Below, one piece after another: positions 1 to 39,303 of a DNA stretch of 39,303 bases (positions are counted from its first letter, which is position 1; every line of letters begins with the position of its first letter). Both the position numbers and the translations under genes were made by a program. The stretch is taken from positions 1-39,303 of the forward strand of contig CAKZKA010000123.1 of NCBI GenBank assembly GCA_937120965.1. Reading direction: 5' to 3'. Below the pieces are notes generated by a model. The model searched no databases, was not told where the DNA came from, and saw nothing but the letters and a program-made list of their open reading frames with translations. The stretch comes from an uncultured Chloroflexota bacterium (GTDB taxonomy: Bacteria > Chloroflexota > Chloroflexia > Chloroflexales > Chloroflexaceae).

Positions 1-105
1 ATAGCCCGCCCGCGGGAGGGTTTGGGAGGGCGTAGCCCTCCCAGGAACAAATATGTTCATTCTGATGTTGTGCGGCGCAGCCGCACGGATGGCTGAGGTA
101 GCAAC
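1..105 (+). repeat. Intergenic palindromic repeat, modules A and B
   Basis: Module A is a GC-rich stretch with a perfect hairpin GGGAGGGCGTAGCCCTCCC at 24-42, followed by AGGAA. Module B follows, running from a TTCATTCTG-type start through a GTGCGGC-GCAGCCGCAC hairpin (near 70-85) to GATGGCTGAGG. The same A-B pair recurs at 5.1-5.3, 6.7-7.1, 19.2-19.5, 23.6, 37.6-37.8 and 39.2 kb. No protein is encoded. The function is unknown; the hairpins could act as transcript ends or be mobile REP/BOX-like elements. Confidence 0.8.
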
Positions 106-110
106 GCGTC

Positions 111-262
111 TAAATGGGCCAGCGAATGGGAAACGAATAAACGAATGCGAACGGTTTGCTTGACTCTTCCAGGGATGCGCGCCAATCAGGCAGCTATGCG
201 AGCACGGGCGCTGTGATCCTCGCATACCGTGCACGCGACAGTCTGATGATACCCTTCGAAGG
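111..262 (-). repeat. Dispersed ~150-bp element, copy 1
   Basis: The reverse complement of this stretch aligns with 25548-25700. The best-conserved part, about 70 bp, includes GCGCGCATCCCTGGAAGAGT and CATTCGTTTATTCGTTTCCC with few changes. The match then continues more weakly to CTTC-AAGGGTATCA at the other end. It carries no open frame of note and no transposase. It sits directly after the A/B repeat. The remaining 263-355 up to the marR stop codon holds nothing I recognise. Confidence 0.7.
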
Positions 263-355
263 GGCGCCCCGGCAAGGGACAGGTGAACGAATGCCCCGGT
301 GGCGGCGCTGCTGCTCCGCGTGATGAACGTCGAGCAACGCCGCCCGCACGGCAGA

Positions 356-844
356 TCAGCGCGGTTCGGGTGTATCTTCGTCGGGTGTGCGTTCGCGCAG
401 GCCCTGGAAGAGTTGCTGGAGTAGATCGCGCAACTCCTGAACCTGGCTCTCGGACAGCGTTCGCATCCGGCGGCTGACACGGGCGTGGTGGCGCGGCTTG
501 ATGCGCCGGAGCTTGTCGGCGCCTTCGGGAGTGATGCAGATGAGGCTGACGCGACGATCCTGAGGGTCGTTGCGGCGCGTGACGTAGCCCTTGCTGATCA
601 GGCGATCAACGATACCGGTCAGGTTACTGTTATCACAGAGCATGCGCGCGCTGATCTCGCTGAGCGGGACACCTTCAGGCGTGGCATAATTGAGGATCAT
701 GAACTGAGGAACGGTGAGATCCTCGCTGCGCAAGTCATAGCGATTGTAGATGTCCATCATCGAATTGACCTGGCGGAGGAGGGTGTAGGCCTCAAGCTCA
801 GTGGAAACCAGGTCGGTCGAGGAGCTATCCGGTTGCAGGCTCAT
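356..844 (-). CDS. MarR-family transcriptional regulator
   Basis: A 162-residue winged-helix regulator. The start ATG at 844 follows AGGAG at 8 nt; the frame stays open upstream but that part covers the promoter. A helical N-terminus (about 15-45) is followed by the MarR core: LTVPQFMILNYA, the recognition-helix region SARMLCDNSNLTGIVDRL and the wing YVTRRNDPQDRRVSLICITP (about residues 85-105), then a C-terminal dimer helix pair. MarR dimers bind palindromes and usually repress their own or a divergent gene, often releasing on phenolic or oxidant ligands. A perfect palindrome (998-1018) and a strong promoter lie just upstream. The divergent neighbour is a membrane protein. The ligand cannot be told from sequence. 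Confidence 0.93.
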   Translation of the reverse strand: MSLQPDSSSTDLVSTELEAYTLLRQVNSMMDIYNRYDLRSEDLTVPQFMILNYATPEGVPLSEISARMLCDNSNLTGIVDRLISKGYVTRRNDPQDRRVSLICITPEGADKLRRIKPRHHARVSRRMRTLSESQVQELRDLLQQLFQGLRERTPDEDTPEPR

Positions 845-953
845 AACCTTTGCTCCTGCCTTCAACAAGCACCGGGGGAGACCCGGAGCCGAGGTGAGAG
901 ACACAGGCGCTGCACAGTTCCGATTGCAGCAATGTAATTCCTTAACACTTCGA

Positions 954-982
954 AATATAGCATGTAAAACTTCTATTGTCAA
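954..982 (-). promoter_or_regulatory. Sigma-70-type promoter of the marR gene
   Basis: Read on the minus strand: -35 TTGACA (982-977), a 17-nt spacer, and -10 TATATT (959-954). A second TTGACAA lies 11 bp further upstream (993-987), so the box is duplicated with a one-helical-turn period. The leader to the ATG at 844 is about 100 nt. Confidence 0.75.
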
Positions 983-997
983 CCGTTTGTCAAGTAA

Positions 998-1018
998 ATG
1001 CACAGTCAATCTGTGCAT
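998..1018. promoter_or_regulatory. Perfect palindrome, candidate MarR operator
   Basis: ATGCACAG-TCAAT-CTGTGCAT: 8-nt perfect arms around a 5-nt centre, 15 bp upstream of the marR -35 box and between two divergent genes. Size and symmetry suit a MarR dimer. Binding is inferred, not shown. Confidence 0.65.
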
Positions 1019-1126
1019 AGCGCTCCGTGGTCAACTGGCTTCTGGCGGGGGGTGGGGGCGGCGCAGGCCCCCGGACACGTTCCCTGCAACGGCAGCGCGG
1101 GCACATAACTGAGGTAGAGGTTCCCC

Positions 1127-1984
1127 GTGATTGCGCCTTCTGTAGCGCCGCGCTACGACCGTATCGTCTCCCTGGTCTTCGTTGTGCTCATCGGGTTGGC
1201 GGTGATCCTGCTGATTGACGGCAACCCCAACACGCTGCGGATCGTGCTGGGGGGCGATCTGCCGACAATCAGCATCTCGTGGCTCCTGATCGCCTCGCTG
1301 ATGATCATCACCAGCGCCGGGGCCGATGTCTTGATCCGCTCGCACCCGCAGATGCAGCACCGCGCCCTGCCTGTGGCCAACCTGGGTATAGCGCGCGTCG
1401 AGATTGCGCCGGCTTTCTGGATGCTGCCCTCGTTCAGCGTTATCGGCTCGTTTGCCTTCTTCCGCCTGTTCGGGCAGGCCTGGCAAGGGCTGGCCTTCGC
1501 GCTGGCGCTGGTCGTGGCAGGCGGCCTGTTGCTGGCGGTGCTGATTGCCCAGCACTACGCCCTTGACCGTGACCCGGCGATCAGCCGGCGGGCGCAGACC
1601 GTGTTGCAGGTGATTGGCTATTTTCTGGCCTTTGGCTGCTTCAGCGCCATCTATTATACTCGCTATCGGACACTCTACTCGGCGACGCTGACCGGCGCGA
1701 CAGCCACGTTGCTGTCGTACGGGTTGCTGGCCTTCACGCCTGCCGCGAACCGTCTGCTCCTTTCAGCCGTGGTGGGGCTGATGCTCGCCGAGGCGCTGTG
1801 GGCGCTGAACTACTGGGCCACCAGCTTCCTCATTGCCGGCGCGGTGCTCCTGGTGATCTTCTATGTGGCGGTCAGCCTTCTGCAACACCTGGGGGCCGGT
1901 CAGGTGCAACGCCGGCTCCTGGTGGAGTACGGCCTGATCGGCGCGGGTTTGTTTACGGTAATTATCTATGTGGCATTGCGATAA
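1127..1984 (+). CDS. Multi-pass membrane protein of unknown function
   Basis: 285 residues with a GTG start. About eight hydrophobic segments are visible (for example VSLVFVVLIGLAVILLI near residue 14, then ISWLLIASLMII, SFAFFRLFG, a long ALALVVAGGLLLAVLIA segment, and a C-terminal pair ending LIGAGLFTVIIYVAL). The loops are short, with charged residues between segments and no catalytic motif I can name. It is divergent from the marR gene, with the palindrome between them, so it may be the regulated target. The next gene starts about 140 nt downstream. I do not recognise the family with confidence. Confidence 0.75.
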   Translation: MIAPSVAPRYDRIVSLVFVVLIGLAVILLIDGNPNTLRIVLGGDLPTISISWLLIASLMIITSAGADVLIRSHPQMQHRALPVANLGIARVEIAPAFWMLPSFSVIGSFAFFRLFGQAWQGLAFALALVVAGGLLLAVLIAQHYALDRDPAISRRAQTVLQVIGYFLAFGCFSAIYYTRYRTLYSATLTGATATLLSYGLLAFTPAANRLLLSAVVGLMLAEALWALNYWATSFLIAGAVLLVIFYVAVSLLQHLGAGQVQRRLLVEYGLIGAGLFTVIIYVALR

Positions 1985-2121
1985 TAATCCTGTCTCATGA
2001 GCCGCTTTCAGGTTGCCGGGAAGGGGTCTTTCTGCTAAACTGTGGGTGGATTTCTACCCTCGACAGCCACTGGCCTGACATTCCCCGCCGCCACGGCGTC
2101 GTGTCCGGGAAAGGGAAGCGT

Positions 2122-3285
2122 GTGAAGCGACCGGCAGCAGAGTGGCGCGTTCGTCTCAGCGACCACGTCGCATTTTTCGGCTATCGCTGGATAGCCTGGG
2201 GCGTGGCCGCGCTCACCCTGACCGTCCCTGGCCGTTCCGCGGAGTTATTGCCGCGGGAAGCCGGGTTGCTGTTGTTGCTCGGTGTCATCAATGTGCTGGC
2301 GACGGCGCTGGCCCAGGGTTATGTGCGCCTGCTCCGGCGTCGTCCAGCCGTGCTACTACTTGATCTGGCGGCCAGCGCGGCGGTGCTGTGGCTCAGTGAG
2401 AGCCATGCGCTGCCGTTCTTGCCCTACGCCCTCGGCGCGCTGGTGCTGCCTGCGCTGATGTTTGGCTGGCGGGGCGCGCTGGTGAGCGCCCTGACTTTCA
2501 TTGGGATGGATCTTCTGGGCCTCGTGACGATTAACCGGGCCTTTGGCGCCACCCTGGCGCCCCTGGCGCTCGCCGTTCGCGTCAGCGCGCCCCTGATCTT
2601 CGCCGCGACCTGGGTCCTCCTGGGGCGGGTGGTAGAGCGCGACGGCGATGCGGAAACGGGGTCTCTGCGTTCCCTCAGCACGGCGGGGGCCTCCGGCCCT
2701 GCTCACAGTAAGGGTCCTGACCGTTCTACCACAACCCTGCGCCTGGCCGATCTCCAGCGTAGCGTAACCCCGGGAGAGACCGGCGCCAATCTCACCTCCT
2801 CTGCGCCGGCGCTGGCCACGCGCACCGCTGCCGAGCCGCATCCTGCCGCTCCGCGTCGGCTGCTCTACGACCTCCCCCCAACACCAGAGGTCGCCCTCGG
2901 CGCAGCCCTCGAGCGCCTTGGAAGCCTGGTTGCGCAACAGAGCGGCCTCGATGTGCAGGTGAGTTGCAGGGGCGCCGCCCGCCGCCTGCGCGCCGCCCAG
3001 CACGCCGTGCTTCTGCGCGTGGCTCAGGAGGCTCTCCAGAATGTGCAGCAGCACGCCCGCGCCCACAGCGCCGTTGTGATCCTCGCCTACGAACAGCATA
3101 GCGTCTCGCTCACGGTGCAGGACGATGGCGTTGGTCTCCTCGATGGCACCTACGAACGCCCCGGTCTGCACGGCCTGCGCGCGGTGCGCTATCGCCTCGC
3201 CGAGTTCGATGGAAACCTCGAGGTCTTCGAGGGCGAGAGCGGCGGGGTCACGGTGCGCGCCAGTCTGCCCCTCGATTTGGTATAA
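2122..3285 (+). CDS. Membrane protein with NarL-type HATPase domain, no visible DHp
   Basis: 387 residues from GTG 2122, chosen because GGGAA precedes it and translation further upstream would run into the previous gene. The N-terminal ~170 residues are hydrophobic (about five membrane segments). A Ser/Thr/Ala/Pro-rich linker (about 175-250) follows, then a GHKL ATPase domain: N-box RVAQEALQNVQQHARA, G1 DDGVGL, and G2-like GLHGLRAVRYRLAEF. This is the arrangement of NarL/DesK-type sensor kinases. The HisKA_3 helix with its phospho-acceptor His is not visible before the ATPase domain, where only a short LYDLPPTPEVALGAALERLG stretch occurs. It may be a degenerate kinase or an ATPase working with a partner. 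No adjacent response regulator is present. Confidence 0.75.
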   Translation: MKRPAAEWRVRLSDHVAFFGYRWIAWGVAALTLTVPGRSAELLPREAGLLLLLGVINVLATALAQGYVRLLRRRPAVLLLDLAASAAVLWLSESHALPFLPYALGALVLPALMFGWRGALVSALTFIGMDLLGLVTINRAFGATLAPLALAVRVSAPLIFAATWVLLGRVVERDGDAETGSLRSLSTAGASGPAHSKGPDRSTTTLRLADLQRSVTPGETGANLTSSAPALATRTAAEPHPAAPRRLLYDLPPTPEVALGAALERLGSLVAQQSGLDVQVSCRGAARRLRAAQHAVLLRVAQEALQNVQQHARAHSAVVILAYEQHSVSLTVQDDGVGLLDGTYERPGLHGLRAVRYRLAEFDGNLEVFEGESGGVTVRASLPLDLV

Positions 3286-3366
3286 TCCACCTGGAAATAA
3301 GCCCATCCCCGCTCCAGTCAGGGCGCATGGGAACGCCACTGTGACTATCAGCAATCTGAAATGGCA
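3286..3366 (+). repeat. Possible degenerate MITE end upstream of the PBP gene
   Basis: The right part, GCAATCTGAAATGGCA followed by TAA (3367-3369), matches the heptad end of the MITE at 29341-29442. A TAA also sits at 3283-3285, where it is the stop codon of the kinase-like gene. The left inverted repeat is not convincing, so this may be only a fragment. The PBP start codon follows 9 nt after the end. Confidence 0.35.
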
Positions 3367-3375
3367 TAAGTACCC

Positions 3376-5094
3376 ATGACGGCGCGAGCTGCGCTGCGAA
3401 CGTTGAGCGTGATTGGAGCCGTGGGGCTGATCGGGTACGGACTCATCCAGCCGGTCGAGTCTGAGGTGCGCTGGCTGATCTGCCTCTGGGCCGCCGGTCC
3501 GCTCCTCTGGCTTGCGGCGCGCATCACTGTACCGCCACTCCGGCGCGGCCTGACGAGCAGCGTGTATCATCTGGGGTTGGTGGTGCTCGTCGGCTTCGCG
3601 CTGCTGAGCCTGCAGCTTCTCCGCCAGCAGGTCGTGCAGGCCGAGGCGATCAGCTCGTTCGTTGCCACCTCGCCCGATGGCCGCACGACCAGCAATGTGC
3701 GCCCCGTGCTGGCTTCGCAGCGCATCCTGCGCGGGAGTATGTCCGATCGCCGCGGCGAGGCGCTGGTGGCAAGCGAACCGGCGGCCGGTTTCGCTCGCCG
3801 AACCTATCCGCTGGCCGAGCGCTACGATCCGCGGGCCTTTAGCCATGTGGTGGGCTTTTTCAGCACCCGGTACGGTCAGAGCGGCCTGGAGGCCACCTAC
3901 GCCGAGTATTTGACCGGCGAGCGGGGTAATGAGTGGGCGCGGCTGCGCGAACGCTTCCTCGGCGGCGCTCCTCAGGGCAATAACCTCACGCTGACCCTCA
4001 ACGCCGAGCTACAGGCCCGGTCCGCAGCCGCGCTCGGCGGGCGCGCGGGGTCGGTGGTGGTGCTGGACCCGCGGACGGGGGCGATCCTGGCCCTGGTGAG
4101 CAGCCCGGGCTTCGACCCGCGCGGGCTGAGCTTTGACCCGGCCGCCCCCGATTGGCAGGCCGAGAACCAGCGTATCAGCGCCTACTGGGCGCAGTTGACC
4201 GCCGATGGCGCGGGCCAGCCGTTGCTCAACCGGGCTACGCAGGGCGTCTATCCGCCCGGGTCAACCTTCAAGACCGTCACGGCTATCGGGGCGCTGGAGC
4301 ACCCCCAGGCCGGACGGCCCGCGGAGATTACCTGCCCGGAAAGCTACCTACCCCAGGAGGGGGCGCCGCCGGTGACTAACGCTGTCGCCGATCTGGCCTC
4401 GTTGACCGGAATCCCTTCCGATCTCGAACGGGTCTACGCTTTCTCCTGTAACACAGCGTTTGCTCAGTATGCCGTGCGCCTGGGGCCGGATCTGATGAGT
4501 GACGTGGCGCGCCGCTTCGATATTCTTCCGCCGCAACGCACGGCCAGCAGTTATCCCGCTTTCACCGAACTGCCCACTTCGCAGAGTTTGTTGTATGTGG
4601 ACCCGGGCTTTCTGAACTACCCGCGCGCCCTGGCCGATACCGGTTACGGCCAGGGGCAATTGCTGGTCACCCCGCTCCAGATGGCCCTGGTGGCCGCGGC
4701 GGTTGCCAATGACGGGGTGATGATGCAGCCGTACCTGGTGCAGCGCATCAGCCGGCCCGATGGGGGAACGATCCGCGAGTTTCGGCCCCGGGAACTCCGC
4801 CGGACGATGTCGCCGCAGACGGCCCGGACGATGCTTGCCGCTATGGGGGCGGTGGCGCGCTATGGCTTTGGCAGTAGTGTAAGCGGTTTTGTGCCGGGCA
4901 TTCCGGTAGGCGGTAAGTCGGGCACGGCCGAGCACGTACCGGGCGCCATACCGCACGCCTGGTTCCTGGCAGTCGCGCCCCTCGATGGCCCGCGCTACGC
5001 GGTGGCGGTGATGGTGGAGAGCGGCGGCGAGGGTAGCAGCGTCGGCGCCCAACTGGCCGGGCAGGTGCTCGCCGCGGCGTTCGCGACGGAATGA
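3376..5094 (+). CDS. Class B penicillin-binding protein (transpeptidase)
   Basis: 572 residues. D,D-transpeptidase that cross-links peptidoglycan stem peptides outside the membrane. Two to three N-terminal hydrophobic segments (residues ~8-25, ~33-50, ~60-80) are followed by a short dimerisation-type region (LRGSMSDRRGEALVAS) and the transpeptidase domain. All three active-site motifs are intact: STFK at 296-299, SCN at 357-359 and KSGT at 514-517. There is no glycosyltransferase domain, so it is class B (FtsI/PbpA-like); the extra N-terminal membrane segments are more than the single anchor usual for this class. No clear ribosome binding site precedes the ATG. A TAA-bearing MITE-like end lies just upstream, so a short-leader or leaderless message is possible. 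Confidence 0.92.
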   Translation: MTARAALRTLSVIGAVGLIGYGLIQPVESEVRWLICLWAAGPLLWLAARITVPPLRRGLTSSVYHLGLVVLVGFALLSLQLLRQQVVQAEAISSFVATSPDGRTTSNVRPVLASQRILRGSMSDRRGEALVASEPAAGFARRTYPLAERYDPRAFSHVVGFFSTRYGQSGLEATYAEYLTGERGNEWARLRERFLGGAPQGNNLTLTLNAELQARSAAALGGRAGSVVVLDPRTGAILALVSSPGFDPRGLSFDPAAPDWQAENQRISAYWAQLTADGAGQPLLNRATQGVYPPGSTFKTVTAIGALEHPQAGRPAEITCPESYLPQEGAPPVTNAVADLASLTGIPSDLERVYAFSCNTAFAQYAVRLGPDLMSDVARRFDILPPQRTASSYPAFTELPTSQSLLYVDPGFLNYPRALADTGYGQGQLLVTPLQMALVAAAVANDGVMMQPYLVQRISRPDGGTIREFRPRELRRTMSPQTARTMLAAMGAVARYGFGSSVSGFVPGIPVGGKSGTAEHVPGAIPHAWFLAVAPLDGPRYAVAVMVESGGEGSSVGAQLAGQVLAAAFATE

Positions 5095-5102
5095 TCGTCG
5101 CG
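5082..5102 (+). terminator. Hairpin spanning the PBP stop codon
   Basis: CGCGACG-GAATGAT-CGTCGCG: 7-nt perfect arms with the TGA stop in the loop. There is no T-run, so a terminator role is only likely. Confidence 0.45.
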
Positions 5103-5149
5103 CGTTGCGCTCCAGGGCACTGTAGCGTTGCGCCCCCAAGAAAAAACCT

Positions 5150-5310
5150 GTTTTCATTCTGGTAGGGTGCGGCTTTGCCGCATAGGTATCTGAGGTGAAA
5201 ATAGGCCATGTACGGGAGGGTTTGGGAGGGCGAAGCCCTCCCAGGAAATAACCCGCCCACGGGGAGGGTTTGGGAGGGCGAAGCCCTCCCAAGAACACGT
5301 ATTTTCATTC
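5150..5310 (+). repeat. Module B followed by two A modules
   Basis: A B-type stretch (GTGCGGCTTTGCCGCA hairpin, near 5169-5184) is followed by two copies of GGGAGGGC-GAA-GCCCTCCC (5224-5242 and 5272-5290), 48 bp apart, and a TTTTCATTC tail. The S41 protease frame stays open through it, but the repeat content argues against coding. Confidence 0.8.
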
Positions 5311-5371
5311 CGCGTTGTGCGCTCCGCGCATGGGGCCTGGCGTGAAAAGTTTCTGCGTTTTTGGATTAAAT

Positions 5372-6724
5372 ATGATCCGTATCTCGGGGACGCTGGGCAT
5401 GCTCGCAGGCCTGGCGCTCTTTGCCGCGAGCTGCGCAGCCCGCAGCGCATTGGCGCCGCCGACGCCAGAAGTAACCCCTATCCCCGTTGTGCCGGCAGCA
5501 ACGCTGGTTCCATCGCCGACGGCGGTTGCGGTCACTGCTACGCCTGCTCCCTCACCCACGCCGCCTGCGCCCACGCCCGCGTCGGTGGAGGAGGCCCCCC
5601 CACTGTCCGTCGCGCTCCGCCGGCAGATTTTCAACGAGGTCTGGAGCACGATCAACGAGCAGTATCTCTACCCCGACTTTCGCGGCGTAGACTGGGCGGC
5701 GACGCGCGAGGAGTTCGCGCCGCGCGTCGAGGCCGCGGCCGATGATGAGGAGTTCTTCGCCTTGATGGTCGAGATGGTGGGTCGCCTGGGGGATGAGCAT
5801 TCGCGCTTTCTGCCCCCGAGCGATGCTCAGCGTCAGGATGTGCTGACCAGCGGGCGCGAGGAGCAGGTGGGCATCGGAGTCATCGTGTTGCCGCTCGGTG
5901 ACGCGCTCCTCATTCAGCACGTCTTCCCCGATAGTCCCGCCGACCGGGCCGGTCTGCGGGCCCGCGACCGGATTGTGGCTATTGACGGGGTGTTGCATTC
6001 TCAGGGCGATATTCAGGGGCCAGAGGGTAGCCAGGTGCGTCTGACCGTCGCGCGCCCTGGCGAAGCCAACCGCGATGTGGTGATCATCCGGCAGCGGGTC
6101 GAAGGACGGATCGGCCCGACCACGCTGCGCCTGCCCGGCGAGATTGGCTACCTGGGGGTGACAACCCTCTGGGTGAGTGATATGCACGCTCAGGTCGGCG
6201 AGGCGCTGACCGGTCTGGTCAGCGCGGCGCCATTGCGCGGTCTGATCATTGATCTGCGGAGCAACCCGGGCGGCTGGCGCGATGTTATGACCGGCATTCT
6301 CGGCCACTTTGTGCAGGGTGAGGTGGGGCGCTTCATCAGCCGGGCGGGGGACACGCCGCTGACGATTGAGCCAGGGGTGGCGCCTGATCTGCGCGGCCTG
6401 CCCCTGGTGGTGCTGGTAGACGCGAACACTGCCTCCTACGCCGAGGTGATGGCAGCGGTGCTGCAACAGCAGGCCGGCGCCGTGGTCGTGGGCGCGCCGA
6501 CGGCGGGCAATACCGAGACTATCTATGCCTACGATCTGAGTGGCGGCGCCCGTCTCTGGGTAGCCCAGGAGGCGTTTGAACTCTCCACCGGCGCCTGGCT
6601 CGAAGGCGCCGGGGTGCAACCCGACATTGTGACCCTTGATGATTGGACCCGTTTCAGCGCTGCCGATGACCCGGGCATAACGCTGGCTCTGGGGTTGCTC
6701 AACCGCGGCGCGGGAGGCAAGTGA
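5372..6724 (+). CDS. S41-family (C-terminal processing-like) peptidase, lipoprotein
   Basis: 450 residues from ATG 5372, chosen because it begins a lipoprotein signal peptide (hydrophobic MLAGLALF then lipobox AASC, Cys near residue 21). A Pro/Thr/Ala-rich linker to about residue 75 leads into a tail-specific-protease-like helical part (IFNEVWSTINEQYLYPDF), a PDZ domain (IQHVFPDSPADRAGLRARDRIVAIDG) and the S41 core (LIIDLRSNPGG). The catalytic Ser is probably Ser355 in NTASYAEVM. The Lys of the CtpA GKG motif is absent; the equivalent stretch reads GAPTAGNTETI. This resembles S41 members that do not use a Ser/Lys dyad, or an enzyme with reduced activity. It is exported and lipid-anchored, so it should act on envelope proteins. 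Confidence 0.85.
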   Translation: MIRISGTLGMLAGLALFAASCAARSALAPPTPEVTPIPVVPAATLVPSPTAVAVTATPAPSPTPPAPTPASVEEAPPLSVALRRQIFNEVWSTINEQYLYPDFRGVDWAATREEFAPRVEAAADDEEFFALMVEMVGRLGDEHSRFLPPSDAQRQDVLTSGREEQVGIGVIVLPLGDALLIQHVFPDSPADRAGLRARDRIVAIDGVLHSQGDIQGPEGSQVRLTVARPGEANRDVVIIRQRVEGRIGPTTLRLPGEIGYLGVTTLWVSDMHAQVGEALTGLVSAAPLRGLIIDLRSNPGGWRDVMTGILGHFVQGEVGRFISRAGDTPLTIEPGVAPDLRGLPLVVLVDANTASYAEVMAAVLQQQAGAVVVGAPTAGNTETIYAYDLSGGARLWVAQEAFELSTGAWLEGAGVQPDIVTLDDWTRFSAADDPGITLALGLLNRGAGGK

Positions 6725-6747
6725 TCCACAACTGACACCTGCTGCCG

Positions 6748-7038
6748 GGACCATAGGGGGAAGCCGGGGTTCCCCACGCCCCGCCGTAAGGGGAGGGGCT
6801 GGGAGGGCGTAGCCCTCCCAGGAATAACCAAGTTCATGCTGCGGGGACCGTAGGGGGCACTCGGGGTTCCCCCCGCCCCGCCGTGAGGGGAGGGGCTGGG
6901 CGGGCGTAGCCCTCCCAGGAATAACCAAGTTCATGCTGTGGGGACCATAGGGGGAAGCCGGGGTTCCCCCCGCCCCGCCGTGAGGGGAGGGGCTGGGCGG
7001 GCGTAGCCCTCCCAGGAATAACCAAGTTCACTCTGGTG
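6748..7038 (+). repeat. 97-bp tandem repeat, three copies
   Basis: Units start at 6748, 6845 and 6942, each opening with GGACC. Each unit holds a GGGGTTCCCC-type short palindrome and the module A hairpin (6801-6819, 6898-6916, 6995-7013), ending in AGGAATAACCAAGTTCA. The first hairpin is GGGAGGGC-GTA-GCCCTCCC; the second and third read GGGCGGGC on the left arm, so they share a change and look like the more recent duplication. A module B follows (about 7030-7068). Confidence 0.9.
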
Positions 7039-7089
7039 TTGTACGGCGCAGCCGCATAGACGGCTGATGGGAAAGGGCCAGGGCAACCT

Positions 7090-7848
7090 ATGAACACGAG
7101 GCTGGAGCGAGCAATTCAACTGGCAGCAGAAGCACAGCGAGTGGTGGTTCTGACCGGAGCCGGCTTCAGTCGTCCCTCCGGCATTCCCGATTTTCGCAGC
7201 CCGGACGGCCTGTGGGCCCGCAGCGATCCCTCTGAAGTGGCCTCGCTGCGCGCTTTCCGGCACGATCCCGATGGTTTCTACCGCTGGCTCAACGGCCTGA
7301 TTGACCCCATCGTGGCGGCGCGTCCAAACGCGGCCCATGTGGCCATCGCCGAGTTCGAGGCTGCCGGTCGGGTGACGGGGGTGATAACCCAGAACATCGA
7401 CGGCTTGCACCAGCAGGCCGGGTCGCGGCGGGTGTACGAACTCCACGGGCACCTGCGGAGCGCAACCTGCTTCGAGTGCGAGCGGCAGGCGCCCGGCGAG
7501 AACCTGCTGCCGGTGATCCGCCAGGGGCGCGCGCCACGCTGCTCGTGCGGCGGGGTGTTCAAGCCCGATGTCGTGCTCTTCGACGAGGGGCTGCCGCGGG
7601 GGTTGCTCTGGCTGGCACACGCGCTCCTCGAACAGTGCGACCTGCTGCTGGTAGCCGGGACCTCGCTCGAAGTGGCGCCTGTGTGCGACCTGCCGCTGAT
7701 CGCCGCGCGTCGTGGCGCCCGGTTGATCATCGTGAACCTCGAGGAGACCTACCTGGACCCACAGGCCGACGTGGTTATCCGCGAGGATGTGGCGACAGCC
7801 ATCCCAGCGCTCGTTGCCGGCGCGCTCGGGCAGGCTGCGGGCCAGTAG
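7090..7848 (+). CDS. cobB: Sir2-family NAD-dependent protein deacylase
   Basis: 252 residues, the usual size for a bacterial sirtuin. It removes acyl groups from lysines using NAD+, giving nicotinamide and O-acyl-ADP-ribose, in the cytoplasm. The NAD-binding motifs are intact: GAGFSRPSGIPDFRS (about 22-36) and TQNIDGLHQQAG, with the catalytic His119 in ELHGH. A zinc site is formed by CFEC (about 129-132) and CSCG (about 154-157). The late signature GTSLEVAP is present. A purine-rich AAAGGGCCAGGG stretch precedes the ATG. It stands alone between repeats; no acetyl-CoA synthetase or acetyltransferase is nearby. The symbol reflects family membership only. Confidence 0.93.
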   Translation: MNTRLERAIQLAAEAQRVVVLTGAGFSRPSGIPDFRSPDGLWARSDPSEVASLRAFRHDPDGFYRWLNGLIDPIVAARPNAAHVAIAEFEAAGRVTGVITQNIDGLHQQAGSRRVYELHGHLRSATCFECERQAPGENLLPVIRQGRAPRCSCGGVFKPDVVLFDEGLPRGLLWLAHALLEQCDLLLVAGTSLEVAPVCDLPLIAARRGARLIIVNLEETYLDPQADVVIREDVATAIPALVAGALGQAAGQ

Positions 7849-7851
7849 TGC

Positions 7852-8000
7852 GATTTTAGATTTTAGATTTTAGATTTTGGGATTGCAGATCCCAGTGTGA
7901 GTATATGGGGAAACCGGGTTTCCCCATGCCCCTGCCTGCCGGGGCGTCAGGGGCGCCCACCGGTAGTTGGGGGAAGGGGCAACCGGGTTTCCCCACGCCT
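7852..8000 (+). repeat. Heptamer array plus module C palindromes
   Basis: Four head-to-tail heptamers, GATTTTA three times then GATTTTG (7852-7879), lead into GATTGCAGATCCC; this resembles an expanded end of the MITE. Two C modules follow: GGGGAAACCGGGTTTCCCC at 7907-7925 and a one-base variant at 7977-7995, with the CCTGCCTGCCGGGG spacer typical of this module. Confidence 0.75.
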
Positions 8001-8011
8001 CGCCTGCCTCC

Positions 8012-8026
8012 GCTCAACCCTTGAGC
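8012..8026 (-). terminator. Short hairpin over the flavodoxin stop codon
   Basis: GCTCAA-CCC-TTGAGC, 6-nt arms; the TGA stop of the minus-strand gene lies in one arm. There is no T-run. Confidence 0.35.
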
Positions 8027-8523
8027 CGCTGCGCGATCTCGGCCACGCGCCGGCCCAGCGCGCGGCCCTGGAGGCGATCCTCGTCGGTCAGGCCGCCGAT
8101 GGCGGTAGCGCCATAGTAGGAGCCGGAGCGCTCCATTGTTGGCGTCCAGGGCAGCCCGACGATGATCATCCCGCTGCCAAGCTGCCAGTGCAACACGTTG
8201 AGTAGCGTAAACTCGGTGCCGGAATGCCGCCCGGCGCTGGTGGTGAAGGCTGCGCCGATTTTGCCCGCGAGCAATCCCTCCTCCCACATATCGCCCGTCG
8301 TATCCAGCCAGCGCTTGAGCGAGCCTTTGATACCGGTCCAGTTCGGCGTGCCGATGATAATCGCGTCGGCTTCGAGCAGATCCTCGCGTGAGGCGTCGGG
8401 GAGCTTGCGGAGCAACACCATGGCCCCGGGTACGTCGCGCGCTCCGGCGGCCACTTCCTCGGCCAGCGCGGCGAGCAAATCCCCGTGATCGTAGAGCACC
8501 AGCACCTGACAGGAATCACCCAT
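8014..8523 (-). CDS. Flavodoxin-like NAD(P)H:quinone-reductase-type protein (WrbA-like)
   Basis: 169 residues. The start ATG at 8523 has AAGGAG at 8 nt; the frame is open further upstream only because it crosses a MITE. The N-terminus CQVLVLYDHGDLLAALAEEVAAG has the flavodoxin first strand, though the usual T/S-X-T-G-X-T phosphate loop is altered to YDHGDL. Later parts fit the WrbA/FMN-reductase fold: ADAIIIGTPNWTGIKGSLKRWLDTT, LLAGKIGAAFTTSAGRHSG and LPWTPTMERSGSYYGAT. The family binds FMN and reduces quinones. The changed phosphate loop may lower FMN affinity. It is flanked by repeats, so probably monocistronic. Confidence 0.85.
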   Translation of the reverse strand: MGDSCQVLVLYDHGDLLAALAEEVAAGARDVPGAMVLLRKLPDASREDLLEADAIIIGTPNWTGIKGSLKRWLDTTGDMWEEGLLAGKIGAAFTTSAGRHSGTEFTLLNVLHWQLGSGMIIVGLPWTPTMERSGSYYGATAIGGLTDEDRLQGRALGRRVAEIAQRLKG

Positions 8524-8660
8524 GGATCCGTCTCCTTTCCACGCCCGTTGGCAGGATTGGCGCAACGGGCAGAATGCCGCCCTGAGCCTCCGGCGCGTGC
8601 CAGTGGAAGCGGCGGGTGGTGTGTGGACCGGGATTGAAGGTGAGTGGATACCAGGTATTA

Positions 8661-8762
8661 TACCATTTTTGGTTTTAGATTTTGGATTGTGGATTGCCAC
8701 ACTGGGCAGCACAACGCCTAAAACCGCTTTAAGCAATGCGGCATCATCAACGGTAGTTGGTA
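8661..8762 (-). mobile_element. MITE copy 1 (102 bp, TTA target duplication)
   Basis: Ends TACCA and TGGTA, flanked by TTA on both sides (8658-8660 and 8763-8765). The heptad-rich part (TTTTAGATTTTGGATTGTGG) is at the left end. The middle is nearly identical to copies 2 and 3. Outside the target duplication there are further half-ends (GGTA before, TACCA after), so each junction reads GGTATTATACC. It is non-coding. Confidence 0.85.
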
Positions 8763-8799
8763 TTATACCAGACTCTCTTGAGGAGGCGCTGCACAACGC

Positions 8800-9156
8800 C
8801 AGAATGAGCATAGTTGTTCGTGGGAGGCGACCCTCCCCGCGGAGAGGAGTATAGGGAGCCCGGGGCTCCCCCATTCTTATGGAGCTGTGGAGGCGTGGAA
8901 AGGAGAGATCTCGTCACTGGCGGTTTGCGAATTGCGCCTCTATGGCCGGACGGAGCGGCTACAATAGAGCGGGCGCGCCTGCTGCCTCCGCAAGCGTGTC
9001 TGGCGACCGTCGGCAACCTCCCGGCGCCACGGGGCGTCGGGGGGCCGAGGGTGCGTGACGCAGCCTGGCAGGAGACCTGTGTTGGCCCTGTCAGGGCTGG
9101 AGGAGCGGGCCAATCCACGCGCGTGGTCTGCGCGCATCCCAACGGAGGGTTGGACC
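8800..9156. repeat. Degenerate module A and otherwise empty intergenic DNA
   Basis: 8815-8870 holds a worn module A (GGGAGGCGACCCTCCCCGCGG) followed by GGGAGCCCGGGGCTCCCCC, a palindrome-rich stretch. From 8876 to 9156 I see no gene or clear promoter. A TACAAT hexamer near 8961 lacks a -35 at proper spacing. Confidence 0.5.
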
Positions 9157-10026
9157 ATGCACAATCTGAAGGAACAGGTCGGCATCGAGGCAACAACGGT
9201 TACGGTGGATGGCTTGCGCCTGCGGGTGCTCACGGCGGGTGAAGGGCCGGCGGTATTGCTCCTGCACGGCTTCCTGGTGAATGCCGACGACTGGCGCCCC
9301 ACCATCGCCTGCCTGGCCGGGCAGGGGTACCGGGCGATCGCTCCCGATGCGCTGGGGTTCGGCCACTCGGATAAGCCGGGGGGCGCGGCCTACAGCTTGC
9401 AGCGCTACGCCGATCTGAATGCGGGTGTGCTCGACGCTCTGGGGGTACCATCTGCCGCTGTGGTTGGGCACTCGATGGGTGGCAAGCATGCCCTGGCGAC
9501 GACGGTGCTCCACCCCGCCCGCGTCTCGCGGCTGCTTATCGCCGACAGTGAGGGCTTTATGCAGTTGCCGCTGTTTATGCGTAAAGGCGGCGCGCTGCCC
9601 TTCCTGGGGGAGGCTATTCTTTCGCTCTCTGCGCTCCCCGCAGTGATCCGCATGCAACTCGGGGCCGCCTTTGCCGACCCGGCGCGCTTCGTCACCCCCG
9701 AGCTGGTCGCCCGTGGACGCGAGACCCTCGGTGATCCGCAGGTGCGCCAGACCATGCTGGCCCTGAGCCGTAACTACGAGGCCAACGATCTCAAGGGCAG
9801 CGGCCTGTGGCCGCGCCTGTCGGCCATCCGTTGCCCAACGCTGATCGTCTGGGGGGCCGAGGATCGTCTATTCCCGGCGCGGTATGCTCAGGAGGCGCAG
9901 AAGGCCATCCCCGGCGCGCAGGTGGTGATCATTCCGCGTTGTGGCCACTTCCCCCAGATCGAGGCCCAGGAACGCTTCCACGGGCTGTTGCTCGGGTTCC
10001 TGGCCGGCCAGGAGGTCAGCTCGTAG
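9157..10026 (+). CDS. Alpha/beta hydrolase
   Basis: 289 residues. ATG 9157 is preceded by GGAGGG at 7 nt; the earlier in-frame GTG lacks a site. The alpha/beta-hydrolase landmarks are complete: oxyanion-hole LLLHGFLVNADDW, GFGHSDKP, nucleophile elbow GHSMGG with Ser106, acid in WGAEDRLFP and His in RCGHFPQIE. The cap segment is helical (about 135-200). This is the epoxide hydrolase/haloalkane dehalogenase/lipase-like branch; the substrate cannot be assigned. It is a soluble protein with no signal peptide. It ends in a hairpin that contains its TAG stop, and it converges on the Mut7-C gene. Confidence 0.88.
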   Translation: MHNLKEQVGIEATTVTVDGLRLRVLTAGEGPAVLLLHGFLVNADDWRPTIACLAGQGYRAIAPDALGFGHSDKPGGAAYSLQRYADLNAGVLDALGVPSAAVVGHSMGGKHALATTVLHPARVSRLLIADSEGFMQLPLFMRKGGALPFLGEAILSLSALPAVIRMQLGAAFADPARFVTPELVARGRETLGDPQVRQTMLALSRNYEANDLKGSGLWPRLSAIRCPTLIVWGAEDRLFPARYAQEAQKAIPGAQVVIIPRCGHFPQIEAQERFHGLLLGFLAGQEVSS

Positions 10027-10041
10027 GGGCGTCCTACGAGC
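10019..10041 (+). terminator. Hairpin containing the hydrolase stop codon
   Basis: GCTCGTAGG-GGCGT-CCTACGAGC: 9-nt perfect arms. The TAG stop (10024-10026) lies in the left arm. There is no T-run. Confidence 0.5.
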
Positions 10042-10067
10042 GCTGGGTTCTGGAGTCGGAAGGGGCG

Positions 10068-10091
10068 CAGGGAGGCGGCTCAGCCTCCCTG
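10068..10091. terminator. Bidirectional hairpin between converging genes
   Basis: CAGGGAGGC-GGCTCA-GCCTCCCTG: 9-nt perfect arms in the 69-bp gap between two convergent genes, just before the minus-strand stop. It is likely a shared transcript end. Confidence 0.55.
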
Positions 10092-10095
10092 TCGC

Positions 10096-10818
10096 CTACG
10101 CGAGGGCCCGGTCAATCAGCGCCTGCATCCGCTGCACGTGGGAGCCGCGCCAGTAGATCTGTCCACACGTCTGGCAGCGCCAGAACTCGTCGTAGTAGCG
10201 TCGGGTCCTGGGTTGAAGCTGGTCGAGGACCTCCGCCTTCGCCACCGGCGTGGTGAGGCCATTGCAGCGGATGCAGCGCCGGAAGGGCTGCGCGCTGGCC
10301 CGCAGATCGTAGCGTCGCGCAACCTCGCGCAACTGGGCCTCAGGGGTGGTGGCGCGCACGAACGCGCCATAGGTGACCGCGCTCCGCATCAACAGCCGCA
10401 CATCGCGGGTGAGCAGCACGCGCTCCTCCGCGCTGGCAAGCGCCACCAGTTCCGTGTCGCTCTGGTCATTGCGATACAGGGTATCGAAGCCGAGCATGCG
10501 CAAGTAGGCGGCCAGGCGCCCCAGGTGCACGTCGCAGGCGAAGCGCAGCGTGGTGGGCCGGGGCTCGCCCGCTGGCGCATCCTCGTGCGGGTAGACATCA
10601 ATGACGGCGCCGGGGGCAACCCGCTCGTTGAAACGCGCCGGCACGCCGTTGACGGTCAGCGCGGCGATCTCCGGGTGGGGCACGCCGGCCACCTCGACCA
10701 GGTGCTTGACGCTTTCGTGGGCGGACCAGGGCAACGTGACGGGCTGGCCCCGCTGTGCGCGGGGCAGGAAGTCGTTCAGCGCGCCGTGGCAGCGCACGGT
10801 GACACCCGGAGAGCGCAT
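10096..10818 (-). CDS. Mut7-C RNase-like protein with N-terminal ubiquitin-like domain
   Basis: 240 residues from ATG 10818, which has AGGAC about 9 nt upstream. ATG 10839 is the alternative and adds seven residues; beyond that the frame is only repeat DNA. Residues ~5-85 look like the beta-grasp ubiquitin/ThiS-type domain that precedes Mut7-C (VTVRCHGALNDFLP, LTVNGVPARFNERVAPGAVIDVYP). Residues ~95-235 are a Mut7-C domain: FACDVHLGRLAAYLRMLGFDTLYRN, LLTRDVRLL, and a zinc ribbon from CIRCNG and CQTCGQIYWRGSH. Mut7-C is a PIN-like nuclease fold; the acidic positions (D in CDVHL, D in TRDVRL) are kept. The cellular role in bacteria is poorly known. Confidence 0.88.
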   Translation of the reverse strand: MRSPGVTVRCHGALNDFLPRAQRGQPVTLPWSAHESVKHLVEVAGVPHPEIAALTVNGVPARFNERVAPGAVIDVYPHEDAPAGEPRPTTLRFACDVHLGRLAAYLRMLGFDTLYRNDQSDTELVALASAEERVLLTRDVRLLMRSAVTYGAFVRATTPEAQLREVARRYDLRASAQPFRRCIRCNGLTTPVAKAEVLDQLQPRTRRYYDEFWRCQTCGQIYWRGSHVQRMQALIDRALA

Positions 10819-10863
10819 ATGGCCCTGGTCCTCGAACATACGATCCATCACTGAGGTGAACAG

Positions 10864-11050
10864 ATGGGGAAACCGGGTTTCCCCATCCCCCTGCCTGTGG
10901 GGATGCCAGCCGCTCCCAACAGCGGTTGGGAAATGGGGAAACCGGGTTTCCCCATTCCCCTGCCTGTGGGAATGCCAGCCGCTCCCAACAGCGGTTGGGA
11001 AATGGGGAAACCGGGTTTCCCCAACCCCTCCCTGTGGGGAGGAGCCCGGT
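10864..11050 (+). repeat. 69-bp tandem repeat, two full copies and a partial third
   Basis: Units start at 10864, 10933 and 11002. Each begins ATGGGGAAACCGGGTTTCCCC (module C palindrome) and contains a second hairpin TCCCAACAGCGGTTGGGA. The first two units differ at only a few bases. Because 69 is a multiple of three, a reading frame stays open through the array, but this is not evidence of coding. Confidence 0.9.
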
Positions 11051-11240
11051 TCCCTCTTTGCCGCCTGGCTATTGTTGAGCTTTCTGAGGCACGTGCGCGA
11101 CACGCCCCTGTCTGTGGCGGAGCGCTGAGTCTCGGCATCATTCAGGGCGCCAGGCGGGATACTCGTAGCTGAACTCGCCGACAAGCATCGGCTCAGTGGT
11201 GAGTGAGGCCAGGTTCAACTGGTAGATGCCGTTGGGGTAA

Positions 11241-11342
11241 TACCATTTTTGGTTTTAGATTTTGGATTGTGGATTGCCACGCCGGGCAGTACAACGCCTG
11301 AAACCGCTTTAAGCAATGCGGCATCATCAACGGTAATTGGTA
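11241..11342 (-). mobile_element. MITE copy 2 (102 bp) at the end of the BTAD gene
   Basis: TACCA/TGGTA ends, almost identical to copy 1. The left flank is TAA (11238-11240) and the right flank TTA (11343-11345), so the duplication has one mismatch. The right TTA read on the minus strand is the TAA stop codon of the large regulator. The 11051-11240 stretch before it shows no gene. Confidence 0.85.
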
Positions 11343-14300
11343 TTAGCCGGCCACCGACTCAGCAGTACGCAGCAGCCCGCAATGGGCGGGGATGGCGCGC
11401 AGAAAGGCCGCGCGGCGCTCGGGCCGCACCAGGGCGGCGCGCAGCTCAAGCTCGTTGCGCGCCCGGGTGAGGAGCTGTACGCCGCGTGGGTCATCGGCTG
11501 CGCGCAGCACCTCGGCGGCGTTACGTAGCGTGCAAACCGGCTCTACGGCGCCAATCAGCGAGCCACCGAGCAGCAGCGACAGATAGGGCTCAAGGCACTG
11601 CCGGGCCGCGAGGGGGTCGCCCTGCATGAGCAGCGCGTGCCCCTCGGCAACCGCGGCTTCGGCGGCCAGCACATAGTGGCCAGCGCCCTCTTCAGCGGCC
11701 CGCGCCTGGGCGAAGGCCGCGGCGGCCTCAGCGTGCCGCCCGAGGCCCGTCAGGCTGCGTCCCAGCAGCAGGTGCGCTTTCGGCTGGAGGCGCTGATAGG
11801 CCTCGTCGCAGGCGATCCGTAGCGCCTCGCTGGCAAGCGCGTGGGCCGGGGCCGCGTCGCCGCGCCATTCGGCGCAACGGCCCCGGCCAAGCAGCGCCAC
11901 GCAGCGCTGGCGCGGCATGTCCAGCTTGATGGCGCCATGTAGCGCCTGGACATAGGCCGTATCGGCCTCCTCGAGCGCGCCCTGCGCAAGCAAGACGTCG
12001 CCCATGATAGTCGCGCTGTGGACGCTGATGAAGCCATGGACCGTCTCATTGGCGGAGCGCCTGGCGTGCTGAACTTGCTCCTCGGCATCGGCCAGCCGCC
12101 CCTCAGCCATGGCGACCACGATCTGGAGTGACCAGTGCCAGAAGCGCAACTGGAAATGTTCGGGGGCCTGCTCCCGGACGGAGCGCTGCTCAAGCAAGAC
12201 CCGGGCCGGCGTCAGATCGCCTGTCTCCGCCGCGAAATGGGCCTCGGCGTACCACAGCAGGATCAGGTCGAGCGACGGCTCGCGCTGGTCAAAGCGTGTT
12301 CGGGTGGCTGCAACCGTGGCGCGCATCAGTTCGAGGTCGCCCCCTCGCCAGGCAAGGCGCGCGAGCAGGCTTCTGATCGCCAGTTCACCCCGCTCGTCCT
12401 GGCGCCGGATCGCCGTAGCGAGGGCGCGCTCCAGCAGCGGGCGGGCGGCACGGTAGCGCGTTCTGAGGTAGAACTGGTTGCCCTGGAGCTGGTCGATCCG
12501 CGCCGCCAGGGCTTCGTCGCCTGCGGGGGCGCAAGCGCGCGCCCGCTCCATCGCCGCGAGCGCCTGCTCGGCGTTGCCCTGGTGCACGTGGAGCCAGGCC
12601 GCGGCCAGCAGCAGTTCGATGATCTCCGACCTGTCGGCGGTCTCTCCCGTTGACGGCACTCCTGTCCCGCCCAGGGCCGTCACGGCCCGTTCGAGCTGCG
12701 CGCATCCCTCCTGGAACATGCCGAGGGCGTACCAGAGCTGGGCCATCCCCGGGCGCAGCCGCGCGATGAATTCACGGTTGCCCTGGGCAACGGCCCAGCC
12801 CCAGGCGCTGGTCAGGTCGCTCCAGCAGTCGATCAGATCGTAGACTGTGCCCACATCACGACCCGCCCGCTCGGCCACGGTGCTGACGAATCGGGTGAAA
12901 TGGCTGGCGTGCCGTAGCCTGACCTGTGCCTGCTCGTCGGGATCCTGCGCCAGTTCCTCAGCAGCGATGTGACGCACCAGCGGATGCAGGCTGTAGGCGC
13001 GATCGCCAGCGCGGGTGAGTAGCCCAGAGTCGGTGAGTGTCGCCAGCACCGCGGAGGTGCAAGCGCCCACTGCCCGGGCCGCCGCGCGATCAAACGTGCC
13101 GGAAAAAATGCTCAGGCGCCGCAGAACCCTGGCCTCCTCGGGGGCGAGTCGGGCCCATGACCAGCGGATCACCGCCTCGAGGCTGCGCTGCCGTGCCGGC
13201 AGATCAGCCTCGTCGCTCTCCAGCAGGTGCAGGCTATGGGCAAGCTCATCGGCAATCTCCGCGCAATCGAGCGCCCGCAGGCGCCCGGCGGCGAGGATGA
13301 TCGCCAGCGGCAGCCCGTTGACCAGCCGGCAGATGCGCGCGATGTGCGGGTAATCATCGATTCCCGGCGGGTTCTGCAGGTGTACCGCTCGCGCTCGTTC
13401 CAGGAAGAGCTGGCCTGCGCCGCTACCCGGGAGATCCTCAGGGCCGGTGGGCAGGCTCAGGCCGCCCAGGTCGAAGACGGACTCCGCCGTCAGCCGCAGC
13501 CGCACCCGCGAGGTTACCAGCACGCGCACAGCGGGCGCCGCGGCGAGGATGGCACTGACCAGCGATGCCACTGCGGGTTCCACCTCGGCGTTGTCAATGA
13601 TCAGCAGCAGCCGGCGCGCGGCCAACCAGCGCAGCAGGACGGTCTGTGGATCGGCGCCTGGCTCGACCGTGAGCTTGAGGCTGCGCAGGACCGAGTGGGC
13701 AAGTGGCTGCACCTCGCCGGAGCTGGCCCGGTCAGCCTCATCGCACGTTACCAGAAAGACCCCATCGGGGAAGGCCAGTTCGTCGGGCAGGGCGGGCCGG
13801 GTGAACCCGGCGGCGACCTCCAGGGCGAGGCGCGTCTTGCCGCTGCCGCCGATGCCGACGATGGTAAGCAGGCGGCAGCCAGGCTGCTGCAACTCGGTGG
13901 TGAGTAGAGCGCGTTCAGCCGGACGATCGATGAAGGCCGTGGCGCGGGCCGGCAAGTTGTGGGGCGGGGCGACCGGGCCGGCCTGAAGCTGCTCGTAGAG
14001 CTGGAGGGTTTCAGGTTGTAACTCGGCGCCGAACTCGCGCTGGAGGAGATCGCGACACCGGGCGAACTGCTGCAGCGCGGCGGCGCGCTGGCCATCGCGG
14101 GCCAGCAGCCGCATCAAGCTACGGTGGGCCTCCTCGCGCCAGGGCTCCTCGGCGAGCAGACGGCGCGTCGTCGCAATCGCGGCCTGGAGATCGCCGACGC
14201 GGGCCTCGGCATCGGCCAACTGTTCCAGCACGCGGATGTACTGATCGCGCAGGCGCTCACGCTCGTAGTGCAACCAGTCATCAAACGCGGGCGCATCGCG

Positions 14301-14702
14301 GAGAACGAAGCCACGAGCGAACTCACCGCCGTAGGCAGCGGCAGCCGCGCGCAGGGCTGCCAGGTCGCGCTGCTGGAGCGCCAGGCTCGCCGCGGCCTCG
14401 AAGGCGGCCACATCGAGCACAATAGTGAGACTCGGGGCAAGCGCCACCGTCTGCTTGTCAGTCTGGAGGGCGTCGCCGAGCACGGCCCGCAGATCGCGCA
14501 GCGCATTGCTGATGGCCATCGCCGCCTTCGACTCATCGCTCTCGCCGGCGATCAGCGCAGCAAGGGTGACGCGCGGCTGGGGGCGCACGCTGCAGGCCAG
14601 ATAGATCAGTAGGGCAAGCCCGGCACGGCGCGTAAAACGCACCGGCTGGCCATCCACTTCAAGGGCGACGGCGCCGAGCAGGTTGAGGGTCAATCTTGCC
14701 AT
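11343..14702 (-). CDS. BTAD / NB-ARC / TPR transcriptional regulator
   Basis: 1119 residues. ATG 14702 is chosen because a promoter ends 9 nt upstream and the frame begins LTLNLLGAVALEVDG, the usual start of an OmpR/SARP-type winged helix; ATG 14729 falls inside the promoter spacer. Residues ~1-95 are the winged helix, ~100-240 a bacterial transcriptional activator domain, and ~255-560 an NB-ARC/AAA-type ATPase with Walker A GIGGSGKT (283-290), Walker B RLLLIIDNAE and sensor VLVTSRVRL. The remaining ~550 residues are tetratricopeptide-like helices. There is no C-terminal LuxR helix-turn-helix. Such proteins are ATP-gated activators. The signal and target are unknown; the plus-strand cluster starting 218 nt away is the natural candidate. 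Confidence 0.9.
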   Translation of the reverse strand: MARLTLNLLGAVALEVDGQPVRFTRRAGLALLIYLACSVRPQPRVTLAALIAGESDESKAAMAISNALRDLRAVLGDALQTDKQTVALAPSLTIVLDVAAFEAAASLALQQRDLAALRAAAAAYGGEFARGFVLRDAPAFDDWLHYERERLRDQYIRVLEQLADAEARVGDLQAAIATTRRLLAEEPWREEAHRSLMRLLARDGQRAAALQQFARCRDLLQREFGAELQPETLQLYEQLQAGPVAPPHNLPARATAFIDRPAERALLTTELQQPGCRLLTIVGIGGSGKTRLALEVAAGFTRPALPDELAFPDGVFLVTCDEADRASSGEVQPLAHSVLRSLKLTVEPGADPQTVLLRWLAARRLLLIIDNAEVEPAVASLVSAILAAAPAVRVLVTSRVRLRLTAESVFDLGGLSLPTGPEDLPGSGAGQLFLERARAVHLQNPPGIDDYPHIARICRLVNGLPLAIILAAGRLRALDCAEIADELAHSLHLLESDEADLPARQRSLEAVIRWSWARLAPEEARVLRRLSIFSGTFDRAAARAVGACTSAVLATLTDSGLLTRAGDRAYSLHPLVRHIAAEELAQDPDEQAQVRLRHASHFTRFVSTVAERAGRDVGTVYDLIDCWSDLTSAWGWAVAQGNREFIARLRPGMAQLWYALGMFQEGCAQLERAVTALGGTGVPSTGETADRSEIIELLLAAAWLHVHQGNAEQALAAMERARACAPAGDEALAARIDQLQGNQFYLRTRYRAARPLLERALATAIRRQDERGELAIRSLLARLAWRGGDLELMRATVAATRTRFDQREPSLDLILLWYAEAHFAAETGDLTPARVLLEQRSVREQAPEHFQLRFWHWSLQIVVAMAEGRLADAEEQVQHARRSANETVHGFISVHSATIMGDVLLAQGALEEADTAYVQALHGAIKLDMPRQRCVALLGRGRCAEWRGDAAPAHALASEALRIACDEAYQRLQPKAHLLLGRSLTGLGRHAEAAAAFAQARAAEEGAGHYVLAAEAAVAEGHALLMQGDPLAARQCLEPYLSLLLGGSLIGAVEPVCTLRNAAEVLRAADDPRGVQLLTRARNELELRAALVRPERRAAFLRAIPAHCGLLRTAESVAG

Positions 14703-14711
14703 ACGAAAGCT

Positions 14712-14740
14712 ATGATACCCGTTTGACAAGGTCTTGACAA
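14712..14740 (-). promoter_or_regulatory. Promoter of the BTAD regulator with doubled TTGTCAA
   Basis: On the minus strand: -35 TTGTCA (14740-14735), 17-nt spacer, -10 TATCAT (14717-14712), then 9 nt to the ATG, implying an almost leaderless message. TTGTCAA occurs twice with an 11-bp period, the same arrangement (in the other orientation) as at the marR promoter. Confidence 0.6.
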
Positions 14741-14804
14741 GACGCCCGGGTATCCTGTTTCAGCTAGATAGAGAAAAGGCCCGGGCGACCGCGCCCTTTG
14801 AGAG

Positions 14805-14900
14805 CGACGTGGGAGGGCGAAGCCCTCTCGAACATTCCCCACAGGCAGGGGTGCGGTTCGACAGGCTCACCGCAGGTGGGGAAACCCCGTTTCCCCGTAT
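14805..14900 (+). repeat. Modules A and C upstream of the AIM24-like gene
   Basis: 14811-14829 is GGGAGGGC-GAA-GCCCTCTC, a module A with one changed base. A variant of module C (GGGGAAACCCCGTTTCCCC) lies at about 14879-14897. Any promoter of the following gene would lie in or upstream of this. I see no convincing -10. Confidence 0.7.
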
Positions 14901-14920
14901 TTTCACATCAGGAGAACCGT

Positions 14921-15616
14921 ATGAAGGTAGACATTCGCTATCAACCGTCCTACTCGCTGGCACTGGTCACCCTGGATGCCGGCGAGGCGATTCAGGCTGA
15001 AAGTGGCGCGATGGTTGGGATGTCAGACGGGATCGAGATGAAGACCGAGGCGTCGGGTGGCTTCTTCAAGTCGCTCGGGCGCAAGTTCTTCGGCGGTGAG
15101 AGCTTCTTCCTCAATACATTTGTCGCCACCAATGCCGGCCAGACAATCGCCCTGGCGCCCCCGCTGCCGGGCGACATCGCGGTCATCGAGCTGCAGGGCG
15201 AGCCGCTGCTCGTCCAGTCGGGCGCCTACCTGGCCGCGTCGCAAGGGGTCGAGATTGACACGAAATGGACCGGCGCGAAGACCTTCTTCGGCAGCGAAGG
15301 TCTGGTGATGCTGCGCGTCACCGGCACCGGCACCCTGATTGTCTCGAGCTACGGCGCCATCCATGCTGTCGAGCTGACCGCTGGCCAGAAGTACATCGTC
15401 GACACCGGTCACCTGGTGACCTTTGAGGAGCGGCTGGGGTACGAGGTCAGGAAGGTGGCCGGCTGGAAGAGCACGCTCTTCAGCGGAGAAGGCCTGGTGG
15501 CGGAGCTGACCGGGCCGGGCCGCTTTACGCTGCAGACCCGCAGCCAGGATGCCTTCCTGTCCTGGTTGATCCCGCATCTCCCTACGCAACCGCCAAGCCC
15601 ACCTCGCTCATCGTAA
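14921..15616 (+). CDS. AIM24/TIGR00266-family protein
   Basis: 231 residues. ATG 14921 follows AGGAGAACCGT. The whole length matches the AIM24 (TIGR00266) beta-helix-like family: an early QAESGAMVGMSDGIEMKTEASGG segment, a GGESFF motif, ALAPPLPGDIAVIEL, LVQSGAYLAAS and a terminal GEGLVAELTGPGRFTLQTR. The bacterial role is not established; yeast Aim24 helps mitochondrial membrane organisation. There is no signal peptide or membrane segment. It is the first gene of a co-directional run; the YbaY-like gene follows after 64 nt. Confidence 0.9.
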   Translation: MKVDIRYQPSYSLALVTLDAGEAIQAESGAMVGMSDGIEMKTEASGGFFKSLGRKFFGGESFFLNTFVATNAGQTIALAPPLPGDIAVIELQGEPLLVQSGAYLAASQGVEIDTKWTGAKTFFGSEGLVMLRVTGTGTLIVSSYGAIHAVELTAGQKYIVDTGHLVTFEERLGYEVRKVAGWKSTLFSGEGLVAELTGPGRFTLQTRSQDAFLSWLIPHLPTQPPSPPRSS

Positions 15617-15680
15617 GGCCGAGGCCCATCTTTCAGGCAGTGACCAGCCGCACCTGCACTAGCACTAGAGGTAGAAGACC

Positions 15681-16226
15681 ATGAGGATCGTTCGTCTCGC
15701 CGGGGTGTTCGCCGTTGCCGTAGCCCTGCTCGCCCTGCCTGCGCTTGCCCGCGCCCAGGGCGCCAACACCGTGTCCGGGACCATCACCTACCGTGACCGC
15801 GTCGCCCTTCCGGCCAATGCAGTCGTGACCGTGCAGATCGCCCGGGTCTGGGCCGATCGGGGGCCCGAGGTGATCGCCGAGCAGTCCTTCGCCACCAACG
15901 GCGCACAACCTCCGCTTGCCTACAGCATCGCCTATGACCCGGCCCGTATCGACCAGAATGGCAGCTACACCGTTGAGGCCAGCATTAAAGTGAATGACCA
16001 GGTGCGTTACAGCACCAATACGATCGTTCCGGTGATCACCCGCGGCGCGCCGACCCAGAACGTCACGGTGATCCTGGTCGCCAGGACACTGCCCAACACC
16101 AGTGGCGGCGCATGGCTTCTCGTGGTCACTGGCGTGGCCCTGCTTGGCGCCCTCGGCGCCTTTGCCCTGCGTCGTGCTGTTGGCGCGCAGGCGTCCGCTG
16201 CATCCGCTGCACGCCTGACCGACTGA
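15681..16226 (+). CDS. YbaY-like exported protein with C-terminal membrane anchor
   Basis: 181 residues. A signal peptide (hydrophobic FAVAVALLALPALA, cleavage near ARAQG) is followed by a YbaY/YscW-type beta domain: VSGTITYRDRVALPANAVVTVQIARV, then SIAYDPARIDQNGSYTVEASI and RYSTNTIVPVITRG. Unlike the Escherichia coli lipoprotein there is no lipobox Cys. Instead the protein ends LPNTSGG, a hydrophobic segment of about 20 residues, and RR plus a short tail, resembling a cell-wall sorting or membrane anchor signal. It is predicted outside the membrane. The next gene starts 20 nt after its stop. Confidence 0.82.
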   Translation: MRIVRLAGVFAVAVALLALPALARAQGANTVSGTITYRDRVALPANAVVTVQIARVWADRGPEVIAEQSFATNGAQPPLAYSIAYDPARIDQNGSYTVEASIKVNDQVRYSTNTIVPVITRGAPTQNVTVILVARTLPNTSGGAWLLVVTGVALLGALGAFALRRAVGAQASAASAARLTD

Positions 16227-16246
16227 TACGGGGGAATGACCACGCT

Positions 16247-16951
16247 ATGACTGAAGTGACGCCAGTTCGGGTGCTGACCATCGACACCCTGCCGCTTGTG
16301 CATGCCGGTGTGCGCCAGTTGCTCGCCGCCTTTCCGGACATTCACCTGGTCGGCGAGGCCTTCGACCTCAACGACGCGCTCCGGCTCGCGGTAGCCTGCG
16401 CCCCCACGGTTGTGCTCGCCGAGATTGACGAGCTGGGGCCGGAGTGGCCCACGGCGCTGCGCAGGCTGGGCAGCGCGCTGTGCGTCCCTGTGGTCGTGTT
16501 CACCCGGGAGGCCGATGCCGAAAGCGTGCGCCAGGCGCTCGCGGCCGGCGTGCAGGGCTTTCTGCTCAAGAACACCCAGCCGCTGGCCCTGGCCCAGGCC
16601 TTGCGCAGCGTTGCCGCCGGCCAGCAGGTCTTCGCCCCTGAGGTCCTGGGCAGCGCCTTCTCAGCGCAGCCACGCGACCTAACGGCTGAAACGCTCACGC
16701 GCCGCGAGCGCGAGGTGTTGAACCTGCTGGCGCGCGGGCTTTCCAACGATCAGATCGGCGCGCGCCTTTGTGTGAGCCGCGCGACGGTCAAGTTCCACTG
16801 TGGCCAGATCTTCGCCAAGCTGGGCGTGCAGAGTCGGGCGCAGGCCGTTGCCCTGGCCTATAGCCACAACCTCGTGCCGCGGCTGATTGTGGAGGCTGAG
16901 CCAGTGACGCAACGCCCCCCGTGTGACGCGGCGCGCGCCTGGAGCGCGTAG
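16247..16951 (+). CDS. LuxR/NarL-type response regulator with Glu at the phospho-Asp site
   Basis: 234 residues. The receiver domain (about 5-120) keeps the Thr (VVVFTREA) and Lys (FLLKN) switch positions. The phospho-acceptor stretch reads VVLAEIDELG, so Glu59 occupies the usual Asp position, and the N-terminal acidic pair is reduced to a single Asp (LTIDTLPLV). The DNA-binding domain (about 150-210) is a standard GerE helix-turn-helix: LTRREREVLNLLARGLSNDQIGARLCVSRATVKFH. With Glu mimicking phospho-Asp, the protein may be active without a kinase; none is adjacent. It lies 20 nt after the YbaY-like gene and could control the cluster. Confidence 0.88.
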   Translation: MTEVTPVRVLTIDTLPLVHAGVRQLLAAFPDIHLVGEAFDLNDALRLAVACAPTVVLAEIDELGPEWPTALRRLGSALCVPVVVFTREADAESVRQALAAGVQGFLLKNTQPLALAQALRSVAAGQQVFAPEVLGSAFSAQPRDLTAETLTRREREVLNLLARGLSNDQIGARLCVSRATVKFHCGQIFAKLGVQSRAQAVALAYSHNLVPRLIVEAEPVTQRPPCDAARAWSA

Positions 16952-16980
16952 GGGTTTGAGCCAGGTTTGCTTGCCCTGAG

Positions 16981-17000
16981 ATGGTTGCGCGGCGCAGCCG
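16981..17000 (+). repeat. Module B fragment
   Basis: The stretch holds GCGCGGCGCAGCCGC, the core hairpin of module B, without the usual surrounding sequence. In the rest of the 148-bp gap, a TTGACA at 17021 has no -10 at proper spacing. Confidence 0.4.
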
Positions 17001-17099
17001 CCCCGGCGTCTGACACGGTTTTGACAGTGCGCCGGAGTATGCTCTTTCAGGTCGGTGTTCATTGTGGGTCGCTAAGTTCGGTAGAAGGAGGCAAACAGG

Positions 17100-17576
17100 A
17101 TGACAGGCAAGGCGAGTTTTAGCGCGGAGGAGTGGCAGCAGGTTGCGAAGCTGCCTATGCTGGTCGCGGAGTACGTTAGCAAGGCATCGAAGGGTGGTCC
17201 GATCGGGACCATTAAGGAGGTGTGGGCCGTCGTCAGCAGCCTGAAAGGCGAAGCGGAAAGCGCCGGGGGCCTGCAGATCATCAAGGATCTGATGGCCGAC
17301 ATGCAGGAGCAGAAGCCGGCGTCTTCCAGCGAGGGCGCGAGCACCCCGAAGTCGAACGACGTGATCCTGTCCGAGCTTGGTTCCGCGCTGGCGCTGGTCG
17401 ACAGCAAAGCGCCCGGCGAGGCGCCTGCCTTTCGCCAGTGGCTGTACCAGGCAGCGGTAAAGGTAGCCGAGGCCAACAAGGAAGGCGGGTTTCTGGGGAT
17501 CGGCGGTACGCCGGTGAGCGCCGAAGAGCAGTCGGCCCTCGCCGATCTCGCCAGGGCGCTCAACGTCACGCCCTGA
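17100..17576 (+). CDS. Soluble helical protein of unknown function
   Basis: 158 residues. The ATG is preceded by AAGGAGG at 7 nt, a strong site. The sequence looks mostly helical, with a low-complexity Ser/Ala/Pro stretch (about 68-82) joining two halves. The second half has FRQWLYQAAVKVAEANKEGGFLGIGGTPVSAEEQSALADLARAL, which ends like a helical hairpin around a Gly-rich turn. There is no signal peptide, membrane segment or catalytic motif. I do not recognise the family. It lies between the LuxR-type regulator and the membrane esterase, with the latter starting 37 nt after its stop, so the two are probably co-transcribed. Confidence 0.75.
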   Translation: MTGKASFSAEEWQQVAKLPMLVAEYVSKASKGGPIGTIKEVWAVVSSLKGEAESAGGLQIIKDLMADMQEQKPASSSEGASTPKSNDVILSELGSALALVDSKAPGEAPAFRQWLYQAAVKVAEANKEGGFLGIGGTPVSAEEQSALADLARALNVTP

Positions 17577-17613
17577 GTCCAATTCGCTATCAGTTCGGGA
17601 AGGTCCAGAGGGA

Positions 17614-19161
17614 ATGGCCTTGCATCCAGGATCAGACATCGCTGTGTCGGCAGCCGGCGTCCGGCGCACATCCGCGTTCGCCATCTGGACGGCGATTGCC
17701 GGGCTGACCCTCGGTGCGCTGGCAGCCGGCGTCGCGCGCCTCTTCCAGGGCGGAAAGCCGGCTGCCGACCTGACCGTCACCAGTGTGATCGTGTTCGTCA
17801 CGGTCAGCGTGGCGGGGGCGCTGAACTGGTGGCTGCTGATCACACGCCGGCGTCGGGTCAGTGCGGGCCGTGGGGCGCTGGCCGGCGCGCTCACGGCCCT
17901 GCTGGGCTACCTGCTGGTGTTCCAGGTCTCGCACCTGGTCTACAGCCTGGCGTCTCCCGGGTTCTACGGCGAGAGCCTGGCGGATCGGTTCGCAGGTGGC
18001 CTGATCCTGGCGCTGGTAACGCTGCTCTTCAGCGGGTGGTTCATGGTCCCGCTGCTCGCCCTGAGCGGCGCCCTGCTTGCCCTGGGGCAGATCGCGCTGG
18101 CGCCGGGCATGGAGCGTGCCCTGACCCCGCGCCTGCGCAGCGCCGCGGCGGTTCTGCGTGGCCGCCCGCTGGTCCTGACCATGGTCAGCGGCCTGCTCGC
18201 AACCAGTCTGTTCATCATCAGCCTGGGGACCTGGGTCTGGACGCGCCCGCTCTTCGTGGGCGACCTGGTCGCCACACCCGCGCCGCTGGCCGACTATGCG
18301 GCGAGCGTCGCGGCCATCAATGATCAGATCGCCGCGGAGCTGGCCAACCCCGAGCTGAACCAGCTTTGCGCGAGCCGGCTATACACACCCGGTCAGCGCG
18401 TCGAGCGCGTGGTGGTCTTCTTCCACGGCTTCACCAACTGTCCGGCCCAGTTCGTTCCGCTGGCCGAGCAGCTAGCGGCGCGTGGCTACGCCGTCTACAT
18501 CCCGCGCCTGCCCCGCCACGGTTACGCCGACCGCCTGACCGACAACCTGGCCGGTCTGACCGCGAACGAGCTTGTCCGTTTCACCTCGCGCAGCCTCGAT
18601 CTTGCTGCGGGCCTCGGCGCAGAGGTGACCGTCGCCGGCCTCTCGGCCGGCGGGACGCTGGCGGCCTGGGCGGCACAGCAGCGCGACGATGTGGCGCAGG
18701 CCGTGCTGATCGCGCCCCTGTTCCACATCGTGGGCATGCCGCCCTTCTCGATCCGCCCGGCGGCAAGCACGATCCTGGCGACGCCGAACTTTTACATGTG
18801 GTGGGACAACGAAGCGCGCGAGCGGGCGATTGGCCCACCCTACGCCTACCCGCGCTACCCGGTGCATGCCGTGGGCGCGCTGCTGCGCCTGAGCTTTGCT
18901 GTACAGGATGGCGCCGAACGCCGCCCGCCGGCGACCCGCGAGATCGTGCTGGTGAACAACGACGCGGACGGGGCGATCAGCAATAGCGCCACTGCGGCCT
19001 TTGGCGCGCTGTGGGCCCGCAACGGCGCGATTGTTCGCAGCTTCACCTTTCCTGCCGATCTGGCCCTCGACCACGATGTGATTGACCCGAACCACCCCGA
19101 ACAGCGTATCGAGCTGGTCTATCCCATCCTGATCGACCTGATCGAAGGGAAGAACCCCTGA
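17614..19161 (+). CDS. Membrane-anchored alpha/beta hydrolase (esterase/lipase-like)
   Basis: 515 residues. The first ~215 residues hold about five membrane segments (for example FAIWTAIAGLTLGALAAGVA, VTSVIVFVTVSVAGALNWWLL and GLILALVTLLFSGWFMVPLLAL). From about 260 a hydrolase domain follows: VVVFFHGFTNCPAQFVPLAEQLAARGY, RLPRHGYADR, and the elbow GLSAGG with Ser344. The likely Asp is in NNDADGAIS and the His in ALDHDVIDP. The domain resembles monoacylglycerol-lipase/carboxylesterase types. An enzyme tied to a multi-pass membrane domain suggests a lipid or envelope ester substrate. The 37-nt gap to the previous gene implies one transcript. It is followed by a large repeat block. Confidence 0.85.
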   Translation: MALHPGSDIAVSAAGVRRTSAFAIWTAIAGLTLGALAAGVARLFQGGKPAADLTVTSVIVFVTVSVAGALNWWLLITRRRRVSAGRGALAGALTALLGYLLVFQVSHLVYSLASPGFYGESLADRFAGGLILALVTLLFSGWFMVPLLALSGALLALGQIALAPGMERALTPRLRSAAAVLRGRPLVLTMVSGLLATSLFIISLGTWVWTRPLFVGDLVATPAPLADYAASVAAINDQIAAELANPELNQLCASRLYTPGQRVERVVVFFHGFTNCPAQFVPLAEQLAARGYAVYIPRLPRHGYADRLTDNLAGLTANELVRFTSRSLDLAAGLGAEVTVAGLSAGGTLAAWAAQQRDDVAQAVLIAPLFHIVGMPPFSIRPAASTILATPNFYMWWDNEARERAIGPPYAYPRYPVHAVGALLRLSFAVQDGAERRPPATREIVLVNNDADGAISNSATAAFGALWARNGAIVRSFTFPADLALDHDVIDPNHPEQRIELVYPILIDLIEGKNP

Positions 19162-19164
19162 GGT

Positions 19165-19470
19165 GAACATCGCCCGCCCGCGGGAGGGTTTGGGCGTAGG
19201 GGCGCGGCGCCGCCGCGCCCCTACGCCCTCCCAGGAAACAACCCGCCAGCGGGGAGGGTTTGGGAGGGCATAGCCCTCCCAAGAAAAACCTATGTTCATC
19301 GTGTCGTTGTGCGGCGCAGCCGCATGGATGACTGAGGTGAACATACGGGGAAACCGGGTTTCCCCACCCCCTCCCTGAGGGGAGCGTGTGGGAGGGCTGC
19401 GCCTTTCCAGGAATAACCATCTTCATTCTGGTGTTGTGCGGCGCAGCCGCATGGACGGCTTATTCGAAAT
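19165..19470 (+). repeat. Mixed block of A, B and C modules with a nested long palindrome
   Basis: In order: a module A whose hairpin is replaced by GGGCGTAGGGGCGCGGC, loop GCC, and its exact complement (19192-19228, 17-nt arms); a normal module A with a CATA-type centre (19262-19280); a module B with the GTGCGGCGCAGCCGCA core; a module C (19347-19365); a worn module A (about 19388-19410); and a second B core (near 19436-19451). There is no coding content. The block fills the 331-bp gap. Confidence 0.88.
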
Positions 19471-19492
19471 ACGGAGTTAGGAGAACCAATCC

Positions 19493-19891
19493 ATGGATAT
19501 GGCAACACTCATCGGCGTCACCGTAGCCCTCGTCCTTCAAACGCTGCTCGGCGCACTGGCCATCTGGATCGTGAGCAAGCTCAACGTTGGTTTGACCGTC
19601 GCCGGGTTCGGTGGCGCGATCGTGGCGGCAATCGTCATCGCCGTGCTCACGACGCTCATCAACTTCCTGCTGGGCAGCGTGTTCGTCGCGACCGGCATCT
19701 CCCCGGGCATCTGGAGCGGTATCGTGGGTCTGGCCATTGCCGTCGTCGTGCTCCTGCTCAGTGACAGGATCCTGCCCAGTCTGAAGGTCAACGGCTTTGT
19801 GGGGGCGGTTGCTGGCGCCGTCATGATCGGTGTGGTGAACATGCTGATCGCGTTCGTGGTCATCGGCTTGCAGCAGGCTTTTGCTGCCTGA
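19493..19891 (+). CDS. Small four-helix membrane protein, phage-holin-like (PF04020 type)
   Basis: 132 residues with four hydrophobic segments spread over the whole length (about 5-28, 36-60, 75-93, 103-128). The pattern, with FGGAIVAAIVIAVLTTLINFLLG and VNGFVGAVAGAVMIGVVNML, matches the small holin-superfamily-IV-like membrane proteins common in bacterial chromosomes (YvlD-like). These are not necessarily lytic. AGGAG precedes the ATG at 9 nt; a second in-frame ATG lies two codons later. A clear terminator follows. The neighbouring esterase and Bax inhibitor genes support a membrane-stress role by context only. Confidence 0.8.
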   Translation: MDMATLIGVTVALVLQTLLGALAIWIVSKLNVGLTVAGFGGAIVAAIVIAVLTTLINFLLGSVFVATGISPGIWSGIVGLAIAVVVLLLSDRILPSLKVNGFVGAVAGAVMIGVVNMLIAFVVIGLQQAFAA

Positions 19892-19896
19892 ATGCT

Positions 19897-19920
19897 CGCA
19901 AGCTACGCTTGCGGCCTTTT
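19897..19920 (+). terminator. Rho-independent terminator
   Basis: CGCAAGC-TAC-GCTTGCG with 7-nt perfect arms, followed by GCC and TTTT, 6 nt after the stop of the holin-like gene. Confidence 0.8.
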
Positions 19921-19997
19921 ACGGGGTAAGAAGAAGGTTGCCAGAGGAGGGCTTGCCCTTCCTGCGGCCTTCGCTGCCCAGGGCTGATACAACGTCG

Positions 19998-20039
19998 TCG
20001 GAGCTGTGCTCCGAACCTCAGTAGCGGCGCAGTCGCCGC
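19998..20039 (+). repeat. Two adjacent hairpins upstream of the Bax inhibitor gene
   Basis: TCGGAGC-TGT-GCTCCGA (19998-20014) and GCGGCG-CAGT-CGCCGC (20024-20039). They lie in a leader-like region, about 100-140 nt before the start codon. They could be transcribed RNA structure or another repeat. I see no riboswitch I can name. Confidence 0.5.
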
Positions 20040-20137
20040 ACCACCTCCGCTATGGGCGGACGTTGCACCAGCCCTGCTTCACTGACCGTGCCAAAAATCG
20101 GCACATCATCAGGTGGGCCAGAATCAGGGGTTAACGC

Positions 20138-20839
20138 ATGAGTATTTCATCGGTGTCTTCCGCTGGGACATTTCAGGCGACTGAAGAGCAGCGGGCAATG
20201 GCGGGAGTCTATGCATGGATGATGGGCGGTCTGGGCATCACCGGCGCCACTGCCTGGTTCGCCGCGAACACGCCGGCGTTCATCGGGTTTCTGCAATCGA
20301 GCGTCTGGGTGATGTTCGGTCTGATCGGGCTCCAGCTTGTGGTGGCGCTCGTCCTGGGCATGCTGATGTTGCGCCTTCCGCCCGTACTGGCGACGGTGCT
20401 CTTCGTCGTCTACGCGGCGCTCACCGGGCTGACCATCTCGCTTATCGCGCTGATCTACCCGATCCAGGCGATCTTGACCGCCCTGCTCGTAACCGCCGCC
20501 ATCTTCGGCGCTCTGAGCCTCTACGGCTTCGTGACGAAGCGCGACCTGTCGGTCTGGGGCCTGTTTCTCTTCTTCGGCCTGCTCGGGCTGCTGCTCGTCT
20601 CGACGATCAATTTCTTCTTCGTGCGCAGTGGCTGGCTCGACTGGGCGCTCTCGATCGGCGGCGTGCTGCTCTTCGCGGGGATGACCGCCTATCAGACCCA
20701 GCAGATCAAGCGCCGCCTCGCTGAGGCCCGTGATGCCTACGGCGCGCGCCAGGCGACGCTCTACGGCGCCTTCGCGCTGTACCTGAACTTCATCAATATC
20801 TTCCTGCGCGTGCTGGCACTCACCGGGCGGCGGCGGTAG
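20138..20839 (+). CDS. Bax inhibitor-1/YccA-family membrane protein
   Basis: 233 residues with seven hydrophobic segments, typical of the BI-1 (TMBIM) family. After an N-terminal polar part (about 1-20), the signature MAGVYAWMMGGLGITGATAWFAA starts the first helix. The last part has the family's SIGGVLLFAGMTAYQTQQIKRR and YGAFALYLNFINIFLRVLALTGRR. BI-1 proteins include proton-sensitive calcium leak channels and, in E. coli, the FtsH-modulating YccA; which applies here is unknown. AGGGG precedes the ATG. The stop codon lies in a long palindrome. Confidence 0.93.
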   Translation: MSISSVSSAGTFQATEEQRAMAGVYAWMMGGLGITGATAWFAANTPAFIGFLQSSVWVMFGLIGLQLVVALVLGMLMLRLPPVLATVLFVVYAALTGLTISLIALIYPIQAILTALLVTAAIFGALSLYGFVTKRDLSVWGLFLFFGLLGLLLVSTINFFFVRSGWLDWALSIGGVLLFAGMTAYQTQQIKRRLAEARDAYGARQATLYGAFALYLNFINIFLRVLALTGRRR

Positions 20840-20864
20840 AGACGGCCCGCCGGGCCGTCTCTAC
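20836..20864 (+). terminator. 13-bp-arm palindrome containing the BI-1 stop codon
   Basis: GTAGAGACGGCCC-GCC-GGGCCGTCTCTAC; perfect arms. The TAG stop (20837-20839) sits in the left arm. It resembles the GTAG-to-CTAC hairpins at 10019, 19197 and 38225. No T-run. Confidence 0.6.
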
Positions 20865-20985
20865 GCCGCCACGGGGCGGCGCCGGATCACGGGGCGGCGT
20901 GGGTGGCCCCGGGCGGCCCGGGCCCGCGTGTGTCGATGCGGTGGACGGCCCGCCGTGCAAATGCCGCCTGTTTCGCATATACTAC

Positions 20986-21006
20986 CATTATCTATCACAG
21001 ATAATG
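20986..21006. promoter_or_regulatory. Perfect 21-bp palindrome upstream of the DUF1269/hydrolase gene
   Basis: CATTATCT-ATCAC-AGATAATG, 8-nt arms, in an AT-rich patch 50 nt before the start codon. It is a likely operator. A nearby CATATACT could be a -10, but no -35 is clear. Confidence 0.55.
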
Positions 21007-21055
21007 TCGGCGCCGCCGGGCCGCTGGCCAACTCGCAGGCACACAGGCAGCCAGT

Positions 21056-23260
21056 ATGCAAGACGAGCTCATCTGTTTCTTCGACCGGCCCGCCAGCGCC
21101 CGTGAGGCGCGGCGCGAGCTACGCGCCCTCCAGAAGGAGCTGCGGCTGGGCAGCCTTCCGTCGATCGCCGTCGTTACCCGCCCGGCGCGTGACAGTATCC
21201 AGTTCGAGCAGGACGGCAACCTGGGCGCCGGGGACGGTATGCGCTTTGGCCTGGTGGTCGGCGCATTGTTCGGCGCTGTGCTGCTGGCGCCCTTCGTCGG
21301 TATCCTGGTGGCCGGCGATGCGCGCCAGGGCCTCGCTACCGCACCGAGCGTCGACAACTGGGTGACGGCCCTGGCCCTGGTGGTGGCCTTCGTCAGCGGG
21401 CTGACGGCGCTGCTCTCGGCCCTCGGCGGCGCGCTGCTCGGCGGGCTGGCCGCCGCGCTGATCAACTTCGGCATCAGCAGCCGCAGGCTCTACGCCATCG
21501 GTGAGGAGCTGGACATCGGCCAGGCGGCGCTGGTCACCCGCGTGCGCGCGGCGCAGCGGCCGCCCATCGCCGACCAACTGGCGCTGAGTGGCGGCACGCT
21601 GATGCGCCCCCGTGAGGCTGGCCAGACCGGCGCGCCCGCCGCCGACGATCCGACTGCCGCCAGTATCGCGGCGCGGGCCTACGGTGCTGGCGCCAGGCGT
21701 GCGGGCGCCTGTGTGCCTGTCACCCTCGATGTGCCCCCGGTCGACCCGCGCCAGCGCGACCTGGTGGTAGCCGAGTGCAGCGACGCCGCCCACGCGCGCC
21801 GGGCTGCCCGCAGCCTGCGCCGGCTGCGACGTAGCCTCGGGGGCCTCGCCGCTGGCAACTACGCCGTCGTCACCCGCGACGAGCAGGGGCGCGCGCGCAT
21901 CCGGCAGGCCGAGAACGTGACCACCGGGCGGGGTGGCCTCTTTGGCGCGCTGGTCGGCGCCCTGGCCGGTCTGCTCGTCGGCGGCTTGTTCGGCACAGCG
22001 GTGGCCAGCCTGGCCCTGATGGTTAGCCAGGGCACGACCACCGTGCCCGCCAACGCCGGCGGCTTCATTGTCGCGCTCGGGCTGGTATTCGGCGTCATCG
22101 GAGCCGTCCTCTTCAGCCTCGGCGGCGGGCTACTCGGCGCCGGCGTCGCGCACCTGGTCAACCTGGCCTACAAGGACGCCGACCTGCGCCACATCGCCGA
22201 GACCGTGCCGCCCGGTAAGGCGCTGCTGATCGCCTCGCTCTACCACCACGCCGGGCCTGCTGTGGTGGAGGCGCTGCGGGCCGAGGGAGCGACCCTGCGC
22301 CACATGCCCCTGCCGCCCGCGCAACTGGTTGACGTGGCGATCGACGAGGCACGCCGCGTCGCCCTGGGCCCCGCCGGGGCGGAGGAGCCCGACACGCGGC
22401 AGCTCATCCCCACCCGCTCGGGCGTGCGCATCTTTGCGGACTGGCACCGCCGCGGCCCCCAGACTATTGTGCTCCTGCACGGCGCGGGCGGCGACCACGA
22501 CGCCTGGCGCGCGCAGTACCCCGCCCTCCACGGCGCGGGCTTCTCCACCCTGGCCCTCGACCTGCGCGGCCACGGCTACTCGGATCGCCCGCGTGGCGCC
22601 GACGACTACCGGCTCGAGCGCTTTGCCGAAGATGTCTACGATGTGCTGGAGGCCCTGGCGATCCGCGACTTCATCATGGTCGGCCACTGCTTCGGCGGCA
22701 TGGTCACGACCATGTTTCACCAGGCCCACCCACAGCTCAGCAAGGGCTACCTGCTGCTCGACACGGCTGCCCGCGCTCCCGCTGCGCCAGGCTGGGTGGC
22801 GACGCGCGCGCCCTGGGTGATCGGGCTGCTCGGGCGTCTGCTCGAACTGCTCCCCGCCGATCGGCGCGCCCTGCTGCCCAACAACATGGACGCCTTCAAG
22901 GGCACGGGCGACATTCAGCTCAACCGGCTGATGGCCGACGCCTCGCACACCACGCTGCGCGCCTGGCTCATGGTCTACCGCGGCATCGCCCAGTACGACG
23001 GCGTGGCCTCCCTGCGCTCGATGACTCAGCCGGTGTGGGTGGTGGTCGGCGAGGAGGATACTGTGTTTACCGTCGAGGACTCAAAGACCATCCAGCGCCA
23101 TGTGCCCGGCTCGCGGCTGATCACCGTCCCGGGGGCGAACCACATCATCGTGGTGAACAACCCCGAGGTGGTCGAGCAGTTGATCCTGGACTTCATCCAC
23201 GACACGGGGGTCTTTAACGAGCGCGCGGCCCGCGCGACGGCCCGTGCGGCAGAGTTCTGA
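21056..23260 (+). CDS. Fusion of two DUF1269-like domains and an alpha/beta hydrolase
   Basis: 734 residues. Residues ~1-175 and ~235-425 are two related domains, each with a short alpha/beta start (SIAVVTRPARD; YAVVTRDEQGR) and a Gly-rich double membrane or glycine-zipper segment (GMRFGLVVGALFGAVLLAPF; GGLFGALVGALAGLLVGGLFG), ending with GKALLIASLYHHAGPAVVEAL in the second; this fits DUF1269. From ~445 an alpha/beta hydrolase begins: VLLHGAGGDHDAW, LRGHGYSDRP, elbow GHCFGG with Cys545, GEEDTVF and PGANHIIVVNN. Cys replaces the usual Ser. No ribosome site is clear before the ATG. The gene ends the co-directional cluster. Confidence 0.85.
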   Translation: MQDELICFFDRPASAREARRELRALQKELRLGSLPSIAVVTRPARDSIQFEQDGNLGAGDGMRFGLVVGALFGAVLLAPFVGILVAGDARQGLATAPSVDNWVTALALVVAFVSGLTALLSALGGALLGGLAAALINFGISSRRLYAIGEELDIGQAALVTRVRAAQRPPIADQLALSGGTLMRPREAGQTGAPAADDPTAASIAARAYGAGARRAGACVPVTLDVPPVDPRQRDLVVAECSDAAHARRAARSLRRLRRSLGGLAAGNYAVVTRDEQGRARIRQAENVTTGRGGLFGALVGALAGLLVGGLFGTAVASLALMVSQGTTTVPANAGGFIVALGLVFGVIGAVLFSLGGGLLGAGVAHLVNLAYKDADLRHIAETVPPGKALLIASLYHHAGPAVVEALRAEGATLRHMPLPPAQLVDVAIDEARRVALGPAGAEEPDTRQLIPTRSGVRIFADWHRRGPQTIVLLHGAGGDHDAWRAQYPALHGAGFSTLALDLRGHGYSDRPRGADDYRLERFAEDVYDVLEALAIRDFIMVGHCFGGMVTTMFHQAHPQLSKGYLLLDTAARAPAAPGWVATRAPWVIGLLGRLLELLPADRRALLPNNMDAFKGTGDIQLNRLMADASHTTLRAWLMVYRGIAQYDGVASLRSMTQPVWVVVGEEDTVFTVEDSKTIQRHVPGSRLITVPGANHIIVVNNPEVVEQLILDFIHDTGVFNERAARATARAAEF

Positions 23261-23291
23261 TGGGCGCCGAGCTATGCGCCTCGCCTCCTTA

Positions 23292-23387
23292 TACCAATTA
23301 CCGTTGATGATGCCGCATTACTTGAAGCGGTTTCAGGCGTTGTGCTGCCCAGCGTGGCAATCCAGAATCCAGAAATCTAAAATGGTA
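23292..23387 (+). mobile_element. MITE copy 3 (96 bp, TTA target duplication)
   Basis: Starts TACCAATTACC, ends AAAATGGTA, flanked by TTA at 23289-23291 and 23388-23390. The internal sequence is close to the reverse complement of copies 1 and 2; it is 6 bp shorter. Confidence 0.88.
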
Positions 23388-23390
23388 TTA

Positions 23391-23640
23391 TGCTCCGTAA
23401 GGCCCCGAAACATTTTCGTGATCGTCGCATTTGTCGCCCTCACCGGGCTGCACGTGAGCGCCTGAATAACACGCTGGAATGAGCCGGCGAAAGTGCTCGA
23501 TCCGGCGTCGCCGATGCGCTTGTGTAGCCCGTTTCGCTGCGCTCCAATCGCCTCGTCCGCCTCGACGAACCAGAAACAGCCCGCCAGCGGGGAGGGTTTG
23601 GGAGGGCGTAGCCCTCCCAGGAACAAGTATTTTTATTTTG
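23391..23640 (+). repeat. Empty stretch then a module A
   Basis: Module A with its hairpin GGGAGGGC-GTA-GCCCTCCC lies at 23600-23618, followed by AGGAACAAGTATTTTTATT. 23391-23580 encodes nothing I can support. Confidence 0.7.
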
Positions 23641-23648
23641 ATTGCCCC

Positions 23649-23657
23649 TGCTATAAT
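23649..23657 (+). promoter_or_regulatory. Extended -10 promoter for the ettA gene
   Basis: TGCTATAAT, a perfect extended -10 (TG-N-TATAAT), about 77 nt before the start codon. No strong -35 is present, as often with extended -10 promoters. Confidence 0.6.
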
Positions 23658-23734
23658 GGAATAGTACACGTACAATTTCTTCGCGATACCATCCGGAACA
23701 ACAATCGTGCTGTGCTATCAAGGAGTGCTCCAGC

Positions 23735-25408
23735 GTGACCGACACGAAAGTTATCTACTCGATGATCCGCGTGGGCAAGGTCGTTCCGCCCAACCGCGAG
23801 GTGCTTAAAGACATCAGCCTCTCCTACTTCTACGGGGCGAAGATCGGCGTGATCGGGGCCAATGGCTCGGGCAAGAGCACGTTGCTCCGCATTATGGCCG
23901 GGGTGGATACTGATTTCAACGGCCAGACGGTGCTGGCGCCGGGCTATACCGTCGGCTTTCTGGAGCAGGAGCCGCAGCTCGATCCAACGAAAACCGTGCG
24001 CCAGGTGGTCGAAGAGGGGGTGGCCGAGATCGCCGCGCTCCTCCGGCGCTACGACGAGATCTCCGAACGCTTCGCCGACCCCGAGGCCGACTACGAGGCC
24101 CTCGTCGCCGAGCAGGGCGAGCTGCAGGAGAAGATTGACCACCTCGACGCCTGGGACCTCGATAGCAAGCTCGACCTGGCCATGGACGCCCTGCGCTGCC
24201 CCCCCGGCGATACGCCGGTGAGCGTGCTCTCCGGTGGCGAGCGCCGACGTGTGGCCCTCTGCCGCCTCCTGCTCCAGTCGCCCGACATCCTCCTGCTCGA
24301 TGAACCGACCAACCATCTCGACGCTGAATCGGTGGCCTGGCTCGAACGTCACCTCCAGGAGTACAGGGGCACAGTCATCGCCGTGACCCACGACCGCCAC
24401 TTTCTCAACAATGTGGCCGGCTGGATCCTGGAGCTTGAGCGCGGCCACGGCATCCCCTGGCGCGGCAATTACGCCAGTTGGCTCGAGCAGAAGCGCCAGA
24501 AGCTCGCCGCCGACGAGAAAGCCGAGAGCCAGCGCCAGAAAGCCCTGCAGCGCGAACTCGACTGGATCAACATGGCCCCCAGAGGACGCCACGCCAAAGC
24601 GAAGGCCCGCATCAGCGCCTATGAGCAACTGCTCAACGTGAGCCAGGAGCAGAAGGACCGCGAACTGGAGATCTTCATTCCCCCCGGTCCACGCCTGGGT
24701 GATGTGGTCATCAAGGCCGAGGGGGTTACCAAGGCCTATGGCGACAGGTTGCTCTACGAGAACCTGAGTTTCGATCTGCCCCCCGGCGGCATCGTCGGGG
24801 TGATCGGGCCGAATGGCGCCGGTAAAACGACCCTGTTCCGCATGATCGTCGGCCAGGAAACGCCCGACAGTGGCACCCTGACCATCGGCTCGACGGTGCG
24901 TCTGGGCTACGTGGACCAGAGCCGCGATACCCTCGACCCGAACAAGACGGTCTGGGAAGAGATTTCTGGCGGCAATGATGTGATCGTGCTTGGCAACCGC
25001 CAGATAAACTCGCGAGCCTACTGCGCCCGCTTCAACTTCACCGGCGCCGACCAGCAGAAGCGTGTCGGCACGCTCTCGGGCGGTGAGCGCAACCGTGTCC
25101 ATCTGGCGAAGGTGCTCAAATCAGGCGCCAATGTGCTGTTGCTCGACGAGCCTACCAACGACCTCGACGTCCACACCCTGCGCGCCCTCGAAGAGGCCCT
25201 GGAGAACTTCGCCGGCTGCGCGGTGATTATCTCCCACGACCGCTGGTTCCTCGACCGCGTGGCGACCCACATTCTGGCTTTCGAGAACGACAGCCAGGCT
25301 TTCTGGTTCCCCGGCAGTTACTCCGAGTACGAGGCCGACTACCACCGGCGCAAGGGCTCCGCCGCGGACCAGCCGCACCGCACTGTGTACAAAAAGCTGG
25401 TGCGCTAG
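23735..25408 (+). CDS. ettA: Energy-dependent translational throttle protein EttA (ABC-F ATPase)
   Basis: 557 residues, the usual EttA length. The GTG start has AAGGAG at 9 nt. Two ABC domains: Walker A GANGSGKST (about 45-53) and GPNGAGKTT (about 361-369); signatures LSGGERRRVALC and LSGGERNRVHLAK; Walker B LLLDEPTNHLD and LLLDEPTNDLD; switch His in THDRHF and SHDRWF. Between them is the EttA-type linker (KRQKLAADEKAESQRQKALQRELDWI) with the basic RGRHAKAKARI stretch. EttA binds the ribosomal E site and gates the first peptide bond according to the ATP/ADP ratio. It stands alone with its own promoter. Confidence 0.95.
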   Translation: MTDTKVIYSMIRVGKVVPPNREVLKDISLSYFYGAKIGVIGANGSGKSTLLRIMAGVDTDFNGQTVLAPGYTVGFLEQEPQLDPTKTVRQVVEEGVAEIAALLRRYDEISERFADPEADYEALVAEQGELQEKIDHLDAWDLDSKLDLAMDALRCPPGDTPVSVLSGGERRRVALCRLLLQSPDILLLDEPTNHLDAESVAWLERHLQEYRGTVIAVTHDRHFLNNVAGWILELERGHGIPWRGNYASWLEQKRQKLAADEKAESQRQKALQRELDWINMAPRGRHAKAKARISAYEQLLNVSQEQKDRELEIFIPPGPRLGDVVIKAEGVTKAYGDRLLYENLSFDLPPGGIVGVIGPNGAGKTTLFRMIVGQETPDSGTLTIGSTVRLGYVDQSRDTLDPNKTVWEEISGGNDVIVLGNRQINSRAYCARFNFTGADQQKRVGTLSGGERNRVHLAKVLKSGANVLLLDEPTNDLDVHTLRALEEALENFAGCAVIISHDRWFLDRVATHILAFENDSQAFWFPGSYSEYEADYHRRKGSAADQPHRTVYKKLVR

Positions 25409-25547
25409 CTGCCGTGATGCAGCAGCTCTGTCGCCTGCCCGGATGGGGATTGCTCGCGCCGCTGGCTGGACTGCTGGCCACGCTCGGGGCGACATCATTG
25501 CGCTGAGCACACTCTTCAGCGCCGTCGTGCCATGGGAGTATGTGCTT

Positions 25548-25700
25548 CAAAGGGTATCACGAGACCATTGCATTCACGGCACGCGAGGATCATGACGCCC
25601 GTGCGCGCGCGGCTACTGGGTTGGCGCGCATCCCTGGAAGAGTCAGGCACACCGTTCGCATTCGTTTATTCGTTTCCCATTCGGTGGCCCAATTCGCTTC
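25548..25700 (+). repeat. Dispersed ~150-bp element, copy 2
   Basis: Aligns with the reverse complement of 111-262. The conserved core is about 25621-25692; the weaker half is toward 25548. Here its end is extended by a direct duplication of TTCCCATTCGGTGGCCCA (about 25674 and 25698). It fills most of the 357-bp gap. 25409-25547 has only a 29-codon hydrophobic frame (25417-25506) without a ribosome site. Confidence 0.7.
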
Positions 25701-25765
25701 CCATTCGGTGGCCCATTCAGGCGTTGTTTCGCATCAGGAAACCCATCCCAGAGCAGGTGAAACCC

Positions 25766-27679
25766 TCAGGGTACAAGCTCAGCGCCCAGCCGGCTCAACT
25801 GCACGCGGCGCGCGGGCGGCTGGTCGGGGTGCTCCTCGAAGCGGCTGCGCTCGAAGTACTGCACGGTTAATGCGCGCCCTCCCTCGACCGGTTCCGTCAG
25901 CGGCTCGCTGATCGGGTAGCCGAAGCTCGCCAGGCCGCCGTTGCGCTCCCAGAAGGCCCGGAAGGGCGGGCAGAGGCTGTGCTGTGTCTCGGGGAAGTAG
26001 CGGCAGCCCGGCGCGGCGCCGCTTACCGTGGGTAGCGTTCGCCAGTCGATACCCCGGCGCGCCAGGTACTCGACCCCGAGCAGCCCGCTGAGCACATCAT
26101 TGGGCGGCGGGTTCTCGGGGTGGTACTCGAGGCGGTTGCGCTCGAACCACTGCACGCGCCGGTCGCGCCCGTCGGCGCCCCGCTCCACCCGCTCCGGAGT
26201 CAGCGGCAGGCCAAACACTGTCAGACCGCCTCCCCGTTCCCAGGCTACTAGAAACGCGCCACTCACGGTCAGCCCCGTCTCGGCGAAGCTGCGCGCCCGT
26301 CCCGGCACCACCTGACGCAGATACACCGGGCGCTCCCCCACGCTGATATTCGCCGCCCCGCCCGTGAGGGCTTGCTCGGCCCCGTCACGCTGGATCAGCG
26401 TCGCGCTACGCCCCGGCGCCAGGGGTAGCTCGACACTGCGCCGCTCGCCCAGGCTCCAGAGCACATCCACGGTGCCGCCATCGGGCTGAACGAAGCGGTG
26501 GTGAGCCAGCCGGCCCGGGCGGTGAGCCGGCCCGGTGCCCTGATAACGCGCAAACTGCAACTGGGCAACCAGCGTGCCGAAGGCCACGTATGCCGGCCTG
26601 GGGTTGAGCGCGTCGTCAACAATTGCTGCGGGGCCCCAGGGCTGCTGCGCGCCACCGAATTTGTCCTCGAGCTGAAAATAACTTACGTGCGGAATGCCCG
26701 CTGCTGCCGCCAGCACGAAGGTCCGCACCAGGTAGTCCGCCTGCTGGTCGAGGCTCTTGGCGAACTGAGGCGCGCAGGCTCCGCCACAGGCGCTCCAGCC
26801 CACCTCGGTCACCCATACCGGCCTGGCGCCGCGGGCCGCCCAACGCTGCGCCAGCTCCAGTCGGCCCGGGATGGTCACATCGAAACCCTCGCGGGGGTTG
26901 ATCAACGCCGGTTCATCGGGGGCATGGTCAATCAGCCAGGGGTGGATGGAAAGCACATCGAAACTCTCCCAACCTGCCAGCTCAACCACCCGGTCCATAA
27001 AGGCATTCTGCCCGACTGCATCGAAGACGTAGACACCCCCGTTCAGTACGAGCGCAGTCGGGTCAGCCTGCTTGACCGCGGCGTAGGCCTTGCGCAGCAT
27101 CACGGCATAAGCCGCCGGGTCGGCCCGGGGCAGCCAGGTGCCGTCCATATCCGGCTCGTTCCAGATCTCCCAGGCAGCCACGCGCGGTGAACCAGGCGCA
27201 TCGTCGTAGCCATCGCCGTCGTAGCGCTCCACCACCTGGCCAGCCCAGCGGGCATAGGCGTCCATATCGGTTGGCGCGCACCAGTACTCGGGCTGACGGG
27301 TTGCTCGGGCGTGAGCCACGCAGCGCGGGTCACGGTACTGCTCGGGCGTGGTCAGCAGCATGCCGATGATGCCGATGCCCGCGTTGGCGAGCATGCCGAT
27401 GCGCCGGTCGTAGAAGAGGTTGGCGGTCTCCCGGCCCCAGCAGGCCCAGCAGATCTCCTCGCGTGTCCAACTGGCGCCGATACGAGTAGCCATCGCCACC
27501 AGCGCAGCCGCCTCGGCGTCGCTACGCTCGCGGCCGGTGATGTACATATTCAGGCCAAAGAGCGTCGGCGGCCCCGCGGGCTGCCGCGCGGCGGCGCGCG
27601 CCGGGGGCGCGCCGGCAGGCAGGACGGCGATCAGCGCCAGCATCAACACCAGTATCCCAACGGTTATACGTCGAAGCAT
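25766..27679 (-). CDS. Secreted clan-A glycosidase-like protein with LGFP-like repeats
   Basis: 637 residues from ATG 27679, which begins a signal peptide (MLRRITVGILVLMLALIAVLP, cleavage near ARAAA). A TIM-barrel domain (about 40-350) carries the two glutamates expected of GH-A enzymes: WEIWNEPD with Glu175 as acid/base and VWVTEVGW with Glu292 as nucleophile; it most resembles GH39/GH5-like proteins. A beta-rich middle part follows. The C-terminal ~180 residues hold two repeats of the kind GG-x-FG-x-P...VQ-W/Y-FER-x-R-x-E-x-HP, an LGFP-like cell-wall-associated motif. It probably acts on an extracellular polysaccharide. A MITE begins 5 nt upstream of the start codon. Confidence 0.85.
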   Translation of the reverse strand: MLRRITVGILVLMLALIAVLPAGAPPARAAARQPAGPPTLFGLNMYITGRERSDAEAAALVAMATRIGASWTREEICWACWGRETANLFYDRRIGMLANAGIGIIGMLLTTPEQYRDPRCVAHARATRQPEYWCAPTDMDAYARWAGQVVERYDGDGYDDAPGSPRVAAWEIWNEPDMDGTWLPRADPAAYAVMLRKAYAAVKQADPTALVLNGGVYVFDAVGQNAFMDRVVELAGWESFDVLSIHPWLIDHAPDEPALINPREGFDVTIPGRLELAQRWAARGARPVWVTEVGWSACGGACAPQFAKSLDQQADYLVRTFVLAAAAGIPHVSYFQLEDKFGGAQQPWGPAAIVDDALNPRPAYVAFGTLVAQLQFARYQGTGPAHRPGRLAHHRFVQPDGGTVDVLWSLGERRSVELPLAPGRSATLIQRDGAEQALTGGAANISVGERPVYLRQVVPGRARSFAETGLTVSGAFLVAWERGGGLTVFGLPLTPERVERGADGRDRRVQWFERNRLEYHPENPPPNDVLSGLLGVEYLARRGIDWRTLPTVSGAAPGCRYFPETQHSLCPPFRAFWERNGGLASFGYPISEPLTEPVEGGRALTVQYFERSRFEEHPDQPPARRVQLSRLGAELVP

Positions 27680-27683
27680 CTCA

Positions 27684-27785
27684 TACCAATTTCTGTTGAA
27701 CATTCCGCCTAACCCTAGCTGCGATAGCGCACGGTAATGACCGGAATCGTAATCCACAATCCAAAATCGGCAATCTAAAATGGTA
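27684..27785 (+). mobile_element. MITE copy 4 (102 bp, TCA target duplication)
   Basis: Starts TACCAATTTCTG, ends CTAAAATGGTA; exact TCA on both sides (27681-27683 and 27786-27788). The centre is diverged from copies 1-3, but the heptad-repeat end (CAATCCA-AAATCGG-CAATCTA) is clear. It separates the glycosidase start from upstream DNA. Confidence 0.88.
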
Positions 27786-27806
27786 TCATTCCACCTCTCG
27801 GCGCAC

Positions 27807-27840
27807 GGCGCCCCCGCTGCCTTCCCCGGGGGCGCCTTTC
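27807..27840 (+). terminator. Strong GC hairpin followed by TTTC
   Basis: GGCGCCCCCG, a 10-nt loop, CGGGGGCGCC, then TTTC. No plus-strand gene ends just before it, so it may be a remnant or attenuator-like element. Confidence 0.45.
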
Positions 27841-27888
27841 ACGGGTAGATGTTTTGGGCCACCGCCACTCCACTTCTGAGAGCTCGAA

Positions 27889-27955
27889 CCCTGCCGGTAG
27901 GGAGGGCTTGCCACCCCACCGGCAGGGAGTTGGGGCAACCCGGTTTCCCCGCCTA
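27889..27955 (+). repeat. Hairpin and module C variant
   Basis: CCCTGCCGGT and ACCGGCAGGG form 10-nt perfect arms around a 19-nt loop (27889-27927), followed by a C-type GGGGCAACCCGGTTTCCCC. Confidence 0.65.
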
Positions 27956-28002
27956 CCCCATCTCCCTTGACCGCATGCGCATCTGGGAGTACTCTATACC
28001 AC

Positions 28003-28941
28003 ATGACGAACACTAGCAAACGCATCATTCTCACCGGCGCGACCGGGTTGATCGGCACGAAGCTATTCGCCGCTCTGCGCGAGCGCGGGTATGAACTGGT
28101 CATTTTCTCGCGCAACCCCGTAAAGGCTCGCGCCACCCTGCCCGGCGCCGCCGAGTATATCGCATGGTCGCCTACCGAGGGCGGCCCCTGGGCCACGGCG
28201 ATTGATGGAGCCCACGCAGTTATTCACCTCGCTGGCGCGCCGATTGCCCAGGGGTTGCTGGGGGTGCGCTGGACGCCAGAGTATAAGCAGGAGATTCTCA
28301 ACAGTCGCGTTATCGGCACGCGAGGGATCGTCAATGCGATTGCCGCTGCCGAACGGCGCCCCGCTGTGCTGGTCAATGCCTCGGCGATTGGCTATTACGG
28401 CTACCGCGACGATACACCCCTCGACGAAAGCTCGCCCCCCGGGCGCGACTTCGTTGCCGAGGTCTGCATCGCCTGGGAACGGGAAGCCTCTCGCGCCGAG
28501 GAGTACGGCGTGCGCACTGCCCTCATTCGCACCGGCATCGTGCTTGACCCGGAGCGGGGCGCCCTGGCCCAGTTGCTGCTGCCCTTCCGGCTCCGCACCG
28601 GTGGCCCGATTATGCCTGGCACGCAGTACTACTCCTGGATCCATCCCGACGATGAGATCGGCATCCTCCTCCTGGCTCTCGAAGATGAGCGGGTGCGCGG
28701 GCCAATCAACGCTACTGCGCCCAATCCCCAGACCAACCGCACCTTTTGCGAGACCCTCGGTGAGGTGCTGGGCTCGCCCTCGTGGCTGCCAGTGCCCGAG
28801 TTCACTCTGCGCATCGCCCTTGGCGAAATGGCCGACCTGGTGACCAGAGGCCAGCGCGTGCTTCCCAAGCGCGCCCTGGAGCTGGGCTACTCCTTCCGCT
28901 ACCCAACATTGAAGCCGGCGCTACAGGATCTTTTAAAGTGA
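28003..28941 (+). CDS. TIGR01777-family epimerase (NAD-dependent epimerase-like)
   Basis: 312 residues. ATG 28003 gives the standard N-terminus SKRIILTGATGLIGTKLFAAL; a TTG start 12 codons earlier is possible but adds no conserved residues. Atypical short-chain dehydrogenase: the nucleotide-binding TGATGLIG is followed by VIHLAGAPIAQG, RWTPEYKQEILNSRVIGT and the region around SAIGYYG. The C-terminal DUF1731-type tail is present (LPVPEFTLRIALGEMADLVTRGQRVLPKRALELGYSFRYP). Relatives include E. coli YfcH and the plant protein AtSulA. The substrate is unknown. A GGGAG lies 14 nt upstream of the start, so initiation is not certain. Confidence 0.9.
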   Translation: MTNTSKRIILTGATGLIGTKLFAALRERGYELVIFSRNPVKARATLPGAAEYIAWSPTEGGPWATAIDGAHAVIHLAGAPIAQGLLGVRWTPEYKQEILNSRVIGTRGIVNAIAAAERRPAVLVNASAIGYYGYRDDTPLDESSPPGRDFVAEVCIAWEREASRAEEYGVRTALIRTGIVLDPERGALAQLLLPFRLRTGGPIMPGTQYYSWIHPDDEIGILLLALEDERVRGPINATAPNPQTNRTFCETLGEVLGSPSWLPVPEFTLRIALGEMADLVTRGQRVLPKRALELGYSFRYPTLKPALQDLLK

Positions 28942-28950
28942 AAATGGCTC

Positions 28951-29018
28951 GTCGCGGCGGGTCTGGGGGGCTACGCCCTCCCGGGAATACCTCGCTCCTT
29001 CCGGCATCCCGCCGCGAC
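28951..29018. repeat. 11-bp inverted repeat enclosing a worn module A
   Basis: GTCGCGGCGGG (28951-28961) and CCCGCCGCGAC (29008-29018) are exact complements 46 bp apart. The loop holds CTACGCCCTCCCGGGAA, a remnant of module A. The rest of the gap to 29321 contains C/T-rich stretches similar to those at 30.7 kb but no gene. Confidence 0.65.
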
Positions 29019-29321
29019 CGCCCTCTCATCCACTTCTTACATCTACTTAACTCCCTTCTCAGTCGTGTAGCGTATACTGAATAAAGCATGGTTTCAGCAG
29101 CGCCCTGCTGTACGATGCCGTCGCGTGCCGAATCGCCCCCTCCCTCACCCCTCTCAGGTGCAGGGTTTTTGGGAGCGCAACCCCCGAGGGCAGCGCATAC
29201 CCCACTCCCCTACACTGCCAGGACTCAGGGGTGAACAGAACATATGGGCGCAGACAGGCGTTATGGCGTTGGGATGCGCTGGATGCCCTCCCACGAATGT
29301 GTGTAACGCGGCAATCTACAA

Positions 29322-29330
29322 TGCTATACT
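29322..29330 (+). promoter_or_regulatory. Possible extended -10 promoter upstream of the HtrA gene
   Basis: TGCTATACT (TG-N-TATACT). If used, the transcript would start at about 29337 and MITE copy 5 would form its leader. Confidence 0.35.
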
Positions 29331-29340
29331 TCAGGTGTAA

Positions 29341-29442
29341 GACCAATTTCACTTGAACACTCCGCAAGCAGCGTTGCGTCAAAGCGCACCTGGACGCCTT
29401 GCGCGACAATCTGCAATCCAAAATCTACAATCTGAAATGGTA
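29341..29442 (+). mobile_element. MITE copy 5 (102 bp, TAA target duplication)
   Basis: Starts GACCAATTTC (first base changed from T), ends CTGAAATGGTA; exact TAA on both sides (29338-29340 and 29443-29445). Heptad end: CAATCCA-AAATCTA-CAATCTG. It stops 8 bp before the protease start codon. Confidence 0.85.
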
Positions 29443-29450
29443 TAAGACCC

Positions 29451-30629
29451 ATGGAACGCAAACACAATCCCCTCTTGCTGCTTGCCGTCCTGCTGCTCGG
29501 GATCGTGATCGGCGTCGGTGGCGGCGCCGTTGCCGGAGGGGTGGTGGCGCTGGTGGTCACCGGGCGCGCCGCCTCCGCCGCGCCGGCTGATGTTGCCCGC
29601 TCAGCAAGTATGCCAGAACCGGTGCAGGCTGCCTCGCGCCTGGCGCCGTCTATCCAGAGCGCCGTCGGAGAATCGGCCCATTCCGACAGTGTGGTCGCCG
29701 CCGTACAGAAAGTGGCCCCTGCCGTCGTCACGGTGATCGTAACCACCCGGCAGGGTCGCGGCAGCGGCAGCGGGGTAGTTATCACCGCGCAGGGGCACAT
29801 CGTCACCAACAACCACGTGGTTGAGAATGCCACTGGATTGCGCGTGCTCTTCGCCGATGGCACCTTGCAGGAAGCCCGGCTCATCGGTACCGACCCGCTC
29901 AACGACATCGCCGTGATCCGGGTGCAGGGCGCCGTTCCCGGCGTGGCGAGCATCGGTGACTCGGCCCGATTGCAGCCCGGCGAGACCGTGATGGCCATCG
30001 GCAGCCCGTTGGGCAATTTTCGCAACACCGTCACAGCCGGCGTGGTCAGCGCGCTGAATCGTTCCATCCCCGGCACCGGTCTGGAAGGGCTGATCCAGAC
30101 CGACGCCGCGATTAATTCGGGCAACAGCGGCGGCCCGCTGATCAACCTTGCCGGCGAGGTCGTAGGAATTAACACGCTGGTGGTGCGCGGCGACAACAGC
30201 GGCTTCGGCTTTGGCGCCGCCCCGGTCGAAGGGTTGGGCTTCGCAGTGCCCAGCGCGATCTTCCGCAACGTGGCCGACCAGTTGATCGCCACCGGGCGCG
30301 TGCGCTTCCCCTTCCTGGGGATCACCTACCTGACCATTGACGGCCAGGTCGCCGCCGAGTTTGGTCTGCCGGTGCAGAATGGGGCCTACATCCGCAGCGG
30401 CCGGGCCGGCGAGCCTGCCGTACAACCCGGCAGCGCCGCTGCCCGGGCTGGTTTACGCGAGGGCGATATTATCGTTGCCGTGAATGATGTTCGCCTGGAT
30501 TACAACACATCGCTGCGCCAACTGCTGCTGCGCTACAAGCCGGGCGATACGATCACTCTCACAGTGCTCCGCGATGGCCGCGAGCGCAATATCCAGGTGA
30601 CCCTGGGCGAACGACCGGCCAACCTCTAG
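29451..30629 (+). CDS. HtrA/DegP-type trypsin-like serine protease with PDZ domain
   Basis: 392 residues. An N-terminal signal anchor (LLLLAVLLLGIVIGVGGGAVAGGVV) leads to a linker and a trypsin-like domain with His122 (TNNHVVENA), Asp152 (DPLNDIAVI) and Ser226 (NSGNSGGPLIN). One C-terminal PDZ domain follows (RAGLREGDIIVAVNDVRLDY). This is the DegS/HtrA plan: membrane-tethered envelope quality-control protease. There is no ribosome binding site; the ATG is 5 nt after the MITE target duplication, and GGTATAAG before it looks like a -10, so a leaderless or MITE-led message is possible. Confidence 0.93.
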   Translation: MERKHNPLLLLAVLLLGIVIGVGGGAVAGGVVALVVTGRAASAAPADVARSASMPEPVQAASRLAPSIQSAVGESAHSDSVVAAVQKVAPAVVTVIVTTRQGRGSGSGVVITAQGHIVTNNHVVENATGLRVLFADGTLQEARLIGTDPLNDIAVIRVQGAVPGVASIGDSARLQPGETVMAIGSPLGNFRNTVTAGVVSALNRSIPGTGLEGLIQTDAAINSGNSGGPLINLAGEVVGINTLVVRGDNSGFGFGAAPVEGLGFAVPSAIFRNVADQLIATGRVRFPFLGITYLTIDGQVAAEFGLPVQNGAYIRSGRAGEPAVQPGSAAARAGLREGDIIVAVNDVRLDYNTSLRQLLLRYKPGDTITLTVLRDGRERNIQVTLGERPANL

Positions 30630-30680
30630 CCCTGACGGGGTTCAGAGAAGGTGCTGTGGATCGCGCCGCCCCCCTTCCAA

Positions 30681-30850
30681 CCTCCTTTCAGGTGGAGGGT
30701 TTCTGGCGGATGGCGCCCTGATGCGCTGCTGGTCCTCACCCCCCTGCCCACCCTCCTTTCAGGTGTAGCGTTTTTGGCGGGTGGCCTTCTGATGCGCTGC
30801 TAGTCCTCACCCCCCTGCCCCCCTCTCCCGCTCAGGGAGAGGGGGGCATG
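30681..30850 (+). repeat. 71-bp direct repeat, C/T-rich
   Basis: CCTCCTTTCAGGTG starts at 30681 and again at 30752; each is followed by a TTTTGGCGG-type stretch, CTGATGCGCTGCT and CCTCACCCCCCTGCCC. A third, worn start lies near 30822 and leads into CTCCCGCTCAGGGAGAGG. It is non-coding, and a similar fragment occurs near 29150. Confidence 0.7.
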
Positions 30851-30949
30851 TTGTTGGCATTGCGGTATACCAGCGTGGGACGGCGTAGCCTTTCCACACC
30901 CCACCGCTGGCGGCAGACGTTGTACCAGCTCCGCTGGGCGTCTGTCGCG

Positions 30950-30980
30950 TTGTAACATTAAAAAGAAATTATGCTATAAT
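30950..30980 (+). promoter_or_regulatory. Extended -10 promoter for the golvesin-domain gene
   Basis: TGCTATAAT at 30972-30980, with TTGTAA at 30950-30955 (19-nt spacing) as a weak -35. The start codon is about 58 nt downstream. Confidence 0.65.
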
Positions 30981-31038
30981 CCCCTCCGTCCACCAGGGTG
31001 TGGCGATACTACCAGGAACGTAGACAACGGAGGACCGA

Positions 31039-32484
31039 TTGAGTAGTCAGCGATCCCCCACGCTGTGGTCGCGGCCCTTCCGGGCACTCTTGATCCTCAT
31101 CATCGCTCTCATTCCTGCCCTCCCCGTCCTGGCCGACGGCCCCGTGTATGCCGGAGGTCTGGAGTTGCTAGATGGCGCGTGGAGTCGCCCCGATCGCACT
31201 CTCACGCTCGCGGCCGGCGCCGGTCCGCCTCCGCCCATTGTTGCGGGCTATCAGCGCTATGGCAGCGCCCTCTCCGCCCCCGTTCTGCTCAACCAGCCTG
31301 TTACGCGCCTGAAACTCAGCTACGTCGCCACCGTGCCGCCCGGCGCCGAGGCGCGCGTTGATGTGCGCGGTAGCCCCGATGGCCAGCGCTGGCTGCCCTG
31401 GGTCACCTCGCTGCCCGATGGCGCCGTGGTTGGCTTCGATCAGCCCGTGCGATATGCCCAGTACCGCGTGCTCCTGCTCGGTAGCGCCGACCTTGCCCCC
31501 GTCGTGCGCGACGTGCTCCTCGCTGGCATCGATCAGCAGCCCTCCGTCTCCGCAGCGGCCAGTCCCGCACCGTTCAGTATCGCCCCAACCTTCCGCATCC
31601 GCGCGACCCGGCTGGGCATGGTCGGCGGTCGAACCGCCAATGGCTACGTCATTCCACCCCGGGCGCGCTTCGTCGCTCTGCCCTCCTGGACGGTGCTCTC
31701 CACCCGTGGCCGCGATGAGTACCAGGTGCGTATCAGCTACCAGGGGCGCACTGCCGTGGCCCCGGTCTACGATGTTGGCCCCTACAGCGAACGCGACGAC
31801 TACTGGAACCAGCCGCGCCGCGGCTTCCCCCAGCTCGAGCGCGGCTGGCCCCTCGATCACGCCGCATACTACGAAGGCTTCAACGGCGGGCGCGCCGATA
31901 AGGGCTTCGTGCGCTTTCCCACAGCTATGGATGTGGGCGACGGCATCTGGTGGGATGACCTGGGGATCGTGGGCGACCAGGCCGAGGTGGAGGTTACCTA
32001 CCTCTGGCTGGGACAGGACCCCCTCGCCGGGCCGCCCCAGCGCGACCCCGCCGCGCCCGAGCACGTGGTTGACGAACTCGGCGGGGATTTCTGGCACAAC
32101 GAGGCCGTCCTCAATGCCAGTCCCGTCGGTTGCGGTATGGGTCGCCACGCCTACCAGGCTACCACCGTGAACGACCCGGCCCGTGGTGGCCCGGTCGTGC
32201 GCTGGCAGCCGAATCTGCCCGTCGAGGCCGAGTATGACCTGTTTGTGCACGTTCCGGTCTGCCCGAGCAAGCGTGAGCGCACCACCCAGGCGCGCTACGT
32301 TGTCCAGCATCGCGACGGGGCGCTGGAGGTGACCGTCAACCAGCGCGCCCAGACCGGATGGGTGCATCTGGGGCGTTTCCCCTTCAAAGCCGGTGTTGAG
32401 GGCTATGTGCAGAGCGGCGCCCTCGCCGGTGAAGCCGGCGCCACCATCTGGTTCGACCAGGCGCGCTGGGTCCGCGTGCCATAG
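31039..32484 (+). CDS. Secreted multidomain protein with golvesin C-terminal-like domain
   Basis: 481 residues with a TTG start supported by GGAGGA at about 4 nt. A signal peptide (about 14-34, LLILIIALIPALPVLA) is followed by a beta-sandwich-like part (about 40-165) resembling discoidin-type domains. A central domain (about 185-320) carries VAPVYDVGPYSERDDYWNQPRR and may be a double-psi barrel/RlpA-like fold. The C-terminal ~130 residues look like the golvesin/Xly CBD-like domain: EYDLFVHVPVC, YVVQHRDGALEVTVNQRAQ and GWVHLGRFPF. Such domains bind surfaces or polymers. No clear enzyme active site is visible. Confidence 0.75.
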   Translation: MSSQRSPTLWSRPFRALLILIIALIPALPVLADGPVYAGGLELLDGAWSRPDRTLTLAAGAGPPPPIVAGYQRYGSALSAPVLLNQPVTRLKLSYVATVPPGAEARVDVRGSPDGQRWLPWVTSLPDGAVVGFDQPVRYAQYRVLLLGSADLAPVVRDVLLAGIDQQPSVSAAASPAPFSIAPTFRIRATRLGMVGGRTANGYVIPPRARFVALPSWTVLSTRGRDEYQVRISYQGRTAVAPVYDVGPYSERDDYWNQPRRGFPQLERGWPLDHAAYYEGFNGGRADKGFVRFPTAMDVGDGIWWDDLGIVGDQAEVEVTYLWLGQDPLAGPPQRDPAAPEHVVDELGGDFWHNEAVLNASPVGCGMGRHAYQATTVNDPARGGPVVRWQPNLPVEAEYDLFVHVPVCPSKRERTTQARYVVQHRDGALEVTVNQRAQTGWVHLGRFPFKAGVEGYVQSGALAGEAGATIWFDQARWVRVP

Positions 32485-32533
32485 GCGAGCCGGGGGCTAC
32501 CGCAGGTAGAACAGGCGCCGCTCCCAAGCAACA

Positions 32534-32565
32534 GGGGCGCGAGGAACCATAGTTCCCCGCGCCCC
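32534..32565. terminator. Bidirectional hairpin between converging genes
   Basis: GGGGCGCG-A-GGAAC-CATA-GTTCC-C-CGCGCCCC: 13 paired bases with one mismatch, between convergent transcription units. Confidence 0.65.
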
Positions 32566-32600
32566 TCGCACACCACTCCGGCCTGCCGGCCCAACGGGCA

Positions 32601-33131
32601 TCACTCCTCGCTGCGCTCCTGGATCACATAGAGCAACTCAAGCAGCACATTCTTAACGCTCTCGCGGTCGGAAGCGACACAGGGCAGCACCTTGATGTGC
32701 GGCGGCTGGCGCAGCGCGAGGCGCAGCTCCTCAGGACTCCAGGCGTTGGGGCGATCTTGCTTGTTGGCGGCGATAACATAAGCCGTATCGCGGTAGGAGA
32801 TAAAGAAATCGATGATCCGGTTCGTCTCGCGGAACGTTTCCGGGCGCGTGCTATCCACCAGAATGACCAGGCCGAGCATCCCCTCGGAGAGGATTTCCCA
32901 CATAAAATCGAACCGCTTCTGCCCGGGGGTGCCGAAAAGGTGCAACACCAGATCCGGCCCGATCGCGATGCGACCGAAGTCCATCGCAACCGTGGTCTCC
33001 TTTTTGATCATCCTGGTATCATCGGTCGCGCGGCGCTCGGTCGAGACCACCTCGATCTCGCTGATTGACCGGATGAACTCGGTTTTGCCGGCGTTCACGG
33101 CCCCGCTGATTACCATCTTTACAGTCTGCAC
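32601..33131 (-). CDS. Ras/MglA-like small GTPase
   Basis: 176 residues from GTG 33131, which has GGAGGG at 5 nt and gives the family's usual QTVKMVISGAVNAGKT start; an upstream in-frame GTG at 33173 has no site. G1 is GAVNAGKT, G3 FGTPGQKRF, G4 ANKQD. This is the bacterial Rup/MglA-type group found beside Roadblock or DUF4388 proteins; such GTPases control polarity or gliding in other bacteria. The DUF4388 gene ends 50 nt upstream, so the pair is an operon. No Roadblock GAP is present in the window. Confidence 0.9.
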   Translation of the reverse strand: MQTVKMVISGAVNAGKTEFIRSISEIEVVSTERRATDDTRMIKKETTVAMDFGRIAIGPDLVLHLFGTPGQKRFDFMWEILSEGMLGLVILVDSTRPETFRETNRIIDFFISYRDTAYVIAANKQDRPNAWSPEELRLALRQPPHIKVLPCVASDRESVKNVLLELLYVIQERSEE

Positions 33132-33181
33132 TCCAGCCCTCCGCTTCGGTGCTGTGCCCTGGATGAAGCACACATCGGGTC

Positions 33182-33997
33182 TTACATGCCTTTGATACGA
33201 TTGATGATGCGATTCACCAGGCTCCGCTTGACCCGGGGCACCTCAGCGGGCCCGCCACGGGCAAGGGGCATCGGCACAGGCTTCTTCACCACCTCTACCA
33301 GACCCGCGGTCAAGAAGCCATAGACGATTCGGCAGACGTCGAACTCCTTCAGATTCGTCTTCTGCGCGATCTCGGCCAGGGTGTCCCGGCCATTAATCCG
33401 GGCAATGACCCGCCACTCCTCGGCCGAGAGTTTGATCCCTTTGATCCGCACCCCGGGTTGATCCAGAAAACGCACCACCAGGTCGGTGGAAGGAATGCGA
33501 TCTTTGATCCGTCCCAGTTCATCAATGCGGCGCGAGCCTTCCATGATCAGGTGATCCACCGAGATCGGCGAGGGAATGGTGGGCGCAGCCGGATCGGGGC
33601 GCTGGTTCTGCTCGAAGCGAAATTCCCCTTCGGGCCAGCCGAACAGCCCGTAGACCGCCTCTTCGGAGAAGCTCTGCAATGCGCCTTGGAGTTGCTCACG
33701 CGGCGCCAGGTTCTCCGCCAGGATTACTTCGGTGAGCGTTGCGCCATTGCCACGAGCCGCCAGGCTGGCGCGGGCGCGGGCCAACTGATTCTCGGTGAGC
33801 AGGCCCAGCCGGACCAGCAAGTCAGGCTGCTGGTCCTCAGGGCGACGCACAGCCATCACCAGCTTGCCGCGCTCGAAGAAGAGCAGGGCGGTTTCCTGGC
33901 CGTGCGATAGGTACAACCCCCCGGTCTTGTCACCCCGATCGACCAGGTACAGAAAATCGGAGAGGCCAAAATCGCGAATGTTGCCTACGAGGGCCAT
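33182..33997 (-). CDS. DUF4388 (PATAN-type) domain protein
   Basis: 271 residues. GGAGG precedes the ATG at 7 nt. The N-terminal DUF4388 part is clear: GNIRDFGLSDFLYLVDRGDKTGGLYL and ALLFFERGKLVMAVRR, then a helical region with the LFGWPEGEFRFEQN strand (about 125-140). A C-terminal winged-helix-like part (about 195-245, WRVIARINGRDTLAEIAQKTNLKEF) follows. Related PATAN proteins bind CheY-like proteins or GTPases and regulate surface motility. It is the upstream partner of the GTPase. A gliding or polarity role is inferred from pairing only. Confidence 0.88.
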   Translation of the reverse strand: MALVGNIRDFGLSDFLYLVDRGDKTGGLYLSHGQETALLFFERGKLVMAVRRPEDQQPDLLVRLGLLTENQLARARASLAARGNGATLTEVILAENLAPREQLQGALQSFSEEAVYGLFGWPEGEFRFEQNQRPDPAAPTIPSPISVDHLIMEGSRRIDELGRIKDRIPSTDLVVRFLDQPGVRIKGIKLSAEEWRVIARINGRDTLAEIAQKTNLKEFDVCRIVYGFLTAGLVEVVKKPVPMPLARGGPAEVPRVKRSLVNRIINRIKGM

Positions 33998-34062
33998 TGT
34001 ATTGCCTCCAGGGGCTCAGCATGCACGGCCGGCGGCAGAATATCCGTCGGAGCACGCGGGCC

Positions 34063-34983
34063 TCACGCAGTAACGGCGAAAGCTGTGTCAGGCGCCTCCG
34101 CCGGAGCCGATGCGACGCCGTCCGCCTCCAGAACGGGAACCAGTGCGGCAATGGCGGTCGCGATCATCGTATCGTCAGGCTCACGGGTTGTCAGAAGCTG
34201 CGTCGCCAGGGCCGGGGTGAGCAGGCGACGCACCCAGGGCCGGTGGTAGTGCGCGGCAGCGAAGCGCATAACTTCGAAGGCTACGGCAGCCACCACCGGA
34301 ATGAGCAAGATCCGGGCGCCAATGCGTGGCCACAACGGTAATCCACTCACTGACAGGAAGATCACGAACCCGATCAGTGCGGCCAGAACCAGAAAACTGG
34401 TGCCGCAGCGGGGGTGAATGCGTGAGAACTGCCGGACTGACTCGACCGTCAGCGGGGCGCCGGCTTCGTAGGCGTTGATCGCCTTATGCTCTGCGCCGTG
34501 GTAACCAAAAACCCGCTGGATGTCCCGCAGGCGACTGATCGCGTAGATGTAGGCCACCACGAGCAGCAAATTGATCGACCCTTCGATCGCTTCACGCACC
34601 AGCACCGGCGCGCCGCGTTCTGCGGCGTAGTTGGCGATCAACGAGGGCAGCAACACAAAGACGCCCACTGCGATCCCCAGCACCACCACCACAATGCCCA
34701 ACTGCGCAACCGGGTGAAGGTCCTGGTCCTGGTCGCCAACTGCAACTGTGGCCGAGAAATCGAGGGCCTGTTTGCCGATACGCGCCGCCTCCCACAACCC
34801 GGCCAGGCCGCGGATCACCGGGAGCCTGGTCCACGCCGGCCAGCTCTCGCCAGCCAGGGAGAGGTGCTTGACGGCGATGGCGCCATCGGGTCGGCGGACG
34901 GCGACGGTGGCCTGCCGGCGGCCACGCATCATGACCCCCTCAAGCACGGCCTGACCACCGTATGCAAAGCGCTGTTCGTTCAT
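34063..34983 (-). CDS. DUF1385 membrane protein (YqhQ-like)
   Basis: 306 residues. The family signatures are all present: YGGQAVLEGVMMRGRRQ at the start, GYHGAEHKAINAYEAG and HPRCGTSFL. There are about four membrane segments (LGIVVVVLGIAVGVFVLLP near 95-115, LLLVVAYIYAISR, FLVLAALIGFVIFLSVSG, ILLIPVVAAVAFEVM). The conserved His/Cys pair suggests metal or redox involvement, but the function is unknown. A short GGAGG lies 3 nt from the ATG. It is the next gene upstream of DUF4388 (65-nt gap), probably in the same operon. Confidence 0.9.
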   Translation of the reverse strand: MNEQRFAYGGQAVLEGVMMRGRRQATVAVRRPDGAIAVKHLSLAGESWPAWTRLPVIRGLAGLWEAARIGKQALDFSATVAVGDQDQDLHPVAQLGIVVVVLGIAVGVFVLLPSLIANYAAERGAPVLVREAIEGSINLLLVVAYIYAISRLRDIQRVFGYHGAEHKAINAYEAGAPLTVESVRQFSRIHPRCGTSFLVLAALIGFVIFLSVSGLPLWPRIGARILLIPVVAAVAFEVMRFAAAHYHRPWVRRLLTPALATQLLTTREPDDTMIATAIAALVPVLEADGVASAPAEAPDTAFAVTA

Positions 34984-35184
34984 CGTCCTCCGACATTCGC
35001 GTCAGACGCCCGTGCAATGCGTGAGGCTGCTGCTCCCTCGTTCTTGCGGCAGCAGCAGCCTGCCGGCGTGTATGATACCACGCTGTGAGACTTTCCGACA
35101 AGGAATCGTACCTTCTGGCCGGACAAGGCGCCCTCGCGGCGTTTTCAACCTGTGGCGAGTATAGCGCGGGCGTATTACCAGCCT

Positions 35185-35200
35185 GTAGCCTGACGGCTAC
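35185..35200. terminator. Hairpin containing the stop codon of the small membrane gene
   Basis: GTAGCC-TGAC-GGCTAC, 6-nt arms; the TAG stop of the minus-strand gene (35199-35197) lies in an arm. Confidence 0.4.
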
Positions 35201-35655
35201 GACTCGCCGGAAAAGCGCTCCGGAGCGTCACGCCGCGCAAAGGTGGTCGCCGCCGCTGCGACTCCTGTGACCAGGCTGGAAACGCGGATGAACGGTGAGA
35301 CGACCCGTTCCGAAACGAACCCCGTCGTCCCCACGACCGTGCCGGCGGTATCCTTCGCGTTCGCTGCCAGCACCTTTGTGCTTTCCAGCACGTCATTCAA
35401 CTTGACCGACAGCTCGTCGAGCCTGGGCATCAGGTTCAGGCGCACCAGGCGATCCAGGCGATTGAGCACGTAGAACAGCCCGAAGAGTATTCCGATCGTG
35501 AGGACAGTGCTGACGAGTGTGAAGAATCCCAGGACGATGATGAATATGTCGCGCGTCGCTTCACGAACGCCCACCGGCGCGAGATACAGGCCTACGATCG
35601 CGGCGATCAGCAACAGGAACAGCACACCCAGGCCGATTCCAATCCATCGTAACAC
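35197..35655 (-). CDS. Small membrane protein, DUF948-like
   Basis: 152 residues from GTG 35655, which has GGAGGG at 6 nt; the frame upstream lacks any other plausible start. Two N-terminal membrane segments (IGIGLGVLFLLLIAAIVGLYL and IFIIVLGFFTLVSTVLTIGILFGLFYVL) are followed by an amphipathic helical tail with LDELSVKLNDVLESTKVLAANAKDTAGTVVGTTGFVSERVV. This plan resembles DUF948 proteins of unknown function, whose tails form coiled coils. It is probably independent, since DUF1385 starts 214 nt downstream. Confidence 0.7.
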   Translation of the reverse strand: MLRWIGIGLGVLFLLLIAAIVGLYLAPVGVREATRDIFIIVLGFFTLVSTVLTIGILFGLFYVLNRLDRLVRLNLMPRLDELSVKLNDVLESTKVLAANAKDTAGTVVGTTGFVSERVVSPFIRVSSLVTGVAAAATTFARRDAPERFSGES

Positions 35656-35748
35656 GGCAGGCCCTCCGCTCTTGGGGCATCCTGGCCCCACCTCTTTATC
35701 CTCGGCATTACAGTGCGGTATTTCGCCCGGATAGCGGCGGAGATTATA

Positions 35749-36009
35749 TCATACCCGCAGACGCGAGACAATGATCATCAGGATCCAGGCCAGCAGCACC
35801 GCCTCGAGCACCGGCACTTCGGCCGGTTGGGGCAGCGCCAGCGGCAGACGCAGGCCCAGGCCATAGGCTAGCAGGCAGCCGACAAAGGCCGTCAGCCAGA
35901 AGATCGGCAGGTGGCGCCAGCGACGCCCCAGGAGCACGTACCCCAGGGTTGCGCAGGCAGTAGCGAGGAGTAACATCAGGAACATTGCCGGCGCCAGGCC
36001 ATAGATCAT
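35749..36009 (-). CDS. Small three-helix membrane protein of unknown function
   Basis: 86 residues. ATG 36009 has AAGG at 8 nt. Three hydrophobic segments: LAPAMFLMLLLATACATLGYVLL, FWLTAFVGCLLAYGLGLRL and VLEAVLLAWILMIIVSRL; GRRWRHLP lies between the first two. I do not recognise a family. The gene is 93 nt upstream of the DUF948-like gene and on the same strand. Confidence 0.65.
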   Translation of the reverse strand: MIYGLAPAMFLMLLLATACATLGYVLLGRRWRHLPIFWLTAFVGCLLAYGLGLRLPLALPQPAEVPVLEAVLLAWILMIIVSRLRV

Positions 36010-36059
36010 GGCGGTGCCTTTCTGGGGAGGGTACCAGCTCCCCTTGCTGTCAGACACCA

Positions 36060-36300
36060 GACTCCCATGCGGCTGTGCCGCACCCTGACACGATGAACAC
36101 AGGTTTTTTCCTGGGCGGGCTGTGCTCTCCCCAACCCTCCTGCTCTGGAACGCCCCCGCCCGAGGCTCTGGTCTCTGAGGACCAACCAGCGCATCCCCAC
36201 GCCATCACGCCCGTCGGCGCCTGTACGTTCCGTCAGCCCCTGAACCCGAGCGGGGGGAGGCTGGGAGGGGGTGGAACGCTCCTCCCCGCCGGGGCTATGT
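36060..36300 (-). repeat. Module B and two worn A modules, reverse orientation
   Basis: GCGGCTGTGCCGC (near 36068-36080) is the B core, followed by TTTTTTCCTGGGCGGGC and CCCAACCCTCC, the reverse of a module A. A second worn A lies at 36250-36295 (GGGGGGAGGCTGGGAGGGGG to CTCCTCCCC). There is no gene here. Confidence 0.55.
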
Positions 36301-36302
36301 GT

Positions 36303-37388
36303 TCACTCCCCGGGTCTCGACCGCACGATCCGCCCGCCGCCAATCACCCGATCGCCGTCGTAGAAGACCGCGGCCTGCCCGGGGGTGATCGCCTTGAGCG
36401 GGGCCAGCAGGCGCACCTGTAGCCGTCCATCGGGCAGCGGCGTGACCTCGGCCGGCGCGGGCTCGGCGTGGGCGCGTACCTGCACCTCGCAGGTAAACGG
36501 TTCTTGCGGGCGCCTACCCTCCACGATGCTCGGCTGGTCCACCTCGAAACGGTCGCGCAGCACGGCCTCGAGCGGGCCGACGATCAGGGCGTTGCGGCCC
36601 ACGTCGAGATCAACCACATACAGCGGTGCGCCACGGCTCAAGCCCAGGCCGCGACGCTGGCCGATGGTGTAGAGCGGCAGGCCCCGGTGGCGGCCAATCT
36701 CGCGGCCCTGGAGATCAACGATCGGGCCAGGAACCAGACTCTCCGGCGCCGTCTCGCGCAACAGGTTGCGATAATCCCCCCCCGGCACGAAGCAGATGTC
36801 CTGGCTCTCCTCGCGGTAGGCGCTCGGCAGGCCGCGCGCGGCCGCCATATCGCGCACCTGCGGTTTCGTCAGCCCGCCGATGGGAAACATCAGCCGCGCC
36901 AGATCATCCTGCCCGAGCATGTAGACCATGTACGACTGGTCCTTGTCGCGGTCGAGCGCCCGCAACAACTGGTAGGGGGCGTCCTCGCGCTCACGGGTGA
37001 TGCGGGCATAATGGCCCGTGGCCACGTAGTCGAAGCCCAGGGCACGGGCGCGCTCCAGCAGCGCGCGGAACTTGATTTCGCGGTTGCACTCCAGACAGGG
37101 GTTGGGCGTATAGCCCTGCGCGTAGGCATGCACAAAATAGTCAATCACGTGCCGCCGGAACTCCTGCTGGTAGTTGAAGACGTAGTACGGGATACCGAGG
37201 CGCGCGCAGACGCGCCGGGCGCTCTCGGCCATCTCTGCGGCACAGCAGAGACTCTCGGCCAGGCGCTCGTCGTCGTCGTCCCAGAGGTGCATGGTCACCC
37301 CGACGACCTCGTGTCCCTGTTCGTGTAACAGCGCAGCGGTGAGGGAACTGTCCACGCCGCCGCTCATTGCAACGATGATCTTTGCCAT
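36303..37388 (-). CDS. mnmA: tRNA-specific 2-thiouridylase MnmA
   Basis: 361 residues, the usual length. It makes the 2-thio group of the wobble uridine in tRNAs for Lys, Glu and Gln. The PP-loop SGGVDSS (about 9-15) binds ATP. The two catalytic cysteines are in NPCLECN (about 97-103) and SQDICFVPGG (about 200). The C-terminal beta domain ends AVFYDGDRVIGGGRI. It needs a sulfur relay, not present in the window. The start ATG 37388 gives the standard AKIIVAMSGGVDSS. The upstream symmetrical TATAAT palindrome may be its promoter. Confidence 0.95.
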   Translation of the reverse strand: MAKIIVAMSGGVDSSLTAALLHEQGHEVVGVTMHLWDDDDERLAESLCCAAEMAESARRVCARLGIPYYVFNYQQEFRRHVIDYFVHAYAQGYTPNPCLECNREIKFRALLERARALGFDYVATGHYARITREREDAPYQLLRALDRDKDQSYMVYMLGQDDLARLMFPIGGLTKPQVRDMAAARGLPSAYREESQDICFVPGGDYRNLLRETAPESLVPGPIVDLQGREIGRHRGLPLYTIGQRRGLGLSRGAPLYVVDLDVGRNALIVGPLEAVLRDRFEVDQPSIVEGRRPQEPFTCEVQVRAHAEPAPAEVTPLPDGRLQVRLLAPLKAITPGQAAVFYDGDRVIGGGRIVRSRPGE

Positions 37389-37551
37389 AATCGAAACTCA
37401 GTCCGGCCTGACGCACGGCTATGCTCAGGGCTGTTGCAACGCCACCGGGGCAAGCTCCAAACCCTCGTGGAGCGGCTACGCTGCCCAGCATCCCACCGTG
37501 GAGGCAGAGGTTGCACTGGCCCCGGGCTATGCTGTGCGCCACCACAGGCCG

Positions 37552-37582
37552 GGGTATAATGATTGTACTTTTCATTATACCC
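37552..37582. promoter_or_regulatory. Inverted repeat with TATAAT on both strands, possible divergent promoter
   Basis: GGGTATAATGA, a 9-nt centre, then TCATTATACCC: 11-nt perfect arms. Each strand offers TATAAT. It lies in the 429-bp gap between mnmA (minus) and the DUF3566-like gene (plus). The rest of 37389-37550 shows nothing I can name. Confidence 0.5.
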
Positions 37583-37597
37583 TATGCCCCCTTGCTG

Positions 37598-37790
37598 AGG
37601 TGAACATAGCCCGCGCGCGGGAGGGTTTGGGCGTAGGAGCGCGGCGTCGCCGCGCCCCTACCCCCTCCCAGGAAACACCCCGGCAGCGGGGAGGGTTTGG
37701 GAGGGCGCAGCCCTCCCAGGAAACACCCCGGCAGCGGGGAGGGTTTGGGAGGGCGCAGCCCTCCCAGGAACAAATATGTTCACGATGCTG
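37598..37790 (+). repeat. Three A modules, the first with a nested long hairpin
   Basis: Module A at 37618-37675 carries GTAGGAGCGCGGCG-TCG-CCGCGCCCCTAC instead of the normal hairpin (one mismatch in the arms). Two further A modules (hairpins GGGAGGGC-GCA-GCCCTCCC at 37699-37717 and 37747-37765) are 48 bp apart. ATGTTCACGATG follows, the start of a B module. Confidence 0.85.
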
Positions 37791-37817
37791 TGCCGGACGC
37801 ACCAGTAAGGAGCGATG

Positions 37818-38228
37818 ATGAACTATACGATTCGGCGGGTTAGCCTGCGCTCGGCCCTGCGTGTCGGCCTGGCGCTGGGGTGGGTCGTTGCGCTGGTCCC
37901 GGCGGTGCCGTCAGCCTTGCTGGCTACCGCAGCGCTCGAAGCGCTGGCCGGCCTGTTAGCGTCGGTCCAGCCGTATGAGGTGTCGTTTCTCGGGCAGCAG
38001 GTGGCCTCCATCGATCCGATCGACATAGCGGGCTTACGCCCGCTCGCCGAGTGGTCGGCCGGGCTTGCCGATCTGGGTGGAGCGCTCTTCTGGCTGTTGC
38101 TGGCGCTGATCACGCTCGGCGGCGCGCTGCTGGTGCTGGTGGGCACTGTGCTGGCGTGCCTGCTCTACAACCTGCTCGCCGCTGTGAGCGGCGGGTTGCA
38201 GGTGCAGTTGGAACAGGTGGCGTCGTAG
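37818..38228 (+). CDS. Small membrane protein, DUF3566-like
   Basis: 136 residues from ATG 37818, 5 nt after AAGGAG; the ATG at 37815 is too close. It begins YTIRRVSLRSALRVGLALGW, and two hydrophobic segments follow (about 13-40 and 93-118, FWLLLALITLGGALLVLVGTVL). The end LLYNLLAAVSGGLQVQLEQ resembles the end of DUF3566, a membrane family of unknown role. The TAG stop is inside a long hairpin shared with the convergent mevalonate kinase gene. Confidence 0.7.
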   Translation: MNYTIRRVSLRSALRVGLALGWVVALVPAVPSALLATAALEALAGLLASVQPYEVSFLGQQVASIDPIDIAGLRPLAEWSAGLADLGGALFWLLLALITLGGALLVLVGTVLACLLYNLLAAVSGGLQVQLEQVAS

Positions 38229-38265
38229 GGCCGAAGCCTTCCCTTCGCGAAGGCTTCAGCCCTAC
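38225..38265. terminator. Bidirectional hairpin carrying both convergent stop codons
   Basis: GTAGGGC-C-GAAGCCTTC-CCTTCGC-GAAGGCTTC-A-GCCCTAC: 16 paired bases with one mismatch. TAG (38226-38228) ends the plus-strand gene and the complementary TAG (38264-38262) ends the minus-strand gene. Confidence 0.75.
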
Positions 38266-39185
38266 ACGCCCAGCACCCGCGTTGCGCCGGCAGCGCGCAG
38301 CGCCTCGGCTACACTGTCGCGTGTTTCCGGCGTAACCAGGGCCAGCATCACCCCGCCCCACCCTGCCCCGGAGAGCTTGGCCCCCAGGGCGCCCGCGGCG
38401 CGCGCCGCCGCCACCAGCCGCTCCAGTTCGGGCGACGAGACGCCGATCTGCTCCAGCAGCGCCTGGTTCGCGTCGAGGAGCGTTCCCAGGAGCCGGATAT
38501 CGCCGCTGGCCAGGGCTGCGCGCGCCCGTACCACCAGTTCGCCGACCTGGTCAAAGAGCGCCTCGTAGCGCCGCGGGTCAGCCTGCCAGCGCTCGCGCAC
38601 GGCGCCCACCGGCAGCCGCGTGGCGCTGCGCACCCCGCTGTCGCCGACGAGCAGCGTCAGCGGCGCGCCGATGGTCAGCGGCTCGATCAGCGGGGCCGGC
38701 TCGCGCCGCTCGAACCAGATCGCTTGCTCGTAGGCCACGACCGTGTTGTCAATGCCGCTGGGTGTGCCATGGAAGCGCCGCTCGCTGGCGTAGACCAGGG
38801 CCGCCACCTCAGCAGGCGGCAGCGCCAGCCCCACGTGGGCAGCCAGCGCGCGCACCAGGGCCGTGCCAATTGCCGCGCCGCTGCCCATGCCGCTGGCAAT
38901 AGGGATGTCGGAGCGCAGCGTGATCGTCAGGTCGGCGTCCTCGACGCCGAGCCGCGCGAGCGCAGCGCGGGCCAGTTCGCTCAGCGGATGCGCGGGCTGC
39001 TCAGCCGCCGACCAGTTCTCTCCCAGGTCGGGGGCGATGAAACGCAGCCCGCTGCCAGCCTGGCCCGGCTTCACCCGGGCATAGGCGCGCACGTCGCTGA
39101 GCGGCGCCGCGATCGCCGGGCGCCCGTACACTACGGCGTGCTCGCCGCAGAGGATCAGCTTGGCGGGTGCAGAAGCGCTGCTCAT
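38262..39185 (-). CDS. Mevalonate kinase
   Basis: 307 residues from ATG 39185; ATG 39191, two codons earlier, is equally possible and neither has a clear ribosome site. GHMP-family kinase that phosphorylates mevalonate in the isoprenoid pathway. SAPAKLILCGEHAVVYGRPAIA is the standard N-terminus. SDIPIASGMGSGAAIGTALV is the phosphate-binding GHMP motif, GTPSGIDNTVVAYE the substrate-binding region, and KLSGAGWGGVMLALV the C-terminal GHMP motif. The mevalonate route occurs in a subset of Chloroflexota. No other pathway gene is in the window, though the upstream side is cut by the edge. Confidence 0.9.
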   Translation of the reverse strand: MSSASAPAKLILCGEHAVVYGRPAIAAPLSDVRAYARVKPGQAGSGLRFIAPDLGENWSAAEQPAHPLSELARAALARLGVEDADLTITLRSDIPIASGMGSGAAIGTALVRALAAHVGLALPPAEVAALVYASERRFHGTPSGIDNTVVAYEQAIWFERREPAPLIEPLTIGAPLTLLVGDSGVRSATRLPVGAVRERWQADPRRYEALFDQVGELVVRARAALASGDIRLLGTLLDANQALLEQIGVSSPELERLVAAARAAGALGAKLSGAGWGGVMLALVTPETRDSVAEALRAAGATRVLGV

Positions 39186-39191
39186 AGCCAT

Positions 39192-39303
39192 TCGCGCGGC
39201 GTAGCCGCACAACGCAGAGGTGCAAATGGAGTGTTCCTGGGAGGATGTACCCTTCCCGGACCCTCCCCTGCCGGGGGATTGCCCCCGTGGGCAGGGGCAA
39301 TGG
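39192..39303 (-). repeat. Modules B and A, reverse orientation, to the window end
   Basis: GCGCGGCGTAGCCGC is the B core, then AGGTGCAAATGG and a worn module A (TTCCTGGGAGG to GGACCCTCCCC) followed by CTGCCGGGGGATTGCCCCCG. The block is incomplete at the window edge. Confidence 0.6.

Follow-up and report, generated by a model that had tools for sequence, protein, structure and literature searches.

The window analysed here is a stretch of 39,303 nucleotides from an uncultured Chloroflexota bacterium of the family Chloroflexaceae. The source genome (5.18 Mb) is assembled in 307 contigs, and the gene of interest lies on contig 123. This gene (21056-23260, forward strand) starts with ATG, forms a single open frame, and encodes a protein of 734 residues in which two DUF1269-type modules are followed by an alpha/beta hydrolase. 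All features of the gene given below are on the same strand. The modules, called here D1 and D2, comprise residues 1-190 (21056-21625) and 234-429 (21755-22342), and the hydrolase domain residues 446-722 (22391-23221). The DUF1269 family (PF06897) matches the whole protein with 30.2 bits in two stretches and passes the Pfam cut-off of 26.9. Among the orthologues, the score is above the cut-off in one (L011, 40.3 bits) and below it in another (L088, 24.6 bits), and in that of genome G260 each of the two stretches is above it separately (29.4 and 28.6 bits). The best stretch in the fusion protein covers residues 117-184, so the Pfam match does not take in the opening beta-alpha-beta-beta portion of the module.

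The hydrolase domain is complete. Abhydrolase_1 (PF00561) matches residues 470-703 with 103.6 bits (cut-off 25.8; E 1.8e-29) over positions 2-245 of the 245 in the profile, and the domain aligns with PDB 5egn over residues 455-714 (E 5.4e-18). The loop LLHGAGG (residues 473-479; 22472-22492), made up of invariant columns, is presumably the oxyanion side, going by general knowledge of the alpha/beta hydrolase fold. The nucleophile elbow GHCFGG, recognized by motif and alignment, occupies residues 543-548 (22682-22699); since it begins at residue 543, the nucleophile is Cys545 (codon 22688-22690), as it was numbered at first. The presumed catalytic acid, Asp668 (23057-23059), and the presumed catalytic His696 (23141-23143) are invariant and align with the acid and the His of relatives. 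By sequence, nucleophile, acid and His thus come in the expected order with a G-x-Nuc-x-G elbow, and Cys545, Asp668 and His696 are the predicted triad positions. A full-length model built from six sequences (pLDDT 51.9, pTM 0.35) is too poor for triad geometry or for placing the hydrolase relative to the membrane.

The structure of D1 was modelled separately with AlphaFold2 from a 38-row alignment of 29 stand-alone DUF1269 proteins, seven fusion modules and two kinase fusions. (An ORF was obtained from 44 of the 48 DUF1269 loci tried; three of these ORFs are evidently in the wrong frame.) The mean pLDDT is 80.7, with block means of 85-97 for residues 1-50, 72-97 for residues 141-190 and 59-80 for the hairpin between them. 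The order of elements is strand, helix, strand, strand, two long hairpin helices, helix, strand, helix; the model shows D1 as a ferredoxin-like domain split by the insertion of a two-helix hairpin. The helices of this hairpin span residues 58-88 and 99-136 (21227-21463; Kyte-Doolittle peaks 2.57 and 2.34). Those of the D2 hairpin, placed with the low-confidence full-length model, span residues of about 290-324 and 334-369 (21923-22162; peaks 2.09 and 2.68). Hydropathy thus gives two strong membrane segments per module, and no charged residue occurs in the hydrophobic core of any of the four helices. The hairpin lies between two soluble halves in D1 by the model and in D2 by alignment and hydropathy. 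The flank charges give no positive-inside signal in D1 and a weak one in D2, and are counted against the tether topology discussed below. D2, which holds the second DUF1269 stretch, is a diverged repeat of D1 (30% identity). Identity to the window D1 is 28-31% in three D2 modules, so the tandem arose long ago, either by duplication or by the joining of two related modules. The first-pass annotation had described two tandem, membrane-associated DUF1269-like domains joined to a complete alpha/beta hydrolase with a GHCFGG elbow; Pfam, ORF and orthologues agree with that layout, and hydropathy and the good D1 model support the membrane association.

The fusion gene has a Bax1-I-type membrane protein gene upstream and, downstream, a gene for a protein with two ABC domains, which is probably an ABC-F protein. 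In genome G190 the same two genes flank the fusion gene in the same order, but at distances of 2.4 and 5.1 kb with other ORFs between. An operon logic was therefore rejected, as other ORFs flank the fusion gene on both sides in G190. A scan for promoters and terminators gave about the same result as shuffled sequences. The PADLOC-DB models yielded no family at E up to 0.01, and an anti-phage defence system was dismissed for lack of a PADLOC match. Further upstream in the window, on the forward strand, is a gene for a second alpha/beta hydrolase (17614-19161; 515 residues) with a hydrophobic N-terminal half, whose homologues in G190 and G260 also lie upstream of the fusion gene on the same strand. 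The window also encodes an AIM24-family protein (14798-15616, forward strand; E 1.1e-70) and, on the reverse strand (11343-14729), a protein of 1128 residues with a BTAD domain and TPR-like stretches, in which NB-ARC and NACHT fall just below cut-off.

At E 1e-40, eight of the 82 genomes searched from the order match a fusion-protein profile, six with a full-length gene and two with a relic; none of the remaining 74 has a match reaching this threshold. The full-length carriers are the window genome (G000), G190, G370 and G411, which belong to one genus, and G260 and G400, which bring the number of genera to three. (Loci L038, L039, L040 and L041 correspond by exact sequence to G411, G370, G222 and G253.) In a sample of 400 genomes of the phylum, the long matches among those listed come only from G000, G190, G370 and G260 and from the two relics; the remaining listed matches have much lower scores and are to the hydrolase only or, once (G065), to the modules only. 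A profile of the modules alone matches seven of 301 phylum genomes at E 1e-8, namely G000, G190, G260, a 254-residue frame in G065, and, weakly and partially, G084, G092 and G204.

The two relics indicate that the fusion gene can be lost. In G222 everything before residue 459 is gone and the frame is broken near residue 666; the hydrolase, from residue 459 on, adjoins a remnant of the gene found in the window at 10096-11184. Relative to the window layout, the apparent loss at this place (L074, about 6974-7440) amounts to about 11.9 kb and cuts into the fusion gene. In Candidatus Chloroploca mongolica (G253), residues 541-722 are all that is left. Near this relic (L075, 5924-7965) are two tandem genes for Gly-rich hairpin proteins; the first matches YflT, and the second, which has masked bases near its end, looks like a copy of the first. 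With two relics, and with no match at E 1e-40 in 74 of 82 genomes, the fusion gene is dispensable in the lineage.

Conservation of the Cys nucleophile in orthologues, by which the first-pass annotation proposed to judge its claim, was found throughout. Position 545 is Cys in 10 of the 10 copies covering it (G000, G190, G370, G411, G260, three copies in G400, and the two relics). Asp668 and His696 are also kept, the G222 relic carrying both on its second fragment. We compared 31 non-orthologous hydrolases from the loci of best matches, seven of them paralogues in the window genome and 24 from the phylum. In the alignment their residue at this position is Ser (25), Asp (4) or Gly (2), and in no case Cys. 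The Cys form of the motif VGHx[FLIM]GG occurs in seven of 201 phylum genomes, of which G000 and G190 are the only two where it falls within a hydrolase frame. Free-standing Cys relatives were considered and rejected, because in five of the seven genomes the matches fall in frames without a hydrolase. The Ser form, for which only TCN codons were counted, regardless of frame, is found in 66 of the 201. The description of Cys nucleophiles as rare in this branch is thus upheld, none occurring in the other hydrolases and this gene alone having the motif in a hydrolase frame in the genomes scanned. The four fusion domains group together in a tree of 35 hydrolase domains, as a single clade (support 100/99) with a stem of 0.92. 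The nearest other hydrolase, from G172, is placed next to them with weak support (90/36). This Ser-type hydrolase shares one open frame of 919 residues with an AMP-binding enzyme (L076, 12171-14927; PF00501, E 1.8e-90). The AMP-binding neighbour hints at acyl chemistry, but the position in the tree is too poorly supported to build on, and the frame possibly holds two genes.

The modules were compared with solved structures and with other families. By sequence they match no solved structure (best E 0.075). A Foldseek search with the D1 model gave nothing at E 0.001 or below. Its rank 1 was 8k9e_D (E 0.52), in alternative complex III of Chloroflexus aurantiacus, and its rank 3 was 6btm_D (E 1.1), in alternative complex III of Flavobacterium johnsoniae; from the chain letter, we take both chains to be ActD. 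VIA-align aligned the two alternative complex III chains over 152 and 155 residues with Z of 6.4 and 7.0, values in the tool's no-clear-match range. The other 48 rows shown align over at most 90 residues, several unrelated ones with higher Z; for chains of a flavin enzyme, AGPS and V-ATPase, Z is as high or higher on shorter alignments. At the level of profiles, 32 DUF1269-type sequences (25 DUF1269 proteins and seven fusion modules) matched 22 ActD sequences (from 25 loci) with a probability of 93.1 over 133 columns, the E-value of 3.3e-7, like those of the YflT comparisons below, being that of a single pairwise comparison and not of a library search. After gap trimming, a re-run gave a score of 39.2 (89.2%). 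Controls scored 5.6 and 6.3 with reversed sequences, at most 13.2 in 180 block shuffles, and 2.0 and 5.1 with the hydrolase part. The probability varies with the choice of rows: against ActD, the seven fusion modules by themselves gave 75.5% and, in a second run, 50%, and stand-alone DUF1269 proteins by themselves gave 79%.

YflT, a heat-induced stress protein domain according to Pfam, was included in these comparisons. Of 20 loci, 12 were tried and 10 gave an ORF; six were kept and four excluded for a wrong frame. The six proteins matched DUF1269 with a probability of 97.0% and ActD with 95.7%. The real scores are 67.4 and 57.2, against 38.1 and 24.4 for shuffled YflT, and since shuffled YflT still reaches a probability of up to 79%, hhalign probabilities are inflated for Gly-rich hairpins. 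A 177-residue frame in G061 matches YflT above cut-off in its first half and DUF1269 in its second, there at 25.3 bits and below cut-off. The profiles of DUF1269, YflT and ActD match each other above the shuffled controls, which suggests one superfamily.

DUF1269 is also joined to other partners. Frames of 460-477 residues containing it occur in six genomes of the family. The two frames examined both encode DUF1269 followed by DAGK_cat and YegS_C, the make-up of a lipid kinase (L095, 1202-2596, in G260; L096, 890-2320, in G206; DAGK E about 2e-25). Elsewhere, DUF1269 is joined to DUF1254/DUF1214 (L131, 1-1716, in G116) or follows a PRC barrel (L132, 1331-2593, in G161). Neither DUF1254/DUF1214 nor the PRC barrel is known as a lipid enzyme, and these partners are counted against a lipid reading of the fusion. 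Such a variety of partners agrees with a general dock, and it lessens the weight of any one functional reading.

The observed basis for assigning a function is a conserved in-frame fusion with Cys, His and Asp at the triad positions and two hydrophobic hairpins, held under purifying selection. From this we propose, with a probability of roughly 55%, that the protein is a membrane-tethered enzyme in which Cys545, His696 and Asp668 would form an acyl-thioester from a lipophilic acyl ester or thioester. Going by the D1 model and homology, each module would have its split ferredoxin-like part in the cytoplasm and its two-helix hairpin in the membrane, so that four helices would anchor the hydrolase to the inner leaflet. 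If the topology of ActD applies, the active site would be cytoplasmic. The residue set would allow Cys545, activated by His696 and Asp668, to form the acyl-thioester intermediate, and the acyl group would then pass to water or to another acceptor, making the enzyme a hydrolase or an acyl-transferase. For a substrate located in the membrane or at its surface, the tether would increase the local concentration. That this substrate is a lipophilic ester or thioester we infer from the tethering and from the lipid kinase fusion. The lipid-processing function first suggested for the protein accordingly retains indirect backing, through the DUF1269-lipid kinase fusion in relatives, and its substrate is a matter of inference.

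An arrangement of this kind could in principle have been created by a frame or assembly fault joining separate genes. Metagenome assemblies are drafts, and some copies in G400 are truncated or internally collapsed. That genome (9.3 Mb, 7% contamination) is probably a mixed bin. It has five fusion matches, of which C1405 is full-length; C811 lacks the 5' end, C871 is a 3' part, C626 is a 5' fragment, and C144 lacks the Cys, its frame passing straight from residue 525 to residue 706. Against a fault, the same joint is found at 61-88% identity in other genomes, including G260, where it is in a different genus and on a 374-kb contig. We rejected the artefact, whose probability we regard as vanishingly small, since five further genomes carry orthologues that are full-length and have their domains in the same order. 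The doubt about frame or assembly that accompanied the first-pass annotation is thus answered by an in-frame fusion recurring in six genomes of three genera, six of the 82 having it in full and two as a relic. The gene could also be real and on its way out of the lineage, decaying neutrally, and the relics in G222 and Candidatus Chloroploca mongolica fit such an end. However, in five comparisons of the window copy with intact copies, pairwise NG86 dN/dS is below 1 in every region, at 0.08-0.22 in the hydrolase, 0.14-0.41 in D1 and 0.27-0.58 in D2, the values from L011 being rough because its dS exceeds 1. Neutral decay is in our view very improbable.

Two further readings accept a functional gene and differ in what the hydrolase does. 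It might be an ordinary esterase or lactonase for small, non-lipid molecules, tethered by chance, in which the change from Ser to Cys is tolerated or slows the enzyme. Its best matches are indeed generic esterases, 3-oxoadipate enol-lactonase-type and haloperoxidase-type enzymes, and epoxide hydrolases. The Cys, however, is fixed in every covering copy across three genera, and constraint in the protein is strongest in the hydrolase; both facts argue against drift, and we consider an ordinary esterase unlikely. In RsbQ and KAI2, a hydrolase fold serves signalling, and by similar logic the fusion might be a receptor or stress sensor in which the hydrolase binds a ligand or turns it over slowly and the DUF1269 modules respond to the state of the membrane. 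The resemblance of the DUF1269 profile to the stress-related YflT points this way, and the Cys could be redox-sensitive. As the full set of triad residues is present, and no signalling partner gene lies beside the fusion gene in the neighbourhoods compared, a sensor seems decidedly unlikely. The membrane-tethered acyl enzyme is thus the reading that we prefer. It ties DUF1269, a membrane module little described so far, to an enzyme that can be tested, and a fixed Cys in a group using mostly Ser offers a clean mutational test.

A wider proposal is possible, if doubtful. DUF1269, YflT and ActD may make up a superfamily of split-ferredoxin hairpin modules that bacteria have reused to dock enzymes at the inner membrane. 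Duplication of the dock in Chloroflexaceae and its fusion with a new Abhydrolase_1 branch, marked by a Cys triad and working as a membrane acyltransferase or thioesterase, would then parallel the fusion of DUF1269 with a lipid kinase. On this view, ActD would be no unique subunit but an ancient dock of general use that alternative complex III took over. The consulted part of the source says that ActD seems exclusive to ACIII (PMC5928083); if the link to ActD holds, it would give an origin for that subunit.

As far as our searches reach, the architecture is new, and it is built from known parts. The listings obtained from the literature named no such fusion; DUF1269 was nearly absent from the literature searched, occurring in four papers but in no title or abstract, and COG4803 appeared nowhere. 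Among the known parts, ActD (PF11821) resembles D1 in its layout, with beta-alpha-beta-type ends around two transmembrane helices; it also gives the profile match, whose probability varies with the rows, and Foldseek rank 1, but with E 0.52. According to the portion of the source available, ActD has two transmembrane helices and a beta-alpha-beta motif at each terminus, which jointly form a four-stranded sheet; both termini are cytoplasmic, and Glu122 in the second helix is conserved (PMC5928083). The fusion helices, unlike those of ActD, have no acidic residue in their hydrophobic cores, and PF11821 is not among the seven Pfam families listed for the fusion protein up to E 10. With no counterpart of Glu122, these helices should not be read as redox-coupling parts.

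Cys-Asp-His triads are described, in the part of the source consulted, for dienelactone hydrolase, the PHA depolymerase PhaZ and PHA synthase (PMC11878206), with which the fusion hydrolase has in common its fold and Cys, Asp and His at the triad positions. The likeness to dienelactone hydrolase noted in the first-pass annotation stands for these residues; it does not extend to the family, as PF01738 (DLH) is not among the seven families listed up to E 10, a range in which HMMER filters drop most matches above about 0.1. A PHA-synthase family is likewise missing among the seven. Both identities were rejected on these grounds. To our knowledge, dienelactone hydrolases, PHA synthases and PhaZ proteins do not carry DUF1269 modules. 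The identity of 3-oxoadipate enol-lactonase (PcaD) was also rejected, the score being 100 bits against an NCBIfam equivalog cut-off of 255.85. Judged by these profiles, the hydrolase fits none of the Cys-triad families tested. It shares the whole domain, the position of the elbow, the acid and the His with esterases of the Abhydrolase_1/Abhydrolase_6 type and those like 3-oxoadipate enol-lactonase (PF00561, PF12697, TIGR02427), and differs from them in having Cys for Ser and two N-terminal membrane modules. Stand-alone DUF1269 proteins (PF06897) share with the modules the N-terminal strand-helix-strand part, the Gly-rich hairpin and the C-terminal half, whereas the fusion modules are doubled, joined to an enzyme, and only 20-29% identical to the 29 members aligned. 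The fusion of DUF1269 with a YegS-type lipid kinase, like the window protein, has DUF1269 N-terminal to an enzyme, but it has one module where the window protein has two, and a lipid kinase in place of the hydrolase.
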